A DNA stretch of 58,860 nucleotides from assembly GCF_006546775.1 (NCBI RefSeq), contig NZ_VICE01000099.1, positions 1 through 58,860 on the forward strand, read 5' to 3'. The position numbers and the translations under genes were made by a program. Source of the stretch: Marilutibacter aestuarii (GTDB taxonomy: Bacteria > Pseudomonadota > Gammaproteobacteria > Xanthomonadales > Xanthomonadaceae). This document shows, piece after piece, positions 1-58,860 of this stretch; the stretch's first letter is position 1, and each line of letters opens with the position of its first letter. A model generated the notes under the pieces. It made no database searches, was not told where the DNA came from, and saw only the letters and a list, made by a program, of their open reading frames with translations.

Positions 1-1250
1 GGAGCGGCGGGCGCGGTCGATGTCGTAGCCCCCGGCGCCGCGGCCGCTTCGGCGGGTGTCCGCGCGCCTTCGCTGGCCGCGACCGGCGCCGGTGCACCCG
101 CGCTGGACGGGGATTCGGACGGAGTCACGGGCGCAGTCTGGTCGGCGGTCCGGGACGGGGACGGCGGTGACTCGCGGGGCGCCGGCTGGGGGATGCTTCT
201 TTCGCGCACGGCGACCGGCTCGCTCGCCTGCAAGGCCGGCGCCTCGATCGCGGGGGCCGGCCGGGTATCCAGCTCGGGACGTCGCACCGGCGTGGGAATC
301 TCGCGTGCCTGCACCGGCACCGCGTCGCCCTGCAGGCTCGGCGCTGCCGCGACCGCGCGCTCCTGCACCTCGAGCACGGGAGGCGTCGGGGCGGTCTCGG
401 GCACGGGCACCTCGCGCGGGCGCACCGCGGGCTGATCGCTGACCAGTTCCGGGGCGTCCAGCGCCGGTGCGACCACCGGCGTGGGCGGCGGCAGGAACAC
501 GGCACCGGTCGTGTCCGGCGCCGGCTCGCTGACCATCACGCGCTGCTCGACCGTCGGCGCCGGCGGACGCGGCGTGGGCACTTCGCGCTCAACGACCACG
601 GTGCTGGGCGCGGTGAGCTCGGGGACGGCCGCGCTCGCGTCGAGCGGTGGCAGTACCGGCGCGGGCCGCGGGGATGGTGCCTGGGGCTCGACTTCCGCGG
701 TCGCAGTTGGCGGGGTCGCCTCGACCGGCAGCGGGGAAGGCGTGGGCGCCGGCGCCTCGACCGGCTCGGGCACCGGCGTCTCCGGCCCACCCCCCGGCGT
801 CTCTGGCGTGCCCTCGCCGACATACTCCACTTGCACGACCAGTTCCTCGCCCTCGGCGGCCGGCGGTGCCACGCGCGCGGGTGCGAACAGCAGCCAGAGC
901 AGCATCGAGGCGAAGAAGGCGTTGAGCAGGAAGGACAGCACGCCCGACGCGATGCGAAGTCCGCGGTCGCCAGCGGGCTCGTTGGACAGGTCCTGGCGCA
1001 GGACCGCCTTGAACGCCTGCCACCTCCCCAGGTCGCGAAACGGCCCCCGGGGCGGCGGCACGGGCGGGCGGGCGCGCAACAGGGCGACCATGGCTGCGGC
1101 TGGCGCACCGCTGACCTCGCCGCGCGCCTCGCGCATGGCGTCGAACCACTGCGACCAGCCCGGCGGATACTCTCCCGGTGGATGCGCGCGTCGGTGGGTC
1201 AGCCGCAGCCTGCGCTGGACGGCATCGATGAGATCAGCGGCCGAAAACAT
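1..1250 (-). CDS. Proline-rich single-pass membrane protein with repeats (partial, C-terminus outside window)
   Basis: An uninterrupted minus-strand frame of about 416 codons starts at ATG 1250-1248 and stays open past base 1. The first ~100 residues are cytoplasm-like. A hydrophobic segment at about residues 102-124 looks like a single membrane anchor. The rest is extremely rich in Pro, Ala, Val and Glu, as in the periplasm-spanning part of TonB-like proteins. A short motif of the form R-E-[VI]-P-x-P recurs ([29 protein letters not shown]) at intervals of tens of residues. The gene begins 12 bases after the nfuA stop and probably shares its transcript. I recall similar proteins being called 'transmembrane repetitive protein' in Xanthomonadaceae. 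The function is unknown; a role spanning the periplasm is inferred from composition only. Confidence 0.7.
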
Positions 1251-1262
1251 GCCGCCCGGCGC

Positions 1263-1859
1263 TCAGGCCGCCGGATCGCGGCTGATGTACGGCGCGGTGC
1301 CGGTGTCGTGGTCGGTCGCGTCGCGCACCGCCGTCACGCCGGGCACCTTCGACAGCAGCGTGGTCTCGATGCCCTGCTTGAGGGTGACATCGGCCATGCC
1401 GCAGCCATGGCAACCGCCACCGAAGCGCAGGTAGACGACGCCGTCGGCCGTGACTTCCTGTACCTCGACGTGGCCGCGGTGCTGGGCCAGCTGCGGATTG
1501 ATCTCCTGCTCCACGATCCAGCGAACGCGCTCGACCAGGGAGGCGGACCCGTCCGGCGCCTCGCCCTTGATCCGCGGCGCGCGGATCTGCAACTGGCCAC
1601 CCGTGGCGCGGGTTTCAAAATCGATCTCCGCCCCGTCGAGGTACTGCGTGCTCGCGCTGTCCAGCCAGAGCGTGAAGCCTTCGCAGTCGACCGCCCACTC
1701 GTCGCCGGCCAGGTCGCCCGGTTCGGCGAACTCCAGGCGCACGTCGGCGCTTGGCGTGCCGGGCCTGACGGCGGACAGGCGAACGCCGAGCCCCGGCAGG
1801 GCCTCGCGTTCGATCAGCTTGCGGAAGTGGGACTGCGCGGATTCGGAAATCTGGATCAT
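1263..1859 (-). CDS. nfuA: Fe-S biogenesis protein NfuA
   Basis: A 198-residue protein with the two-domain NfuA layout. Residues 1-100 form a degenerate A-type (IscA/HesB-like) scaffold domain lacking the usual cysteines. Residues 105-185 form a Nfu domain with the cluster-binding CxxC at C150 and C153 (GGCHGCGM). NfuA holds a 4Fe-4S cluster across a dimer and delivers it to apo-enzymes, especially under oxidative stress or iron limitation. The length matches the family (about 190-200). The ATG at 1859 is the only sensible start. The next gene on the strand is the proline-rich membrane protein; phhB diverges upstream. Confidence 0.95.
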
Positions 1860-1982
1860 GGCGGTATTCTAACGGGATGCACGCGCCATCGCGCCGCCTC
1901 CCCGCCTACTGGGGCAGGATGCTTGCGGACCGTTCATCTGGACGCGTCCGACCGCCGCCCCACCCTGCAAGGACCGTCCGCC

Positions 1983-2324
1983 ATGAACGACCTCATCCCC
2001 CTCGCCCAGGCCCATTGCGTACCGCGCAGCGGCAAGGAGCACCGGCTCAGCCAGGCGCGCATCCGCGAACTGATGCCGCAGTTGCCGGGCTGGTCGCTGG
2101 CCGAGAACGAACACGCCCTGTGCAAGACCTTCACCTTCGACAACTACCATCAGACGATGGCCTTCGTTAACGCGCTCGCCTTCATCGCGCACCGCGAGGA
2201 CCACCACCCCGACCTCGGCGTGCACTACGACCGTTGCGTGGTGCGCTTTTCCACCCATGACGTGGGCGGCCTGAGCGAGAACGACTTCATCTGCGCCGCG
2301 AAGGCCGAGGCCCTGGCGGCCTGA
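1983..2324 (+). CDS. phhB: Pterin-4a-carbinolamine dehydratase
   Basis: A 113-residue protein of the PCD/DCoH family, which dehydrates 4a-hydroxytetrahydrobiopterin to recycle the pterin cofactor of phenylalanine hydroxylase. The family signature is visible: the [14 protein letters not shown] helix, followed by [20 protein letters not shown], which carries the catalytic His pair and the Asp-containing loop. Length fits the family (95-118). The open frame extends far upstream, but the start is placed at ATG 1983 because that gives a family-length product. No phenylalanine hydroxylase gene is in the window. The gene ends 20 bases before the next start and may be cotranscribed with it. Confidence 0.93.
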
Positions 2325-2344
2325 CCCCGACCCCGGAGCACGAC

Positions 2345-2761
2345 ATGCATCGACACACGCCGCACCTGGTCCTCGCCGTCGCCGCCGGGCTCGCACTCGT
2401 CGGCTGCCAGCCCGCCGACACCGGCGCGCCGGTCGTCCGTTCGACCGAGGTGATGGCGGTGCACACCCCGCCGCCGGACTATCCGCTCGACCTGTCGTGC
2501 AATGACATCGGCGGCAAGGTCACGATGAAGGTCGTCGTCGGCCCCGAGGGCAGGCCCACCGAGATCGTCGTGCTCTCCGGCAGTGGCGCCGAAGCGCTGG
2601 ACCGCGCCGCCCGGGATGGCGTCCAGGCCTGGGAGTTCAAGCCGGCCACGCGCAACGGCGCGCCCGTCCCGCAGACCATCCAGGTGCCGATGAACTTCAC
2701 GCCCACGCCGGATTCGGAACTCTGCCAGGCTCGCGAGCAGCGTGCGCCGAACGAATTGTGA
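2345..2761 (+). CDS. TonB C-terminal-domain lipoprotein
   Basis: A 138-residue exported protein. A signal peptide ends in a lipobox (ALVGC, Cys21), so it is probably a lipoprotein. Residues ~45-120 resemble a TonB C-terminal fold: PPDYP, then GKVTMKVVVGPEGRPTEI, then the ALDRAARDGVQAWEFKPA segment typical of energy transducer TonB family proteins. It lacks the N-terminal anchor and Pro-rich linker of true TonB, so direct energy coupling to ExbB/ExbD is unlikely. It may instead act in envelope protein interactions. Neighbours are phhB and convergent rluC, which give no functional hint. The fold call is by pattern; the role is unknown. Confidence 0.75.
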   Translation: MHRHTPHLVLAVAAGLALVGCQPADTGAPVVRSTEVMAVHTPPPDYPLDLSCNDIGGKVTMKVVVGPEGRPTEIVVLSGSGAEALDRAARDGVQAWEFKPATRNGAPVPQTIQVPMNFTPTPDSELCQAREQRAPNEL

Positions 2762-2773
2762 TTCGCTCGCGGA

Positions 2774-3751
2774 TCAACCCGCGAGCGCGTCCAGCACGGC
2801 CGACAACTCAGCCGGCAGCGGCGCGTTGAGCAGGTAGGGCACGCGCCCGTCGTCGAGGCTGAATTCCAGCGTCGAGGCGTGCAGGAACATGCGCTTGAGG
2901 CCGGCCTGCTCCCGCAGGCGGCGGTTGACGTCCTCGTCGCCGTACTTCGCGTCGCCGGCGACCGCGTGGCCGATGTGCTGGGCATGGACCCGGATCTGGT
3001 GGGTACGCCCGGTCTCGATGCGCACCTCGCAGAACGAGTGCCCGCCGCGTCGTTCGATCACGCTGAAGTGGCTGAGCGAAGGCTTCCCGGCAGGGTTCAC
3101 CTGCACGTGGCGTTCGCCGCCCTGCCGCAGTCCCACGTGCAGCGGCGCGTCCACGCTCATGACGCCATCGGGCATGCGTCCGACCAGCAGGGCCAGGTAG
3201 CGTTTGGCGATGCGCTGGCCCTTGACCGACGGATCCTCTCGCATCAACGCCTGCAACTCGGTCAGCGCCGATCGCTTCTTGGCCACGACGAGCAGGCCGG
3301 AGGTGTCGCGGTCGAGCCGGTGCACCAGTTCCAGCGACTGCCCGGGACGGAGCGCGCGCAAGGTTTCGATGGCGCCATGGCTGATGCCGCTGCCGCCATG
3401 ACTGGCCACGCCGGAGGGCTTGTTGAGCGCCAGCAGGCGCGCGTCCTCGAACACGATCGCCGCTTCCATCGCGGCCAGGAAACCCTTGGGCGGCGGGGTC
3501 GTCTCACCCTGCTCTGCGACCCGGATCGGGGGAACCCGCACCTCGTCGCCCGCCTCCAGCTTGCGGTCGGCCTTCGCCCGGCCCTTGTTCACCCGTACCT
3601 GGCCCGAGCGAACAATCTTGTAAATCAATGACTTGGGGACGCCTTTCAACTGTCCCAGCAGGAAATTGTCCAGGCGCTGGCCGGCACGGTCTTCGGGGAC
3701 GCGCACGATACGTGCGCCGGCGCGGGCTTCTGGGGCGTCTGGAAGGCTCAT
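2774..3751 (-). CDS. rluC: 23S rRNA pseudouridine(955/2504/2580) synthase RluC
   Basis: A 325-residue pseudouridine synthase of the RluA family. An S4 RNA-binding domain lies at about residues 20-85 (RAGQRLDNFLLGQLKGVPKSLIYKIVRSGQVRVN). The catalytic domain follows, with HRLDRDTSGLLVVAK containing the nucleophilic Asp, and GRTHQIRVHAQHIGHAVAGD near the end. In E. coli RluC modifies U955, U2504 and U2580 of 23S rRNA and lies next to and divergent from rne. The same divergent arrangement here supports RluC over RluD. The start is ATG at 3751, which opens onto the long rne leader region. Confidence 0.93.
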   Translation of the reverse strand: MSLPDAPEARAGARIVRVPEDRAGQRLDNFLLGQLKGVPKSLIYKIVRSGQVRVNKGRAKADRKLEAGDEVRVPPIRVAEQGETTPPPKGFLAAMEAAIVFEDARLLALNKPSGVASHGGSGISHGAIETLRALRPGQSLELVHRLDRDTSGLLVVAKKRSALTELQALMREDPSVKGQRIAKRYLALLVGRMPDGVMSVDAPLHVGLRQGGERHVQVNPAGKPSLSHFSVIERRGGHSFCEVRIETGRTHQIRVHAQHIGHAVAGDAKYGDEDVNRRLREQAGLKRMFLHASTLEFSLDDGRVPYLLNAPLPAELSAVLDALAG

Positions 3752-4239
3752 TTTCGGGGCTTATCTGATACACTCGCGACGCGAGCTAAGGTTTTGATTT
3801 CGCAGGAAGTCGACCCGCCAGTTCCAATCCCGTCGCGGCATGTACGCGACGCCTGGAACCCGCGGAGACACAGGGCCGAAAGCCCGGCCTGCGAATCCGT
3901 CCGCGTCTGACCCCTGTCCTCGGGACAGCCATGTTAGCAAGTGCGGCCGGCGGAACCTGCGTTCGCCGGACGGGTCAAACCGTCAAGATGAACAAACCAC
4001 CGCGTGGCGCGACGGCTCCGGCCCGACCGCCATCGGTCCCTGCCCCGATGATGCCCGCATCGCCGGGGCTCCAACTGGAAAGCAACAACAAGCGCTCCCG
4101 CGGCGTGCCGTGGTGTCGTAGCGCTGGAAATTGAAAGCCTTGCCGGCGCGCGCCACGGGCGTAGCGACGGCAGGGCCGCAGTGTCCAGAGGCGAAACGCC
4201 ATGGCGTTCCGCGCGGTCGAAGCGCGCGAGGACGCAACA
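3752..4239. promoter_or_regulatory. Intergenic region / long 5' leader upstream of rne
   Basis: A 488-base gap separates divergent rluC and rne and holds no convincing gene; the two short plus-strand frames in it look like random open frame in GC-rich DNA. It must carry both promoters and the rne leader. A weak -10-like TACACT lies at 3769-3774. A perfect 14-bp palindrome lies at 4195-4208 (AACGCCATGGCGTT). A CGCGC...GCGCG stem at 4210-4228 abuts the Shine-Dalgarno-like GAGGA at 4228-4232, eight bases before the rne ATG. In E. coli a long rne leader mediates autoregulation by RNase E; whether this one does is an inference. Confidence 0.5.
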
Positions 4240-7200
4240 ATGAAGCGAATGCTGATCAACGCAACGCAGGCAGAAGAACTGCGTGTCGCGATCGTGGACG
4301 GGCAGAACCTGTACGACATCGACATCGAACAGCCAGCCCAGGAACAGAAGAAGTCCAACATCTACAAGGGCAAGATCACCCGACTCGAGCCCTCCCTCGA
4401 AGCCGCGTTCGTCGAATACGGCTCCGAGCGCCACGGTTTCCTGCCGCTGAAGGAAATCTCACGCGACTACTACCAGTCCGGCGTCGACCACAACAAGGCC
4501 TCGATCCGCGAGCTGCTGAAGGAAGGCCAGGAGGTCGTCGTCCAGGTCGAGAAGGAGGAGCGCGGCAACAAGGGCGCGGCCCTGACCACGTTCATCTCCC
4601 TGGCCGGCCGTTACATGGTGCTGATGCCGAACTCGCCGACCGCGGGCGGCGTCTCCCGCCGCATCGAGGGCGAGGACCGTGCCGAGCTCAAGCGCGCGAT
4701 GGACGCGCTGCAGATCCCCGACGACATGGGCGTGATCATCCGCACCGCCGGCGTGGGCCGCGACGCCGAAGAGCTGCAGTGGGACCTGGACTACCTGGTC
4801 AGCGTCTGGACCTCGATCACCGGCGCGGCGCTGAGCAAGCCCTCGCCGTTCCTGATCTACCAGGAGTCGCGCCTGATCATCCGCGCGCTGCGCGACTACA
4901 TGCGCCCGGACATCGGCGAGATCCTGGTCGACACCGACGAGATGTACGCCGAGGCGCGCGAGTTCGTCGAGCAGGTCATGCCGCACAACCTGCGCAAGCT
5001 CAAGCACTACACCGACGATACCCCCCTCTTCAACCGTTTCCAGATCGAGTCGCAGATCGAGAGCGCCTACGAGCGCGAAGTGCGCCTGCCGTCCGGCGGC
5101 GCCCTGGTGATCGACCAGACCGAGGCCCTGACCGCGGTCGACGTGAACTCCGCGCGTGCCACCAAGGGCGGCGACATCGAGGAGACCGCGTTCAACACCA
5201 ACCTGGAAGCCGCCGAGGAAGTCGCGCGCCAGATGCGCCTGCGCGACCTGGGCGGGCTGGTGGTGATCGACTTCATCGACATGTCCTCCAACCGCCACCA
5301 GCGCGAGGTGGAGAACCGCCTGGCCCAGGCGCTCAAGCAGGACCGCGCCCGCGTCCAGGTCGGCCGCATCTCGCGCTTCGGCCTGCTCGAGATGAGCCGC
5401 CAGCGCCTGCGCCCGTCGCTGGGCGAGTCCAGCCAGATCGTATGCCCGCGCTGCGAAGGCCACGGTCGCATGCGCAGCGTCGAGTCGCTGTCGCTGTCGA
5501 TCCTGCGCCTGGCCGAAGAGCACGCCATGAAGGACAACACCGGGCAGGTCCTGGTGCAGGCGCCGACCGAGATCGCGACCTTCCTGCTGAACGAGAAGCG
5601 CCGCGCGCTGAGCGAGATCGAGCAGCGCCACGACGCGCCGATCGTCATCGTCGCCGACGAACAGCTGCAGACGCCCCACTTCGAAGTCACCCGCATCCGC
5701 GAGAACGAGCTCGACGAGGAAAGCAACAAGCCCAGCTACCGTCGCGGCACCCCGCGCAAGCTGCCGACGCATGCGCTGACCAAGGCCCACCTCAACATCC
5801 CGGCGGCACCGGCCGTGACCAAGGTCAAGCCGACCCGTCCCGCGCCGCTGCGCGAGCCGGCGCCCGAAGCGGAACCCGCGCCGGTCGCGGCCGCGCCGGT
5901 GGCCGCCCCGACCCATTCGGTCGGCGTGGTCGAACGCATCCTGCGCTTCTTCCGTGGCGGCACCTCGGACGAAGCGCCCAAGCCGGCACGCAAGAAAGCC
6001 GATGCGACTTCCGGGCGCAATGAGCGCGGCAGCGAACGCGGCGAAGGCCGTGGCGAGTCGCGCGGCGGCAATCGCCGTGATGGTCGCGATGGCCGCAAGG
6101 CCTCGAACCGTCGCGACGACGCGCGCCGCGGCAACGGCCAGAAGGACGCCGGTCGCGACGCCACGCGCGAAGCCGCCAAGGGCAACGCGTCTCGCGAGGG
6201 CAAGCAGGAAGCCAGGCCCACCGAGGCCAAGGGCGAGGCACGCCAGGGCGAGGCCCGCGGCCGTCGCTCGCGCGGTGGTCGCCAGGCCCGCCAGGAGTCG
6301 GCCGCCACCGACGCCGTCGACACCCGCACGCAGAACGCGCCTGAGATCGCCGAGGCCAAGCCCGCCGCCAGGCCCCGGCCCGAGGCCCCGGCCGCTGCCG
6401 CGATCGCGTCGGCCCCGGTCGCGGAACCCGCGATCGAGACCGCGCAGGCCGCTGATGCGGTCGCACCGAGCCAGGATGCGACTGCCACCAACGCGGCCCA
6501 GGGCGAGGCCCGGTCCGCGCCGCAGCACGATCCGAACGCCGCGCAGGATGGCAGCGAGGGCGGTGCACGCCGTCGTCGCGGCCGCCGGGGCGGTCGTCGC
6601 CGTCGCCGCAGCGGTGGCGCCGGTGAAGGCAACGACGCGGGCGAGACGGTGGCGAACGCCGACGATTCGACCGCGGACCACGCCTCCGGGGCGCGCCACG
6701 ACGAGGCTGGCACCGAGTCGCGAGCCGTGGACGCCGCGGCGGAAGCGCCGGCTTCGGGTCCCACCGCCAGCGCGACGACCGAGGAAACGCCGGCGGTCAC
6801 GCTCGACGTCAGCCGCTCGCAGCCCGAGTTCGACTTCGACGACCTCCCCGCCCCCGCCGTCAAGCCAGCCGCGCGCGCGGACGAGGCCCAGGCTGGCAAC
6901 TCGCGCGACGATGTCGCCGCGGCTGCAACGCCTGAAGCGCCCCGTGCGGCGCCGGCCACGGCGCAGGCAACTCCCGTCGCAACCGATGCCGGCGGACTGA
7001 CCCAACCGGCGTTCGAAGTGGCTGCCGAGATGGCTGCTCCCGCCAGCGAAGCAAGCCGCCCGGAAAAGGCCGAGGTCGCGTCCAGCGACGTGGTGCCCCG
7101 CGAGGTCGTGGCAGCCGAGCCGGACGTGACGCCCGCAGGCGAGCCCGCGAGCGCAGCCGCTGTGAGCGACGCACCGGTACCCCGCTCCGCGCCCGCACCG

Positions 7201-7449
7201 GTCGAAGCGGCGAGCAGCGCCGAAGCCGGCGACGTCGCCGAGGCCCAGGTCGCCCGCGAAGCCGCGCCCGCACCCGCCGACGTGGCCGCGACGGCGGTGG
7301 CCGCAATGCCCCGCACCGCGTCCCTCTTCGATACGCCGGCCACGACCGGCGAGACGACCGCCAGCGGCGACGCCGAGGAAGAAGAGGAAGCCGTCGCGAC
7401 GCAGGACGATGCACGGGAGCCGGGCGAGGCCGACAAGCGTCACGCCTGA
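4240..7449 (+). CDS. rne: Ribonuclease E
   Basis: A 1069-residue endoribonuclease and degradosome scaffold. The start is ATG 4240, because [20 protein letters not shown] aligns with the E. coli N-terminus and GAGGA precedes it; an in-frame ATG at 4201 would add 13 atypical residues. The catalytic half (about 1-510) has the S1 domain, the 5'-sensor, and a DNase I-like site with the metal-binding aspartates in VDVNSARAT and [14 protein letters not shown]. The Zn-link CPRCEGHG follows. The second half is disordered and low-complexity: Arg-rich RNA-binding blocks (including [14 protein letters not shown]) and long Ala/Glu/Pro stretches. It processes rRNA, tRNA and mRNA at the membrane. Two hairpins follow the stop codon. 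Confidence 0.96.
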
Positions 7450-7456
7450 GCCGCAC

Positions 7457-7478
7457 GCGGGGCGCCCTGGCGCCCCGC
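7457..7478. other. Inverted repeat after rne
   Basis: A perfect 10-bp inverted repeat (GCGGGGCGCC / GGCGCCCCGC) with a 2-base loop, starting 8 bases after the rne stop codon. There is no T-run, so it is more likely an mRNA 3'-end stabiliser than a terminator. The true terminator lies 17 bases downstream. Confidence 0.6.
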
Positions 7479-7494
7479 TTCGAAACAAGCGAGC

Positions 7495-7518
7495 AGGCCG
7501 CCTCCGGGCGGCCTTTTT
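7495..7518 (+). terminator. Rho-independent terminator of rne
   Basis: A GC-rich stem (GGCCGCC / GGCGGCC with an outer A-T pair) and a 4-base loop, followed directly by TTTTT at 7514-7518. It lies 45 bases after the rne stop codon and in its direction. The opposing regulator gene ends at 7558. Confidence 0.85.
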
Positions 7519-7557
7519 CGTGCGCGCGGCGTTGCCCGGGGGCGTCGCGCGGGACGC

Positions 7558-8202
7558 CTAACCCAGCAGGGCCGGGTCGCTGAGCCCGTGGCGGTCGGCC
7601 AGCCGCGCCAGCGCGATGGCGTCCTCGACGCCCAGCTTGGCGAACAGGCGCCGCTTGTGCGTGCTGACGGTCTTGGGGCTCAGGCTCAGGCGCCGCGAGA
7701 TTTCCTCCTGGCGGATGCCCTGCACGAGCAGCATCGCCACCTCCAGTTCGCGCGCCGAAAGCGCCTCGAACGGCGAGCGGTCGCCGTCGATGCTGGAGAA
7801 GGCCAAGTGCTGGGCGACGCTGCTCGCCAGGTAGCGCTTGCCGCGGTAGACGTCGCGGACGGCGTTGAGCAGTTCGCTGGCATCGCCGCCCTTGCCCACG
7901 TAGCCACAGGCGCCGCTGTCGAGCAGGCGGCGCGGCATGGGTCCGTCCTCGAGGACGGACACGATGATCACCCGCGGGCCGCCGGAGCGGACGATGCGCT
8001 CGGTCACCTCCAGCCCGCTCATGCCCGGCAGGTGCAGGTCACACAGCACCACGTCGGGCGACAGCCGCCGGATCTCGGGCAGTCCGGCGTCGCCGCTCTC
8101 GCTTTCGCCGACCACTTCGATGTCGGTCTCGCCGGCGAGGATCATGCGCATGCCGGCGCGCACGAGCGCATGGTCGTCGATGAGGTACACCCGGATCGTC
8201 AT
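7558..8202 (-). CDS. LuxR-family response regulator (GacA/UvrY type)
   Basis: A 214-residue two-component regulator. The receiver domain (about 1-120) has the acidic pair D9-D10, the probable phospho-acceptor D55 in LCDLHLPGMSG, and the conserved Lys in CGYVGKGG. The LuxR-type helix-turn-helix is at about 145-205 (LSARELEVAMLLVQG, RLSLSPKTVSTHKRRLFAKLGV). Length and the LIDDHALVRAGMRMIL opening match GacA/UvrY, the output partner of a BarA/GacS hybrid kinase that drives small-RNA control of CsrA/RsmA. No kinase, uvrC or small RNA gene is adjacent, so the Gac assignment rests on sequence resemblance. The start is ATG 8202; the frame extends 27 codons upstream with an extra ATG at 8220. Confidence 0.85.
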   Translation of the reverse strand: MTIRVYLIDDHALVRAGMRMILAGETDIEVVGESESGDAGLPEIRRLSPDVVLCDLHLPGMSGLEVTERIVRSGGPRVIIVSVLEDGPMPRRLLDSGACGYVGKGGDASELLNAVRDVYRGKRYLASSVAQHLAFSSIDGDRSPFEALSARELEVAMLLVQGIRQEEISRRLSLSPKTVSTHKRRLFAKLGVEDAIALARLADRHGLSDPALLG

Positions 8203-8351
8203 CCTTGCACCACCTGCCATGAGGCATTTCGTTCCTTGACTCCGCGGGAGGCTACGCGCAGCCCCCGGGACGCGCAACTTCATGACCCCTGGCCTACGCC
8301 GCCGGGCCGCGGCTGCGGCACACTGCGCGCAGACCCACAGGGGAACACCGC

Positions 8352-9233
8352 ATGTCGATCCGCCCTACCACCCTCGCCCTGCTCGGCCTCGCGCTGGCGG
8401 CCTGTGCCCACGCCCCCGCCGACATGCCGGCGCCCCCGCCGGGCAGCCTCGCCGACGCCTGGCGCCAGGACGTCGCCGCGATCTCGGCCGCCGACGACGG
8501 CGACGGGCGCCGGCAGGCCGTCGAGCGTCGCCTCTCGGCGATCGGCCTCGACTGGCGACCCGCCCCCTTCGTCCGCGAAGACGAGCGCGGCACCAACCTG
8601 CTGGCACCGGTCGCAGGTGCGGCCGACGCGCCTTTGCTGCTGCTCGGCGCCCATTTCGACCGCGTTGACACGGGGCGCGGCGCGACCGACAACGCCAGCG
8701 GCACCGCCGTCGTGCTGGCCCTGGCCGAGCGCCTGCGCGAGCGCCCGCTGGCCCGGCACCGCGTCGCGGTCGCCCTGTGGGACCTGGAGGAGCGCGGTCT
8801 GGTCGGCGCGCACGCCTATGTCGAACAGGCGGGCGAACGCCCGGCCCTCTACGTCAATTTCGACGTCTTCGGCTGGGGCGACACGATCTGGATGATGAGC
8901 CCCGAGGCGGAGAGCGCCATCGCCCGCGCCACGCGCGACGGTGCCCGGGCGGCGGGCATCGGGCTGTCGGTGGGCGAGCAATACCCGCCAACCGACCACC
9001 AGGCGTTCCTGAAGGCCGGTTGGCCGGCGGTGTCCTATTCGCTGGTCGGCGCGTCCGAGATCGAAGGCATCCTGTCGATGTATGCAGGCAAGCCGCCGGC
9101 GACCGCCCCGCGGGTGATGGACGTGATCCACAGCCAGCACGACACCGTCGAGAAGGTCGACGCCGAAGCCGCCGCGCGGGCATTGGACGCGATCGAGGAC
9201 GCCCTGCGTCGCTGGGACGCGATGGCGGGCTGA
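8352..9233 (+). CDS. M28-family aminopeptidase-like lipoprotein
   Basis: A 293-residue exported zinc peptidase. The signal peptide ends in LALAAC (Cys18), so it is probably lipid-anchored. Metal-site residues are evident: H101 and D103 in GAHFDRVDTG, D113 in TDNASG, the E146-E147 pair in DLEERGL, an Asp in NFDVFGW, and the late His in PPTDHQAF. This is the set expected for a di-zinc M28 aminopeptidase, removing N-terminal residues or acting on small peptides at the cell envelope. The true substrate cannot be read from sequence. It is divergent from the response regulator and convergent with the feo operon. Confidence 0.88.
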   Translation: MSIRPTTLALLGLALAACAHAPADMPAPPPGSLADAWRQDVAAISAADDGDGRRQAVERRLSAIGLDWRPAPFVREDERGTNLLAPVAGAADAPLLLLGAHFDRVDTGRGATDNASGTAVVLALAERLRERPLARHRVAVALWDLEERGLVGAHAYVEQAGERPALYVNFDVFGWGDTIWMMSPEAESAIARATRDGARAAGIGLSVGEQYPPTDHQAFLKAGWPAVSYSLVGASEIEGILSMYAGKPPATAPRVMDVIHSQHDTVEKVDAEAAARALDAIEDALRRWDAMAG

Positions 9234-9243
9234 GCGCCGACCC

Positions 9244-9506
9244 TCAGGGCTGGCGGGTCGCGGTATCGCCGGGACCGCAGCCATCGCAGCCGCCGCAGGC
9301 GGCCTTGCCCGCGGCGACGCGCGTCGGCGCGATCCACCGACCCAGGCGCACGGACCAGGCCGGCCGTCCCGCCCGCAGCAGGGGTACCGCGCACGCGACA
9401 CGCAGGCGTCGCATCGGTCCGGGCAGTTGCCGGTTCAACACGTGGATGGCGCTGGCGAGCACCGCCAGCGCGATCGCCACGTACTGCGCGAACAGCGACG
9501 CCTCCA

Positions 9507-9510
<4 letters not shown>
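9244..9510 (-). CDS. Small Cys-rich membrane protein downstream of FeoB
   Basis: An 88-residue protein with an N-terminal hydrophobic helix (about 6-26), a basic middle part, and a Cys motif at C72, C75 and C78 (ACGGCDGCG). Its ATG overlaps the feoB stop as ATGA (9507-9510), which points to translational coupling. A single membrane helix plus a closely spaced CxxCxxC in this position recalls the 'FeoB-associated Cys-rich membrane protein' idea of other phyla and the [Fe-S]-binding FeoC of enterobacteria, but it is not a recognisable FeoC winged helix. Function is inferred: an accessory or iron sensor for FeoB. Confidence 0.75.
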
Positions 9511-11371
<1,861 letters not shown>

Positions 11372-11375
<4 letters not shown>

Positions 11376-11626
11376 GCCGCCTCTCCGACGGCAGCGGTGG
11401 ACACGCGCACGCGCGCCGCCTCGCTGCGACGCAGGGCGAAGCGCGTGTAGCCCACCTGCACCAGCAGCGGCTCGGCCGAGAACGGCCCGGCGGCCATCAG
11501 TTCCACGCGCTCGCCGGCGACGAAGCCCAACTCGCGCAGGCGACGGGCGATGGCGTCGTTGGGCAGCGCGTCCTCCACGCATTCGACCGTGGCCGCGGTG
11601 CGACGCGGCAGTTCAGACAGCTTCAA
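11372..11626 (-). CDS. feoA: Ferrous iron transport protein A
   Basis: A small SH3-like cytoplasmic protein that assists FeoB. The family pattern is present: LSELPRRTAATV at the start, RRLRELGFVAGERVELM in the middle, and PLLVQVGYTRFALRRSEAARVRV at the end. There is no ATG in the reading frame. TTG at 11626 gives an 84-residue protein matching FeoA length; a second TTG at 11644 would add six residues but starts inside the candidate Fur box. The stop overlaps the feoB start. A TATTAT -10-like element and the Fur-box candidate lie just upstream. Confidence 0.85.
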
Positions 11627-11643
11627 ATGAGCACCCGGGAGCA

Positions 11644-11662
11644 AATACGAATTGTTCTCAAT
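11644..11662 (-). promoter_or_regulatory. Candidate Fur box of feoAB
   Basis: On the minus strand ATTGAGAACAATTCGTATT matches 14 of 19 positions of the classical Fur consensus AATGAGAATNATTCTCATT. It sits directly upstream of feoA and just downstream of a TATTAT -10-like hexamer (RC of 11661-11666), so bound Fur would cover the transcription start. This is what is expected for iron-repressed feoAB. The match is by eye. Confidence 0.6.
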
Positions 11663-11773
11663 AATAGCATCCGAGCGCCTGTCGCGGACGTGCCCGGATG
11701 TGGCCGCTTCGTCCCCGTCCCCGGCCTCCGGCTATCATGGAGGGCTCACGGACACGACAGGTATGGTGCGCGG

Positions 11774-12553
11774 ATGAATCCACCCTTGCTGAGCCGGACG
11801 GAGGGCGCCGTGGCGCGCTTGCGGCTTAACCGGCCCGACCTCCACAACGCCTTCGACGCCGGCTTGATCGCGGCCCTGACCGAGGCGCTGGAGGGGCTCG
11901 GGCGCGACCCGTCGGTACGGGTGGTGGTGCTGGAGGCCGAAGGGGCGTCGTTCTCGGCCGGCGCGGACCTGAACTGGATGCGAGGCATGGCCGCCGCCGG
12001 CGAGGCGGAGAACCGCGAGGACTCGCTCGCCCTGGCGCGCCTGATGCGTACCCTGGACGAACTGCCCAGGCCCACCGTGGCCCGCGTCCATGGCGCCGCC
12101 TTCGGCGGTGGCGTCGGCCTGGTGGCGTGCTGCGACATCGCCATCGGCGCCCGCGGCGCGAAGTTCGGACTCACCGAAAGCAAGCTTGGCCTGCTGCCCG
12201 CGGTCATCTCGCCGTACGTGGTCGAGGCGATCGGTGCGCGCCAGGCCCGGCGCTGGTTCGCCACCGCGGAGATCTTCGACGCCGACCAGGCCGCGCGGAT
12301 GGGCCTGCTGCACGAGGTCGTGGCGCCCGATGCGCTGGACACGGCGATCGACCGCCAGGTGGAGCTCCTGCTCAAGGCCGGCCCGATCGCCTCTGCGTCG
12401 GCGAAGGCGCTGGTCCGGCAGGTCGCTTCCCATGCCGACCGCGACCGCCACGACGCCGACAACGCGGCCCTGATCGCCCGCCTGCGGGTCTCGCCCGAAG
12501 GCCAGGAGGGACTGTCGGCCTTCCTCGACAAGCGCAGGCCGCAGTGGGCCTGA
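11774..12553 (+). CDS. liuC: Methylglutaconyl-CoA hydratase (enoyl-CoA hydratase family)
   Basis: A 259-residue crotonase-fold enzyme. Oxyanion-hole segments are visible: FSAGADLNWMRGM and HGAAFGGGVGLVACCDIAI. The NWM after the first, FGLTESKLGLLPAVISPYV, and two-gene spacing to a biotin carboxylase identify it as the leucine-pathway hydratase, converting 3-methylglutaconyl-CoA to HMG-CoA. The start is ATG 11774; a TATCAT -10-like hexamer lies 36 bases upstream. It diverges from feoA across ~150 bases. In many proteobacteria liuA and liuB precede this gene; they are absent here. Confidence 0.88.
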   Translation: MNPPLLSRTEGAVARLRLNRPDLHNAFDAGLIAALTEALEGLGRDPSVRVVVLEAEGASFSAGADLNWMRGMAAAGEAENREDSLALARLMRTLDELPRPTVARVHGAAFGGGVGLVACCDIAIGARGAKFGLTESKLGLLPAVISPYVVEAIGARQARRWFATAEIFDADQAARMGLLHEVVAPDALDTAIDRQVELLLKAGPIASASAKALVRQVASHADRDRHDADNAALIARLRVSPEGQEGLSAFLDKRRPQWA

Positions 12554-12688
12554 GCGCCACGCCGCGATCACGTCCATGAGCGCCCGGATGATCGCCCCGC
12601 GCGGCTGGACAGCCCGCCCGCCCCTCTCCCCGTACAACGACGCTTCCGTGGGTCCTGGCGTCGTCCGTCCCGCCATCGAAGAGACCGC

Positions 12689-14719
12689 ATGATGCCGCCC
12701 AAGTCCCCCCAGCCGATGTTCGACACCGTCCTGATCGCCAACCGGGGCGAGATCGCCTGCCGGGTGATCCGCACCTGCCGCAGGCTCGGCATCCGCACCG
12801 TCGCGGTGTTCTCCGAGGCCGATGCCGATGCGCAGCACGTACGCCAGGCCGACGAAGCGCATTGCATCGGCGGCCCGCGGCCCGCCGACAGCTACCTGCG
12901 GGGCGACGCGATCCTGGAGGTCGCGCGCCGGACCGGCGCCCAGGCCATCCATCCCGGCTACGGCTTCCTCAGCGAGAACGCCGAGTTCGCCGACGCGGTT
13001 GAAGCCGCCGGCATCGCCTTCATCGGCCCCCGCGCCGCCTCGATGCGCAAGATGGGCAGCAAGGCCGGCGCCAAGGACCTGATGCAGGCGGCCGGCGTGC
13101 CGGTGGTACCGGGCTACACCGGAGAGGACCAGTCCGCAGACCTTCTGCAAGCCGAGGCCGACCGGATCGGCTATCCGCTGATGATCAAGGCCGCGCACGG
13201 CGGCGGCGGCAAGGGCATGCGCATCGTCCGTGCCGCCGCGGAGTTCATTTCCAACCTCGAGAGCTGCCAGCGCGAGGCCCGCAACGCCTTCGGCAAGGAT
13301 CGGGTACTGCTGGAACGCTACGTCGAGAAGCCGCGCCACATCGAGATCCAGGTCTTCGGCGACCGCCATGGCGCGGCGATGCACCTCAACGAGCGTGAAT
13401 GCTCGGCCCAGCGCCGCTACCAGAAGGTCCTGGAAGAATCACCCTCGCCCTTCCTCACCCCCGAGCTGCGCCAGGCCATGGGCCAGGCCGCGGTGCAGGC
13501 CGCACTGGCGATCGATTACGTCAACGCCGGCACGGTCGAGTTCATCGTCGGCCAGGACGGCCAGTTCTATTTCATGGAGATCAACACCCGCCTGCAGGTG
13601 GAGCACCCGGTCACCGAGATGGTCACCGGGCTGGACCTGGTCGAGTGGCAGCTGCGCGTCGCCGCCGGCGAGGCGCTGCCGCTGGCGCAGGACGCGGTCC
13701 GCCAGAATGGCCACGCGATCGAGGTCAGGCTCTACGCCGAAGACCCCGAAGCGGGCTTCCTGCCGGGCTCGGGGCGCCTGGAGCGCCTGCGCCTGCCGGC
13801 CCCCGATGCGCACGTGCGCATCGACTCGGGCGTGGTGGAAGGCGACACCGTCACCATCCACTACGACCCGATGATCGCCAAGCTGATCGTCTGGGACCTG
13901 GACCGGCCGCGTGCACTCGCGCGCCTGCGCGATGCGCTCGCCGCGTGCGCGATCGAGGGCCCGAAGTCCAACATCGCCTTCCTCGAGCGCCTGGCCCGCC
14001 ATCCGGCGGTGGTCGATGGCACGATCGACACCGGCTATCTGGACCGTCACCTGGAGGAGTTCACCGCCGTCGACGAGGCGGTCGACGCACGGATGCTGCT
14101 GGCCGCCGCCGCGGCACGCCTGATGGCCCAGGAGCGCCAGAGCCGCGAACAGGCACTCGCCTCGCATGATCCGGGTTCCCCGTGGGCCATCAGCGACGGC
14201 TGGCGGCTCGGCCACGGCGGTCGCCGCAGCCTGGCCTTCCTGCACCGCGATGAGCGGCTCGAACTGCATGCGCAGGGCAGCGGCGGCGACTACCGAATCG
14301 AATACGACGGCCGTGCCCATGACGTCCGTGGCGCCCGGCCGCTGGCCGATGGCGTCCTCGGTTTGCGTATCGATGGTCAGGGCCTGCGCGTTTCGGTGAA
14401 CGTCGATGGACCGATGTGGGTGGTCCACGACGGTCGCCAGCGGCTGCGACTGCAGTCCGTGGCGATGTATCGCCGCGAAGGGGGCAGCGACAGTGCGGCC
14501 GCCGACAACGTCCTCGCGCCGATGCCCGGGCGCGTGGTGGTGGTGAAATCGGCGGTGGGCGACGCGGTGGTCTCGGGACAGGAGCTGATGGTGATCGAAG
14601 CGATGAAGATGGAACTGAGCCTCAAGGCTCCCCGCGACGGCACCATCGCCCGTATCTCCGCCGCCGAGGGCGAATTCGTCGAGGCCGACGCGGTCCTCGT
14701 CGCCCTGGAGGTGGCGTGA
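12689..14719 (+). CDS. liuD: Methylcrotonyl-CoA carboxylase, biotin-carboxylase/carrier subunit
   Basis: A 676-residue alpha subunit. Biotin carboxylase domains cover about 10-460 (VLIANRGEIACRVIRT, the ATP-grasp loop KAAHGGGGKGMRIV, EINTRLQVEHPVTEM). A central BT-type domain follows, then a C-terminal biotinyl domain with biotinyl-lysine K640 in EAMKM. It carboxylates biotin for transfer to 3-methylcrotonyl-CoA by the beta subunit in leucine and isovalerate breakdown. The start is ATG 12689, preceded by GAAGAGA; an internal ATG at 12716 aligns with shorter relatives. Adjacent liuC and liuE make methylcrotonyl-CoA the likeliest substrate over acetyl- or propionyl-CoA. The carboxyltransferase partner is not in the window. 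Confidence 0.92.
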   Translation: MMPPKSPQPMFDTVLIANRGEIACRVIRTCRRLGIRTVAVFSEADADAQHVRQADEAHCIGGPRPADSYLRGDAILEVARRTGAQAIHPGYGFLSENAEFADAVEAAGIAFIGPRAASMRKMGSKAGAKDLMQAAGVPVVPGYTGEDQSADLLQAEADRIGYPLMIKAAHGGGGKGMRIVRAAAEFISNLESCQREARNAFGKDRVLLERYVEKPRHIEIQVFGDRHGAAMHLNERECSAQRRYQKVLEESPSPFLTPELRQAMGQAAVQAALAIDYVNAGTVEFIVGQDGQFYFMEINTRLQVEHPVTEMVTGLDLVEWQLRVAAGEALPLAQDAVRQNGHAIEVRLYAEDPEAGFLPGSGRLERLRLPAPDAHVRIDSGVVEGDTVTIHYDPMIAKLIVWDLDRPRALARLRDALAACAIEGPKSNIAFLERLARHPAVVDGTIDTGYLDRHLEEFTAVDEAVDARMLLAAAAARLMAQERQSREQALASHDPGSPWAISDGWRLGHGGRRSLAFLHRDERLELHAQGSGGDYRIEYDGRAHDVRGARPLADGVLGLRIDGQGLRVSVNVDGPMWVVHDGRQRLRLQSVAMYRREGGSDSAAADNVLAPMPGRVVVVKSAVGDAVVSGQELMVIEAMKMELSLKAPRDGTIARISAAEGEFVEADAVLVALEVA

Positions 14720-15405
14720 GCCGCCCTCGCGCCGCCCTGCTGGGCGCCGGCGCGGCGGTCCTGCTGCTGGTGCTTGCGGGATGTGGCCAGGACGGGGTGG
14801 ACCCCGGCAAGGCCGCGGCGACCGGACCCGTCGAGACGGGCGCCGACGACGATTGCCGCGCCATCGCGATGGCACGGGCCCTGCCCGCGGCGACCATGAT
14901 CGCGGGGCGGCCGCTGGCCTGGACTCAGTGCTCGGTCCAGGAAGTGGTCGCCAGTTATGGCAAGGAGGACGCCGATGGCAATGGCGACGACAGCTGCCGC
15001 ATCGAGATCTCGGACTCGCGCTACCCGATCCCGGAGAGCGCCCGCGCGCTCGGCATGCAGGAAACCCTGGAGAACACGCGCGAGCTGATCCGCGAGATGG
15101 CGCGCGCCAACGTCGAGATGCTCGTCGAGTCGCGCAAGGCGCTGGAGGCCGAACCGGTCATGCTGCGCGTGCGCGGCGGTCCGTCGACGCTGCCGGTGGT
15201 CGGCAGCACGGCCACGGGCGACGCCTACGTGATTTCGGTGCCTGCGTCCGCGGACGTAGAGGTTGGCAACGAGCCCCTGCTCTCGCTGGTCAATGACCGC
15301 TACGTGCTCACGATCGAGTGCGACGCACCGGTGCGGGACCACGACCAGGCCCTGGCGCTGTACGCACCCTACGTGCGCGCGCTGAACCTGGGGGTGCTGC
15401 CGTGA
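14716..15405 (+). CDS. Hypothetical lipoprotein inside the liu operon
   Basis: A 229-residue protein I do not recognise. GTG 14716 overlaps the liuD stop (GTGA) and its own stop overlaps the liuE GTG in the same way, so it is wedged in with no free base on either side. The N-terminus is a lipoprotein signal: a hydrophobic core and LVLAGC (Cys23). The mature part has four further cysteines (in DDDCRA, WTQCSV, DDSCRI and TIECDA), suggesting disulfides in the periplasm. An Arg/Glu-rich helical stretch lies around residues 115-150. No enzymatic motif is visible. A role with the leucine pathway is unproven; coupling only shows coexpression. Confidence 0.8.
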
Positions 15406-16301
15406 CGCCGGCGGTGCGCATCGTCGAGGTCGGCCCGCGCGACGGCCTCCAGAACGAAAAGGTGCAGGTCGCGACCGCCGACAAGATCGCCCTGATCGAC
15501 CGCCTGTCCGCGACCGGGCTGCGCAGCATCGAGGCCACCAGCTTCGTCAGCCCGCGCTGGGTCCCGCAGCTCGCCGACGCGACCGAAGTCTACGCCGGGA
15601 TCGCGCGCCGCGAGGGCGTCCATTACCCGGTCCTCGTCCCGAACGAAAAGGGCTACGAGCGCGCCCGCGAGGTCGGCGTCGAAGAGATCGCGGTGTTCAC
15701 CGCGGCCTCGGAGGCGTTCAACCGCAAGAACATCAACGCCTCCATCGACGAATCGCTGGCGCGTTTCGCGCCGGTGCTCGAGCGCGCGCGCGACGACGGC
15801 GTGCGCGTGCGCGGCTACGTATCCACCGTGCTCGGGTGCCCCTACCAGGGCGAGGTGCCGCTGGCCGACGTGGTCCGCGTGGCGCGACAGCTGCATGCGA
15901 TGGGCTGCTACGAGGTCTCGCTGGGCGACACGATCGGCGTGGGCACCCCTGGCAAGGCACGCGAGATGCTCCTCGCGGTCGCCAGCGAAGTGCCGTTGCC
16001 GGCACTCGCGGTGCATTTCCACGACACCTACGGACAGGCGCTGTCGAACATCCTCGCCTGCCTGGAGGCGGGCGTCGCCGTGGTCGACGCCTCGGTCTCC
16101 GGGGCCGGCGGCTGTCCCTACGCGAAGGGCGCCAGCGGCAACGTCGCCACCGAGGACGTGGTCTACATGCTCCATGGACTGGGCATCGAGACCGGGGTAG
16201 ACCTCGACGCACTGGCCGCGACCGGGCGCTGGCTCGCGGGACGGCTGGGCCGGGAGACCGGCAGCAAGGTCGGGCGCGCCCTGGACGGCGGAGCCGGCTG
16301 A
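15402..16301 (+). CDS. liuE: Hydroxymethylglutaryl-CoA lyase
   Basis: A 299-residue TIM-barrel lyase that splits HMG-CoA to acetyl-CoA and acetoacetate, the last step of leucine catabolism. The signature is clear: [11 protein letters not shown] at the start, [39 protein letters not shown] with the metal-binding His pair, and the catalytic-Cys loop [14 protein letters not shown]. The length is typical (~300). The GTG start overlaps the upstream lipoprotein stop (GTGA), and the stop TGA shares its last base with the ATG of the PAS-GGDEF-EAL gene. Confidence 0.94.
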
Positions 16302-18868
16302 TGAGCCGCCACTCGAGCGCCTCGTCGCCTGTCGGCACCCCCCGCATGGCGGGCGCCGGCACGGTGGATGCGCTCGACCTGGCGATGTCGCGCGACGACG
16401 TCCCCGACGACATCCGCTCCCTGCTGGCCGAGGCGCGCGACGCCCTGCAGGCCTCGCTCGAGAGCGCCGAGCATGCACGGCAGCGCTACGACGCCCTCTT
16501 CGACGCGGTGCCCGACCCGGTCAGCATCATCGACCACGACGGCATCGTGCTCGACCTCAACAAGGCGGGCATCGCCGCCTACCGCCGCAGCCGCGGCGAG
16601 ATCATCGGCCGGCCCATCCATGTCCTCAACCCCGAACTGCCGCGCGACCACCTCGTGCCGGTCCTGGAGACACTGGACCGGGGCGAGACCTACGTCATCG
16701 AAGTCACCAACATGCGCGCCGACGGCACACGGTTCCCGGTCGAGGTCCACTCGGCGGCGATGCAGTACGACGGCCGCCCGGCGCTGGTCGCGGTCGCGCG
16801 CGACCTCAGCGGCCGTCGCGACGCGGAACTGCGCTACCGCGAGCTGGTGGAGACCCTGGACCAGGGCATCCTCGTGCAGGACGCCGCAGGCCATTACCTG
16901 TTCGCCAACGCCACCGCGATGCGGATCTTCGGCATCGGCAAGGGCCGCCAGCTCGAAGACGAGCTGCAACCCCAGCACTGGCGCATCATCGACGAACACG
17001 GCCGCGAGATCTCAGCCAGCCAGTTGCCGGCGCAGCGGGCCCTGCACTGGGGGCGCACGATCGAAAGCACCCTGCTGGGCTTCTACCACCGCGAGCGGCG
17101 CCACCTGACCTGGCTGTCGGTCACCTCGGTGCCGCACTATCCGGCCGGCGGCGACCGCCCGCGCCAGGTGCTGTCGCTGTTCACCGACGTCACCGCGCTC
17201 AAGCGCGACAGCGCCCTGTTCGACCGCGCGCAATCGCTGGCGCAGATCGGCGGCTGGGAGTGGGACACCGGCCGCAACCACTTGTACCTGACCGACGAAG
17301 CCCAGCGCATCATCGGCAACCACCCCGCGCCCCAGGACATGGACGGCCTGCTGGACTGCCTGCGCGACCGCGACCGCGCCCGCCTGCAGGAGGCCATCGC
17401 ACGCGCGCTGGCGACCGGCTACGGCATCGACCTGGAACTTGAGGGCGTGCGCGGCAGCGGGCAGTCCTTCTGGATCCGGGTGATCGGCGAAGCGATCGTC
17501 GGCTCCGCGCACAGCGCCCGCCTCACCGGTACCCTGCAGGACATCACCGACCGCCGTCATGCCGAGGAATCCCTGCGCCAGCAGGCCCGCACCGACCCGC
17601 TCACCGGCCTGCTCAACCGCGACGCGATCCTGCAGGAGCTCGACGGCTGGCTGGAGGACGCGAGCGACGCGCAGATCGCCGTGCTCTACATCGACCTGGA
17701 CCGCTTCAAGGTCGTCAACGACGTGCTCGGCCATGCCGCGGGCGACCGCCTGCTCGCCACGGCGGCCAAGCGCATCGAGCGCGCGGTCGACGTCGAGGGC
17801 CTGCTGGCGCGCTTCGGCGGCGACGAGTTCCTCGTCGTGTGCATGCTCCACGACGATCCCGACCGGCCGGAGCGGCTGGCCGACGCGATCCTCGCCAGCT
17901 TCGCCGAGAACTTCCGGGTCGACGGCGAGGAGTTCAGCATTACCGCCAGCATCGGCATCGCCCGCTCGCCGCGGGATGGCATGGGGTCGCCGCAGCTCAT
18001 CCAGAGCGCGGACGTGGCGATGTACGACAGCAAGCGCCGCGGGCGCAATGGGCGCCAGAGCTTCACGCCCGAACTGGCCGAGCAGCAGTTGCAGCGACTG
18101 CAGCTGGAAACCCACCTGCGACGCGCGGTGCGCAACGACGAGTTCCACCTGGTGTACCAGCCGCAGGTCGACCTCGCGAGCGGCCGCCTGAGCGGCGCGG
18201 AAGCCCTGATCCGATGGCGCAACCGTTCGCTGGGCGAGATGCGTCCCGACCGCTTCATCGACCACGCGGAGACGACCGGCGACATCGTCGGCATCGGCCG
18301 CTGGGTGCTCCGGGAGGCCTGCCGCCAGCTGCGCAACTGGCGACAGGACGGGCTGGCGATCGAACGCATCGCGGTCAACGTTTCCTATCGCCAGTTCCTC
18401 AGCCAGGACCTCATCCAGAGCGTGCGCGAAGCCCTGGGCGAGACCGGGCTGGAAGGGCGCATGCTCGAGCTGGAGTTCACCGAGCGCGTGCTGATCGAGG
18501 ACGAGCCCGACACGCGCCGCGCCTTCGACGAACTGCGCGCCATGGGCGTGGCCCTGTCCATCGACGACTTCGGTGAAGGCTACAGTGCCCTCAACTACCT
18601 GCGCCGCCTGCCGATCACCGGCCTGAAACTCAGCCAGCTTTTCGTGCAGGGGATCCCCGACAACGAGTCCGACGTCGCGGTCTGCCAGGCGGTCACCGGC
18701 ATCGCCAACAGCCTGGGGCTCGGCGTGGTCGCCGAGGGCATCGAGCAGGTCACCCAGCGCGATTACCTGCTGTCGATGGGGATCACCACCGGCCAGGGCT
18801 TCCTCTATGCCCCGGGCCTGTTGCCCAACGAACTCCTGCAGCGGTACCCGCGCCTGGCCGTCCGCTAG
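16301..18868 (+). CDS. PAS-GGDEF-EAL cyclic-di-GMP signalling protein
   Basis: An 855-residue protein with no obvious membrane segment. Three PAS-like sensory domains (about 60-180, 180-300 and 305-430) precede a diguanylate cyclase domain with intact GGDEF (506-510). The EAL phosphodiesterase domain has EAL at 634-636, NVSYRQF, ELEFTERVL, DDFGEGYSALNYL and AEGIE. Catalytic residues of both domains look intact, so it could make or break c-di-GMP, or use one domain as a regulator. The 1-base overlap with liuE (TGATG) means it is translated from the liu mRNA or reinitiated. What the PAS domains sense is unknown. Confidence 0.9.
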   Translation: MSRHSSASSPVGTPRMAGAGTVDALDLAMSRDDVPDDIRSLLAEARDALQASLESAEHARQRYDALFDAVPDPVSIIDHDGIVLDLNKAGIAAYRRSRGEIIGRPIHVLNPELPRDHLVPVLETLDRGETYVIEVTNMRADGTRFPVEVHSAAMQYDGRPALVAVARDLSGRRDAELRYRELVETLDQGILVQDAAGHYLFANATAMRIFGIGKGRQLEDELQPQHWRIIDEHGREISASQLPAQRALHWGRTIESTLLGFYHRERRHLTWLSVTSVPHYPAGGDRPRQVLSLFTDVTALKRDSALFDRAQSLAQIGGWEWDTGRNHLYLTDEAQRIIGNHPAPQDMDGLLDCLRDRDRARLQEAIARALATGYGIDLELEGVRGSGQSFWIRVIGEAIVGSAHSARLTGTLQDITDRRHAEESLRQQARTDPLTGLLNRDAILQELDGWLEDASDAQIAVLYIDLDRFKVVNDVLGHAAGDRLLATAAKRIERAVDVEGLLARFGGDEFLVVCMLHDDPDRPERLADAILASFAENFRVDGEEFSITASIGIARSPRDGMGSPQLIQSADVAMYDSKRRGRNGRQSFTPELAEQQLQRLQLETHLRRAVRNDEFHLVYQPQVDLASGRLSGAEALIRWRNRSLGEMRPDRFIDHAETTGDIVGIGRWVLREACRQLRNWRQDGLAIERIAVNVSYRQFLSQDLIQSVREALGETGLEGRMLELEFTERVLIEDEPDTRRAFDELRAMGVALSIDDFGEGYSALNYLRRLPITGLKLSQLFVQGIPDNESDVAVCQAVTGIANSLGLGVVAEGIEQVTQRDYLLSMGITTGQGFLYAPGLLPNELLQRYPRLAVR

Positions 18869-18892
18869 CCTTGGCATCGGGCCGCGTGGACC

Positions 18893-19999
18893 TCATCGTC
18901 TGCGCCGCATGCTGCCGAGCACGTCCAGGCCCTCGCCTACGACCTCGTCGCACGCATGCATGAGTGGGCCGGACAGGCGGCGCTCGACGTGTACATGGAC
19001 GAGCCAGGACGCCAACAGCATCAGGGACAGGGTGCCCCAGAACAACAGGTGCGGGTCGAGCACGGGCCCGGCCAGGTTGAAGATCATGTAGCCAATGTTC
19101 TGGTGCAGCAGGTAGAGCGGATAGGTCAAGGCTCCCGCGAGCAACCAGCGCCGCCTCGCCAGGGGACCGGTCCAGCGCAGTGCGACCATGGCCATCACCG
19201 CGAAGTAGGACATGATGATCGCCACCACGGCGCCACGGTTCATCCGGGTGTCGTAGCGCTGCTCGAACAGCGGCAGGCCGCCGAGCGCGTCGCGCAGGGC
19301 CATGCCCAGGCACGCGGCCAGCATGCCCCAGCGCGCCGCGCTCGCGCCCGAGGACCAGACCAGGTAGCACACGGCGCCGGCGATGAAATACGGTGCGTAG
19401 TCGGCGATCAGCAGCAAGCGCAGCATCGGCAGGGGCATCGGCAGGAACGCCAGCACGATCGTCGCCGCCAGCCATCCCAGCAGCAGGGCCTGGACCCGGC
19501 CGATCAGCCCGAGCATCAACACCAGCGAGACCATCGCGTAGAACTGGATCTCCACGAAGAGCGACCAGTAGACGCCGTCGATGGATGCCACGCGCACGAA
19601 ACCGTTCAACATCGTCATGTTGACCAGGTACTGCACGAAGGTCGCCGAGAAGTGCGGCGCGCCGATCAGCAGGATCGCAAGGAAGGTCAGTGAACAGCAG
19701 ACCCAGAACGCCGGGTAGAGACGGGCGATCCGGGACACCACGAATTTCCTCAGGCTGCCATTGGCGGCCGTCATCAGGATCACGAAGCCGCTGATCATGA
19801 AGAACAGCTCGACGCCCATGAAACCGTACTTGGCGATCGACTCCAGCAAGGGGTAGGCCAGGGTCGTGCGGTCGCCACCGGCAAAGCCCCGGAAGGCGTA
19901 GTGGTAGAACACCACGGCCATGGCCGCGACGAAGCGCAGCAGGTCGATCTCGTTCACGCGCAGCGCGGGACGCGCTTGGGCAAGGCTTTGTTCCCCCAC
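18893..19999 (-). CDS. Acyltransferase family 3 membrane protein (OafA/YrhL type)
   Basis: A 368-residue polytopic protein with about ten hydrophobic segments. Family landmarks are LLRFVAAMAVVFYHY with the essential His near the N-terminus, GFMGVELFFMISGFVI, the RIARLYPAFW loop, and YWSLFVEIQFY. These enzymes transfer acyl groups, often acetyl, onto sugars of O-antigen, exopolysaccharide, peptidoglycan or glycolipids from the cytoplasmic side. There is no C-terminal SGNH domain. It is convergent with the GGDEF-EAL gene and has no polysaccharide genes nearby, so the acceptor cannot be guessed. Confidence 0.88.
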   Translation of the reverse strand: MGEQSLAQARPALRVNEIDLLRFVAAMAVVFYHYAFRGFAGGDRTTLAYPLLESIAKYGFMGVELFFMISGFVILMTAANGSLRKFVVSRIARLYPAFWVCCSLTFLAILLIGAPHFSATFVQYLVNMTMLNGFVRVASIDGVYWSLFVEIQFYAMVSLVLMLGLIGRVQALLLGWLAATIVLAFLPMPLPMLRLLLIADYAPYFIAGAVCYLVWSSGASAARWGMLAACLGMALRDALGGLPLFEQRYDTRMNRGAVVAIIMSYFAVMAMVALRWTGPLARRRWLLAGALTYPLYLLHQNIGYMIFNLAGPVLDPHLLFWGTLSLMLLASWLVHVHVERRLSGPLMHACDEVVGEGLDVLGSMRRRR

Positions 20000-20151
20000 G
20001 GTCGACGATGACCCTCGGCTCCGGACTCACGAATGACAAACGCAACCCGCGCGGACACCGGGCCACCGGCGGGCACCGGGGCCGCCCGGGGCTCCCGGCG
20101 GGTCCCCGTGGGCCTTAGAATGGTCGGCTCATCCGCGTGGAAACCATCGTC

Positions 20152-20922
20152 ATGCAGCTTGCCTCCTCCCTCGCCATCATCACCGGCGGCGTGTCCGGCC
20201 TCGGCCTCGCTGTCGCCGAGCACCTGGTCGCCCACGGCGGCAAGGTCGCCCTGTTCGACGTCAACGACGAAAAAGGGGCCGCGGCCGTGGCCGCGCTCGG
20301 CGAGGCGAACGCACGCTACTTCAAGACCGACGTCACCTCCGAGGATGGCGTGGCCACGAACGTCGCCGCGGCGCGCGATTTCCTCGGCGGGCTGAACACC
20401 GTGGTCAACTGCGCCGGCATCCTGGGTGCCGGCCGCGTCCTCGGCCGCGAGGCGCCGATGCCGCTAGGCAACTTCCAGGCCACCGTGATGGTCAACCTGG
20501 TGGGCAGCTTCAACGTGGCCAAGGCCGCCGCCCACCTGATGCAGCACAACGACGCCGGCACCGACGGCGAGCGCGGCGTGATCGTGAACACGGCCTCGGT
20601 CGCGGCGTACGAGGGCCAGATCGGCCAGGCGGCCTACTCCGCCTCCAAGGGCGGCGTGGTCGGCATGACCCTGCCGATGGCGCGCGAACTGGCCCGCTTC
20701 GGCATCCGCGTCATGACCATCGCCCCGGGCGTGTTCTGGACCCCGATGGTCGACGGCATGCCCGACTCGGTGCAGGAGTCGCTCGCCGCCTCGATCCCCT
20801 TCCCCTCCCGCCTGGGCCAACCGAAGGAGTTCGCCGACCTGGTCGCCTACATCCTCGGCAACACCTACCTCAACGGCGAGACCATCCGCCTGGACGGCGC
20901 GACGCGGTTGGCGCCGAAATAG
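20152..20922 (+). CDS. Short-chain dehydrogenase (3-hydroxyacyl-CoA dehydrogenase type)
   Basis: A 256-residue SDR. The cofactor loop TGGVSGLG is near residue 11, NAG follows strand 4, and catalytic Y162 and K166 lie in YSASK. The extended C-terminal region and [15 protein letters not shown] stretch resemble HSD17B10/type-II 3-hydroxyacyl-CoA dehydrogenases, which oxidise 2-methyl-3-hydroxybutyryl-CoA (isoleucine) or straight-chain hydroxyacyl-CoAs with NAD+. The start is ATG 20152; an in-frame GTG at 20137 would add five residues. The TAG stop falls on the edge of a heptamer repeat array. It may be an isoleucine-catabolic counterpart to the nearby liu genes, but linkage is loose. Confidence 0.85.
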
Positions 20923-21015
20923 GGAATGGAGAATGGAGAAAGGGGAATGGTTCAAGGCCCCTGCTCCATTCCCCATTCCCCATTCCCCATTCCCCATTCC
21001 CCATTCCCCATTTCC
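20922..21015. repeat. Heptamer repeat array forming a hairpin between SDR gene and efpL
   Basis: Six exact tandem copies of CATTCCC (20967-21008) plus a degenerate seventh (21009-21015) face a shorter, degenerate inverted arm made of GGGAATG-like units (20922-20949). The 17-base spacer between arms is unique sequence. The transcript could fold into a long imperfect hairpin ending eight bases before the efpL start. A related heptamer, GATTCGG, occurs inside argG at 51919-51943. Confidence 0.9.
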
Positions 21016-21022
21016 AACCAAC

Positions 21023-21589
21023 ATGAAAGCCAGCGATATCAAGAAGGGCAACGTCGTCGAGCACAACAACGGCGTGTACCAGATCCGCGACATCGAGCGC
21101 AGCTCGCCGCAGGGACGCGGGGGCAACGTGCGCTTCCGCTTCACCATGTACAGCGTGCCGGGTGGCAACAAGACCGATGCCAGTTTCGATGCCGACGACG
21201 ACCTCAAGGAAGTCGAGCTGAGCCGCCGGCAGGCCACCTATTCGTACCGGGACGGCGATGCCTTCGTGTTCCTCGACGACGAGGACTACAGCCCCTACAT
21301 GCTCGATGCGAACGTGGTCGGCGACGACGCGGGCTACATCGTCCAGGACCTGGCCGGCTGCTACGTCCAGCTGATCGACGACGCGCCGGTCGGCCTGCAG
21401 TTGCCGCAGACCGTGGTGATGGAGGTCGTGGACACGCCGCCCGAGCTCAAGGGCGGGACCGCGACGAAGCGGCCCAAGCCCGCGCGCCTGTCCACCGGCC
21501 TGGAAATCATGGTGCCCGAGTACATCAGCAACGGCGAGCGCGTGCAGGTGAACACCACGACCGGCGAGTTTTCCGGCCGCGCCGACTGA
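21023..21589 (+). CDS. efpL: Elongation factor P-like protein EfpL (YeiP)
   Basis: A 188-residue three-domain EF-P paralogue. The N-terminal KOW-like domain has the loop SSPQGRGG with Arg (R32) at the tip, as in YeiP/EfpL, where canonical EF-P has a modifiable Lys. The second domain includes [18 protein letters not shown]; the third ends in [18 protein letters not shown] and a GRAD C-terminus. EfpL relieves ribosome stalling at proline-containing motifs. ATG 21023 gives the family length (~190). No Shine-Dalgarno sequence precedes it, because the heptamer array occupies that position; the repeat region is also open in the same frame. Confidence 0.93.
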
Positions 21590-21652
21590 CCGTGTCGCAG
21601 GGGGTGCGGCGGCAAGCCCCACCCCCATCGGCGCCACCATCGCACCGCCTCG

Positions 21653-22252
21653 CTAGCGTGCGCTTGCCCGCATGCGCGCCAGCCATTTGCCCGCCATCCG
21701 CGCCATCGACGCATCCGACGACGCGTCGCTCGCGATCGCCTGGATGTCGCGCCACGCCAACGCCAATGACTCGTCGCTGACGACGAACCTTTCGTCGTTC
21801 GTGGTCCTCACCACGTAGCGCACGTCGTAATGCCAATGCCCCGGCACGTCGCCGCGCGCGGGGATCCAGTGACGGTCGAGGTCGAACGGCGCCTCCTCCA
21901 CCACCAGGCCGGCGAGGCCGGACTCCTCCTGGGCTTCGCGCAGGGCGACGCGGGCGAGGTCGCGATCGCCGTCCGCGTGGCCGCCCAGCTGCAGCCAGCG
22001 CCCGAGCTTGCGATGGTGGGTCAGCAGTACCCGTTCGCCGCTCGCGTCCACCAACCAGGCCGAACCGGTGAAATGGCCGGCGAGCCGGGCGCGCACGAAG
22101 GGGTCCGCGGAGTCGCCGAGGAGCCCGGCGAACTGCGTCGCCACCGCCTGTTCATCCGGCCAGCGACGGGCGTACTCGGCGAAAACGGCCGCCGGATCCT
22201 GCGATGCCAGCGGCGGCGTCGCGGTCGGCCAAGGGGGGGATTGGTCTGCCAT
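21653..22252 (-). CDS. NUDIX hydrolase
   Basis: A 199-residue protein with a NUDIX domain in its middle and C-terminal parts. The box reads GGHADGDRDLARVALREAQEESGL: the REAQEE core and following hydrophobic residues are intact, but the Glu expected five residues after the first Gly is Arg. FTGSAWLVDASGERVLLTHHRKLGRWLQLGG precedes it, as in housekeeping NUDIX enzymes acting on nucleoside diphosphate derivatives. The substrate is unknown. ATG 22252 is chosen as start because the frame upstream looks non-coding, although it is open to 22324. Confidence 0.82.
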   Translation of the reverse strand: MADQSPPWPTATPPLASQDPAAVFAEYARRWPDEQAVATQFAGLLGDSADPFVRARLAGHFTGSAWLVDASGERVLLTHHRKLGRWLQLGGHADGDRDLARVALREAQEESGLAGLVVEEAPFDLDRHWIPARGDVPGHWHYDVRYVVRTTNDERFVVSDESLALAWRDIQAIASDASSDASMARMAGKWLARMRASAR

Positions 22253-22525
22253 TGCGTTCTGGAGCACGGGGGAAACGCAGTGGAGTATGCGCAAATCCCG
22301 CATGCTGCGCCCTCCCTTGCCCACTATTTCTTCACTGGGTTATGGTGGCCCGCCGCACGACTCGCCGTGCGTGCGATCGACGCCACGCGGGCGTGATTCT
22401 TCCTTGGGGAACCGGATGCCGAACAACGCAGATGCACGGGGCCGTCCGGCCGCCTACGTCCATGCCGTGGACGCCCGCGCCAGGGGCGCTGGTCGACTGC
22501 GCCGCAACGCCACGGCCGCCCGCGC

Positions 22526-23995
22526 ATGACGTCCATGACCCGGCCGCCCAGCCTGTTACAGGCGTTCCTGCCCCTGTTCTTCCTCGCCGCGCTGCTGGCC
22601 TGGGCCGTGCATGTCTACGGCGCCGACGCGTCCTATGGCGCCAACCAGGTCTCGCTCATGCTCGCCGCCGGCATCGCCGCCCTGGTCGGGCTGCGCAACG
22701 GTCTTGGCTGGGGCGAAATGCAGGAGAGCCTGGTCCATGGCATCTCGCTGGCGATCGTGCCGATCTTCATACTGCTCGCCGTAGGCGCACTGATCGGCAC
22801 CTGGATCCTCAGCGGCACCGTCCCGACCCTGATCGTGTACGGCCTCAAGTTGCTGCACCCCTCCTTCTTCTATCCCGCCGCCTGCCTGATCTGCGCCATC
22901 GTCGCCCTGGCGATCGGCAGTTCGTGGACGGTCGCGGGCACGCTGGGCGTGGCCCTGATCGGCGTCGCCAGCGGCCTGCACATGTCGCCCGCGATCACCG
23001 CCGGCGCGGTCATCTCCGGCGCCTACTTCGGCGACAAGATGTCGCCCCTGTCGGACACGACCAACATCGCGCCCGCCGCCGCGGGCAGCGAGCTGTTCGC
23101 CCACATCCGCCACATGGTCTGGACCACCGGTCCCAGCATCGTGCTGGCCCTGCTCCTGTTCACCGCCGTGGGCCTGGGCAGCACGCCCGCACCGGGCACC
23201 GAGGGCGGCTTCGGCGACCTGCCGGCCATCCTCGGCGGCCAGTTCAACCTGGGCCTGCACCTGCTGATCCCGCTGCTGGTGGTGTTCGTGCTGGCCATGC
23301 TCAAGTTCCCCGCCTACCCCACCATCATGATCGGGGCGCTGCTCGGCGGCGTGTTCGCCGTGCTCTTCCAGCCCGAGCTGGTGGTCAAGCTGGCCGGCAA
23401 GGAGGGCCTGTCGCAGCCGATGGCGCTGATGACCGGCGTCTGGAGCGCGCTGGCGGACGGCTACAAGGCCGACACCGGCAACGCGGCGGTGGACGAACTG
23501 CTCAGTCGCGGTGGCATGAGCAGCATGCTCAACACGATCTGGCTGATCTTCTGCGCGATGGGCTTCGGCGCGATCATGGAGAAGACGGGCTTGCTGGAGC
23601 GCATGGTCCGCAGCGTGCTCAAGGCCGCCAGGTCGACCGGCGCGCTGATCACCGCCACCCTGGCCACCGCCATCGGCGCCAACGCCGTCGCCGCCGACCA
23701 GTACATGTCGATCGTGCTCACCGGGCGCCTGTACCGTCCCGAGTACGAGCGCCGCGGCCTGGCCCCGGTCAACCTGTCGCGCGCGCTCGAGGACGCCGGC
23801 ACGATCACCTCGCCGCTGGTGCCATGGAACACCTGCGGCGCCTACATGGCCGCCACGCTCGGCGTCGCCACACTGGATTACCTGCCCTTCGCGTTCTTCA
23901 ACCTCATCAATCCGATCGTGGCGGCGTTGCTGGCCTACGCGGGCTTCAAGATCCTGCGCACCACGCCCACGCCGAACATCGTGACCCACCCCTGA
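22526..23995 (+). CDS. nhaC: Na+/H+ antiporter NhaC family
   Basis: A 489-residue polytopic membrane protein with about a dozen hydrophobic helices. It carries the hallmark of NhaC-type antiporters: IGSSWTVAGTLGVALIGVASG, then GAVISGAYFGDKMSPLSDTTNIAPA, and the C-terminal EDAGTITSPLVPWNTCGAYMA. It would exchange Na+ for H+, or a related organic cation or anion, at the inner membrane. The ATG overlaps the stop of a 37-codon upstream frame (ATGA). A neurotransmitter-type Na+ symporter follows 40 bases later, suggesting a shared transcript for sodium cycling. Confidence 0.9.
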   Translation: MTSMTRPPSLLQAFLPLFFLAALLAWAVHVYGADASYGANQVSLMLAAGIAALVGLRNGLGWGEMQESLVHGISLAIVPIFILLAVGALIGTWILSGTVPTLIVYGLKLLHPSFFYPAACLICAIVALAIGSSWTVAGTLGVALIGVASGLHMSPAITAGAVISGAYFGDKMSPLSDTTNIAPAAAGSELFAHIRHMVWTTGPSIVLALLLFTAVGLGSTPAPGTEGGFGDLPAILGGQFNLGLHLLIPLLVVFVLAMLKFPAYPTIMIGALLGGVFAVLFQPELVVKLAGKEGLSQPMALMTGVWSALADGYKADTGNAAVDELLSRGGMSSMLNTIWLIFCAMGFGAIMEKTGLLERMVRSVLKAARSTGALITATLATAIGANAVAADQYMSIVLTGRLYRPEYERRGLAPVNLSRALEDAGTITSPLVPWNTCGAYMAATLGVATLDYLPFAFFNLINPIVAALLAYAGFKILRTTPTPNIVTHP

Positions 23996-24035
23996 CCCAC
24001 CGCCTCACGGCCCGAACCGAATACCGACACTGCAT

Positions 24036-25415
24036 ATGGAAAAGACTTCGATCCACGGCATGTGGTCCTCCCGCATGGCATTCATCCTCGCGGCCACCGG
24101 GTCGGCCGTGGGCCTGGGCAACATCTGGCGGTTCCCGTACATGGCCTCCGACAACGGTGGCGGCGCCTTCGTGCTCGTGTACCTGGCCTGCATCGCCCTG
24201 GTCGGCCTGCCGATCCTGATGTCGGAAGTGCTGCTGGGCCGCCACGGCCGCCGCAGCCCGGTCAACGCCCTGACCGACCTGGTCCGGGACCTCGGCGCCT
24301 CGAAGGGCTGGATCAGCATCGGCTGGATCGGCATGGTCGCCGGCGTGCTCATCCTGAGCTTCTACAGCGTGGTCGCCGGCTGGACGCTGCATTACAGCTG
24401 GCTGTACTTCTCGCAGTTGTTCGGCGCGGCCCCGATCACGGACCCCGGCGCCACCTTCAGCGGCCTGCTGGGCAACCCGCTGGAGCTCTCCGCGTGGCAC
24501 GCGGTGTTCATGGTGCTGACCGTGGCGGTGGTCGCGCTGGGCGTGGAGAAGGGCCTGGAGCGCGCCGTCCGCTTCCTGATGCCGGCACTGTTCATCCTGC
24601 TGCTGACCCTGGTCATCTACGGCATCACCACCGGCCACCTGGGCGAGGCCGCGGCCTTCCTGTTCAAACCCGACTGGTCCCAGATCAGCGGCCGCACCTT
24701 CATCGATGCGATGGGCCAGGCCTTCTTCACCCTGAGCCTGGGCATGTGCACGATGATGACCTACGGCGCCTACCTGCCCAAGGGCGTGTCCATCCCCCAG
24801 GTCGGCGTGACCGTGGCCCTGGCCGACACCGGCGTGGCGCTGCTGGCCGGCCTGGCGATATTCCCGATCGTCATCTCCTTCGGCATCGACCCCCAGGGCG
24901 GCGGCCCCGGCCTGATCTTCACCTCGCTGCCGCATGCCTTCAACGCCATGCCCTTCGGCATCGCGTACGGCCTGCTGTTCTTCGCCCTGCTGTCGGTCGC
25001 GGCCTGGACCTCCTCCATCTCGCTGATGGAGCCGGCCACCGCCTACCTCGTCGAGCGCGTCGGCATGGCCCGACGCAAGGCTGCGCTGCTGATCGCGGGC
25101 ATCTGCTGGATCGTCGGCCTGGCCACGGTGTTCTCGTTCAACATCTGGTCCAGCGTCCGCGTGCCGGAGGGCATGGGCGTGATCAGCAACAAGAACGTCA
25201 TGGACATGATCGAGTTCGTCTCGAACAACCTGATGTTGCCGCTGGGCGGCCTGCTGATTGCGCTGTTCGCCGGCTGGGTGGTCAAGAAGAGCCTGCTCAA
25301 GGACGAACTCGACACCCTGTCGCCGGGCGTGCTGGCCCTGTGGCGCTGGGTGGTCCGCGTCGTCGCGCCGCTGCTGGTGCTGGCGGTGCTGATCAGTCCG
25401 TTCATCCTCGACTGA
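24036..25415 (+). CDS. Sodium-dependent transporter, SNF/NSS family
   Basis: A 459-residue LeuT-fold symporter. The N-terminal signature is unmistakable: WSSRMAFILAATGSAVGLGNIWRFPY, including the unwound TM1 that binds Na+ and substrate. TM6-8 regions FFTLSLGMCTMMTYGAYL and SLMEPATAYLVERVG follow. Bacterial members import amino acids such as Leu, Trp, Met or Tyr with Na+; the substrate cannot be read here. At ~459 residues it is at the short end, consistent with 11 helices. It lies 40 bases after nhaC. Methionine-salvage genes follow after a strong hairpin, so methionine-type substrates are a thought, not a claim. Confidence 0.9.
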   Translation: MEKTSIHGMWSSRMAFILAATGSAVGLGNIWRFPYMASDNGGGAFVLVYLACIALVGLPILMSEVLLGRHGRRSPVNALTDLVRDLGASKGWISIGWIGMVAGVLILSFYSVVAGWTLHYSWLYFSQLFGAAPITDPGATFSGLLGNPLELSAWHAVFMVLTVAVVALGVEKGLERAVRFLMPALFILLLTLVIYGITTGHLGEAAAFLFKPDWSQISGRTFIDAMGQAFFTLSLGMCTMMTYGAYLPKGVSIPQVGVTVALADTGVALLAGLAIFPIVISFGIDPQGGGPGLIFTSLPHAFNAMPFGIAYGLLFFALLSVAAWTSSISLMEPATAYLVERVGMARRKAALLIAGICWIVGLATVFSFNIWSSVRVPEGMGVISNKNVMDMIEFVSNNLMLPLGGLLIALFAGWVVKKSLLKDELDTLSPGVLALWRWVVRVVAPLLVLAVLISPFILD

Positions 25416-25432
25416 ACGACTTCGCCGCATTT

Positions 25433-25467
25433 GCGTTGTTGGCCTACTCCCGGGGGGCCAACAACGC
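25433..25467. terminator. 12-bp hairpin between NSS transporter and mtnB
   Basis: A perfect 12-bp inverted repeat, GCGTTGTTGGCC (25433-25444) and GGCCAACAACGC (25456-25467), with an 11-base loop. It sits 17 bases after the transporter stop and 13 before the mtnB ATG. The following CTAAACTT is only weakly T-rich, so it may be an imperfect terminator or a structure affecting mtnB translation. Confidence 0.6.
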
Positions 25468-25480
25468 CTAAACTTGGGGC

Positions 25481-26113
25481 ATGAGCGCACTCCCCTACGA
25501 CCCCGAACGCCTGTCCCATTGCGCGGGCGAACTCATCGTCAACATCCGCGAGCTCGCCGCGCGGGGCTGGACCCCGGCCACGAGCAGCAACTTCTCGATG
25601 CGGATGGACGAACGGCACGCCGCCATCACCGTCTCGGGCGGCGACAAGGGCCGCCTGACCGAGGACGGCATCATGGTCGTCGACCTCGAGGGCCGACCGG
25701 TCGCGACCGACCGCCGGTCATCGGCCGAGACCCTGCTGCACACGCGCCTGTACCAGCGCTTCGGCGAGGTCGGCTGCGTGCTGCATACCCATTCGCTGGT
25801 GCAGACCGTCGCCTCGCGCCTGTACGCCGGCGCCGGCCATGTCCACCTGGAGGGCTACGAGCTGCTCAAGGCCTTCGCCGGCAACAGCACCCATGAAATG
25901 GCCATCGAACTGCCGGTCCTGCCCAACAGCCAGGACATGACCGTGCTCGCGGCCCAGGTCGATGCCCTCCTGGATGCCCAGTGCATGTGGGGCTATCTGA
26001 TCGACGGGCATGGGCTGTACGCCTGGGGCCGCGACATGGCCGAGGCCCGGCGCCACCTGGAGGCGTTCGAATTCCTGCTCGCCTGCGAACTCGAAACGAG
26101 GAAACTGAAATGA
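25481..26113 (+). CDS. mtnB: Methylthioribulose-1-phosphate dehydratase
   Basis: A 210-residue class II aldolase/adducin-fold enzyme of methionine salvage, converting 5-methylthioribulose-1-P to 2,3-diketo-5-methylthiopentyl-1-P. Landmarks: [29 protein letters not shown] with probable catalytic E83, and the zinc ligands H102 and H104 in [11 protein letters not shown] further His lies in [11 protein letters not shown]. The length fits the family (~205). It starts at ATG 25481 and overlaps mtnD by ATGA. mtnA and the MTA nucleosidase/phosphorylase are not in the window. Confidence 0.94.
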
Positions 26114-26667
26114 GCCGCCTGCGCATCTTCGGCGACGCCGATCCCGCCACCCCGCGACTGTCGACCGACGACCCGGCGCGAATGGCCACCGAGCTGTCGC
26201 GCATCGGCGTGGCCTTCGAGCGCTGGGAAGCCCGGCAGCCCGTCGCCCCCGGCGACAGCCCCGAAGCGATCATGGAAGCCTATCGCGGCGACATCGACCG
26301 GCTGGTCGCCGAACGCGGCTTCCGCTCGGTCGACGTCGTCAGCATCGCGCCCGACCACCCGGAGCGCGAGGCGATGCGCGCCAAGTTCCTGGACGAGCAC
26401 TTCCACAAGGAAGACGAGGTACGTTTCTTCGTCGCCGGCTCGGGCCTGTTCACCCTGCACGTCGACGACGCGGTCTACGAAATCCTCTGCGAGGCCGGCG
26501 ACCTGATCGCGGTGCCCGACGGCACCACGCACTGGTTCGACATGGGGCCCTCGCCCAGCTTCGTGGCCATCCGCTTCTTCACCGAGCCCGATGGCTGGGT
26601 GGGCCACTTCACGGGCACCGACATCGCCCAGCGATTCCCCCGCTACGAGAAGGGCCAGGCCCTGTGA
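26110..26667 (+). CDS. mtnD: Acireductone dioxygenase
   Basis: A 185-residue cupin enzyme. Metal ligands are H97, H99 and E103 in [14 protein letters not shown] and H141 in TTHWFDMG. With Fe2+ it makes the keto acid precursor of methionine plus formate; with Ni2+ the same protein makes methylthiopropionate, CO and formate. The N-terminus ([10 protein letters not shown]) is typical of the proteobacterial form. It overlaps mtnB at the start (ATGA) and mtnC at the end (GTGA), so the three enzymes are translationally coupled. Confidence 0.95.
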
Positions 26668-27386
26668 GCGCCGCCAGCGGCGGACCCGCCAGGCCGAAGG
26701 CCATCCTGACCGACATCGAGGGCACCACCAGCAGCATCTCCTTCGTCAAGGACGTGCTGTTCCCGTATGCGCGCCGTGCCCTTCCCGCCTTCGTGCAGAC
26801 CCGCGGGCAGGAACCGGCGGTCCGCAAGTGGCTCGACGCGGTGGCCACCGAGAACGGGGGCATGTGCAGCGACCGCATGGTCTCGGAGGTGCTCCAGGGC
26901 TGGATCGACCAGGACCGCAAGCACACCGCGCTCAAGGCGCTCCAGGGCATGATCTGGGCCGACGGCTACCGCAGCGCGGACTTCACCGCGCACATCTATC
27001 CCGACGCCGCCGGATCGCTCAAGCGCTGGCATGCCGAGGGGATCCCGCTGTACGTCTACTCTTCCGGCAGCGTGCCGGCCCAGCGCCTGTTCTTCGGGCA
27101 CAGCGATGCGGGCGACATGACCGCGATGTTCTCGGGCTGGTTCGACACCGAGATCGGCGGCAAGCGCGAAGCGGACAGCTACCGGCGCATCGTCGAGACC
27201 ATGGGCCTGCCGGCCGCGGACGTGCTGTTCCTGTCGGACGTCGTCGCCGAGCTCGACGCCGCCCGTGAAGCGGGGCTCGGCACGGTACTGGTCGATCGCC
27301 TGGAGGACTATCCCAGTCCGCGTACGGGCGAGGCCACGCATGGCCACGCCCGGGTCGAACGTTTCGACGCGCTCACGCTCGCCTGA
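26664..27386 (+). CDS. mtnC: Enolase-phosphatase E1
   Basis: A 240-residue HAD-superfamily bifunctional enzyme that enolises and dephosphorylates the diketo-pentyl phosphate to acireductone, feeding mtnD. Motif I is modified as usual for E1: [12 protein letters not shown] (D17, E19). Motif II is [10 protein letters not shown], the motif III Lys lies in [10 protein letters not shown], and motif IV is [12 protein letters not shown]. The start is GTG 26664, overlapping the mtnD stop. A 7-bp hairpin (27386-27406) directly follows the stop, facing the convergent YdeI-family gene. Confidence 0.94.
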
Positions 27387-27406
27387 CGCCCCTCGCCGCG
27401 GGGCGT
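27386..27406. other. Hairpin between convergent mtnC and YdeI-family gene
   Basis: ACGCCCC (27386-27392) and GGGGCGT (27400-27406) pair around a 7-base loop at the convergent gene junction. A second inverted repeat, GACGCTG / CAGCGTC (27410-27416 / 27425-27431), overlaps the end of the opposing gene. Neither has a T-run. Possibly weak bidirectional termination. Confidence 0.4.
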
Positions 27407-27418
27407 CCCGACGCTGTC

Positions 27419-27997
27419 TCAGTGCAGCGTCTCGCCCCGGGCCATCATCGCCACGAATTTCTCCGCGCGCGCCCGCCGGGTTTCCGGCTTCTTCGCGGTA
27501 TGCACGCGCCAGCAGAAGGCATAGCGGTTCGCCCGGTCCAGCGTCTCGAAGAATGCCCGCGCCTTCGCATTGCGGGCCAGGGCCTCCGCCAGCGCTTCGG
27601 GCACCTCCATGCGACTGGACGACGCGTAGGCGGCGTCCCAGCGCCCGTCCAGTCTGGCGGCGTCGACTTCGCGCTGGCCGCCGGGGCGCATGCGACCGGC
27701 GGCGACCAAGGCTTCGGCCTTGGCCACGTTGACCTTCGACCACAGGCTCCGCGGACGTCGCGGGGTGAAGCGCTGCAGGAAGAACTGTGCGTCGAGTCCC
27801 CGCTTCAGGCCGTCGATCCAGCCATGGCAGAGTGCGACGTCCAGGGCCTGGGCATAGCTGATGCTGCGGGCGCCGCCATCCTTCTTGGCGATCTTCAACC
27901 AGATTCCGGGCGAGCCTTCGTGCGTTTCCAGCCAACGCTCCCACGCCGCTTCCGTGGCGAAGCGCCTGACCGGCAGCTCGGTGGGCAGCGCGCTCAT
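27419..27997 (-). CDS. YdeI/OmpD-associated family protein
   Basis: A 192-residue soluble protein. Recognisable pieces are the N-terminal AAWERWLETHEGSPGIWLKIAKK, then SISYAQALDVALCHGWIDGLKRGLD, QRFTPRRPRSLWSKVNVAKAEAL and a C-terminal Arg/Lys-rich helix. The family is widespread; some members have been linked to bacteriocin or stress resistance, but no biochemical activity is established. Its ATG overlaps the stop of the upstream metallophosphoesterase gene (ATGA), so the two are cotranscribed. Confidence 0.82.
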   Translation of the reverse strand: MSALPTELPVRRFATEAAWERWLETHEGSPGIWLKIAKKDGGARSISYAQALDVALCHGWIDGLKRGLDAQFFLQRFTPRRPRSLWSKVNVAKAEALVAAGRMRPGGQREVDAARLDGRWDAAYASSSRMEVPEALAEALARNAKARAFFETLDRANRYAFCWRVHTAKKPETRRARAEKFVAMMARGETLH

Positions 27998-29583
27998 TCG
28001 ACGCCCGCCTCGCGTTCGACCAGCGTATAGGCCGTCGCGGCCCGCAGCTCGCCGCGCCAGCGGTCATGGGTCCGGACCTCGATCCGGTGCTCGCCGGTGG
28101 CGAGGTCGGTCGGCAGGCTGCCCCGCCACAGGTGCTGGGACGGCTTGGCTTCCGGCGCACGGTCGTAGGCACGCAGCGCTTCGGCGGCATCGTCGGCGAG
28201 GTTGGTGGCCAGCACCCGGGGATCGGCCTGCACGACCCGCGCCATCGGCTTCCATTCGCCGGCGTCGATACGGTATTCGACGCGGCTGTCGGCATCGCCC
28301 ATGTAGACGTTGGCATACACCGCGAAACCCGGCCAGGCGCCACGCCGCAACACGCGTGGTGCGTGCAGCGACATGCCGGCCTGCTCGCCGCTCGCATCGC
28401 GCGCGGGCAGCCAGGCCAGCCGGTAGTCGCCGCGCGCATCGACGTCCATGCGCGCGTGACCGTTCGGGGTCCCGTCGCTCATCGTCGCATCCGGAATCCC
28501 TTCGGCATCGGCGACGCCGGACCAGAATGCGCCACAGGCGGCGCCGACGTTGTATTCGTGGAGCGGCTGCCGCCCGTGCCATCCGGTCGAGGGCCCGTGC
28601 CAGGCATGCTGCTGCACGTGGCCATGCCCGCTCAGCAGCAGCACGCGGGGAAAGGGTTCGAGCAGGCGGAACAGCCGCTCGCGATCCTCGTGCCGGAAGC
28701 TCTCCCGCCCCTTGCCCGTATCGAAGAACGGGATGTGAACCCCGAGCACGAGCAGGCGGTCGCGTCGCGCGGTCGCCAGGTAGGCTTCGATGAAGCGGAA
28801 CTGGTCCTCGCGCAGGCCGCCGACATACGAAGGCGAGCCCCCGGGCATGTGCACCACGTCGTCAAAGAGCAGGAAGCTCGCCTGCGGCGTCTCCCAGGCG
28901 AAGGTGTCGGGACCGAAGTGGTGGCGGAAGGTCGCCAGCGAGGCGGCGTCGTCGACCGCACCCGCATCGAGGTCGTGGTTGCCCGCCACGTGCAGCCAGG
29001 GCACGCCCAGGCGCGCGGTCTGGGCGATCATCGCCGGGTACAGCGACAGGTCGTCGTTGACGATGTCGCCCAGGCTCAGGCCGAGGTCGGCAACCGCGTC
29101 GCCTGTCCCGCTCGCGGCGAGGATCGGCTCGACGATATCGCGCGCATAGTAATCGACGTCGACCGCCGACTTGGGTTGGGGATCGGCGATGATGCGGATC
29201 GCGAACGACGCGTCGCCCCGCCGGGCGTCGTCGCTCCAGAGGGCGAAGTCGCCGCAACCGGCGCCCATCGCGTCAGGCGCCCGCCAGAAGTCCGGCAGAC
29301 CGTTCGCGGCGTCGGGGACCCGGTACCCGGGCGGCTTGACGATGAAGCGCGGACGATCGGCCCGGGCCGCCAACCGGTAGCGCCCATCGTCGCCGGTCTC
29401 CACGATGTCCACGCCGTCGGACACGCGCACGCCGGCGACGCCCGGCTCGCCCGGGTCATGGCGGCCATCGCGATCGTCGTCTTGATACACGACGCCGCCG
29501 GGGCACGCGGGCGCGGCCCGAACCTGGCCCGGCATTGCCAGCAAGGCGGCAAGCACGAACGGCAATGCGAACGAAGCAGACAT
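27994..29583 (-). CDS. Secreted calcineurin-like metallophosphoesterase
   Basis: A 529-residue exported protein. A signal peptide (about 1-23, ending VRA) is followed by an N-terminal beta-domain with DDDRDGRHDPGEPGVAGVRVSDG, as in prealbumin/SdrD-like modules. The metallophosphoesterase core carries ADPQ, SLGDIVND, AGNHDLD, GVHIP and SGHGHVQQH, giving the expected two-metal ligand set. A C-terminal beta-domain of ~150 residues follows. This three-part layout matches 'calcineurin-like phosphoesterase C-terminal domain' proteins. The substrate is unknown; a phosphodiester in the periplasm or outside is likely. It starts 56 bases after hisIE and could receive read-through from the his operon. 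Confidence 0.88.
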   Translation of the reverse strand: MSASFALPFVLAALLAMPGQVRAAPACPGGVVYQDDDRDGRHDPGEPGVAGVRVSDGVDIVETGDDGRYRLAARADRPRFIVKPPGYRVPDAANGLPDFWRAPDAMGAGCGDFALWSDDARRGDASFAIRIIADPQPKSAVDVDYYARDIVEPILAASGTGDAVADLGLSLGDIVNDDLSLYPAMIAQTARLGVPWLHVAGNHDLDAGAVDDAASLATFRHHFGPDTFAWETPQASFLLFDDVVHMPGGSPSYVGGLREDQFRFIEAYLATARRDRLLVLGVHIPFFDTGKGRESFRHEDRERLFRLLEPFPRVLLLSGHGHVQQHAWHGPSTGWHGRQPLHEYNVGAACGAFWSGVADAEGIPDATMSDGTPNGHARMDVDARGDYRLAWLPARDASGEQAGMSLHAPRVLRRGAWPGFAVYANVYMGDADSRVEYRIDAGEWKPMARVVQADPRVLATNLADDAAEALRAYDRAPEAKPSQHLWRGSLPTDLATGEHRIEVRTHDRWRGELRAATAYTLVEREAGVE

Positions 29584-29639
29584 CCATGCGTCCCGGTCGG
29601 ATAGACCCGGCGATTATGCCCGTGCCCGGCCGGTGTCGC

Positions 29640-30245
29640 TCAACGGATCTGGTGGCGTTGCTTGAGCACGTCGACCACGTCGTCGAGCGAGAGCCCGCGC
29701 GCGCGCAGCAGCACCAGCAGGTGGTAGAGCAGGTCGGCCGATTCGTTGCACAGCGCCGCCTCGTCCTGGGCCACCGCGGCCAGCGCGGTCTCCACTGCTT
29801 CTTCGCCGACCTTCTGCGCGATCGAACGCGTCCCGGCGTCGAACAGGCGCGTGGTGTAGCTGGCCTCGGGACGGTCCTGCTGGCGCTGGGCCACGACCTG
29901 GCCGAGCTCGCCGAGGAAGTCGCCCGGGGCCTGCCTGAAACAGCTGCGCGTGCCCAGGTGGCAGGTCGGGCCACGCGGATTGACCAGGGCCAGCAGCGTG
30001 TCGTTGTCGCAATCGGCTTCCAGCGACACCAGGTCCAGGGTATTGCCGGACTGCTCGCCCTTCATCCACAAGCGCTTGCGCGTACGGCTGTAGAAGGTCA
30101 CGCGGCGGCTCTCGAGCGTCGCCGCCAGCGCTTCGCGGTCCATGTACCCGACCATCAGGACGCGGAGCGTGGTCGCGTCCTGCACCACGACCGGCAGCAA
30201 GCCGGCCTGCTTGTCCCAGTCGAGCGCCCTGGATTCAGTCAACAT
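29640..30245 (-). CDS. hisIE: Bifunctional phosphoribosyl-AMP cyclohydrolase / phosphoribosyl-ATP pyrophosphatase
   Basis: A 201-residue fusion performing steps 2 and 3 of histidine synthesis. The HisI part (about 1-115) has [34 protein letters not shown] and the zinc-ligand Cys in [12 protein letters not shown]. The HisE part (about 120-200) has the MazG-like [13 protein letters not shown] and [14 protein letters not shown] helices. It is the last gene of the his operon; its ATG lies inside the 3' end of hisF, an 11-base overlap. Confidence 0.96.
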
Positions 30246-31011
30246 GCCGCACCTCGATGCCGTTGCGTTTGAGTTCGCGCTTCAATGCCGGGATGGCGAT
30301 GGCGCCGGTATGGAAGACACTGGCCGCGAGCGCGCCGTCCACGTCGGCCTCGTCGAAGGCCTCGACGAAGTGCCCGACCGTACCCGCGCCACCCGACGCG
30401 ACCAGCGGCACGCGGCACAGTCGGCGCGCCTGCAGCAACTGTTCGATGTCGTAGCCCTGGCGGACGCCGTCGCTGCCCATGCAGTTGAGCACGATTTCAC
30501 CGGCACCGCGTTCCTGCGCTTCGACGATCCAGTCGAGCGTGCGCCGCGCCAGTGCCCGGGTGCGCGCCGGGTCGCCGGTGTACTGGCGCACGCGCCACTC
30601 GCCATCCTCGTCGCGCAGGCTGTCGACGCCGACCACCACGCACTGGATGCCGAACTCCGCCGCGAGCTCGCCCAGCAGTCCGGGCCGCTCCAGCGCAGGC
30701 GTGTTGACCGATATCTTGTCCGCCCCGGCATGCAGCACGGTGCGTGCATCGCCAACGCTGCGGATGCCACCCGCCACGCAGAACGGGATGTCGATCGCAC
30801 GCGCCACCCGTTCGACCCAGTCGCGGCCCACGCAACGTCCTTCGGGGCTGGCGGTGATGTCGTAGAAGACCAGCTCGTCGGCGCCCTCGTCGCGATAGCG
30901 CAGCGCCAGCTCGACGATGTCGCCCATGTCCACGTGGTCGCGGAAACGGATGCCCTTGACGACCCGGCCATCGCGCACGTCCAGGCAGGGGATGATGCGA
31001 CGGCTCAGCAT
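30235..31011 (-). CDS. hisF: Imidazole glycerol phosphate synthase, cyclase subunit
   Basis: A 258-residue TIM barrel that, with ammonia from HisH, converts PRFAR to imidazole glycerol phosphate and AICAR. The N-terminus [17 protein letters not shown] contains the catalytic Asp; [20 protein letters not shown] and [12 protein letters not shown] follow, including phosphate-binding loops. The length is normal (~255). It starts at ATG 31011, inside the 3' end of hisA (7-base overlap). A much longer open frame upstream is a shadow of hisA and hisH. Confidence 0.97.
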
Positions 31012-31757
31012 GCGGGGACTTCCAGCGCGAGCGCGTCCGCAAGCTCGAAGCGGCCCTCGAGCAGCGCCTTGCCCAGTACCGCGCCGGCGCAACCGGCCTC
31101 GCACGCGGCCTGGATGTCGGCGACGTCGCGGATGCCGCCGGACGCCTGCAGGCGCAGGCGTGGCGCCAGCGCGAGCACCTCGCGGTACAGCGACAGGTTG
31201 GGTCCGGCCAGGGTGCCGTCGCGGTCGATGTCGGTGCACAGCAGGTGGCGGATGCCGGCGGTGGAGTAGATGCCCAGCAGTTCGGCCAGGGTCAGCTCGC
31301 TGCGCTCGGTCCAGCCGGCAACGGGCAGGCGCCACTGGCCGTCGGCATCGCGACGCGTATCCAGGGCCACGGTCAGGCGTTCGGCGCCATGCGCGGTGGC
31401 CCACTCGATGACGCGTTGGGGCTCGCGCACCGCCAGCGAACCGACCACGACGCGGTCGGCACCGGCATCCAGGATCGCCTGCACGTCGGCGGCACGCCGC
31501 ACTCCGCCCCCGGTCTGCACCTTGAGCGGGGTGCAGGCCTTGATCGATTCCACCAGCGCGGCCAGTCCGTAGCCGCCCGCGCGCGCCGCGTCCAGGTCGA
31601 CCAGGTGCAGCCATTGCGCGCCCGCCTCGGCATACCGCCTGGCGGCCGCGAGGGGCTCGACGGGATAGCGGGTCTCGCGGGCGTAATCGCCCTGGTGCAG
31701 GCGCACCACGCGACCTTCCCGCACGTCGATCGCGGGCAATACGGTGAACGCACTCAT
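31005..31757 (-). CDS. hisA: Phosphoribosylformimino-5-aminoimidazole carboxamide ribotide isomerase
   Basis: A 250-residue TIM-barrel isomerase converting ProFAR to PRFAR. The start [22 protein letters not shown] carries the catalytic Asp, [16 protein letters not shown] the first phosphate loop, [14 protein letters not shown] the second Asp, and [13 protein letters not shown] the second phosphate loop. ATG 31757 overlaps the hisH stop (ATGA). Confidence 0.97.
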
Positions 31758-32353
31758 GTCGCCTCCAGGGCGATGAAATTCTCGAGGATCCTCGCGCCGA
31801 CGCCCGCCGAACGTTCGGGGTGGAACTGGGCGCCGAAACAGCTGCCCCGCCCGGCCACCGCCGTGAACGGCTGGCCGTGGGTGCTCGTCGCCAGGCTGTC
31901 TGGCCCCACCGGCGCCGCGAAGCCATGCACGAAGTAAGCGTGTTGACCGGGCGCCACGCCCTGGAGCAGCGGCGAAGCGCGGGCGATGTCCAGTGTGTTC
32001 CAGCCCATGTGCGGGATCCGCAGGCCCTCCCCGCCTTCCATGCGGCGCACGCGGCCCGGGATCCGGCCCAGGCATTCGACATCGCCCTCCTCCGAAGACT
32101 CATAGAGCAATTGCATGCCCAGGCAGATCCCCAGCAAGGGTTGGGGCAGGGATCGCACCACCTCGACCAGGCCGTGCGCGCGCAGTCGTGCCATCGCCGC
32201 ACCGGCCGCACCGACGCCGGGCAGGATGACCTTGTCGGCGGCAAGGATGGTCTCCGCCTCCGCGCTCAGGGCCGCGTCCACGCCGAGCCGCTCGAGTGCG
32301 TACAGCACCGAGCCGATGTTGGCGCCACCGGAATCGATCAGGACCACGCGCAT
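31754..32353 (-). CDS. hisH: Imidazole glycerol phosphate synthase, glutamine amidotransferase subunit
   Basis: A 199-residue class I glutamine amidotransferase supplying ammonia to HisF. The catalytic triad is visible: Cys in [18 protein letters not shown], and His and Glu in [14 protein letters not shown]. The N-terminus has [14 protein letters not shown] and the oxyanion region LPGVGAAG. The start is ATG 32353, sharing one base with the hisB stop. Length is typical. Confidence 0.97.
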
Positions 32354-33438
32354 CAGAGCACGCCCTTGGTGCTGGGCAGCTCGCTGCCTTCCCGGCGGAT
32401 CGCCTGGCGCAACGCGCGCGCCACCACCTTGAAGCAGGCCTCGACCTTGTGGTGGTCGTTGTCGCCGCGTACCTGCAGGTTGAGGTTCAGCCCCGCGGTC
32501 TCGCACAGCGAACGGAAGAAGTGCGGCACCATCTGCACCGAAAGCGCGCCGACGCGTTCGCTGCCGAAGCGGCCCTCGAACACGAAGTACGGCCGACCCG
32601 AAAAGTCCAGCGCCGCGCTGGCCAGGGTTTCGTCCATCGGCAGGGTGAAGCCGTAGCGACCGATCCCGCGCTTGTCGCCCAGCGCCTCGCGCAGCGCCTG
32701 GCCCAGGGCGAGGGCGCAGTCCTCGACGGTGTGGTGTTCGTCGATGTGCAGGTCGCCCTCGCACTCGACGCGCAGGGCGAAGCCGCCATGCTTGCCGATC
32801 TGCTCGAGCATGTGGTCGAAGAAGCCGATACCTGTCTTGACTCGGGGCTCGGCGACCTGGTCGAGGTCGACCTCCACCTCGATGCGGGTCTCGCGCGTGT
32901 CGCGACGAACGCGGGCAGTGCGCGGCGCGTCGGCCAGGGCATGGGCGATGCCCGGCCAGTCCCACTCGCCGCCGAACTCCTGCGTGCGCAGCTGGAAGGC
33001 ACGGATGCCCATGTTGCGCGCGAAGGCGTTGTCGGTCTCGCGGTCGCCGACCATCGCCGAGCGATCCCAGTCGATCGACCGGTCCTTGAGGTAATGCATC
33101 GCCAGGCCGATCGCCGGCTTGCGCGTGGGGGCGTTGTCCGCGGGAAAGCTGCGATCGACCAGCACCTCCTCGAAGCGGATGCCCTGGCTCTCGAACACCT
33201 GCATCATCAATCCGTGCGGTCCGTCGAAATCGGCCTGCGGATAGGCGTCGGTGCCGAGCCCGTCCTGGTTGGTGACCATGACGAAGCGATAGCCGGCGTC
33301 GCGCAGGCGGAGCATGGCCGGCACGACGCCCTGGACGAAGCGCAGCTTCTCGAAGCGGTCGATCTGGTGGTCGGCCGGCTCCTCGATCAGGGTGCCGTCG
33401 CGATCGACGAACAATACCGGCGCCTTCAAGCCGCTCAT
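32353..33438 (-). CDS. hisB: Bifunctional histidinol-phosphatase / imidazoleglycerol-phosphate dehydratase
   Basis: A 361-residue fusion as in enterobacteria. The N-terminal HAD phosphatase (about 1-165) has [12 protein letters not shown] and [12 protein letters not shown]. The C-terminal dehydratase (about 170-361) has the two metal-binding patterns [18 protein letters not shown] / DEHHTVED and the second half [12 protein letters not shown] / DNDHHKVEA. It performs steps 6 and 8 of the pathway. It overlaps hisC by ATGA at the start. Confidence 0.97.
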
Positions 33439-34520
33439 GCGTCCACCTCGACGTCGAGCGCGGCGAGCACTGCGAGCACGCGGTCGTTCTGCGCCGGGGT
33501 GCCGATGCTGATGCGCAGCGCATCGCCCAACCGCGCCTGCGCGCGGACGTCGCGCACGACGACGCCGGCATCGAGCAGGCTGCGGTAGGCACGCTCGGCA
33601 TCGACCAGGCGCACCAGCAGGAAATTGCCGTCGGACCGGTAGACCGCGCGCACCCCCGGCAAGTCCCGCAAGGCGTCGGCCAGTCGACCGCGCTCGGCGA
33701 CCACGGCGTCGACCCGGGCCGAGGTGGCGCTGCGCGCGTCGTCCGCCAGCGCCTCGAGCGCTGCGCGGGCGCAGGGCGTGGCGATCGGGTACGGCGACTG
33801 GCAGCGCTGCAGGACCTCGATGAGCGCGGCGTCCGCCACGACCACGCCGATGCGCGCGGCGGCAAGCGCATGCGCCTTCGACAGCGTGCGCAACACGGCG
33901 ACGTTGTCGTGCTCATCGATCAGTCCAATGGCGGATGCCTGGCCGGAGAACTCGACGTAGGCTTCGTCGACGACCACCACGGCCTGGTCGCGCAGGCGCG
34001 CGGCCAGGGTGGCGATGCGCGCCAGCGGGAGCGACGCGCCCACCGGGTTGCCCGGCGAACAGAGGAACACCAGGCGCGCGCGCGATTCACGACAGGCCGT
34101 CCCCACGCGATCGAAATCGCAGGCGAAGCCCTGTCCGTCGTCGACCAGCGGCGCCTCCACGACCGGCACGCCGTGGAGGCGCGCACAGACGGCGTACATG
34201 CCGAAGGTCGGCGGCGTGACCACGACGGCATCGCCGCCGGGCCGGCACAGGGCGCGGACCAGCAGGTCGATGGCCTCGTCGCTGCCGCGGCCGGCGAGCA
34301 GGCGCTCCGGCGCACAGCCATACAGGCCGGCCAGCGCCTCGCGCAGGCCGGGCGGCTGCGGCTCCGGATAGCGGCGCAGGGTGGCATCGCCAACACCCGC
34401 GTTCTCCCACGCCGACTCGTTGGCGTTCAGCCAGACATCGCCGGTGATGCGCATCTTGCGTGCCGACTGGTAGCCGGCGAAGTCGCGCAGGTCCTCGCGC
34501 ACCAGGTCCATCACGCTCAT
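33435..34520 (-). CDS. hisC: Histidinol-phosphate aminotransferase
   Basis: A 361-residue fold-type I PLP enzyme, step 7 of the pathway. Visible motifs: [11 protein letters not shown] near the N-terminus, [38 protein letters not shown], and the PLP-lysine segment [15 protein letters not shown]. The closing FLLVRL and [13 protein letters not shown] match the family. The ATG at 34520 overlaps the hisD stop (ATGA). Confidence 0.96.
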
Positions 34521-35815
34521 GCGACGGCCTCCAGGCGCAGGGTGACCGCACGGCGATGCGCCTCCAGCCCCTCGGCCGAGGCCAGCTCGGCTGCGCACGG
34601 GCCCACCTGGGCCAGGCCCTGGGCCGAGACTTCCTGCACGGTGATCGCCACCTGGAAGCTGGACACGTTGACGCCGCTGCAATAGCGCGCCGCGCCGCTG
34701 GTCGGCAGCACGTGGTTGGTGCCGCTGCAATAGTCGCCCAGCGCTTCCGGGGCCCAGTCGCCGAGGAACACCGAGCCGGCGCGACGCACGCGCGGGAGCC
34801 AGCCACGGGCGTCGCGCAAGGCCAGGATGAGGTGCTCGGGCGCGTAGCGGTTGCTGATCCCGAAGGCCTCGTCCAGGGAGGCCACGCGAACGAGGTGGGA
34901 ACAGGCCAGCGCCTGGCGCGCGATCGCCGCACGGGGCAGCCGCTCGAGTTGCGAACGCACTTGCGCGTCGACGGCCTCCAGCAGCGCGTCGTCGTCCGAG
35001 AGCAGGATCACCTGGGAATCGGGGCCGTGCTCGGCCTGCGACAGCAGGTCGGCGGCGACGAAGGCGGGGTTCGCGCCGGCATCGGCGATCACCAACACTT
35101 CGGAGGGTCCGGCGGGCATGTCGATGCCGACCGCGCCGGCACCGGAGGACACCTGGCGCTTGGCTTCGGTCACCCAGCCGTTGCCCGGCCCGAACAGCTT
35201 GTCGCAGGCCGGCACGCTCGCCGTCCCGCGGGCCATGGCCGCGATCGCCTGCACGCCGCCGATACGGTAGACGCGGTCGATGCCGCACACGCGCGCGGCG
35301 TGCAGCACCGCCGGGTCGGCGCGTCCGTCGGCGCGCGGGGGCGTGCACATCACGACTTCCTCGCAGCCCGCCAGTCGCGCTGGGATGCCGAGCATGAGGG
35401 CCGTCGACGGCAACGGCGCCGAGCCGGCCGGCACGTAGAGACCGACGCGGGCGATCGGACGCAGCATGCGCTCGCAGCGCACGCCGGGCGCGGTGTCGAG
35501 TGCGTAGTCCGACGCCATGCCCGCGCGATGGAAGGCCTCGATGCGCGTCGCGGCGTCCTCGATCGCGCCGCGAAGGCGGTCGGGCAGCGAAGCGGACGCC
35601 TCGTCCATCTCGGCGGCGCTGACGCGGGGATCGTCGAGGGCAATGCCGTCGAATCGCTGCGTGTATTCGCGCACGGCCTGGTCGCCGCGTTCGCGCACGT
35701 CGGCCAGGATCGCCGCGACCTGTTCGCTTACGTCGGGCGCGTTCATTTCCGCCGGTCGTGCCAGCAGCGCCGCGCGCGCGCCGGCATCGAGGCGGCTCCA
35801 TTCGACCCGATTCAT
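34517..35815 (-). CDS. hisD: Histidinol dehydrogenase
   Basis: A 432-residue zinc enzyme catalysing the last two oxidations, histidinol to histidine. Family landmarks are [74 protein letters not shown], and [14 protein letters not shown] with metal and base residues. The start is ATG 35815, overlapping the hisG stop (ATGA); an open frame extends 31 codons upstream. The length is normal (~430). Confidence 0.97.
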
Positions 35816-36726
35816 GCCAGCATGCCCTCCACCGGCAGGACCAGCAGTCCACGGGCGCCGGCGCGCTTGAGTTCTTCCAGGCGTTGCCAGGTCACTGCGC
35901 CGTGGCACAGGGCCTGGAGCGCGAGGCCATCGCCGCCGTCGATCTGCATGACGGTGGGCGACTCGGCATCCGGCAGCAACGGCAGCAGGCCGGGGACCGC
36001 CTCGCGGGAGGCCTGGAACATGAGCAGCTTGCTGTGGCGCATGCGCAGCACGCCATCGAGGCGGCGCAGCAGCAGTTCGGCGAGCGCGGCGCGACTGTCC
36101 TCGAAGGGCTTTACCGGTCCCGCCAGCACCGCCTCGCTCTCGAGCAGGGTGACCGTGGGCTTGAGCTGGTTGGCCGCGAGCGTGGCGCCGCTGGAGACCA
36201 GGTCGCAGATCGCGTCGGCCTGGCCGAGCTTGGGCGCGATCTCCACCGAGCCCGACAATTCCACGACGCCCGCGTCGACGCCCTGCTCACGCAACCAGTC
36301 GCCGAGGATGGCGGGGTAGCTGGTGGCGATGCGCAGGCCTGCCAGTTGTGCCGCCCCGCTCCATTCCCAGGTCTCGGGGATGGCGATCGACAGGCGGCAG
36401 CCGCCGAATCCCAGCGAGCGCCATTCCCGGAAGGCCGACGCGCCCTGGTCGCGCCGCAGGGCGATGTCCTGTTCCGCGAGGACGTTGCGGCCGACCACGC
36501 CCAGGTCGCAGACGCCGTCGCGGATCAGGCCGGGGATGTCGTCGTCGCGGACCAGCAGCAGGTCGATCGGCAGGCTTTCGCCGTAGCAGAAGAGGCGGTC
36601 GCGACTCTCACGCCAGCTCAGGCCACACGAGGTCAGCAGCGCCCGCGCCGGATCGGCGAGGCGACCGGACTTCTGGATGGCGATGCGCAGGCGGTCGCGA
36701 CCGCCCTGTACCGGGGACTGGCTCAT
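35812..36726 (-). CDS. hisG: ATP phosphoribosyltransferase, long form
   Basis: A 304-residue enzyme for the first, committed step: ATP plus PRPP to phosphoribosyl-ATP. [17 protein letters not shown] starts the protein, and the PRPP loop equivalent [22 protein letters not shown] is in the middle. The C-terminal ~80 residues form the extra ACT-like regulatory domain of the long HisG type, expected to confer feedback inhibition by histidine without HisZ. The ATG overlaps the hisR stop (ATGA). Confidence 0.96.
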
Positions 36727-37046
36727 GCCGCCGACTCCCGGCTGGCGACAGGCTGGCTGCCCGCCAGCGCCGCGGCATAGCCGCCAGCACCGCGCTCGAA
36801 GGTCCGCGCGACGCGCCCGATCGTGGTCACGCTGACCAGGGTGCGATCGTGGATCTCCCGGTACGGCACGCCCTCGGCGACGAGCGGGACGACCCGCCAG
36901 CGGTCGGTCATCGCCTCCAGCTCGGCGGGGGTGCACAGGTCGACGAGGAACGCCTGCATGGCCTGGGTCGTGCGCAGGCCGAGCATGGCCCTCGCCAGCT
37001 GGGCGATGGAGTCCTCGACCTCGTCATCGGTGTGTCGACGCTTCAT
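36723..37046 (-). CDS. hisR: TrpR-family transcriptional repressor of the his operon
   Basis: A 107-residue all-helical TrpR/YerC-type DNA-binding protein. The core [40 protein letters not shown] corresponds to the TrpR helix-turn-helix region. It is the first gene of the his operon and overlaps hisG (ATGA). A perfect palindrome covers its promoter, so autoregulation and repression of the whole operon is the natural reading. In Xanthomonadales such proteins have been proposed as histidine-responsive HisR; the effector is inferred, not seen. Confidence 0.85.
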
Positions 37047-37055
37047 GGGCGGCTT

Positions 37056-37083
37056 CTAATGTATTAACGTGCTAATACATTAG
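37056..37083. promoter_or_regulatory. Perfect inverted repeat, candidate HisR operator
   Basis: CTAATGTATTA (37056-37066) and TAATACATTAG (37073-37083) form an exact 11-bp inverted repeat with a 6-base centre (ACGTGC). It ends ten bases before the hisR ATG and overlaps the -10 region proposed for the operon. Its AT-richness stands out from the surroundings. A TrpR-family repressor encoded immediately downstream is the obvious ligand. Confidence 0.8.
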
Positions 37084-37105
37084 ACAAAGCGTACCAACGC
37101 GTCAA
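37077..37105 (-). promoter_or_regulatory. Probable his operon promoter
   Basis: On the minus strand TTGACG (RC of 37100-37105; 5 of 6 to the sigma-70 -35) is followed after 17 bases by TAATGT (RC of 37077-37082), which lies in the distal half of the operator palindrome. The -10 is a weak match, but spacing and position 31 bases upstream of the hisR start codon are good. Confidence 0.55.
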
Positions 37106-37230
37106 TAACGGCGTGAGCGCTCCCGTTCAGCGCCTTTCGGCGGCGCGGGCCTGCAGTAGACTGCGCTCGGGATGGCCTGGAGGGACGGCCGGGCACGTCC
37201 ACCACCAGGTACGCATCCAGGGATCAGGGC

Positions 37231-39075
37231 ATGGGCCGAACATCTTCCGGGGCCGTCGGGCTGCTGTGCACGCTGCTGTGCGTGCTGGCCGGCCTGTGCG
37301 CCGCCCTGCCCGCGCAGGCGCGCGAGACGCTCGTGCTGTCCGGCGGCGACGCGGTCGTCGGCATCAACCCGTACCTGGGCTACCTGCACGATGCCGAGGG
37401 CGGCCTCGACGCCGGCGATGTCGAACGCCTGCAACGCGCCGACGGCTTCACGGCGGTGCCGCCGGGCAAGAACTCCTTTGGGTTCCAGTCCGGCGCGTAC
37501 TGGTTCCATGCACGCGTGCGCAACGCCGATTCCCCCACCACGCGCTGGCTGCTCGTGCAGCAATACGCGCTGAGCGACGAGATCGAGATCCATGCCCGCT
37601 ATCCCGACGGGCGCTGGATGACCGCCGCGAGTGGCGACCACCGCCCCTTCCAGTCGCGCGCGATCCGCTACCGGCACCCCAACTTCTGGCTCGAACTGCC
37701 GCCCGGTGCACCGGTCGACGTGTACGTGAGGATCCAGAGCGAGAGCTCCATGCAGATCCCACTGAGCCTGTACACGCCTACTGCCTTCGCCGAGGCCTCG
37801 CGCGATGCCCAGTTCGCCATCGGCCTGTATTACGGCATCCTCCTGGCCCTGTTCTTCTACAACCTGGTGCTGTGGCTGACCACGCAGGACTCCAGCTACT
37901 TCTGGTACGTCTTCCACCTCACCGCCTTCGGCCTGGTGCTGTTCACGCTCAACGGCCTGGGCTTCGAGTACCTGTGGCCGCACTCGCCGTGGCTGGCCGA
38001 CAAGTCGGTGCCGTTGTCGATCTGCCTGGCCCAGGTGGGCGTGCAGCAGTTCGCGCGCAAGTTCCTCGACCTGGGAAACCGCTGGCAACGCGGCGACCGC
38101 GTGGGCCTGCTGCTGATCGCGGCGTTCGCCCTGCTGGGCATCGCATCGGCCTTCCTGCCCTACCGGATCTCGGTGCCGATCGCCTCGGCGGGCGTGTTCA
38201 TCAGCACCGGCTGGGTGGCGGTGGAGGCGATCGTCGTCCTGCGGCGCGGCTATGCCCCGGCCAGGATCTTCCTCGCCGCCTGGGCCGCCTTCCTGGTCGG
38301 CACGGCCATGTTCGCCGCGGTGGCCTTCGCCCTGCTGCCCAAGACCTTCGTCACCGAGTACGGCGTGCAGATCGGTTCGGCGCTGGAGATGCTGCTGCTG
38401 TCAATCGCGCTGGGCTACCGTTACGCCTCGCTGCGCAACGAGAACGAGCGGATCATCCGCGACGGCAGGCAGCAGTTGATGCACGAGGTGAAGGCGCGCA
38501 CGAGCGAGCTGCAGGACGCGCTGTCGCAGCTGGGCGATGCGCATGCCCGCCTGCGCGAATCCAGCCAGCGCGATGCGCTCACCGGCCTGTACACGCGCCG
38601 CCACTTCCACGAACGCCTCCCTGCCCTGCTGCAGGAGGCCCGTGCCCAGGCGGCGCCGCTGTCGCTGCTGATGGTCGACCTGGACCATTTCAAGTCGATC
38701 AACGACGAGCACGGCCACCTGGCCGGCGACAGCTGCCTGCGCTGGGCCGCGCGCGTGCTGGCAGGCACCCTGCGTCCCGCGCATGCGGTCATGGCGCGTT
38801 TCGGCGGCGAGGAGTTCGTCGTCGCCCTGCCAGGCCACGACCTCGAGGCCGCCACCGGACTGGCGGAAAAGGCGCGCCAGGCCCTCGCCGGCAGCGCCTG
38901 CGACTCGGCCGAGACGCCGCTGCGCATCACCACCAGCATCGGCGTGCACGAGGTGGACCTGGCCAATGACGAAGGCATCGACCAGGCGCTTGAACGCGCG
39001 GACCGCGCCCTGTACCGGGCCAAGTCCGACGGCCGCGACTGCGTCAGGACCGCCGGCGAAGCGCTGCCAGGCTGA
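37231..39075 (+). CDS. 7TM-DISM sensor diguanylate cyclase
   Basis: A 614-residue membrane protein. A signal peptide (about 1-30, ending AQA) precedes a periplasmic 7TMR-DISMED2-type beta domain (about 35-190, with GAYWFHARVRN). Seven hydrophobic helices follow (about 200-400). A coiled segment with HEVKARTSELQDALSQL leads to a C-terminal GGDEF domain with GGEEF at 525-529 in RFGGEEFVVAL. It should make c-di-GMP in response to a periplasmic ligand, probably a carbohydrate or small molecule. It diverges from hisR and is convergent with the ammonia-lyase gene. No EAL domain is present. Confidence 0.9.
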   Translation: MGRTSSGAVGLLCTLLCVLAGLCAALPAQARETLVLSGGDAVVGINPYLGYLHDAEGGLDAGDVERLQRADGFTAVPPGKNSFGFQSGAYWFHARVRNADSPTTRWLLVQQYALSDEIEIHARYPDGRWMTAASGDHRPFQSRAIRYRHPNFWLELPPGAPVDVYVRIQSESSMQIPLSLYTPTAFAEASRDAQFAIGLYYGILLALFFYNLVLWLTTQDSSYFWYVFHLTAFGLVLFTLNGLGFEYLWPHSPWLADKSVPLSICLAQVGVQQFARKFLDLGNRWQRGDRVGLLLIAAFALLGIASAFLPYRISVPIASAGVFISTGWVAVEAIVVLRRGYAPARIFLAAWAAFLVGTAMFAAVAFALLPKTFVTEYGVQIGSALEMLLLSIALGYRYASLRNENERIIRDGRQQLMHEVKARTSELQDALSQLGDAHARLRESSQRDALTGLYTRRHFHERLPALLQEARAQAAPLSLLMVDLDHFKSINDEHGHLAGDSCLRWAARVLAGTLRPAHAVMARFGGEEFVVALPGHDLEAATGLAEKARQALAGSACDSAETPLRITTSIGVHEVDLANDEGIDQALERADRALYRAKSDGRDCVRTAGEALPG

Positions 39076-39082
39076 GGGGCGG

Positions 39083-40978
39083 TCAGGCGTCCACGCTGCG
39101 CGCGGCGGCGAGGACCGTGCCCTCCGCGACCAGTCGCACGGCCATCGCGACCTCGCCATCCATCGCGCGGTCGCGCTCCAGGAACGGGATCGACTCGCGG
39201 ATCGCCGCGTGCGCGGCGGCGACCGCGCGCCCGGGGCGGAACTCCTCGGAACCGGCCAGTTCCCCGCGCAGGCCCTCGACCTCGCGCAGGAAGGCCTCCC
39301 GCGCGGCCGCGTCGGTCGCCGGCAGGCCCGCCACCTTCGCGGCGAGGTCCCCGGCATCGCCCCGGCGCGCCAGCTCGCGCGCGGCATTGATCATGTCGCG
39401 GCGCAGGTCCAGCGCCTGCGCGGCGGTGTACAGCTCCAGGCCCAGCACCTTGCCCAGGTCGGCGACCATGGCCAGCACGTGGCGCGCTTCGTTCGCGCCC
39501 ATCGACACGTGGTCCTCGGCGTTGGCACTGGTCGGGATCGAGTAGACCGAGGTCGGCATCGCCCGGCTGCAGAGGTCGTTGACGATGGCCGCGGCCGTGT
39601 ACTGCACGATCATGTGGCCCGACTCGGTCGCATCCTCGTTGCCGATCAGGAAGCCCGGCAGGCCGTCGTTGGTCGCCGGGTCCACGAGCTTGTTGAGGCG
39701 GCGCTCGGAGATGCTGGCCAGCACCGGGATCGCGGCCTTGACGTAGCTCATCGCCAGCGCCAGCGGCATGCCGTGGAAATGGCCGGCCGAGATCACCTGC
39801 TGCTCGACGTGCTCGGCTTCGGCATCCGGGAACACGATCGGGTTGTCGGTCAAGGCGTTGAGCTCGACCTCCAGCACGCGCGCGGCCTGCGCCGCAGCAT
39901 CGCGCACCGCGCCGTGCACCTGCGGGATGCAGCGCAGCGAATAGCTGTCCTGGGGCTGGTGCTTCTTGCCGCCGCGGAACGGCCGGAACCGGGTGTAGAA
40001 CTTCTCGCGGCCGTGGCGCTGGTCCAGGGGCACCCAGTCCCAGCCGATGTCGAAACGCAGCGCCTGCGCTTCGGGCGTGGACCAGCTGCTGGGAAACCAG
40101 GGACGGAAGCGCGGCACCAGGTGGTACGGGATGTCCGACAGCGTGGAGCCATCGAGCAGGCGCCGCAGGTTGGATGCGACCTGCACCTGCCCGGGATGCG
40201 GCCGCAGCGCATGGACCTCCTCGGCGAACGCGCCGAGGCGTCCGGCGAAGGCATCGATGCTCATCGCCGCGGCCAGGTCGGCGGTGTCGAGCAGTTCCTC
40301 CAGCCGGTGCAGCGCGAGCACGCCGCAGGCAAGCATCTGCGCGGTGCCGTTGTTCAGCGCCAGGCCTTCCTTGTACGAGAGCGTGACCGGGGCCAGCCCG
40401 GCGCGCGCCAGCGCGTCGGCGCCGGCCATGCGCTCGCCCTCGAAGAAGGCCTCACCGCCCCCGAGCAGGACGATCGCCAGGTGCGACAGCGGCGCCAGGT
40501 CGCCCGACGCGCCGACCGATCCCAGTTGCGGGACCACCGGCACGACGCCGGCATTGAGCATCGCCACCAGCGCCTGCAGCGTCTCGACCCGGATGCCCGA
40601 GTGGCCGCGCATCAGGGTGTTGATGCGGATGCAGAGCATCGCGCGGACGATCTCGGGCGCGAACGGCTCGCCGACGCAGACCGCGTGGGTCACGATCAGG
40701 TTGCGCTGCAGTTCCTCGTGCAGGGTCTCCGTCGACGCCGCCTCGCCCGGCAGGGCCTCGCGCAGGCGGTGCGCGCCCAGCAGGCGGTCGGCGTTGCTGC
40801 CGAAGCCCGTGGAGACACCGTAGATCGGCTCTTCGCGGCGGACCTGCTCGGCCAGGAAGGCCGCAGCCCGTTCCACGGCCGGCAACTGCGCGGCGGAGAG
40901 CTCGACGTGCGCGCCATACGCCACGTCGACCAGTTGGGCCCGGGACAACGAGCGGCCATCGAGCAGGATCGGCTTCAT
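39083..40978 (-). CDS. Histidine ammonia-lyase family protein, long form
   Basis: A 631-residue aromatic amino acid lyase. The MIO-forming Ala157-Ser158-Gly159 triad lies in GSVGASGDLAPLSHLA. The Tyr loop YGVSTGFGSN is at 53-62, and the selectivity region RNLIVTHAV has Thr-His where HutH has Ser-His, favouring histidine over Tyr or Phe. QDSYSLRCIPQVHG and NALTDNPIVF also match HutH. Typical HutH is ~510 residues. The extra length comes from an insertion at about 285-340 (PRFRPWFPSSW ... FRPFRGGKKH) and a longer C-terminus. No hutU, hutI or hutG is nearby. It could deaminate histidine to urocanate or be a related lyase or aminomutase. Confidence 0.82.
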   Translation of the reverse strand: MKPILLDGRSLSRAQLVDVAYGAHVELSAAQLPAVERAAAFLAEQVRREEPIYGVSTGFGSNADRLLGAHRLREALPGEAASTETLHEELQRNLIVTHAVCVGEPFAPEIVRAMLCIRINTLMRGHSGIRVETLQALVAMLNAGVVPVVPQLGSVGASGDLAPLSHLAIVLLGGGEAFFEGERMAGADALARAGLAPVTLSYKEGLALNNGTAQMLACGVLALHRLEELLDTADLAAAMSIDAFAGRLGAFAEEVHALRPHPGQVQVASNLRRLLDGSTLSDIPYHLVPRFRPWFPSSWSTPEAQALRFDIGWDWVPLDQRHGREKFYTRFRPFRGGKKHQPQDSYSLRCIPQVHGAVRDAAAQAARVLEVELNALTDNPIVFPDAEAEHVEQQVISAGHFHGMPLALAMSYVKAAIPVLASISERRLNKLVDPATNDGLPGFLIGNEDATESGHMIVQYTAAAIVNDLCSRAMPTSVYSIPTSANAEDHVSMGANEARHVLAMVADLGKVLGLELYTAAQALDLRRDMINAARELARRGDAGDLAAKVAGLPATDAAAREAFLREVEGLRGELAGSEEFRPGRAVAAAHAAIRESIPFLERDRAMDGEVAMAVRLVAEGTVLAAARSVDA

Positions 40979-41051
40979 CTTGCGTGTTCTCCTGGGTGGA
41001 CTGCCACCCTCGCCGGCGATCGCGATCGACCGCCCGCGCTTGCTTGGAAGG

Positions 41052-41076
41052 CCGCCGGGCCACGCGGGCCCGGCGG
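41052..41076. other. GC-rich inverted repeat downstream of hisS
   Basis: CCGCCGGGCC (41052-41061) and GGCCCGGCGG (41067-41076) form a perfect 10-bp stem with a 5-base loop in the 154-base gap between hisS and the ammonia-lyase gene. There is no T-run. It may be an mRNA 3' structure. Nothing else is evident in this gap except a GGAG about 11 bases before the lyase ATG. Confidence 0.5.
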
Positions 41077-41132
41077 TGGAAGCCCGCCGCGCCGGCGCCT
41101 GCTGGCAGCGCCGGCACGCGGGCCGTGTGTCG

Positions 41133-42524
41133 TCAGCGCCCGGACAGGGCGCGGCTCTGCTCGAGTTCGACGCGCAGGCTTCGCGCCAGTTCCTCGCGGG
41201 TGACCTCGAACTGCATCTCGCGCTTGAGGTCCTTGACCGCGACCACGCCACGCGCGCGCTCGTCGTCGCCCGCGAGCACCACGAAGCGGATGCCCGCGCG
41301 CGAGGCGTACTGGAACTGCTTGCCGATCTTGCGCGGCTCCATCTGCACCTCGGTGTTGATGCCGCCGGCGCGCAGGTGGCGGGCGATGTCCAGTGCGTCG
41401 GCCAGCATGTCGCCGTCCATCAGCGCGACCATGGCCTCGACGGTGCTCTCGGCGACGTCGATCACACCCGCCTCGCGAAGCTGCCAGAACAGCCGGGTCA
41501 GGCCGATCGAGATGCCGACGCCGGGCAGCTTCGACTTCGTGTAGTGGCTGGCCAGGTCCTCGTAACGGCCGCCCGAGCAGATCGAGCCGATCTGCGGGTA
41601 GTCGTCCAGCGTGGTCTCGTAGACGGTCCCGGTGTAGTAGTCCAGGCCCCGGGCGATGGAGAAGTTGAGCGCATAGTGCGACTCGGGCACGCCCAGCGCC
41701 CTGACCAGCTCCAGCACCTCGCGCAGCTCGGCCACGCCACTGCGGATCGCGTCGTTGGCATCGGGCAAGGCGTCCAGGCGTGCCATCGCGTCGGCATGCG
41801 AGCTGGAGCGCACTTCCACGAACGCCAGGATGCGGTCGACCACGTCGGCGGCCAGCGCGAAGCCTTCGCCCTCGAGCGTGGCGCGCACGTGGTCGGCGCC
41901 GCGCTTGTCGAGCTTGTCGACCTCGCGCAGCACCAGCGCCTGGCGCTCGGCATCGGCGATGCCCAGCGACTCGAAGAAGCCGCGCATCAGCTTGCGGTTG
42001 TTGAGCTGGATGGTGAACTTGCCGATCGCCATCTCCGAGAAGACGGCATGGATGACGGCCGGCATCTCGGCGTCGAAACGCACGCTCAGCGCGTCCTTGC
42101 CGATCACGTCGATGTCGCACTGGTAGAACTCGCGGAAGCGGCCGCGCTGGGCACGCTCGCCGCGGTACACGCGCTGCATCTGGTAGCGGCGGAACGGGAA
42201 GGCCAGCGCGTGTTCGTGCTCGGCGACATAGCGCGCCAGCGGCACGGTCAGGTCGAAGCGCAGGGCCTGCTCGGGGCGGCCGCCGTCGGCCTTCTCCAAG
42301 GCGCCGGTGGACTGCACGAAGTAGACCTGCCGCTCGGTCTCGCCACCGGACTTGGTCAGCAGGATCTCCGACAGCTCCATCACCGGGGTCTCGACCGGAA
42401 GGAAGCCGAAGCGCTCGAAATTGCGACGGATCGTGTCCAGCAGGCGCTGGAAGGCGATCTGCTCGGGGGGCAGCAATTCCATCACCCCGGGCGGGGTGCG
42501 GGGCTTGATTGGCTGACTGGCCAA
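41133..42524 (-). CDS. hisS: Histidyl-tRNA synthetase
   Basis: A 463-residue class II aminoacyl-tRNA synthetase. Motif 1 lies in the N-terminal region ([23 protein letters not shown]), motif 2 in [32 protein letters not shown], the histidine-binding loops in [16 protein letters not shown] and [11 protein letters not shown], and motif 3 in [17 protein letters not shown]. The C-terminal anticodon-binding domain ends in [15 protein letters not shown]. The length is slightly above E. coli HisS (424). It is transcribed away from tRNA-Pro. Confidence 0.96.
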
Positions 42525-42649
42525 ATGCAGGACTCCTGTCGGGGGCTGGCTCGACGTGGCGAGGGCGTGGCGAGTTGTGACGCTAGCCCTGCAGTTTACC
42601 GGCTGTGGCCGGCCCGCCCCAAGAACATGAAGGAAATCGCCGCAGGCTA

Positions 42650-42678
42650 TTGCCTCCCCCGGGAGCGGTGGCTACAAT
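42650..42678 (+). promoter_or_regulatory. tRNA-Pro promoter
   Basis: TTGCCT (42650-42655) and TACAAT (42673-42678) are separated by 17 bases, ending 15 bases before the mature tRNA start. The -10 matches 5 of 6 consensus bases. The GC-rich stretch after it fits a stringently controlled stable-RNA promoter. Confidence 0.7.
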
Positions 42679-42693
42679 GGCCCGCTCTGCTGT

Positions 42694-42770
42694 CGGGGTG
42701 TAGCTCAGCCTGGTAGAGCGCTACGTTCGGGACGTAGAAGTCGCAGGTTCAAATCCTGTCTCCCCGACCA
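42694..42770 (+). tRNA. tRNA-Pro (anticodon CGG)
   Basis: A 77-base cloverleaf with encoded CCA. The anticodon stem CTACG / CGTAG encloses loop TTCGGGA, giving anticodon CGG, which reads CCG. The T arm is GCAGG TTCAAAT CCTGT. The acceptor pairs CGGGGTG with CTCCCCG, leaving a U6-U67 mismatch. C1-G72, typical of bacterial tRNA-Pro, is present. CCG is a heavily used proline codon in this GC-rich genome. Confidence 0.97.
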
Positions 42771-42789
42771 ACGGAATTCATTCCCCAGG

Positions 42790-42813
42790 AAGCCGGCCTC
42801 GCGCCGGCTTTCT
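42790..42813 (+). terminator. Terminator after tRNA-Pro
   Basis: AAGCCGGC (42790-42797) pairs with GCCGGCTT (42803-42810) around a 5-base loop, followed by TCT. It lies 20 bases after the tRNA 3' end. The T-run is short but the stem is strong. Confidence 0.7.
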
Positions 42814-42860
42814 GCGTTCCGGCCCCCGGATCCGGCGTACACGCCCGCCTCTCCCATGCG

Positions 42861-42896
42861 AAAACGGCCCGCCCGCGCGATGCGGGTCGGGCCGTC
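42861..42896 (-). terminator. Terminator of the arg-pro operon, after proA
   Basis: On the minus strand a long GC stem closed by ACGGCCCG (RC of 42888-42895) and CGGGCCGT (RC of 42864-42871) is followed by TTTT (RC of 42861-42864). It begins 27 bases after the proA stop and ends the arginine-proline operon. Confidence 0.75.
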
Positions 42897-42922
42897 GGGT
42901 CACCGCGGCGCGGGTCGCCTCG

Positions 42923-44191
42923 TCAGGCCACGCGCGATTCCGGGTGGCGCACCTGGCCGTCGCCACGGACCACGTAGCGTTCGATCGTCAGCGATTCCAC
43001 GCCCATCGGCCCGTAGGCGTGCAGGCGCGTGGTCGAGATGCCGATCTCCGCGCCCAGCCCCAGCGCACCGCCATCGTTGAAGCGGGACGAGGCGTTCACC
43101 ATCACCGCCGAACTGCGGGTACCGCGCACGAAGGCCGCGGCCGCGGCCGCGTCCTCGGTGACGATGACCTCGGTGTGGTCCGAGCCATGCCGGTCGATCT
43201 GGGCGAGCGCGCCGTCGAGGTCGTCGACGACCTGCATCGACACCACCAGGTCGAGGAACTCGGCGCCGTGGTCGGCCTCTTCGGCCGGCACCACGCCCTC
43301 GGCCGCGGCCACGGTGCGCGGGCAGCCGCGGACTTCGACACCCTTGCCCCGAAGGGTGGACACCAGCCGCGGCAGCAGGTCGTCGACCAGGTCCTGGTGG
43401 ACGAGGATGCCTTCGAGTGCGTTGCACACGCCCGGGCGGCTGGTCTTGCCGTCCACCGCCAGGTCGATCGCCTTGGACGGGTCGGCGGCGCGGTCCACGT
43501 AGAGGTGGCAGACGCCCTTGTAGTGCTTGATCACCGGCACGCGCGCGTGCTCGGCGACGAAACGGATCAGGCCTTCGCCGCCGCGGGGGATGGCCAGGTC
43601 GACCAGGTCCGACAACTGGATCAGTTCCATCACGTGCTCCCGCGCCGTGTCGGTGATCAGCGATACGGCGGCTTCGGGCAGCCCCTTCTCGCGCAGCGCG
43701 GCATGCAGGCAGCCGGCGATCGCGGCGTTGCTGGAACGCGCTTCGGAACCGCCGCGCAGCAACACGGCATTGCCCGCCTTCAGGCACAGTGCAGCGGCAT
43801 CGGCCGTCACGTTGGGCCGGGCTTCGTAGATCATCGCGACCAGGCCCAGCGGCAGGCGCTGGCGTTCGATCACCAGCCCGTTCTCATGGGTCTGGCTGCG
43901 GGTCACCTGCCCTACCGGATCGTCCTGGGCAGCCACTTCGCGCAGGGCATTGGCGATGCCAGCCACGCGCGCTTCGTCGAGCTTGAGGCGATCGAGCATG
44001 GCGCCCTTGACGCCGTTCTCGTGCGCACGCGCCATGTCCTCGGCGTTCGCCGCCAGGATCGCGTCGCTGCGCGCGTCGAGTTCCGACGCCATGCGCTCGA
44101 TCAGGGCCCGTCGCCCCTCGCCGTCCAGGGCGGCGATGGCGTGCTGGGCCGTGCGGGCCTTCACGGCCAGGTCTCGGACGTATCCGCTCAT
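42923..44191 (-). CDS. proA: Gamma-glutamyl phosphate reductase
   Basis: A 422-residue aldehyde-dehydrogenase-fold enzyme reducing gamma-glutamyl phosphate to glutamate semialdehyde for proline synthesis. Visible: LGLVAMIYEARPNVTADAAALCLKAGNAVLLRGG (cofactor region), the catalytic Cys in TSRPGVCNALEGILVH, and the C-terminal NASSRFNDGGALGLGAEIGISTTRLHAYGPMG. The ATG overlaps the proB stop (ATGA). It is the last gene of the operon. Confidence 0.97.
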   Translation of the reverse strand: MSGYVRDLAVKARTAQHAIAALDGEGRRALIERMASELDARSDAILAANAEDMARAHENGVKGAMLDRLKLDEARVAGIANALREVAAQDDPVGQVTRSQTHENGLVIERQRLPLGLVAMIYEARPNVTADAAALCLKAGNAVLLRGGSEARSSNAAIAGCLHAALREKGLPEAAVSLITDTAREHVMELIQLSDLVDLAIPRGGEGLIRFVAEHARVPVIKHYKGVCHLYVDRAADPSKAIDLAVDGKTSRPGVCNALEGILVHQDLVDDLLPRLVSTLRGKGVEVRGCPRTVAAAEGVVPAEEADHGAEFLDLVVSMQVVDDLDGALAQIDRHGSDHTEVIVTEDAAAAAAFVRGTRSSAVMVNASSRFNDGGALGLGAEIGISTTRLHAYGPMGVESLTIERYVVRGDGQVRHPESRVA

Positions 44192-45351
44192 GCATTCTCC
44201 TCGGTGTTGAGCAGCACGAGGTCGTCGCGGTGGATCACGGACTCACCGAAGGTGAATCCCAGCACGGCTTCGATCTCGTTGCTGTGGCGGCGCACGATGC
44301 GCCGCATGTCGGCGGCGCCGTATTGCGCCAGGCCGCGCGCCAACGCCGGCCCGCGGGGCTGTTCGTTGACGACTTCGATGACGTCGCCGCGGCGGAACTC
44401 GCCTTCCACGCGGACCACGCCGCCAGGCAACAGGGACGCACCGCGCCGGTGCAGGGCCGCGGCGGCACCGCCGTCGACCATCAGGCTGCCGCAGGACGGC
44501 GCATGGCGCAGCCACTGCTTGCGCGCGGTCAGCGGGTCGGACTCGGCCATCAGCAGGGTGCCGTGCAGGCGTCCATCCGACAGGGCGCGGATGACGTCGG
44601 CGTCGCGCCCGCAGAACAGCACCGTGGGGATGCCGGCGGTCGAGGCCTTGGATGCGGCCTCGAGCTTGGTCAGCATGCCGCCGGTGCCGAGCTCGCCCGG
44701 GTCGCCGGAGGCCGCGAGTAGCAGCTCGTCGGTGACGCGGTCGACTTTCAGGATCGGCGCCGCGGACGGCTCGTACTTGGGATGCGCGGTGTAGAGCCCG
44801 CCGATGTCGGTGGCGATCATCAGCAGGTCGGCGTCGACCAGCGAGGCCACCGCGGCGGCGATGTTGTCGTTGTCGCCCAGGCGCAGCTTGTCGATCGCGA
44901 CGGTGTCGTTCTCGTTGACGATCGGCAGCGCACCCACGCGCAACAGCTCGCGCAGGGTGTTGCGCGCATTGAGGTAGCGGCGCCGGTTGAGCATGTCGTC
45001 GTGGCTCAACAGCACCTGCGCGGCGGGGATGCCCGTCAGGCGCTGCCAGAACGACACCAGCGTCGCCTGCCCGAGCGCAGCGAGGGCCTGGCGCTGGACG
45101 GGACCGCTGTTGGTGGACTCGATCCGGCGACGGCCGGCAGCGACCGCGCCGGAGGACACCAGCACCACCTCACGGCCCTGCGAGCGCGCCTCGATGATGA
45201 AGCGCGCCAGCACCGCCGCGTAGCGTGGATCCAGCCCGTCCTCGCTGGGCAGCTTGTCCGTGCCGGCGAGCAGGCTGCTGCCGACCTTGAGCACCGCGCG
45301 CTTCCAGTTCGGCAGCGGTTGCGCGGCGAATACCGTCTGTTCCACGCTCAT
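44188..45351 (-). CDS. proB: Glutamate 5-kinase
   Basis: A 387-residue amino-acid kinase (about 15-270) with a C-terminal PUA domain (about 290-370). Landmarks: [64 protein letters not shown] and the [25 protein letters not shown]. It makes gamma-glutamyl phosphate and is normally feedback-inhibited by proline. ATG 45351 is preceded by GGAGG and overlaps the argH stop (ATGA). Being behind argH couples proline and arginine synthesis from glutamate. Confidence 0.96.
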
Positions 45352-46637
45352 CGCAAGGCCTCCCATCGCTGCTTCAGGCTGTCCAGGCGCAGGGCGCCGG
45401 CGGCGCCGGGCGATACGCGATCGTCCAGGCTGCGTTGCGGGTCGCCCTCGGCCCAGCGCGCCGGGTCGGCGGCTTCGCGGTAGGCCTCGCGGAACGGCAT
45501 GCCGTCGCGCGCCAGCGACACCGCCAGGTCGGTCGCGTACATCGAGGGCTCGAGCGCGTCGCGCATGCGCCCGGGTTGCCACTCCAGGTTGCGCAGCAGG
45601 TCAGGCAGCAGGGCCAGCGCGCCCAGGCCGCGGCCGAAGGCGTGGAAGATGGCGCCCTTGGAGAACTGCAGGTCGCGGTGGTAGCCCGACGGCAGCGACA
45701 GCAACTGCTCGATCTCGGTGCGCGCCGCCGCGGCAGCGGCGTAGCTGGCGCGCATCAGCTCGATCACGTCCGGATTGCGCTTGTTGGGCATGATCGAACT
45801 GCCGGTCGTGTACTGCGAAGGCAGCTGCACGAAACCGTACTCGGCGCTGGTGAACAGGCTCAGGTCCCAGGCCAGCCGGCGCACGTCGAGCAGCGCCGAG
45901 CACAGGGCCTCGATCGCGGCCATCTCGAACTTGCCGCGCGACAGCTGCGCGTAGGTCGCCGACACCTGCAGGCGGCCGAAGCCCAGCGCGGCGGTGGTGT
46001 GGTCGCGGTCCAGCGGCAGGTTGACGCCATAGCCCGCGGCGCTGCCGAGCGGATTGGCGTCGACCCAGTCGTGGGTCTGCGCGGCGCGCACGGCGTTGTC
46101 GATGAAGCCTTCGGCCCAGGCGCTCCACCACATGCCAAGCGAGGAGACCACCGCCCGCTGAAGGTGGGTGTAGCCCGGCAGCGGCACGGCCTGCTCCACC
46201 TCGGCCCGCGCCAGCGCCACCTCGGCGCATTCGCGTGACAACGCCGCCACTTCCGACAGCTTTTCCTTCAGCCACAGGCGCGTGGCGACCAGCACCTGGT
46301 CGTTGCGGCTGCGCCCGGTGTGGATCTTCTTTCCGGTGTCGCCAAGGCGCTCGACCAGGCGCGCCTCGATCGCGGAGTGGCCGTCCTCGTGGCGGTCGTC
46401 GAGGATGAAGCGCCCGGCACGGAAATCATCGGCCAGCGCGTCCATCTCGGCGCACAGGCGTTCGAGTTCGTCGGCACCCAGGATGCCGATGCGCTGCAGC
46501 CCCTCGGCATGCGCGCGACTGGCCTGGATGTCGAACAGGAAGAATTCGCGGTCGAGGACGACGTCCTCGCCGGCAAGGAATGCCTGGATGCGCGCGTCGA
46601 CCTTGACGCCCGGCTTCTGCCACAGCAGTGGACTCAT
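45348..46637 (-). CDS. argH: Argininosuccinate lyase
   Basis: A 429-residue fumarase-superfamily enzyme splitting argininosuccinate to arginine and fumarate. The signature loop [18 protein letters not shown] carries the catalytic Ser. [34 protein letters not shown] and [10 protein letters not shown] are also family-typical. It starts at ATG 46637, immediately after the argC stop with no spacer. The length is a little short of E. coli ArgH (457). Confidence 0.96.
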
Positions 46638-47609
46638 TCAGCAGTTCTCCAACACGGGGATGCCCGTCATTTCGTCCAGCCCGAAGACCAGGTTGAGGTT
46701 CTGCAACGCCTGCGTCGCCGCGCCCTTGAGCAGGTTGTCCTCGGTGGCGACCACCACCAGGCGACGACCGTCCGCGGATACCGCGAAGCCGCCGATGTCG
46801 ACATGGTGCCGCTGCGCGATCGCGCTGACCCACGGGGCTTCGTCGACCACGCGCACGAGCGGCTCGCCTGCATAGCGCTGGCGATAGCGCGCCATCACAT
46901 CGCCCCGCTCGACCGGTGCGGACAGCGGCAGGTTGGCCGTGATGGTCAGGCCCCTGAAATGCGGTGCTACATGTGGAAGGAAGTGGATCGGGTGACCCAA
47001 CTGACTGGAAACCTCGCGTTCGTGGACATGCCCCGTCAATGCGTAGGGCATCAGGTTGTTGCGTAAGGCGTCGGGATCGTTCTTGTCCGACGGCGTGGTG
47101 CCTGCACCCGAATAACCGGAGACACCGAAGCACTGCACCGGCCCGTCGAGATACGCGAGCATCGGTGCCACGGACAGTTGCATCGCCGTGGCATAGCAGC
47201 CCGGATTGCTGATCCTGCGCTGGCCGCGGTAGCGGCCTCGGGTCAGTTCCGGCAGCCCATAATACCAGCTTTCGTCGAACCGATAATCCGCGGACAGGTC
47301 GATGATGACCGGATCGGCGGCGACGCCGCGTGAAACCGCATCGTCGAACGCGTCCACGCACAGCTTCGCCTTGCCATTGGGCAGGGCCAGCACCACCGCG
47401 TCCGCGCCGAGCGCTGGCAAGGCCTCGTGCGAGGGCGAGCAATAGCGCAGCTCGCCCGTGTAAGTGTCGATGTGCGCGGCGACGGGCTGCCCGTCGAGTT
47501 CGCGCGACGACACGTACGCCAGTTCGAACGCGGGGTGCGCGGCGAGCAGGCGGATCAGCTCGGCGCCGACGTAGCCGCGCGCGCCGACGATGCCGACGGT
47601 GATGCCCAT
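46638..47609 (-). CDS. argC: N-acetyl-gamma-glutamyl-phosphate reductase
   Basis: A 323-residue NADPH-dependent reductase, third step of arginine synthesis. The N-terminal Rossmann motif is [18 protein letters not shown]. The catalytic Cys lies in [25 protein letters not shown] and [11 protein letters not shown] match the family. The start is ATG 47609. The preceding GNAT gene ends one base away. Confidence 0.96.
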
Positions 47610-47610
47610 G

Positions 47611-48237
47611 TCAGTGTCCTCCCATGGCGGCGTGCCGCGCCAGCCGTGCGGCGAGGTGCCGCTTCACCGCGGGCCATTCGGATTCGATGATCGAGAACAC
47701 GACGGTATCGCGGTAGCTGCCGTCGTCCAGCCGCTGGTGGTTGCGCAGGATGCCGTCCTGCTTGGCGCCGAGTCGCGCGATCGCCTCGCGCGAGCGCTGG
47801 TTGAACCAGTGCGTTCGGAACTCCACCGCGATGCACCGCCATGCCTCGAAGGCCTGCGCCAGCATCAGCGCCTTCGTCTCGGTGTTGGTCGAGGTGCGCT
47901 GCGCGCTGGCGGCGTACCAGGTGTACCCGATCTCGACACGCCGGTTGCCGGCATCGATGTTGCAGAAGCTGGTCTGGCCGAGGACGCGGCCATCACCCCG
48001 GCCGACGACGACGTAGGGCAACTGCTGCCCCCGCGCCCGGCGATGCAGGCAGGCCTCCACGTGTTCGGTCATCGCCTCCGGTCGCGGCACCCCGGTGTAC
48101 CACAGCTCCCACAGGCGGCCGTCGGCGCAGGCGCGGGCGAGGCCCCCGGCGTGGTGGGCCTGCATCGGTTCAAGGCGCACGCCCTCGCCTTCCAGCAGCG
48201 GCGCCTCGTGCATGTGGGCGGGGACATTGGCGGTCAT
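47611..48237 (-). CDS. GNAT-family acetyltransferase within the arg operon
   Basis: A 208-residue GNAT protein of the RimJ/RimL-like branch. [19 protein letters not shown] opens the fold; [19 protein letters not shown] and the [43 protein letters not shown] segment supply the acetyl-CoA site and beta-bulge helix. It overlaps argAB (ATGA) and touches argC, so it is firmly inside the operon. The fused argAB already carries an acetylglutamate synthase domain, so this enzyme is not needed for that step. Its acceptor, an N-terminus or small molecule, is unknown. The gene appears in the same place in Xanthomonas, as I recall. Confidence 0.85.
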
Positions 48238-49592
48238 GCCTGCGCTCCCGTCGCCGTCCGGTCGTGCAGGGTCACCGGGCGCGTCGCGCAATGCGCCACG
48301 CAGCGGCCGATCGCATCGAAGCCGTCCATGCCGTACCAGAACACGCGCCACTTGCCCTGCCGCAGGCAACCGTCGGATTCGGAGTGGTAGAACGCGTTGA
48401 CCGGATTGCCGTTGCGCGAGCGCCAGAACAGGCTGGGATTCTGCTCGTGCATGACCTGCCAGACCGCGCGTCCGAGGCCCTCGCCCTGCGCATCGTCGAG
48501 CACGGCGAACTTGTCGAGGTAGGTCCCTGCGTCCTCCGCGGTCAGGATCACGGCGGCACGGTAGTTCTCGCTGACGTAGGCGCGGTGCAGGCGCGTGGTG
48601 TCGAAATAATCGGGCACCAGCTCGCGACCGAAGGCCGACTCGATCAGGCCGCGCAGGCGCGGCAGGTCCAGTTCGTCCCAGCTCGAGACCTGCAGGACTC
48701 GCTCGCCGCGCCGCACCAGCGTACCCGAGCCCTTGTGGGTGAACAGCTCCTTCGCCAGTTCGGAGGGCTTGGTGATCGAGACCGAGGACGTCAGCGGCAG
48801 CGAATCGAGCAGGTCCTTGATCTGCTCGATCTTCACCTTCATGCCGCCGTTGACCCAGGGTTGCGCGACGAGGTGCTCGTACTCGGTGGTGAGGTTGATC
48901 GAATCGATCACCTTGCCGCGCTCGTTGAGCAGCCCCCCGGTGCCGGTCAGGAAGACGATCTTGTAGGGCTGGAGCATCTGCACCAGCTCGTTGGCGGCGA
49001 AGTCGGCGTTGACGTTCAGGATCTGCCCGCCGACGGTCTCGCCCAGGCTGGCGATCACCGGGATGGAACCGGCCTTCAGGCTGGCCTCGATGGGTGCCAG
49101 GTCGACGCGCTTGACCTCGCCGACCATGCCGTAGGTGTCGCGGTCCAGGTATTCGGCCTCGAACACGCCCGAGACGATGGAGGTGGCGCGCGCGTCGAAG
49201 GCCTGAAGCGCTTCGACCAGCTTCAGGTTCTGCGCGTGGAACACCCGGCGCACGATGGCCAGGGCCTCCGGCGAGGTGACCCGCAGGCCATCGACGGTGT
49301 GCTTCTCGATGCCCGCCGCGGCGAGTTCGCCGTCGAGCTGCGGGCCCGCGCCGTGGATGACGATCGGGGTCAGGCCCACGTCCTGCAGGAAGGCCAGCGA
49401 CGAGGTGAGCGCGTCGAGGTCGTCGCGCAGGACCGCGCCGCCGACCTTGACCACGGCGAAGCGCTTGGCGTCGAGCTGCGAGAAGCGCTTGAGGTACTGC
49501 GAGATCTCCTTCGCGCTCGCCATGCTGGACAGCAGGCGGACGATGGTCTGCCGTGTCTGGATGTCGCGGCTGTCTTCGCGGATGTCGTTCAT
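48234..49592 (-). CDS. argB: Bifunctional N-acetylglutamate synthase/kinase
   Basis: A 452-residue fusion. The N-terminal amino-acid kinase domain (about 25-285) has [28 protein letters not shown] and the C-terminal ENGG-type loop [17 protein letters not shown]. The C-terminal GNAT (NAT) domain (about 295-440) has [29 protein letters not shown] and [20 protein letters not shown]. This is the vertebrate-like NAGS-K known from Xanthomonas and relatives. It makes and phosphorylates N-acetylglutamate and is expected to be inhibited by arginine. The start is ATG 49592; a TTG at 49604 would overlap the argE stop as TTGA and may be used. Confidence 0.94.
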
Positions 49593-49600
49593 GGCGATGT

Positions 49601-50698
49601 TCAAGTCGGTCGCCCGGTATCAAGGATGCGGATGATGGATTCGGTGTAACGCTGGAGTTGCCGCAGCTCGACCCATTCGTCGGCCGTGTGCGCCTGCGCG
49701 ATGTCGCCGGGCCCGTACACGAAGGCCGTCAGTCCCGCCTGGGAGAACAGCGAGGCTTCCGTCCAGAAGTCGACCACGTTGCCGATCGGCAGGCCCAGCT
49801 CGTCGGCCAGGTCACGCGCCTCCAGGCGCTTGCGTTCGGCGTCGGCGACGTCGCCACCGGGCAGCGAGGGACCGCGGAACGTTTCCTCGTAGTGCGCCAG
49901 TGCATCGGGGTCGGCGAAGCCGCGGAAGGTGTCGTGCAGGCCGTCGATGGACATCGAGGGCAAGGGCCGGAAACCGAAGCGCAGCTCGGCGCTGGGCGCG
50001 ATCATGTTGGCCTTGATCCCGCCCTCGACCCGGCCGATGTTGAAGCGCAGCCCGGTCAGGCCGCCGAAGCGCTGGTGGGCCTGCGCCTCGACATGGTCCA
50101 GCGCGCGGCCGCCCCAACGCATGGCCTGGTGCAAGGCACTGGCCTGCATGGCGTTGGCGCCGGAAGCGTGTCCGGCCATGCCCTTGAACTTCATCAGCAC
50201 AGAGCTGATCCCGCGGTGCGCCAGCACGGCCTCGCAACCGGTGGGTTCGGCGATGATCGCCTCGCGGAAGCCATGGTCGCGGGCGAGGAACGCGGCGATG
50301 CAGCGCGGATCATTCGCTTCCTCGTCGGTACTGAACAGGAACGCGGCGTCGCCTTCCGTCACCGACGCGGCGGTCAGCAGGCCGGCCGCGGCGCCCTTGA
50401 TGTCGCAGGCGCCCAGCCCGATCGCACGGTCGCCCTCCACGCGCAGCACGTGCGGGTCGGCCGACCATGCCTCGGACGACGGCACGGTGTCGAGGTGGAC
50501 GTTGAACACCCGCGTGGGCGTGCCGCGCACGGCGAGCATGGAAACGGCCCCGGCGCCATGGTCGACGACTTCGATGTCGAAGCCGTCCAACTGCGCGCGC
50601 AGGTAGTCGAAGATGCCGCCGGTGCCGATCTCGCGCGGGGGGTTGCGCGTGTCGAACCCGACCAGGGCGTCCAGGTGCTTGAGGGTCTTGGCCAGCAC
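49601..50698 (-). CDS. argE: Acetylornithine/acetylcitrulline deacetylase (ArgE-type)
   Basis: A 365-residue M20 di-zinc amidohydrolase. Metal and catalytic residues: H68 and D70 in [10 protein letters not shown]99 in [13 protein letters not shown], and the E126-E127 pair in [23 protein letters not shown] and a late HTADEW follow. Next to AOTCase, its likely substrate is N-acetylcitrulline, released as citrulline for ArgG, as shown for the Xanthomonas enzyme. The start is GTG 50698, preceded by GAGGA nine bases upstream; no ATG is available. It begins 12 bases after the argG stop. Confidence 0.92.
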
Positions 50699-50710
50699 GT
50701 CGTCGCGTCC

Positions 50711-51967
50711 TCAGTCCTTCGCCGGGCCGCGGTTGATCTCGGCCCACAGCGTGCTGCTCATGCCGAACAGCTTGATGAAGCCCTCGGCCTCGGCCACGCC
50801 CCAGTCGGCGGCCTGCGCATAGGTCGCGCCCTTGGCATTGAGGATGTGGGGCGACTCGATCGCGACCGCGTTGACGATGCCACCCGAGGTTTCCAGCGTG
50901 ACCTCGCCATTGACCGTCGACTGGCTCGACGCGAGGAACGCCTCGAGGTCGGTCTTCAGGGGGTCATGGAAAAAGCCCTCGTAGACCAGCTCGACCCACT
51001 TGCGCGCGACGTCGGGCTTGAAGCGGTTCTGCTGCTTGCTCAGCACCGCTTCTTCCAGGGCGCGGTGGGCGGTCAGCAGCGCGAACAGGCCGGGGGCCTC
51101 GTACACGATGCGGCCTTTCAGGCCGATGGTGGTGTCGCCGGTGTACAGCCCGCGGCCGACGCCATAGGCCGCGAACAGGCCGTTGAGCCGTGCCAGCATC
51201 GCGTGGCCCGCGATCGCCTCGCCATCGAGCGCGACGGCCTCGCCGTTCTCGAAGCGGATCTTCACCCGCAGCGCCTCGGCCGGCCATTCGGCGCGCGGCT
51301 TGCACCAGCCCCGCGCGCCCTCGCCCGGCGCCTGCCAGCGGTCGATCTCGCCGCCGGAGAGCGTCACGCCCAGGAGGTTCTCGTTGATCGTGTAGGCCTT
51401 CTGCTTGGCACGCACGCCGAAGCCGCGCTCTTCCAGGTAGGCTTGTTCGTAGGCACGGACCTCGGTGTGTTCCTTCTGGATCTCGCGGATCGGCGCGATG
51501 ATCTCGTAGTCGCCCAGCGCCTTGACCGCCAGGTCGAAGCGGACCTGGTCGTTGCCCATGCCGGTGCAGCCGTGCGCGATCGCGCGCGTGCCCAGCTCCT
51601 GGCAGCGCTTCAACGCCGCCTCGACGATCAGGTAGCGGTCCGACACCAGCAAGGGGTACTGGCCCTGGTAGCCCTCGCCCGCCCAGACGAAGGGCTTGAC
51701 GAAGCCCGACCAGATCGCCGGTCCGCCGTCGACGGTGACGTGCGAGGCGACGCCCAGTTCATCGGCGCGCTGCTCGATGAATGCGCGCTCCTCGGCATCG
51801 ACGCCGCCGGTGTCGGCGAACACCGTGTGCACGTTCCAGCCCCGCTCCTGCAGGTAGGGCACGCAGAAGCTGGTGTCGAGGCCGCCGGAGAAGGCCAGGA
51901 CGATGTCCTTGGCGCCGTGATTCGGGATTCGGGATTCGGGATTGGCAGGAGCGGTTTGCTGCGGCAT
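50711..51967 (-). CDS. argG: Argininosuccinate synthase
   Basis: A 418-residue enzyme joining citrulline and aspartate with ATP. The PP-loop [10 protein letters not shown] lies at 25-33 region; [25 protein letters not shown] and [21 protein letters not shown] follow. The first ~18 residues ([18 protein letters not shown]) are an extra stretch compared with the usual start close to [10 protein letters not shown]. Part of it is encoded by a GATTCGG heptamer array (51919-51943). The gene is second in the operon, 76 bases after argF'; nothing notable is seen in that gap. Confidence 0.95.
51919..51943. repeat. GATTCGG heptamer tandem repeat inside argG
   Basis: Three exact GATTCGG units (51919-51939) and a partial fourth (51940-51943) lie in the 5' coding part of argG. 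Because 7 is not a multiple of 3, the repeat is read in all three phases and encodes NPESRIPNH. It resembles the CATTCCC array before efpL. Confidence 0.9.
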
Positions 51968-52043
51968 GGGAGCGTCCAGGAATTTCGGAATGAAGGGATC
52001 AGTTCAAAGCGGGGGGCGTGGTCGGAGGGTCACGCAGCAACGA

Positions 52044-53057
52044 TCACGAATCACCAGCACCCACCAGCGCGGCCATCACCGCTTTCTGCACGTGCAGGCG
52101 GTTCTCGGCTTCGTCGATGGCGATGCAGTTGGGGGAGTCCATCACCGCGTCGGTCGCCTTGACGTTGCGACGCAGCGGCAGGCAGTGGGAGAACACGCCA
52201 TTGTTGGTCAGCGCCATCTTGGCTTCATCGACGATGAAGTGCTGGTACTGGTCGCGGATGGGCTTTTCCGGCCCCCAGTTGCCGAAGTACGGCAGCGCGC
52301 CCCAGCTCTTGGCGTAGACGACGTCGGCGCCGGCATACGCCGACTCGATGTCGTGGCTGACCTGCAGGGAGCCGCCCGACTCGGCGACGTTCGTCGCGGC
52401 CCAGTCCATGTAGCGCTCGTCGAGCACGTACTCGGGGGTCGGACACAGCAATGTCACGTCCATGCCCATGCGGGTGGCGATGGTCAGCGCCGAATTGGCC
52501 ACGGCGGTATTGAGCGGCTTGGGGTGGTAAGTCCACGTGAGGACGTACTTCCTGCCGCGCAGGTCGGCCGTGCCGAAGTGCTCCTGCAGGGCCAGCGCAT
52601 GCGCCAGCTCCTGGCAGGGATGGGTGATCGTCTCCATGTTGATCACCGGCACTGGCGAGTACTTCGCGAAGCTCTTGAGGACGATGTCCTCGCGGTCGTA
52701 GGCCCAGTCGACGAACTTGGGGAAGGCGCGCACGCCGATCAGGTCGACGTAGCGGCCGAGCACGCGGGCGACCTCCGCGATGTGTTCTTCGGTGTCGCCG
52801 TCCATCACGGTGCCGAGGTTGAACTCGATCGGCCATGCATCCTTGCCCGGCTGCAGCACGACCGCGTGGCCACCGAGCTGGAACGCGCCGAGTTCGAAGC
52901 TGGTCCGCGTGCGCATCGACGGATTGAAGAACACCAGGGCGATCGAGCGACCCTTGAGCTGGTTGCCCAGCTTGCTGCGCTTGAACTCGGACGCCTGCAC
53001 CAGCAGCGCGTCGAGGTCCGGGCGGGACCAGTCCTGGGTATTCAGAAAGTGCTTCAT
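52044..53057 (-). CDS. argF': N-acetylornithine carbamoyltransferase
   Basis: A 337-residue transcarbamylase. The carbamoyl-phosphate loop is FNPSMRTRTSFELG (SxRTRT type). GKDAWPIEF and MDGDTEEHIAEVARVL contain the Trp and Glu characteristic of acetylornithine-specific AOTCase in Xanthomonas. ETITHPCQELAHALAL and SHCLPLRRNVKA complete the active site. It carbamoylates N-acetylornithine to N-acetylcitrulline, so the pathway avoids free ornithine. It is the first structural gene of the operon, preceded by a terminator-like hairpin in a long leader. Confidence 0.95.
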   Translation of the reverse strand: MKHFLNTQDWSRPDLDALLVQASEFKRSKLGNQLKGRSIALVFFNPSMRTRTSFELGAFQLGGHAVVLQPGKDAWPIEFNLGTVMDGDTEEHIAEVARVLGRYVDLIGVRAFPKFVDWAYDREDIVLKSFAKYSPVPVINMETITHPCQELAHALALQEHFGTADLRGRKYVLTWTYHPKPLNTAVANSALTIATRMGMDVTLLCPTPEYVLDERYMDWAATNVAESGGSLQVSHDIESAYAGADVVYAKSWGALPYFGNWGPEKPIRDQYQHFIVDEAKMALTNNGVFSHCLPLRRNVKATDAVMDSPNCIAIDEAENRLHVQKAVMAALVGAGDS

Positions 53058-53118
53058 CGCGGGTTCCAGAAGGGGGCGCCATGCCGGCGCCGGTCGGAGG
53101 GTTGCCGGGCCAGAAAGC

Positions 53119-53150
53119 AGAAAAGCCCAGCGGTCAGGCTGGGCTTTTCT
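53119..53150 (-). terminator. Terminator hairpin in the arg operon leader
   Basis: A perfect 13-bp inverted repeat (AGAAAAGCCCAGC at 53119-53131; GCTGGGCTTTTCT at 53138-53150) with a 6-base loop. Read leftward the stem is followed by CTTTTCTGCTTTCTGG, a T-rich tail. It lies 61 bases upstream of the argF' ATG and in the operon's own direction, the position of an attenuator. Confidence 0.75.
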
Positions 53151-53195
53151 CGTGTCACCCGTTCGGGGGGCGACTCCAGAAACAGGCGATGACGC

Positions 53196-53300
53196 CTACC
53201 CAGCCGGTGTTGGCGGGTACGGTCGACGCGCGCGCGAGGTCATGCCCGCCGCCATCCAGGCGGAGGTCAGAACGTCGGCGTCGGCGTAGTGGCGGCTCAT
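53196..53300 (-). CDS. Possible arginine leader peptide
   Basis: A 34-codon frame opening at ATG 53300, with further in-frame ATGs at 53255 and 53243. Near its end comes MTSRARRPYPPTPAG, with three Arg codons (CGC, CGT, CGA) within four positions. The stop TAG is next to the 7-nt anti-terminator candidate and 45 bases before the terminator. No strong Shine-Dalgarno is seen before the first ATG; GGCGGCGGGC precedes the last. Whether it is translated is unknown. Confidence 0.35.
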   Translation of the reverse strand: MSRHYADADVLTSAWMAAGMTSRARRPYPPTPAG

Positions 53301-53373
53301 CAGGACGCGAATGCTCGCATGCCGCCGGGCAGCACGCAAGCGACCGAAATCTCCACGCGGGGGCACGGCCGGT

Positions 53374-53847
53374 TCAAGGCCGCTCGACGCTGGTGGCCAC
53401 GGGCGTGATCGAGACCCGGATGCGGAGCCGGTTGCCGGGGTCCTCCGGCAGGCGGGAGCGGAACTTGGCCCCCTTGTAGAGATAGTCGACGTCGTAGGCG
53501 ATCGGGCGCTGGAACTCGCGCTCCACCGGGACCGAGCGGCAATTGGCCGTCGTGGCGGCCCCTGCATCCTCGTCCGCTTCGTCGTTGCCGCGGGTGAACA
53601 CGTCCTTCACCGCGCCGACCATGCGCGACAGGCGGGAGTCCCCCTCGTCCTCCGGGCGCGGCGTCTGGTCGCACCTCTCCTCGACCCGCGTCGCCGTCAG
53701 GGTCTGGTACACCGGCGTGACCCGCAGCACCTGCGCGTAGTCGTAGCGGACGTTCTCGGCCTGGATGACGACACGGTCCTGGGCAAACACCGGGACGGAC
53801 AGGGCCGCGACCAGCAGGAGGCATGGCAGGGGGAAGAGACGGATCAT
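53374..53847 (-). CDS. Exported hypothetical protein (UmoD-like)
   Basis: A 157-residue protein with a clear signal peptide (about 1-23, ending VFAQ). The mature part begins VVIQAENVRYDYAQVLRVTPVYQTL, with conserved ATRVEERCDQ and a second Cys in TANCRSV, consistent with one disulfide. REFQRPIAYDVDYLYKGAKFRSRLPEDPGNRLRI closes it. This pattern resembles UmoD/glycine-zipper-associated periplasmic proteins whose job is unknown. ATG 53847 is chosen by the signal peptide; a TACAAT -10-like element lies 31 bases upstream (RC of 53878-53883). It is divergent from cysS. Confidence 0.75.
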   Translation of the reverse strand: MIRLFPLPCLLLVAALSVPVFAQDRVVIQAENVRYDYAQVLRVTPVYQTLTATRVEERCDQTPRPEDEGDSRLSRMVGAVKDVFTRGNDEADEDAGAATTANCRSVPVEREFQRPIAYDVDYLYKGAKFRSRLPEDPGNRLRIRVSITPVATSVERP

Positions 53848-54033
53848 CGCGCTCGCAGGGTCGTATCTGTTCAAAAATTGTAAATGCTCGGCCCGCCGGT
53901 GGGGTGAACCTGTGCTGTCGTCGCGGACGGCAATCGCCGGCACGGGCAGCGGCCCTCGTCCCTCCAACGCAGTCGGGGCGCCAGCCAGGCCGTGCAAACC
54001 GCTAGAATGGCGCGAACCCAAGACCGCGTACCC

Positions 54034-55416
54034 ATGAGTCTGCATCTCTACAACAGCCTGACCCGGCGGGTCGAAGCCTTCTCGCCGGCCGATCCGGCGC
54101 GTACCACCATGTACGTCTGCGGCCCCACGGTCTACAACTACGTCCACATCGGCAACGGCCGCGGGCCCGTGGTGTTCGGGGTACTGGCCGACCTGCTGCG
54201 GCGCCGTTTCGGCACCCTCGCCTACGCCCGCAACATCACCGACGTGGACGACAAGATCAATGCCGCGGCCGCCGAACAGGGCGTGCCGATCTCGGTGATC
54301 GCCGAGCGCTTCACCCGCGCCTATCGCGAGGACATGGCGGCGCTGGGCGTCGCGCCGCCGGACCTGGAACCCGCCGCGACCGACCACATCGGGCAGATCA
54401 TCGAAATGATCTCCACCCTCATCGAGCAGGGCCACGCGTACGCCGCCGAGGGCCACGTCCTGTTCGCCGTCGACAGCTTCGACGGCTATGGCAAGCTCTC
54501 GCGCCGCGAACTCGAGGACATGCTGGCCGGCGCCCGCATCGAGGTCGCGCCCTACAAGAAGAACCCCGGCGACTTCGTCCTGTGGAAGCCTTCCACCGAC
54601 GCGCTGCCGGGCTGGGAGTCGCCGTGGGGCCGCGGCCGGCCGGGCTGGCACATCGAGTGCTCGGCGATGGCGGCCGCCCACCTGGGCGAGACGATCGACA
54701 TCCATGCCGGCGGCGTCGACCTGCAGTTCCCGCACCACGAGAACGAGGTCGCCCAGAGCGAATGCGCCCACGGCGGCAAGCCCTTCGCGCGCTTCTGGCT
54801 GCACAACGGCATGCTCAACTTCGACGGCGCCAAGATGTCCAAGTCCGTCGGCAACATCGCCCGGATCCACGACCTCGTCCGCGCGCATCCGCCCGAGGCC
54901 CTGCGCTACGCGCTGCTGTCGGCGCACTACCGGGGCCCGCTGGACTGGTCGGACGCGCTGATCGAGCAGAGCGTGCGCACCCTCGACCGCCTCTACGGGA
55001 CCCTGCGCGACCTGGCCGGCATCGAAGCGGCGCCGGCGATCCCGGCCAGCATCGAAGCCGCGCTCGACGACGACCTCAACACGCCCAAGGCGCTCGCCGA
55101 GATCGCCGCCATCGCCAGCCAGGCGCGCGCGTTGCTGGCCAGTGGCCGGGGCAGCGAGGGGCTGCCGGCGCTGAAGGCCGACCTCCTGGGCGCCGGCCTG
55201 GCCCTGGGGTTGCTGCAGCAGGATCCGGCCGCGTGGTTCGCACGCGGCGCGTCGGTCGAGGACGATGCGCGCATCCAGGCGCTGGTCGACGAACGCGTGG
55301 CGGCGAAGCAGTCGCGCGACTTCGCGCGTGCCGATGCGATCCGCGACGCGCTCGCCGCCGAGGGCGTCGTCCTGGAGGACACGCCACAGGGCGTACGCTG
55401 GGTCAGGCGCGCATGA
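54034..55416 (+). CDS. cysS: Cysteinyl-tRNA synthetase
   Basis: A 460-residue class I synthetase. The zinc/substrate Cys29 is in [10 protein letters not shown], the HIGH motif is present as HIGN (38-41), and KMSKS lies at 267-271. [10 protein letters not shown] and [18 protein letters not shown] provide the other zinc ligands. ATG 54034 gives the family-standard N-terminus [10 protein letters not shown]. The C-terminal anticodon-binding helical domain is intact. sufE follows after 39 bases, linking cysteine use in translation and in Fe-S assembly. Confidence 0.97.
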
Positions 55417-55455
55417 CCGGGCCCGTCCCGGTCCCGCTCCCAGGAGTCTGCGTCG

Positions 55456-55908
55456 ATGACTGACACGCCCCTGCCCCACACGCCGTTCCCGCTCGAGGCC
55501 ACGCCCGCCGACGCGCAGGCCGCGATCCGCGACGAGTTCGCCTTCTTCGGCGACTGGTCCGAACGCTACCAGTACCTGATCGACCTGGGCCGCAAGCTGC
55601 CCGCGCTGCCGGACGACTGGAAGACCGAGACCCACCGCCTGCACGGTTGCCAGTCGATGGTCTGGATCGTGCCGCAGGGCGACGCCTCGCGCCTGGACTT
55701 CCACGCGATCAGCGACTCGGCGATCGTCTCGGGCCTGATCTACCTCGCCCTGCGCGTCTACTCCGGGCGCAGCGCGCGCGAAATCGCGGAGACCGACGCC
55801 GATTACATCGCCGACATCGGCCTGGCCAAGCACCTCTCCCCGACCCGCAGCAACGGCCTCGCCTCGCTGCTGGCGTTCATCCGGGCCGAGGCCGCCCGGC
55901 ACCTGTGA
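55456..55908 (+). CDS. sufE: Cysteine desulfuration protein SufE
   Basis: A 150-residue sulfur acceptor that takes persulfide sulfur from SufS and passes it to SufB for Fe-S assembly. The acceptor Cys65 is in RLHGCQSMVW. FAFFGDWSERYQYLIDLGRKLP before it and GLAKHLSPTRSNGLASLLAFIR after it are typical. An N-terminal Pro-rich extension of about 15 residues is present. The next gene overlaps by GTGA. Confidence 0.95.
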   Translation: MTDTPLPHTPFPLEATPADAQAAIRDEFAFFGDWSERYQYLIDLGRKLPALPDDWKTETHRLHGCQSMVWIVPQGDASRLDFHAISDSAIVSGLIYLALRVYSGRSAREIAETDADYIADIGLAKHLSPTRSNGLASLLAFIRAEAARHL

Positions 55909-57143
55909 CCGCGCCGGCGCCCACGGCCTGGGCGCTGCTGCGCAATCCCGGCTTCAGCGGCCTGCTGGTCTATCGCCTGCTGGCGATGCTGTCGTACCAG
56001 ATCGTCGCGGTCACGGTGGGCTGGCACATCTATGGCCTGACCCGCGATGCATTGGCGCTCGGCCTGGTTGGCCTGGCCGAAGTCGTTCCCTACATCGGCA
56101 TGGCGCTGTTCGCCGGCTACGCCGTGGATCACTTCCCGCGCCGCAAGCTGGGCATGTTCGCCTGCCTGGGCCTGTGCGCGACCACGCTGTGGCTGGCCGG
56201 CGTCTCCAGCGGCCACGTGCCGGCCTGGGGCACGGCCGCCATTTACCTGGCGGTCGCGCTGAACGGGCTCGTCCGGGCCTTCCTGACCCCGGTCTACATG
56301 GCCTTGTTCGCGCGCGTGCTGCCGCGGGAACAGTTCGCCAAGGGCGTGGGCATCGGCAGCGTGGCCATGCAGGCCGGCCTGGTGGTCGGCCCGGCGCTCG
56401 GCGGGCTGCTGATTGCGTGGGGCGGGACCACCCGCGCCTACCTCGTCGCGGCGGGCCTGGCAGCGCTGGCCGCGTTGGCGGTGCGCCTGCTGCGCGCGAC
56501 CGAGCCCGTGCCGCCCAGCCAGCGTGAGCCGATCTTCCGCAGCATCGGCGCGGGGCTGCGCTTCGTCTTCGGCCACCAGGTGGTGCTGGGCGCGCAGGCA
56601 CTGGACATGTTCTCGGTGCTGTTCGGCGGCGCGGTCGCCCTGCTGCCGGCCTTCGTCACCGAGGTGTTCGAGAGCGGGCCCGAGGCCCTGGGCATCCTCC
56701 GCGGGGCCCCGGCCGCGGGCGCGGTGCTGATGGCGCTGTGGCTGGCGCGCCACCCGCCCGACCGGCACGCCGGCCGCCTCCTGCTCGGTGCGGTCGCAGG
56801 CTTCGGCCTGTGCATGATCGCCTTCGCGCTGTCGCGCGAATTCTGGCTCTCCGTGGTCCTGCTGGGCCTGTCGGGCATGTGCGACAGCGTCTCGGTGGTG
56901 ATGCGCAGCACGATCCTGCAACTGGCGACCCCGGACGCCATGCGCGGGCGCGTCGCCGCGATCAACGGCATCTTCATCGGTTCGTCGAACGAACTGGGCG
57001 CCTTCGAGTCGGGCGTCGCCGCGCGGCTGCTCGGACTGGTCCCGTCGGTGGTGTTCGGCGGCAGCATGACGCTCGCCGTCGTCGCCGTCACCGCCCGCTG
57101 GGCACCACGCCTGCGCCGGCTGCAGTTGCGCGACCTGCACTGA
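55905..57143 (+). CDS. MFS transporter (EntS/MFS_3-like)
   Basis: A 412-residue transporter with twelve hydrophobic segments. The N-terminal half has LLVYRLLAMLSYQIVAVTVGWHIYGLT, the loop YAVDHFPRRKLGM equivalent to MFS motif A, and GPALGGLLIAWGG. The second half ends with RGRVAAINGIFIGSSNELGAFESG, characteristic of the EntS/MFS_3 group, many of which export siderophores or drugs. The substrate is unknown. It begins at GTG 55905 overlapping the sufE stop (GTGA), so an Fe-S or iron-linked role is conceivable but unproven. Confidence 0.88.
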   Translation: MTAPAPTAWALLRNPGFSGLLVYRLLAMLSYQIVAVTVGWHIYGLTRDALALGLVGLAEVVPYIGMALFAGYAVDHFPRRKLGMFACLGLCATTLWLAGVSSGHVPAWGTAAIYLAVALNGLVRAFLTPVYMALFARVLPREQFAKGVGIGSVAMQAGLVVGPALGGLLIAWGGTTRAYLVAAGLAALAALAVRLLRATEPVPPSQREPIFRSIGAGLRFVFGHQVVLGAQALDMFSVLFGGAVALLPAFVTEVFESGPEALGILRGAPAAGAVLMALWLARHPPDRHAGRLLLGAVAGFGLCMIAFALSREFWLSVVLLGLSGMCDSVSVVMRSTILQLATPDAMRGRVAAINGIFIGSSNELGAFESGVAARLLGLVPSVVFGGSMTLAVVAVTARWAPRLRRLQLRDLH

Positions 57144-57177
57144 ACCCAACGTCGGCGCGCCACGCCGTGCGCCAACG

Positions 57178-57202
57178 AAAAAGCCCGGCCAAGGCCGGGC
57201 TT
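57178..57202 (-). terminator. Terminator of dksA
   Basis: AAGCCCGGCC (57181-57190) and GGCCGGGCTT (57193-57202) pair around 2 bases. Read leftward the stem is followed by TTTTT (RC of 57178-57182), so it terminates dksA, ending 50-74 bases after its stop. On the plus strand the tail is only CTTGTCC, so it is weak for the MFS gene. Confidence 0.8.
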
Positions 57203-57251
57203 GTCCGTGCCCGGTCGCGGACGACCGGGCGCGAGGCGTGCACGGACGGGC

Positions 57252-58277
57252 TCAGTCGCCCATCTGCTTCTGCAGGTGCTCCCAGCGCTCCTGGGCGTCG
57301 ATGGTGCGCTCGGCGGTCAGGCGCGCCTCCAGGCGCTCCAGGCCGATCTCTTCGCCGGTGTCGGCGCAGAAGCCGTAGTCGCCGCTGTCGACGCGCTTGA
57401 GCGTGCTGTCGATCTTGCTGATCAGCTTGCGGTAGCGGTCGCGGGTACGCAGCTCCAGCGAGTTCTCGGTCTCGCGCGTGGCGCGCTCGGCTTCGTCGCC
57501 GACGTCACGCACTTCTTCCTTGAGGTTCTCGATGGTCTGCTTGGATTCCTCGACCAGGTCCGCACGCCACTGCAGCAGGCGCTGGCGGAAGTATTCCAGT
57601 TGCAGCGGACTCATGTACTCCTCGTCCGCCGAGGGCTTGTAGCCGGCCGGGAGGATCGGACGGCCGGTGGCATCATCTGTTTTATAGGGCACGACTTTAT
57701 ACTGCGTCTTGGGGGCGGGGGCGGGCGGTCGCGCCGCCACCGCCACGGCTACTTTTCCGACCGGTCGCTTGGCCACGGCCTTCGCGCTCCGGGTCGGGGT
57801 GGAGGGGGTAGGCGCGGTCCTTGTGGCCGGACGGGCCGCCGGCTTCTTGACCACGCTGGTCCGTGCAGGCGCTGCCTGCTTCGGCGCCGGCTTGCTGGCC
57901 GCCGGCTTGGCCGGTGCCTTGGGTGCAGGGGCCTTGGCCTTCGCTGCCGGCTTGGTGGCCTTGGGCGCGGGCGCCTTGCTGGCGACGGCCTTCTTCGCCG
58001 GCGCCTTCTTCGGTGCCGGTGCCTTCTTGGCCGGTGCCTTCTTGGCCGGCGCTTTCTTCACGGCGGCCTTCTTCGCCGCTGCCTTCTTTGCAACGGGCTT
58101 GCTGGCGACCGCTTTCTTGGCCGGCTTGCTCGAGGCTGCCTTCTTTGCGACGGGCTTCTTGGCGACAGCCTTCTTGGCCGCGGGCTTCTTTGCGGCTGGA
58201 GCGGCCTTGCCGGAAGCAGGCTTGGCGGGCTTCTTGGTGGCCTTGGCGGCCTTGGCGGGTTTCTTTTTCACTGCCAC
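57252..58277 (-). CDS. dksA: DksA-family RNA polymerase-binding regulator with histone-like N-terminal tail
   Basis: A 341-residue protein. Residues ~1-195 are an Ala/Lys/Pro tail of KKAPAKKAP-type units, like histone H1 or AlgP. Residues ~205-341 are a DksA core: coiled coil with EYFRQRLLQWRADLVEES and ENSLELRTRDRYRKLISKID, then the globular domain. The coiled-coil tip reads DEAERA, where E. coli has DxxDxA, so the second Asp is Glu. In the former zinc finger only one of four Cys remains: FCADTGEEIG and TIDAQE have Cys, Thr, Thr and Ala. It should act with ppGpp in the RNAP secondary channel. The start is GTG 58277 with AGGA upstream. Confidence 0.9.
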   Translation of the reverse strand: MAVKKKPAKAAKATKKPAKPASGKAAPAAKKPAAKKAVAKKPVAKKAASSKPAKKAVASKPVAKKAAAKKAAVKKAPAKKAPAKKAPAPKKAPAKKAVASKAPAPKATKPAAKAKAPAPKAPAKPAASKPAPKQAAPARTSVVKKPAARPATRTAPTPSTPTRSAKAVAKRPVGKVAVAVAARPPAPAPKTQYKVVPYKTDDATGRPILPAGYKPSADEEYMSPLQLEYFRQRLLQWRADLVEESKQTIENLKEEVRDVGDEAERATRETENSLELRTRDRYRKLISKIDSTLKRVDSGDYGFCADTGEEIGLERLEARLTAERTIDAQERWEHLQKQMGD

Positions 58278-58386
58278 GGGCGACTTGTCCTGTTGAGGTT
58301 CCCTTGTGACGGGAAAGCGCGCTGTTATACCCTGCCACGGCTACTGCGGCAACCGCGACACCCGCGGGTTTCCGCCCCAAGGATCC

Positions 58387-58662
58387 GTGATCGACCGCCT
58401 CCTCATCGCCCTGCTGCGTCTCTACAAACGGTGGATAAGCCCGTTGCTGGGGCCTCGTTGCCGTTTTTACCCCAGTTGTTCGGAGTATGCGATGGAGGCC
58501 ATCGGGCGGTTCGGGGCCCTCAGGGGCAGCTGGCTGGCGGCCCGCCGCCTCGCCCGTTGCCACCCGCTGCATCCCGGCGGCCACGATCCGGTGCCACCCC
58601 GCCCCACGCATGCCCCTCCGACCCAGGACGCCCCGCCTTGCCGTCATCCACACGAACACTGA
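58387..58662 (+). CDS. yidD: Membrane protein insertion efficiency factor YidD
   Basis: A 91-residue protein. The family core is intact: [31 protein letters not shown] with two Cys, then [18 protein letters not shown] with the third. YidD assists YidC-mediated membrane protein insertion at the inner membrane. GTG 58387 fits the family; an upstream in-frame ATG at 58306 would add unrelated residues. A Pro/His/Cys-rich C-terminal extension of about 20 residues follows the conserved core. It is divergent from dksA and not beside rnpA or yidC. Confidence 0.92.
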
Positions 58663-58781
58663 TCGTCAACGCCCGCCGGGCCATCGAAGGCCGTGAATGC
58701 GAGGGCGACCAGGGCGAGGCCTGCTGCGCCACCCTGGTTTCGCGACGACACTGCATGGTCGAGCTGGTGGTCGCCCGATGA
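58638..58781 (+). CDS. Possible short Cys-rich protein between yidD and a lipoprotein gene
   Basis: A 47-codon frame from TTG 58638, overlapping the 3' end of yidD by 25 bases and ending in TGA that overlaps the next ATG (ATGA). It contains four Cys (RECEGD, EACCAT, RRHCMV). The opening [18 protein letters not shown] faintly recalls the dihydroorotase N-terminus, but the rest does not. The start codon is weak and no Shine-Dalgarno is clear. It could be a remnant or non-coding; the clean ATGA junction is the main support. Confidence 0.3.
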
Positions 58782-58860
58782 CGCACCGTCGCCCGGGTTT
58801 CATCGCACGCGCTTCGGCCGCCGCCCTGCTGGCCGCCTGCGCCGCGGCGCCGGCGCAGAA
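58778..58860 (+). CDS. N-terminus of a lipoprotein gene (partial, runs off right edge)
   Basis: ATG 58778 opens a frame continuing past the window end. The 27 visible residues form a lipoprotein signal: basic start (HRRPGF), hydrophobic core and a lipobox-like LLAACA. It overlaps the upstream short frame by ATGA. The product's function cannot be judged from this fragment. Confidence 0.55.
   Translation, partial: MTHRRPGFIARASAAALLAACAAAPAQ

Follow-up and report, generated by a model that had tools for sequence, protein, structure and literature searches.

A predicted ribosome-mediated arginine attenuator ahead of the argF' operon of Marilutibacter aestuarii and its relatives

We propose that the operon headed by argF' in Marilutibacter aestuarii is controlled by a trp-type, ribosome-mediated transcription attenuator that senses charged arginyl-tRNA. 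We hold this reading to be very likely (probability about 0.87), with the response to arginine itself inferred. Comparison of related loci establishes a conserved translated leader with fixed Arg codons, a conserved promoter pattern and alternative helices that co-vary; ArgR was not detected in the sampled genomes of the same family. The structural features of a trp-type attenuator that can be tested on sequence are met, namely a translated leader, a cluster of end-product codons, an intrinsic terminator, an antiterminator exclusive with it and an upstream promoter; the 1:2 hairpin is predicted by modelling. An earlier note, made without database searches, had offered the same interpretation, which the sequence evidence supports, and had added that it knew of no arginine attenuator described in this family. 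In the main texts of the CC-licensed PMC literature that we searched, no arginine attenuator is described ahead of argF' and Xoo5, a small RNA, is not presented as an attenuator; this is no proof of absence (in the passages bearing on the question, "arginine" occurs 0 times in PMC2965389 and "argF" 0 times in PMC8632094). Relative to that literature the inferred specificity for arginine would be new; judged by its anatomy, the type of mechanism is already known.

The operon and its leader

Coordinates are positions in the window, the whole 58,860-nt stretch of DNA analysed (Marilutibacter aestuarii contig NZ_VICE01000099.1), and both leader and operon lie on its minus strand. NCBIfam bears out the order argF'-G-E'-B-(GNAT)-C-H-proB-proA. 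The first gene, argF' (52044-53057), encodes N-acetylornithine carbamoyltransferase (NF003384, 638.3 bits against a cut-off of 288). It is followed by argG (argininosuccinate synthase, 50711-51967), argE' (acetylornithine deacetylase, 49601-50698), an argB-type acetylglutamate kinase gene with a C-terminal extension (48234-49604), a gene for a GNAT-like acetyltransferase (47611-48150), argC (46638-47609), argH (45348-46637), proB (glutamate 5-kinase, 44188-45345, start codon chosen by us) and proA (glutamate-5-semialdehyde dehydrogenase, 42923-44191), all assigned by NCBIfam. The "argA" of the earlier note could not be confirmed as such, because the GNAT-like gene has only weak NCBIfam matches, all below their cut-offs. 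This gene lies between argB and argC, and NCBIfam gives it no clear substrate. Just past the end of proA, on the plus strand, Rfam places a tRNA gene (42694-42767).

The leader contains a frame of 34 codons, MSRHYADADVLTSAWMAAGMTSRARRPYPPTPAG, followed by a stop codon (53196-53300). Near the end of the frame are the putative regulatory codons CGC-GCG-CGT-CGA (Arg-Ala-Arg-Arg, 53223-53234). Region 1 (CCGTACCCGCC, 53212-53222) comes next and is the predicted partner of region 2 when this stretch is folded alone. Region 2, the antiterminator arm GGCTGGG(T) (53198-53205), extends into the stop codon: GGCTGGG (53205-53199) adjoins the TAG (53198-53196), and the T that follows it overlaps that stop. 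Common to antiterminator and terminator is the segment 53137-53150, made up of the terminator 5' arm (53150-53138) and region 3, CCCAGCC (53143-53137). Region 4, the terminator 3' arm (53119-53131), completes a 13-bp hairpin (53150-53138 with 53131-53119) about 61 nt upstream of the argF' ATG (53057), with a T-rich tract at 53114-53124 recognized both in the sequence and by a terminator scan. That scan reported one site only, the hairpin ahead of argF', where shuffled sequences gave a mean of 0.3. The earlier note had described the frame with its Arg codons, the GGCTGGG/CCCAGCC complement at the stop and in the terminator arm, and the 13-bp terminator 61 nt before argF', and each of these held at its position. 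It had also suggested folding the leader RNA; the 261-nt leader folds with z = -2.95, and 1 of 200 shuffles was equally good.

The leader peptide is translated and conserved

Named relatives were sampled by their argF', taking the best 80 of 571 confirmed genes, which with the window gives 81 loci. For wider comparisons we sampled 99 genomes of the window's family, 200 of its order, whose families are labelled f1-f12, and 185 of its class. The core CGN-GCN-CGN-CGN-CCN stands in an open frame in 81/81 loci, with Arg at all three places, and all 81 keep Arg cluster, region 2 and terminator. Because the core codons, region 2 and the terminator recur in every locus, the arrangement is more than chance. 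The earlier note had called for such an alignment and had held that its proposal would fall if relatives kept the hairpin without the Arg codons or the complement; this is not what we observed, all three being kept together throughout. The first two Arg codons are always CGT or CGC, and the third is CGA in 80 of the 81 loci and CGG in one (L020). Of 1346 Arg codons counted over the first 330 codons of these 81 argF' genes, 7 are CGA, and the window's operon has 11 CGA among 253. In 81/81 loci the start of region 2 follows the CGA codon after 15-19 nt, and this holds even where the stop comes earlier (+27 versus +33 or +36); hence the distance is tied to the Arg codons.

We computed pN and pS over 34 representatives. 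For the Arg-Ala-Arg codons pN was 0.000 against a pS of 0.446, and for codons -7 to -1 it was 0.054 against 0.451; for codons -14 to -8 the values were 0.356 and 0.403. From codon -7 to codon +2 the residues are constant while synonymous sites vary, and we conclude that the leader is translated. These values also show that the peptide AxMAxGMTSRARRP is under selection as protein, beyond what a simple starvation sensor needs. Conservation outside the Arg residues exceeds the needs of codon sensing and counts against our reading. One alternative is nascent-chain arrest: the switch would be an arrest peptide, AxMAxGMTSRARRP, that stops the ribosome at RR-P together with a co-signal (arginine or another ligand), and no codon-starvation device would be involved. 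In its favour, 12 of the 14 residues from -9 to +4 are identical in at least 31 of the 34 representatives, with synonymous sites often variable, and CGA-CCG is invariant at all six bases in 34/34. A codon pair of the CGA-CCG type is known to be slow in yeast. Against it, the peptide differs in families f4 and f6-f10, where the Arg clusters alone remain, and ligand-induced arrest on the Arg codons would free region 2 and turn the operon on at high arginine, which is the wrong sense. We regard this alternative as unlikely.

A conserved promoter pattern precedes the leader

Immediately upstream of the leader, TTGCGT (-35 element, 53339-53334) is separated by a 17-nt spacer ending in TGC from GAGCAT (53316-53311), which lies 10 nt upstream of the leader ATG; TGC-GAGCAT (53311-53319) forms an extended -10 element. 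The general pattern, TTGNNN, 17-18 nt ending in TGN, (G/A)ANNAT and an in-frame start 4-14 nt further on, is found in 81/81 loci, and its promoter part in 0/324 control segments from argF'. The pattern was formulated after inspection of the loci. In three Xanthomonas loci (L005, L022 and L014), the first base of the match to the Rfam family Xoo5, discussed below, coincides with the predicted transcription start, 8 nt after the -10 element. By its spacing from the -10 element and by homology to the Xoo5 5' end, the start in the window is predicted at 53303, 3 nt before the leader ATG; it is inferred and has not been mapped here.

The earlier note had named as weak points the small number of Arg codons and the lack of a clear promoter or Shine-Dalgarno sequence. 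The codon number is answered by the conservation and the CGA bias described above, and the statement on the promoter needs correction, in view of the pattern in all 81 loci. The lack of a Shine-Dalgarno sequence would be explained by a near-leaderless start. The note had further held that a promoter between the hairpin and argF' would refute it. The conserved upstream promoter and the RACE-mapped 5' end of Xoo5 contradict such a placement; an additional internal promoter there remains possible and is not excluded.

Regions 2, 3 and 4 co-vary

In an alignment of 34 rows (A1), 96.3% of cells in the terminator helix are paired, and 4 of its 11 pairs have changed on both sides. Counting 2:3 pairs in fixed columns of A1 gave no signal above shuffles. 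We rejected this count as uninformative: in the rows that changed, region 2 sits one base out of register, and the majority of rows show no variation. Regions 2, 3 and 4 were also read locus by locus in 131 loci, comprising the 81 described above and 50 of 59 loci from outside f1. The other nine (L166, L167, L199, L210, L213, L220, L221, L228 and L234) were left out, as were the divergent f1 loci L185-L193, and L170 was dropped as not being upstream of argF'. A change in region 3 is mostly accompanied by changes in regions 2 and 4. Among the 128 loci with a region 3 of the form (A/G)CCC(A/G)GC, base 5 of region 3, base 3 of region 2 and base 3 of region 4 read A/T/T in 101 and G/C/C in 16, with 11 exceptions. 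Ten of the G/C/C loci belong to f1 and f12 and six to f2 and f3, and most 7-mers of these six pair imperfectly. Three f8 loci have ACCTGG as region 3 and, as region 2, CCAGG (two loci) or CCGGG (one locus). Taking each distinct family triplet once (31 in all), we counted Watson-Crick pairs in 179 of 217 cells; 1 of 5000 shuffles reached this value. The choice of region 2 rested on its complementarity to region 3, a procedure biased towards pairing, and no correction was made for relatedness. With these two reservations, the antiterminator is mutually exclusive with the terminator, and regions 2, 3 and 4 co-vary.

Of the 56 non-f1 loci with a terminator, 36 passed a shuffle test of 2:3 pairing (at most 10 of 200 shuffles as good). 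None of 8 divergent f1 loci (L185-L192) did, and in one of these, L190, no terminator was detected. Five f7 loci and one f9 locus pair CCGGG with CCCAG, with one mismatch, and several loci of f2, f3 and f9 pair imperfectly over the 7-mer. Pairing was unclear in the automatic assignment at L210, L228 and L234, and region 2 was unclear at L214, L216 and L219 (f9).

We also predicted pairing with the ribosome placed at different positions on the leader. Before region 4 is made, the predicted 2:3 probability exceeds 0.5 in 81/81 loci with the ribosome at CGA and in 80/81 with the ribosome at the first Arg codon. With the ribosome at the stop it does so in 0/81, which follows by construction from the masking of region 2. 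After region 4 has been made, the median probability of 3:4 is above that of 2:3 in every state (0.94 with the ribosome at CGA); at equilibrium 3:4 thus wins, and the outcome has to be decided kinetically, as it is in trp attenuation. Without a ribosome, the 2:3 probability before region 4 is above 0.5 in 47/81 loci, so that termination is not clearly favoured, and this counts against our reading. The 1:2 pairing probability exceeds 0.5 in 81/81 when the stretch is folded alone; this is a prediction from folding only.

Proposed mechanism

In the mechanism we favour, transcription would start about 3 nt upstream of the leader AUG, as inferred by homology. With ample Arg-tRNA, the ribosome would pass CGC-GCG-CGT-CGA, arrive at the stop that ends region 2 and cover that region; region 3 would then pair with region 4, and RNA polymerase would halt ahead of argF'. 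With scarce Arg-tRNA, the ribosome would stall on the Arg codons, perhaps most readily on the rare CGA. Its footprint would then lie over region 1, and region 2 would pair with region 3 once region 3 emerges. With 2:3 formed, the terminator could not form in time and the operon would be transcribed. The direction of control, the identity of the signal, the kinetic competition and any contribution of the nascent peptide are all inferred, and it counts against our reading that no source we found holds data on a response to arginine. A bolder version would make the leader a hybrid sensor, with ribosome pausing tuned by the nascent chain AxMAxGMTSRARRP, itself conserved, and by the rare codon pair CGA-CCG; codon starvation and peptide-dependent arrest would act together, and the device would replace ArgR across most of the order, with the "sRNA" Xoo5 as its leader RNA. 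Taken jointly, these claims go further than we would wager, and we judge them less likely than not.

A mechanism like that of Salmonella speF is a further alternative. There, in the nearest Arg-codon leader that we found, a short upstream frame (orf34) carries consecutive Arg codons that sense arginine by ribosome pausing (PMC6386406), a likeness to the leader studied here. On this view, where the ribosome stands on the Arg codons would matter for mRNA stability, for Rho access or for the translation of argF', whereas intrinsic termination would not be altered. In support, orf34 uses two consecutive Arg codons by such means (PMC6386406), and the Xoo5 small RNAs are shorter than the predicted terminated product. 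Against it, the terminator stem, the T-tract and region 2 are among the conserved elements, and the distance from terminator to argF' varies among loci. We consider such control very unlikely as an account of the argF' leader. The two systems also differ in their genes and exits: speF is an ornithine decarboxylase gene controlled through Rho-dependent termination, RNase G and sequestration of the ribosome-binding site, whereas in the window the gene is argF', the first of a biosynthetic operon, and an intrinsic terminator in front of it serves as the exit.

Correspondence to the Rfam family Xoo5

The Rfam family Xoo5 (RF02242) spans the argF' leader of Xanthomonas and Stenotrophomonas, with full-length matches in 6 of 10 named relatives scanned (122-151 bits). 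The other 4 fall below the gathering cut-off of 50 bits, as does the window (27.4 bits). The window's copy is the homologous locus to Xoo5, yet it stands outside the curated family. sRNA-Xoo5 was found by cloning and Northern blot, has a RACE-mapped 5' end and measures 124 nt (Liang et al. 2011, PMC3039613); the Rfam model has the same length of 124 nt. Northern bands of about 130 and about 100 nt were both seen in early growth and the short one alone later (PMC3039613). The words "argF", "arginine" and "ornithine" have 0 occurrences in the main text of that paper.

The terminator is not part of the Rfam model, which ends ahead of it. Cloning placed the 3' end about 5 nt short of the terminator stem, and a terminated RNA is predicted to be about 157-158 nt. 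This shortfall is a point against attenuation; processing or truncated cloning could account for it.

Under a third alternative, Xoo5 is a stand-alone, trans-acting sRNA, the hairpin is a plain terminator that merely ends Xoo5 or an upstream gene, and argF' has its own promoter. In its favour, Xoo5 was described as an sRNA on the strength of cloning, Northern blot and RACE (PMC3039613), and Rfam files it as one. Against it, the leader is translated with fixed Arg codons, region 2 co-varies though a terminator has no need of it, the leader is linked to argF', and Xoo5 is likely Hfq-independent (PMC3039613). We judge it very unlikely. As a separate observation, the Xoo5 that is listed among sRNA genes is, at L005:2733-2856 and at five more loci, the translated argF' leader. 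Sub-threshold Rfam matches to PtaRNA1 and rnk_pseudo at the leader were taken as chance.

Distribution of the leader and of ArgR

A covariance model of the leader (R1) scored at or above our threshold for family genomes, 45 bits, in 96 of the 99 genomes of the window's family, and the other three (G007, G049 and G056) are those without a full argF'. All 45 R1 loci that we opened (L111-L155) adjoin argF'. Across the 200 genomes of the order, R1 matches strongly in f2, f12 and most of f3; in the other families it is weak or gives nothing. We rejected R1 as a detector for the whole order, as there was no strong match in f4, f6, f8, f10 and most of f7 and f9. Its silence is not evidence that the leader is absent, because diverged leaders can be read directly before argF'. 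In 185 genomes of the class, R1 gave 3 matches at E <= 1e-7, all in the window's family; diverged leaders would escape this search. Second R1 matches (about 32-41 bits, several genomes) were rejected as second attenuator copies: 11 such loci (L176-L184, L194 and L195) have no argF' downstream and resemble terminators after other genes.

In six further families, most of the loci sampled have a diverged, Arg-rich leader ahead of argF'. The peptides carry LRRRRR or LRRRR in f4, RRRR in f6, RRLRRP, HLRRP and similar in f7, VVRRNRRR, VVRRRRP or RRLRR in f8, LRRRSRRP and similar in f9, and VVRRRPRPR in f10. A terminator follows them, with region 2 in most. A shuffle test of the Arg cluster (at most 25 of 500), from which L220 was left out, was passed by 19 of 43 loci of f4-f10 taken singly, and failed by 18 of 26 f7 and 4 of 6 f9 loci. 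No leader was seen at L199 (f5) or L213 (f9), and L220 offers only 86 nt upstream.

Arginine biosynthesis is, in textbooks, under the control of the ArgR repressor. The ArgR domain PF02863 was found neither in the window's own genome (0/1) nor in any of the 99 family genomes; as a control, the search was positive in 8 of 14 named genomes. In the order it was found in 8 of 200 genomes, all of them f11 (8 of the 9 f11 genomes sampled). The ninth, G446, is 77% complete. In all 8 (L236-L243), the ArgR domain lies about 1.4-1.5 kb from an argF-like gene, on the other strand, and the argF-like gene is 38-43% identical to the window's argF'. The 260 nt before that gene contain no terminator in 8/8, and the stretch resembles the end of another gene. 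Within this sample, and within 260 nt upstream for f11, ArgR and the leader do not co-occur. In f11 no leader was seen, and it is precisely here that the repressor is linked to the pathway.

Relationship to known systems

The trp, his, leu and thr attenuators of Proteobacteria combine a leader peptide rich in end-product codons with alternating helices. The argF' leader resembles them in its end-product codons, its 1:2 (predicted), 2:3 and 3:4 helices and its intrinsic terminator before a biosynthetic operon. It differs in its inferred specificity for arginine, its near-leaderless start, its nearly fixed rare CGA with a conserved peptide context, and its occurrence in genomes without detected ArgR. 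Rfam Xoo5 is the same locus, the leader of argF', and differs in being filed as an sRNA gene. The Pseudomonas carA leader also combines a leader peptide with proposed attenuation before a gene common to the arginine pathway. There, the proposed attenuation responds to pyrimidines, arginine acts at the transcriptional level (PMC4997734), and the relevant passages of that paper describe no Arg-codon switch. The fungal arginine attenuator peptide is encoded by an upstream open reading frame and represses an arginine-pathway gene; it acts by eukaryotic translational arrest at high arginine, without a transcription terminator.

If our reading is right, arginine can be added to the list of amino acids to which trp-type attenuators of biosynthetic operons respond, and a function is suggested for the Rfam "sRNA" Xoo5. 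Most sampled families of one gammaproteobacterial order, Xanthomonas included, appear to control arginine synthesis by an RNA/ribosome switch, and in f11, the sole sampled family with detectable ArgR, ArgR lies beside the carbamoyltransferase gene and no such leader was seen. The near-leaderless start and almost fixed rare CGA codon offer a natural system for studies of pausing.

Variant leaders

Several loci depart from the common arrangement. At L185 (G034, small-genome genus g34), the leader peptide keeps MTSRARR, with CGA-CGG, but its stop is more distant and region 2 pairs only weakly; this leader may be a decaying switch. In six f7 loci (L226 and L229-L233), the frame continues through region 2 (PGWVAV before the stop, and similar), and the stop comes after region 2, in contrast with the window's family. 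Region 2 seems to have moved in two f3 loci (L166 and L167), where GGGTTTCG can pair with CGAAGCCC in the outer terminator arm. At L210 (G444, f8), a stretch ahead of the terminator, CTCTTTGG, has its complement, CCAAAGAG, in the terminator loop region and is not complementary to the 5' arm; read by eye, this may represent a different antiterminator geometry.
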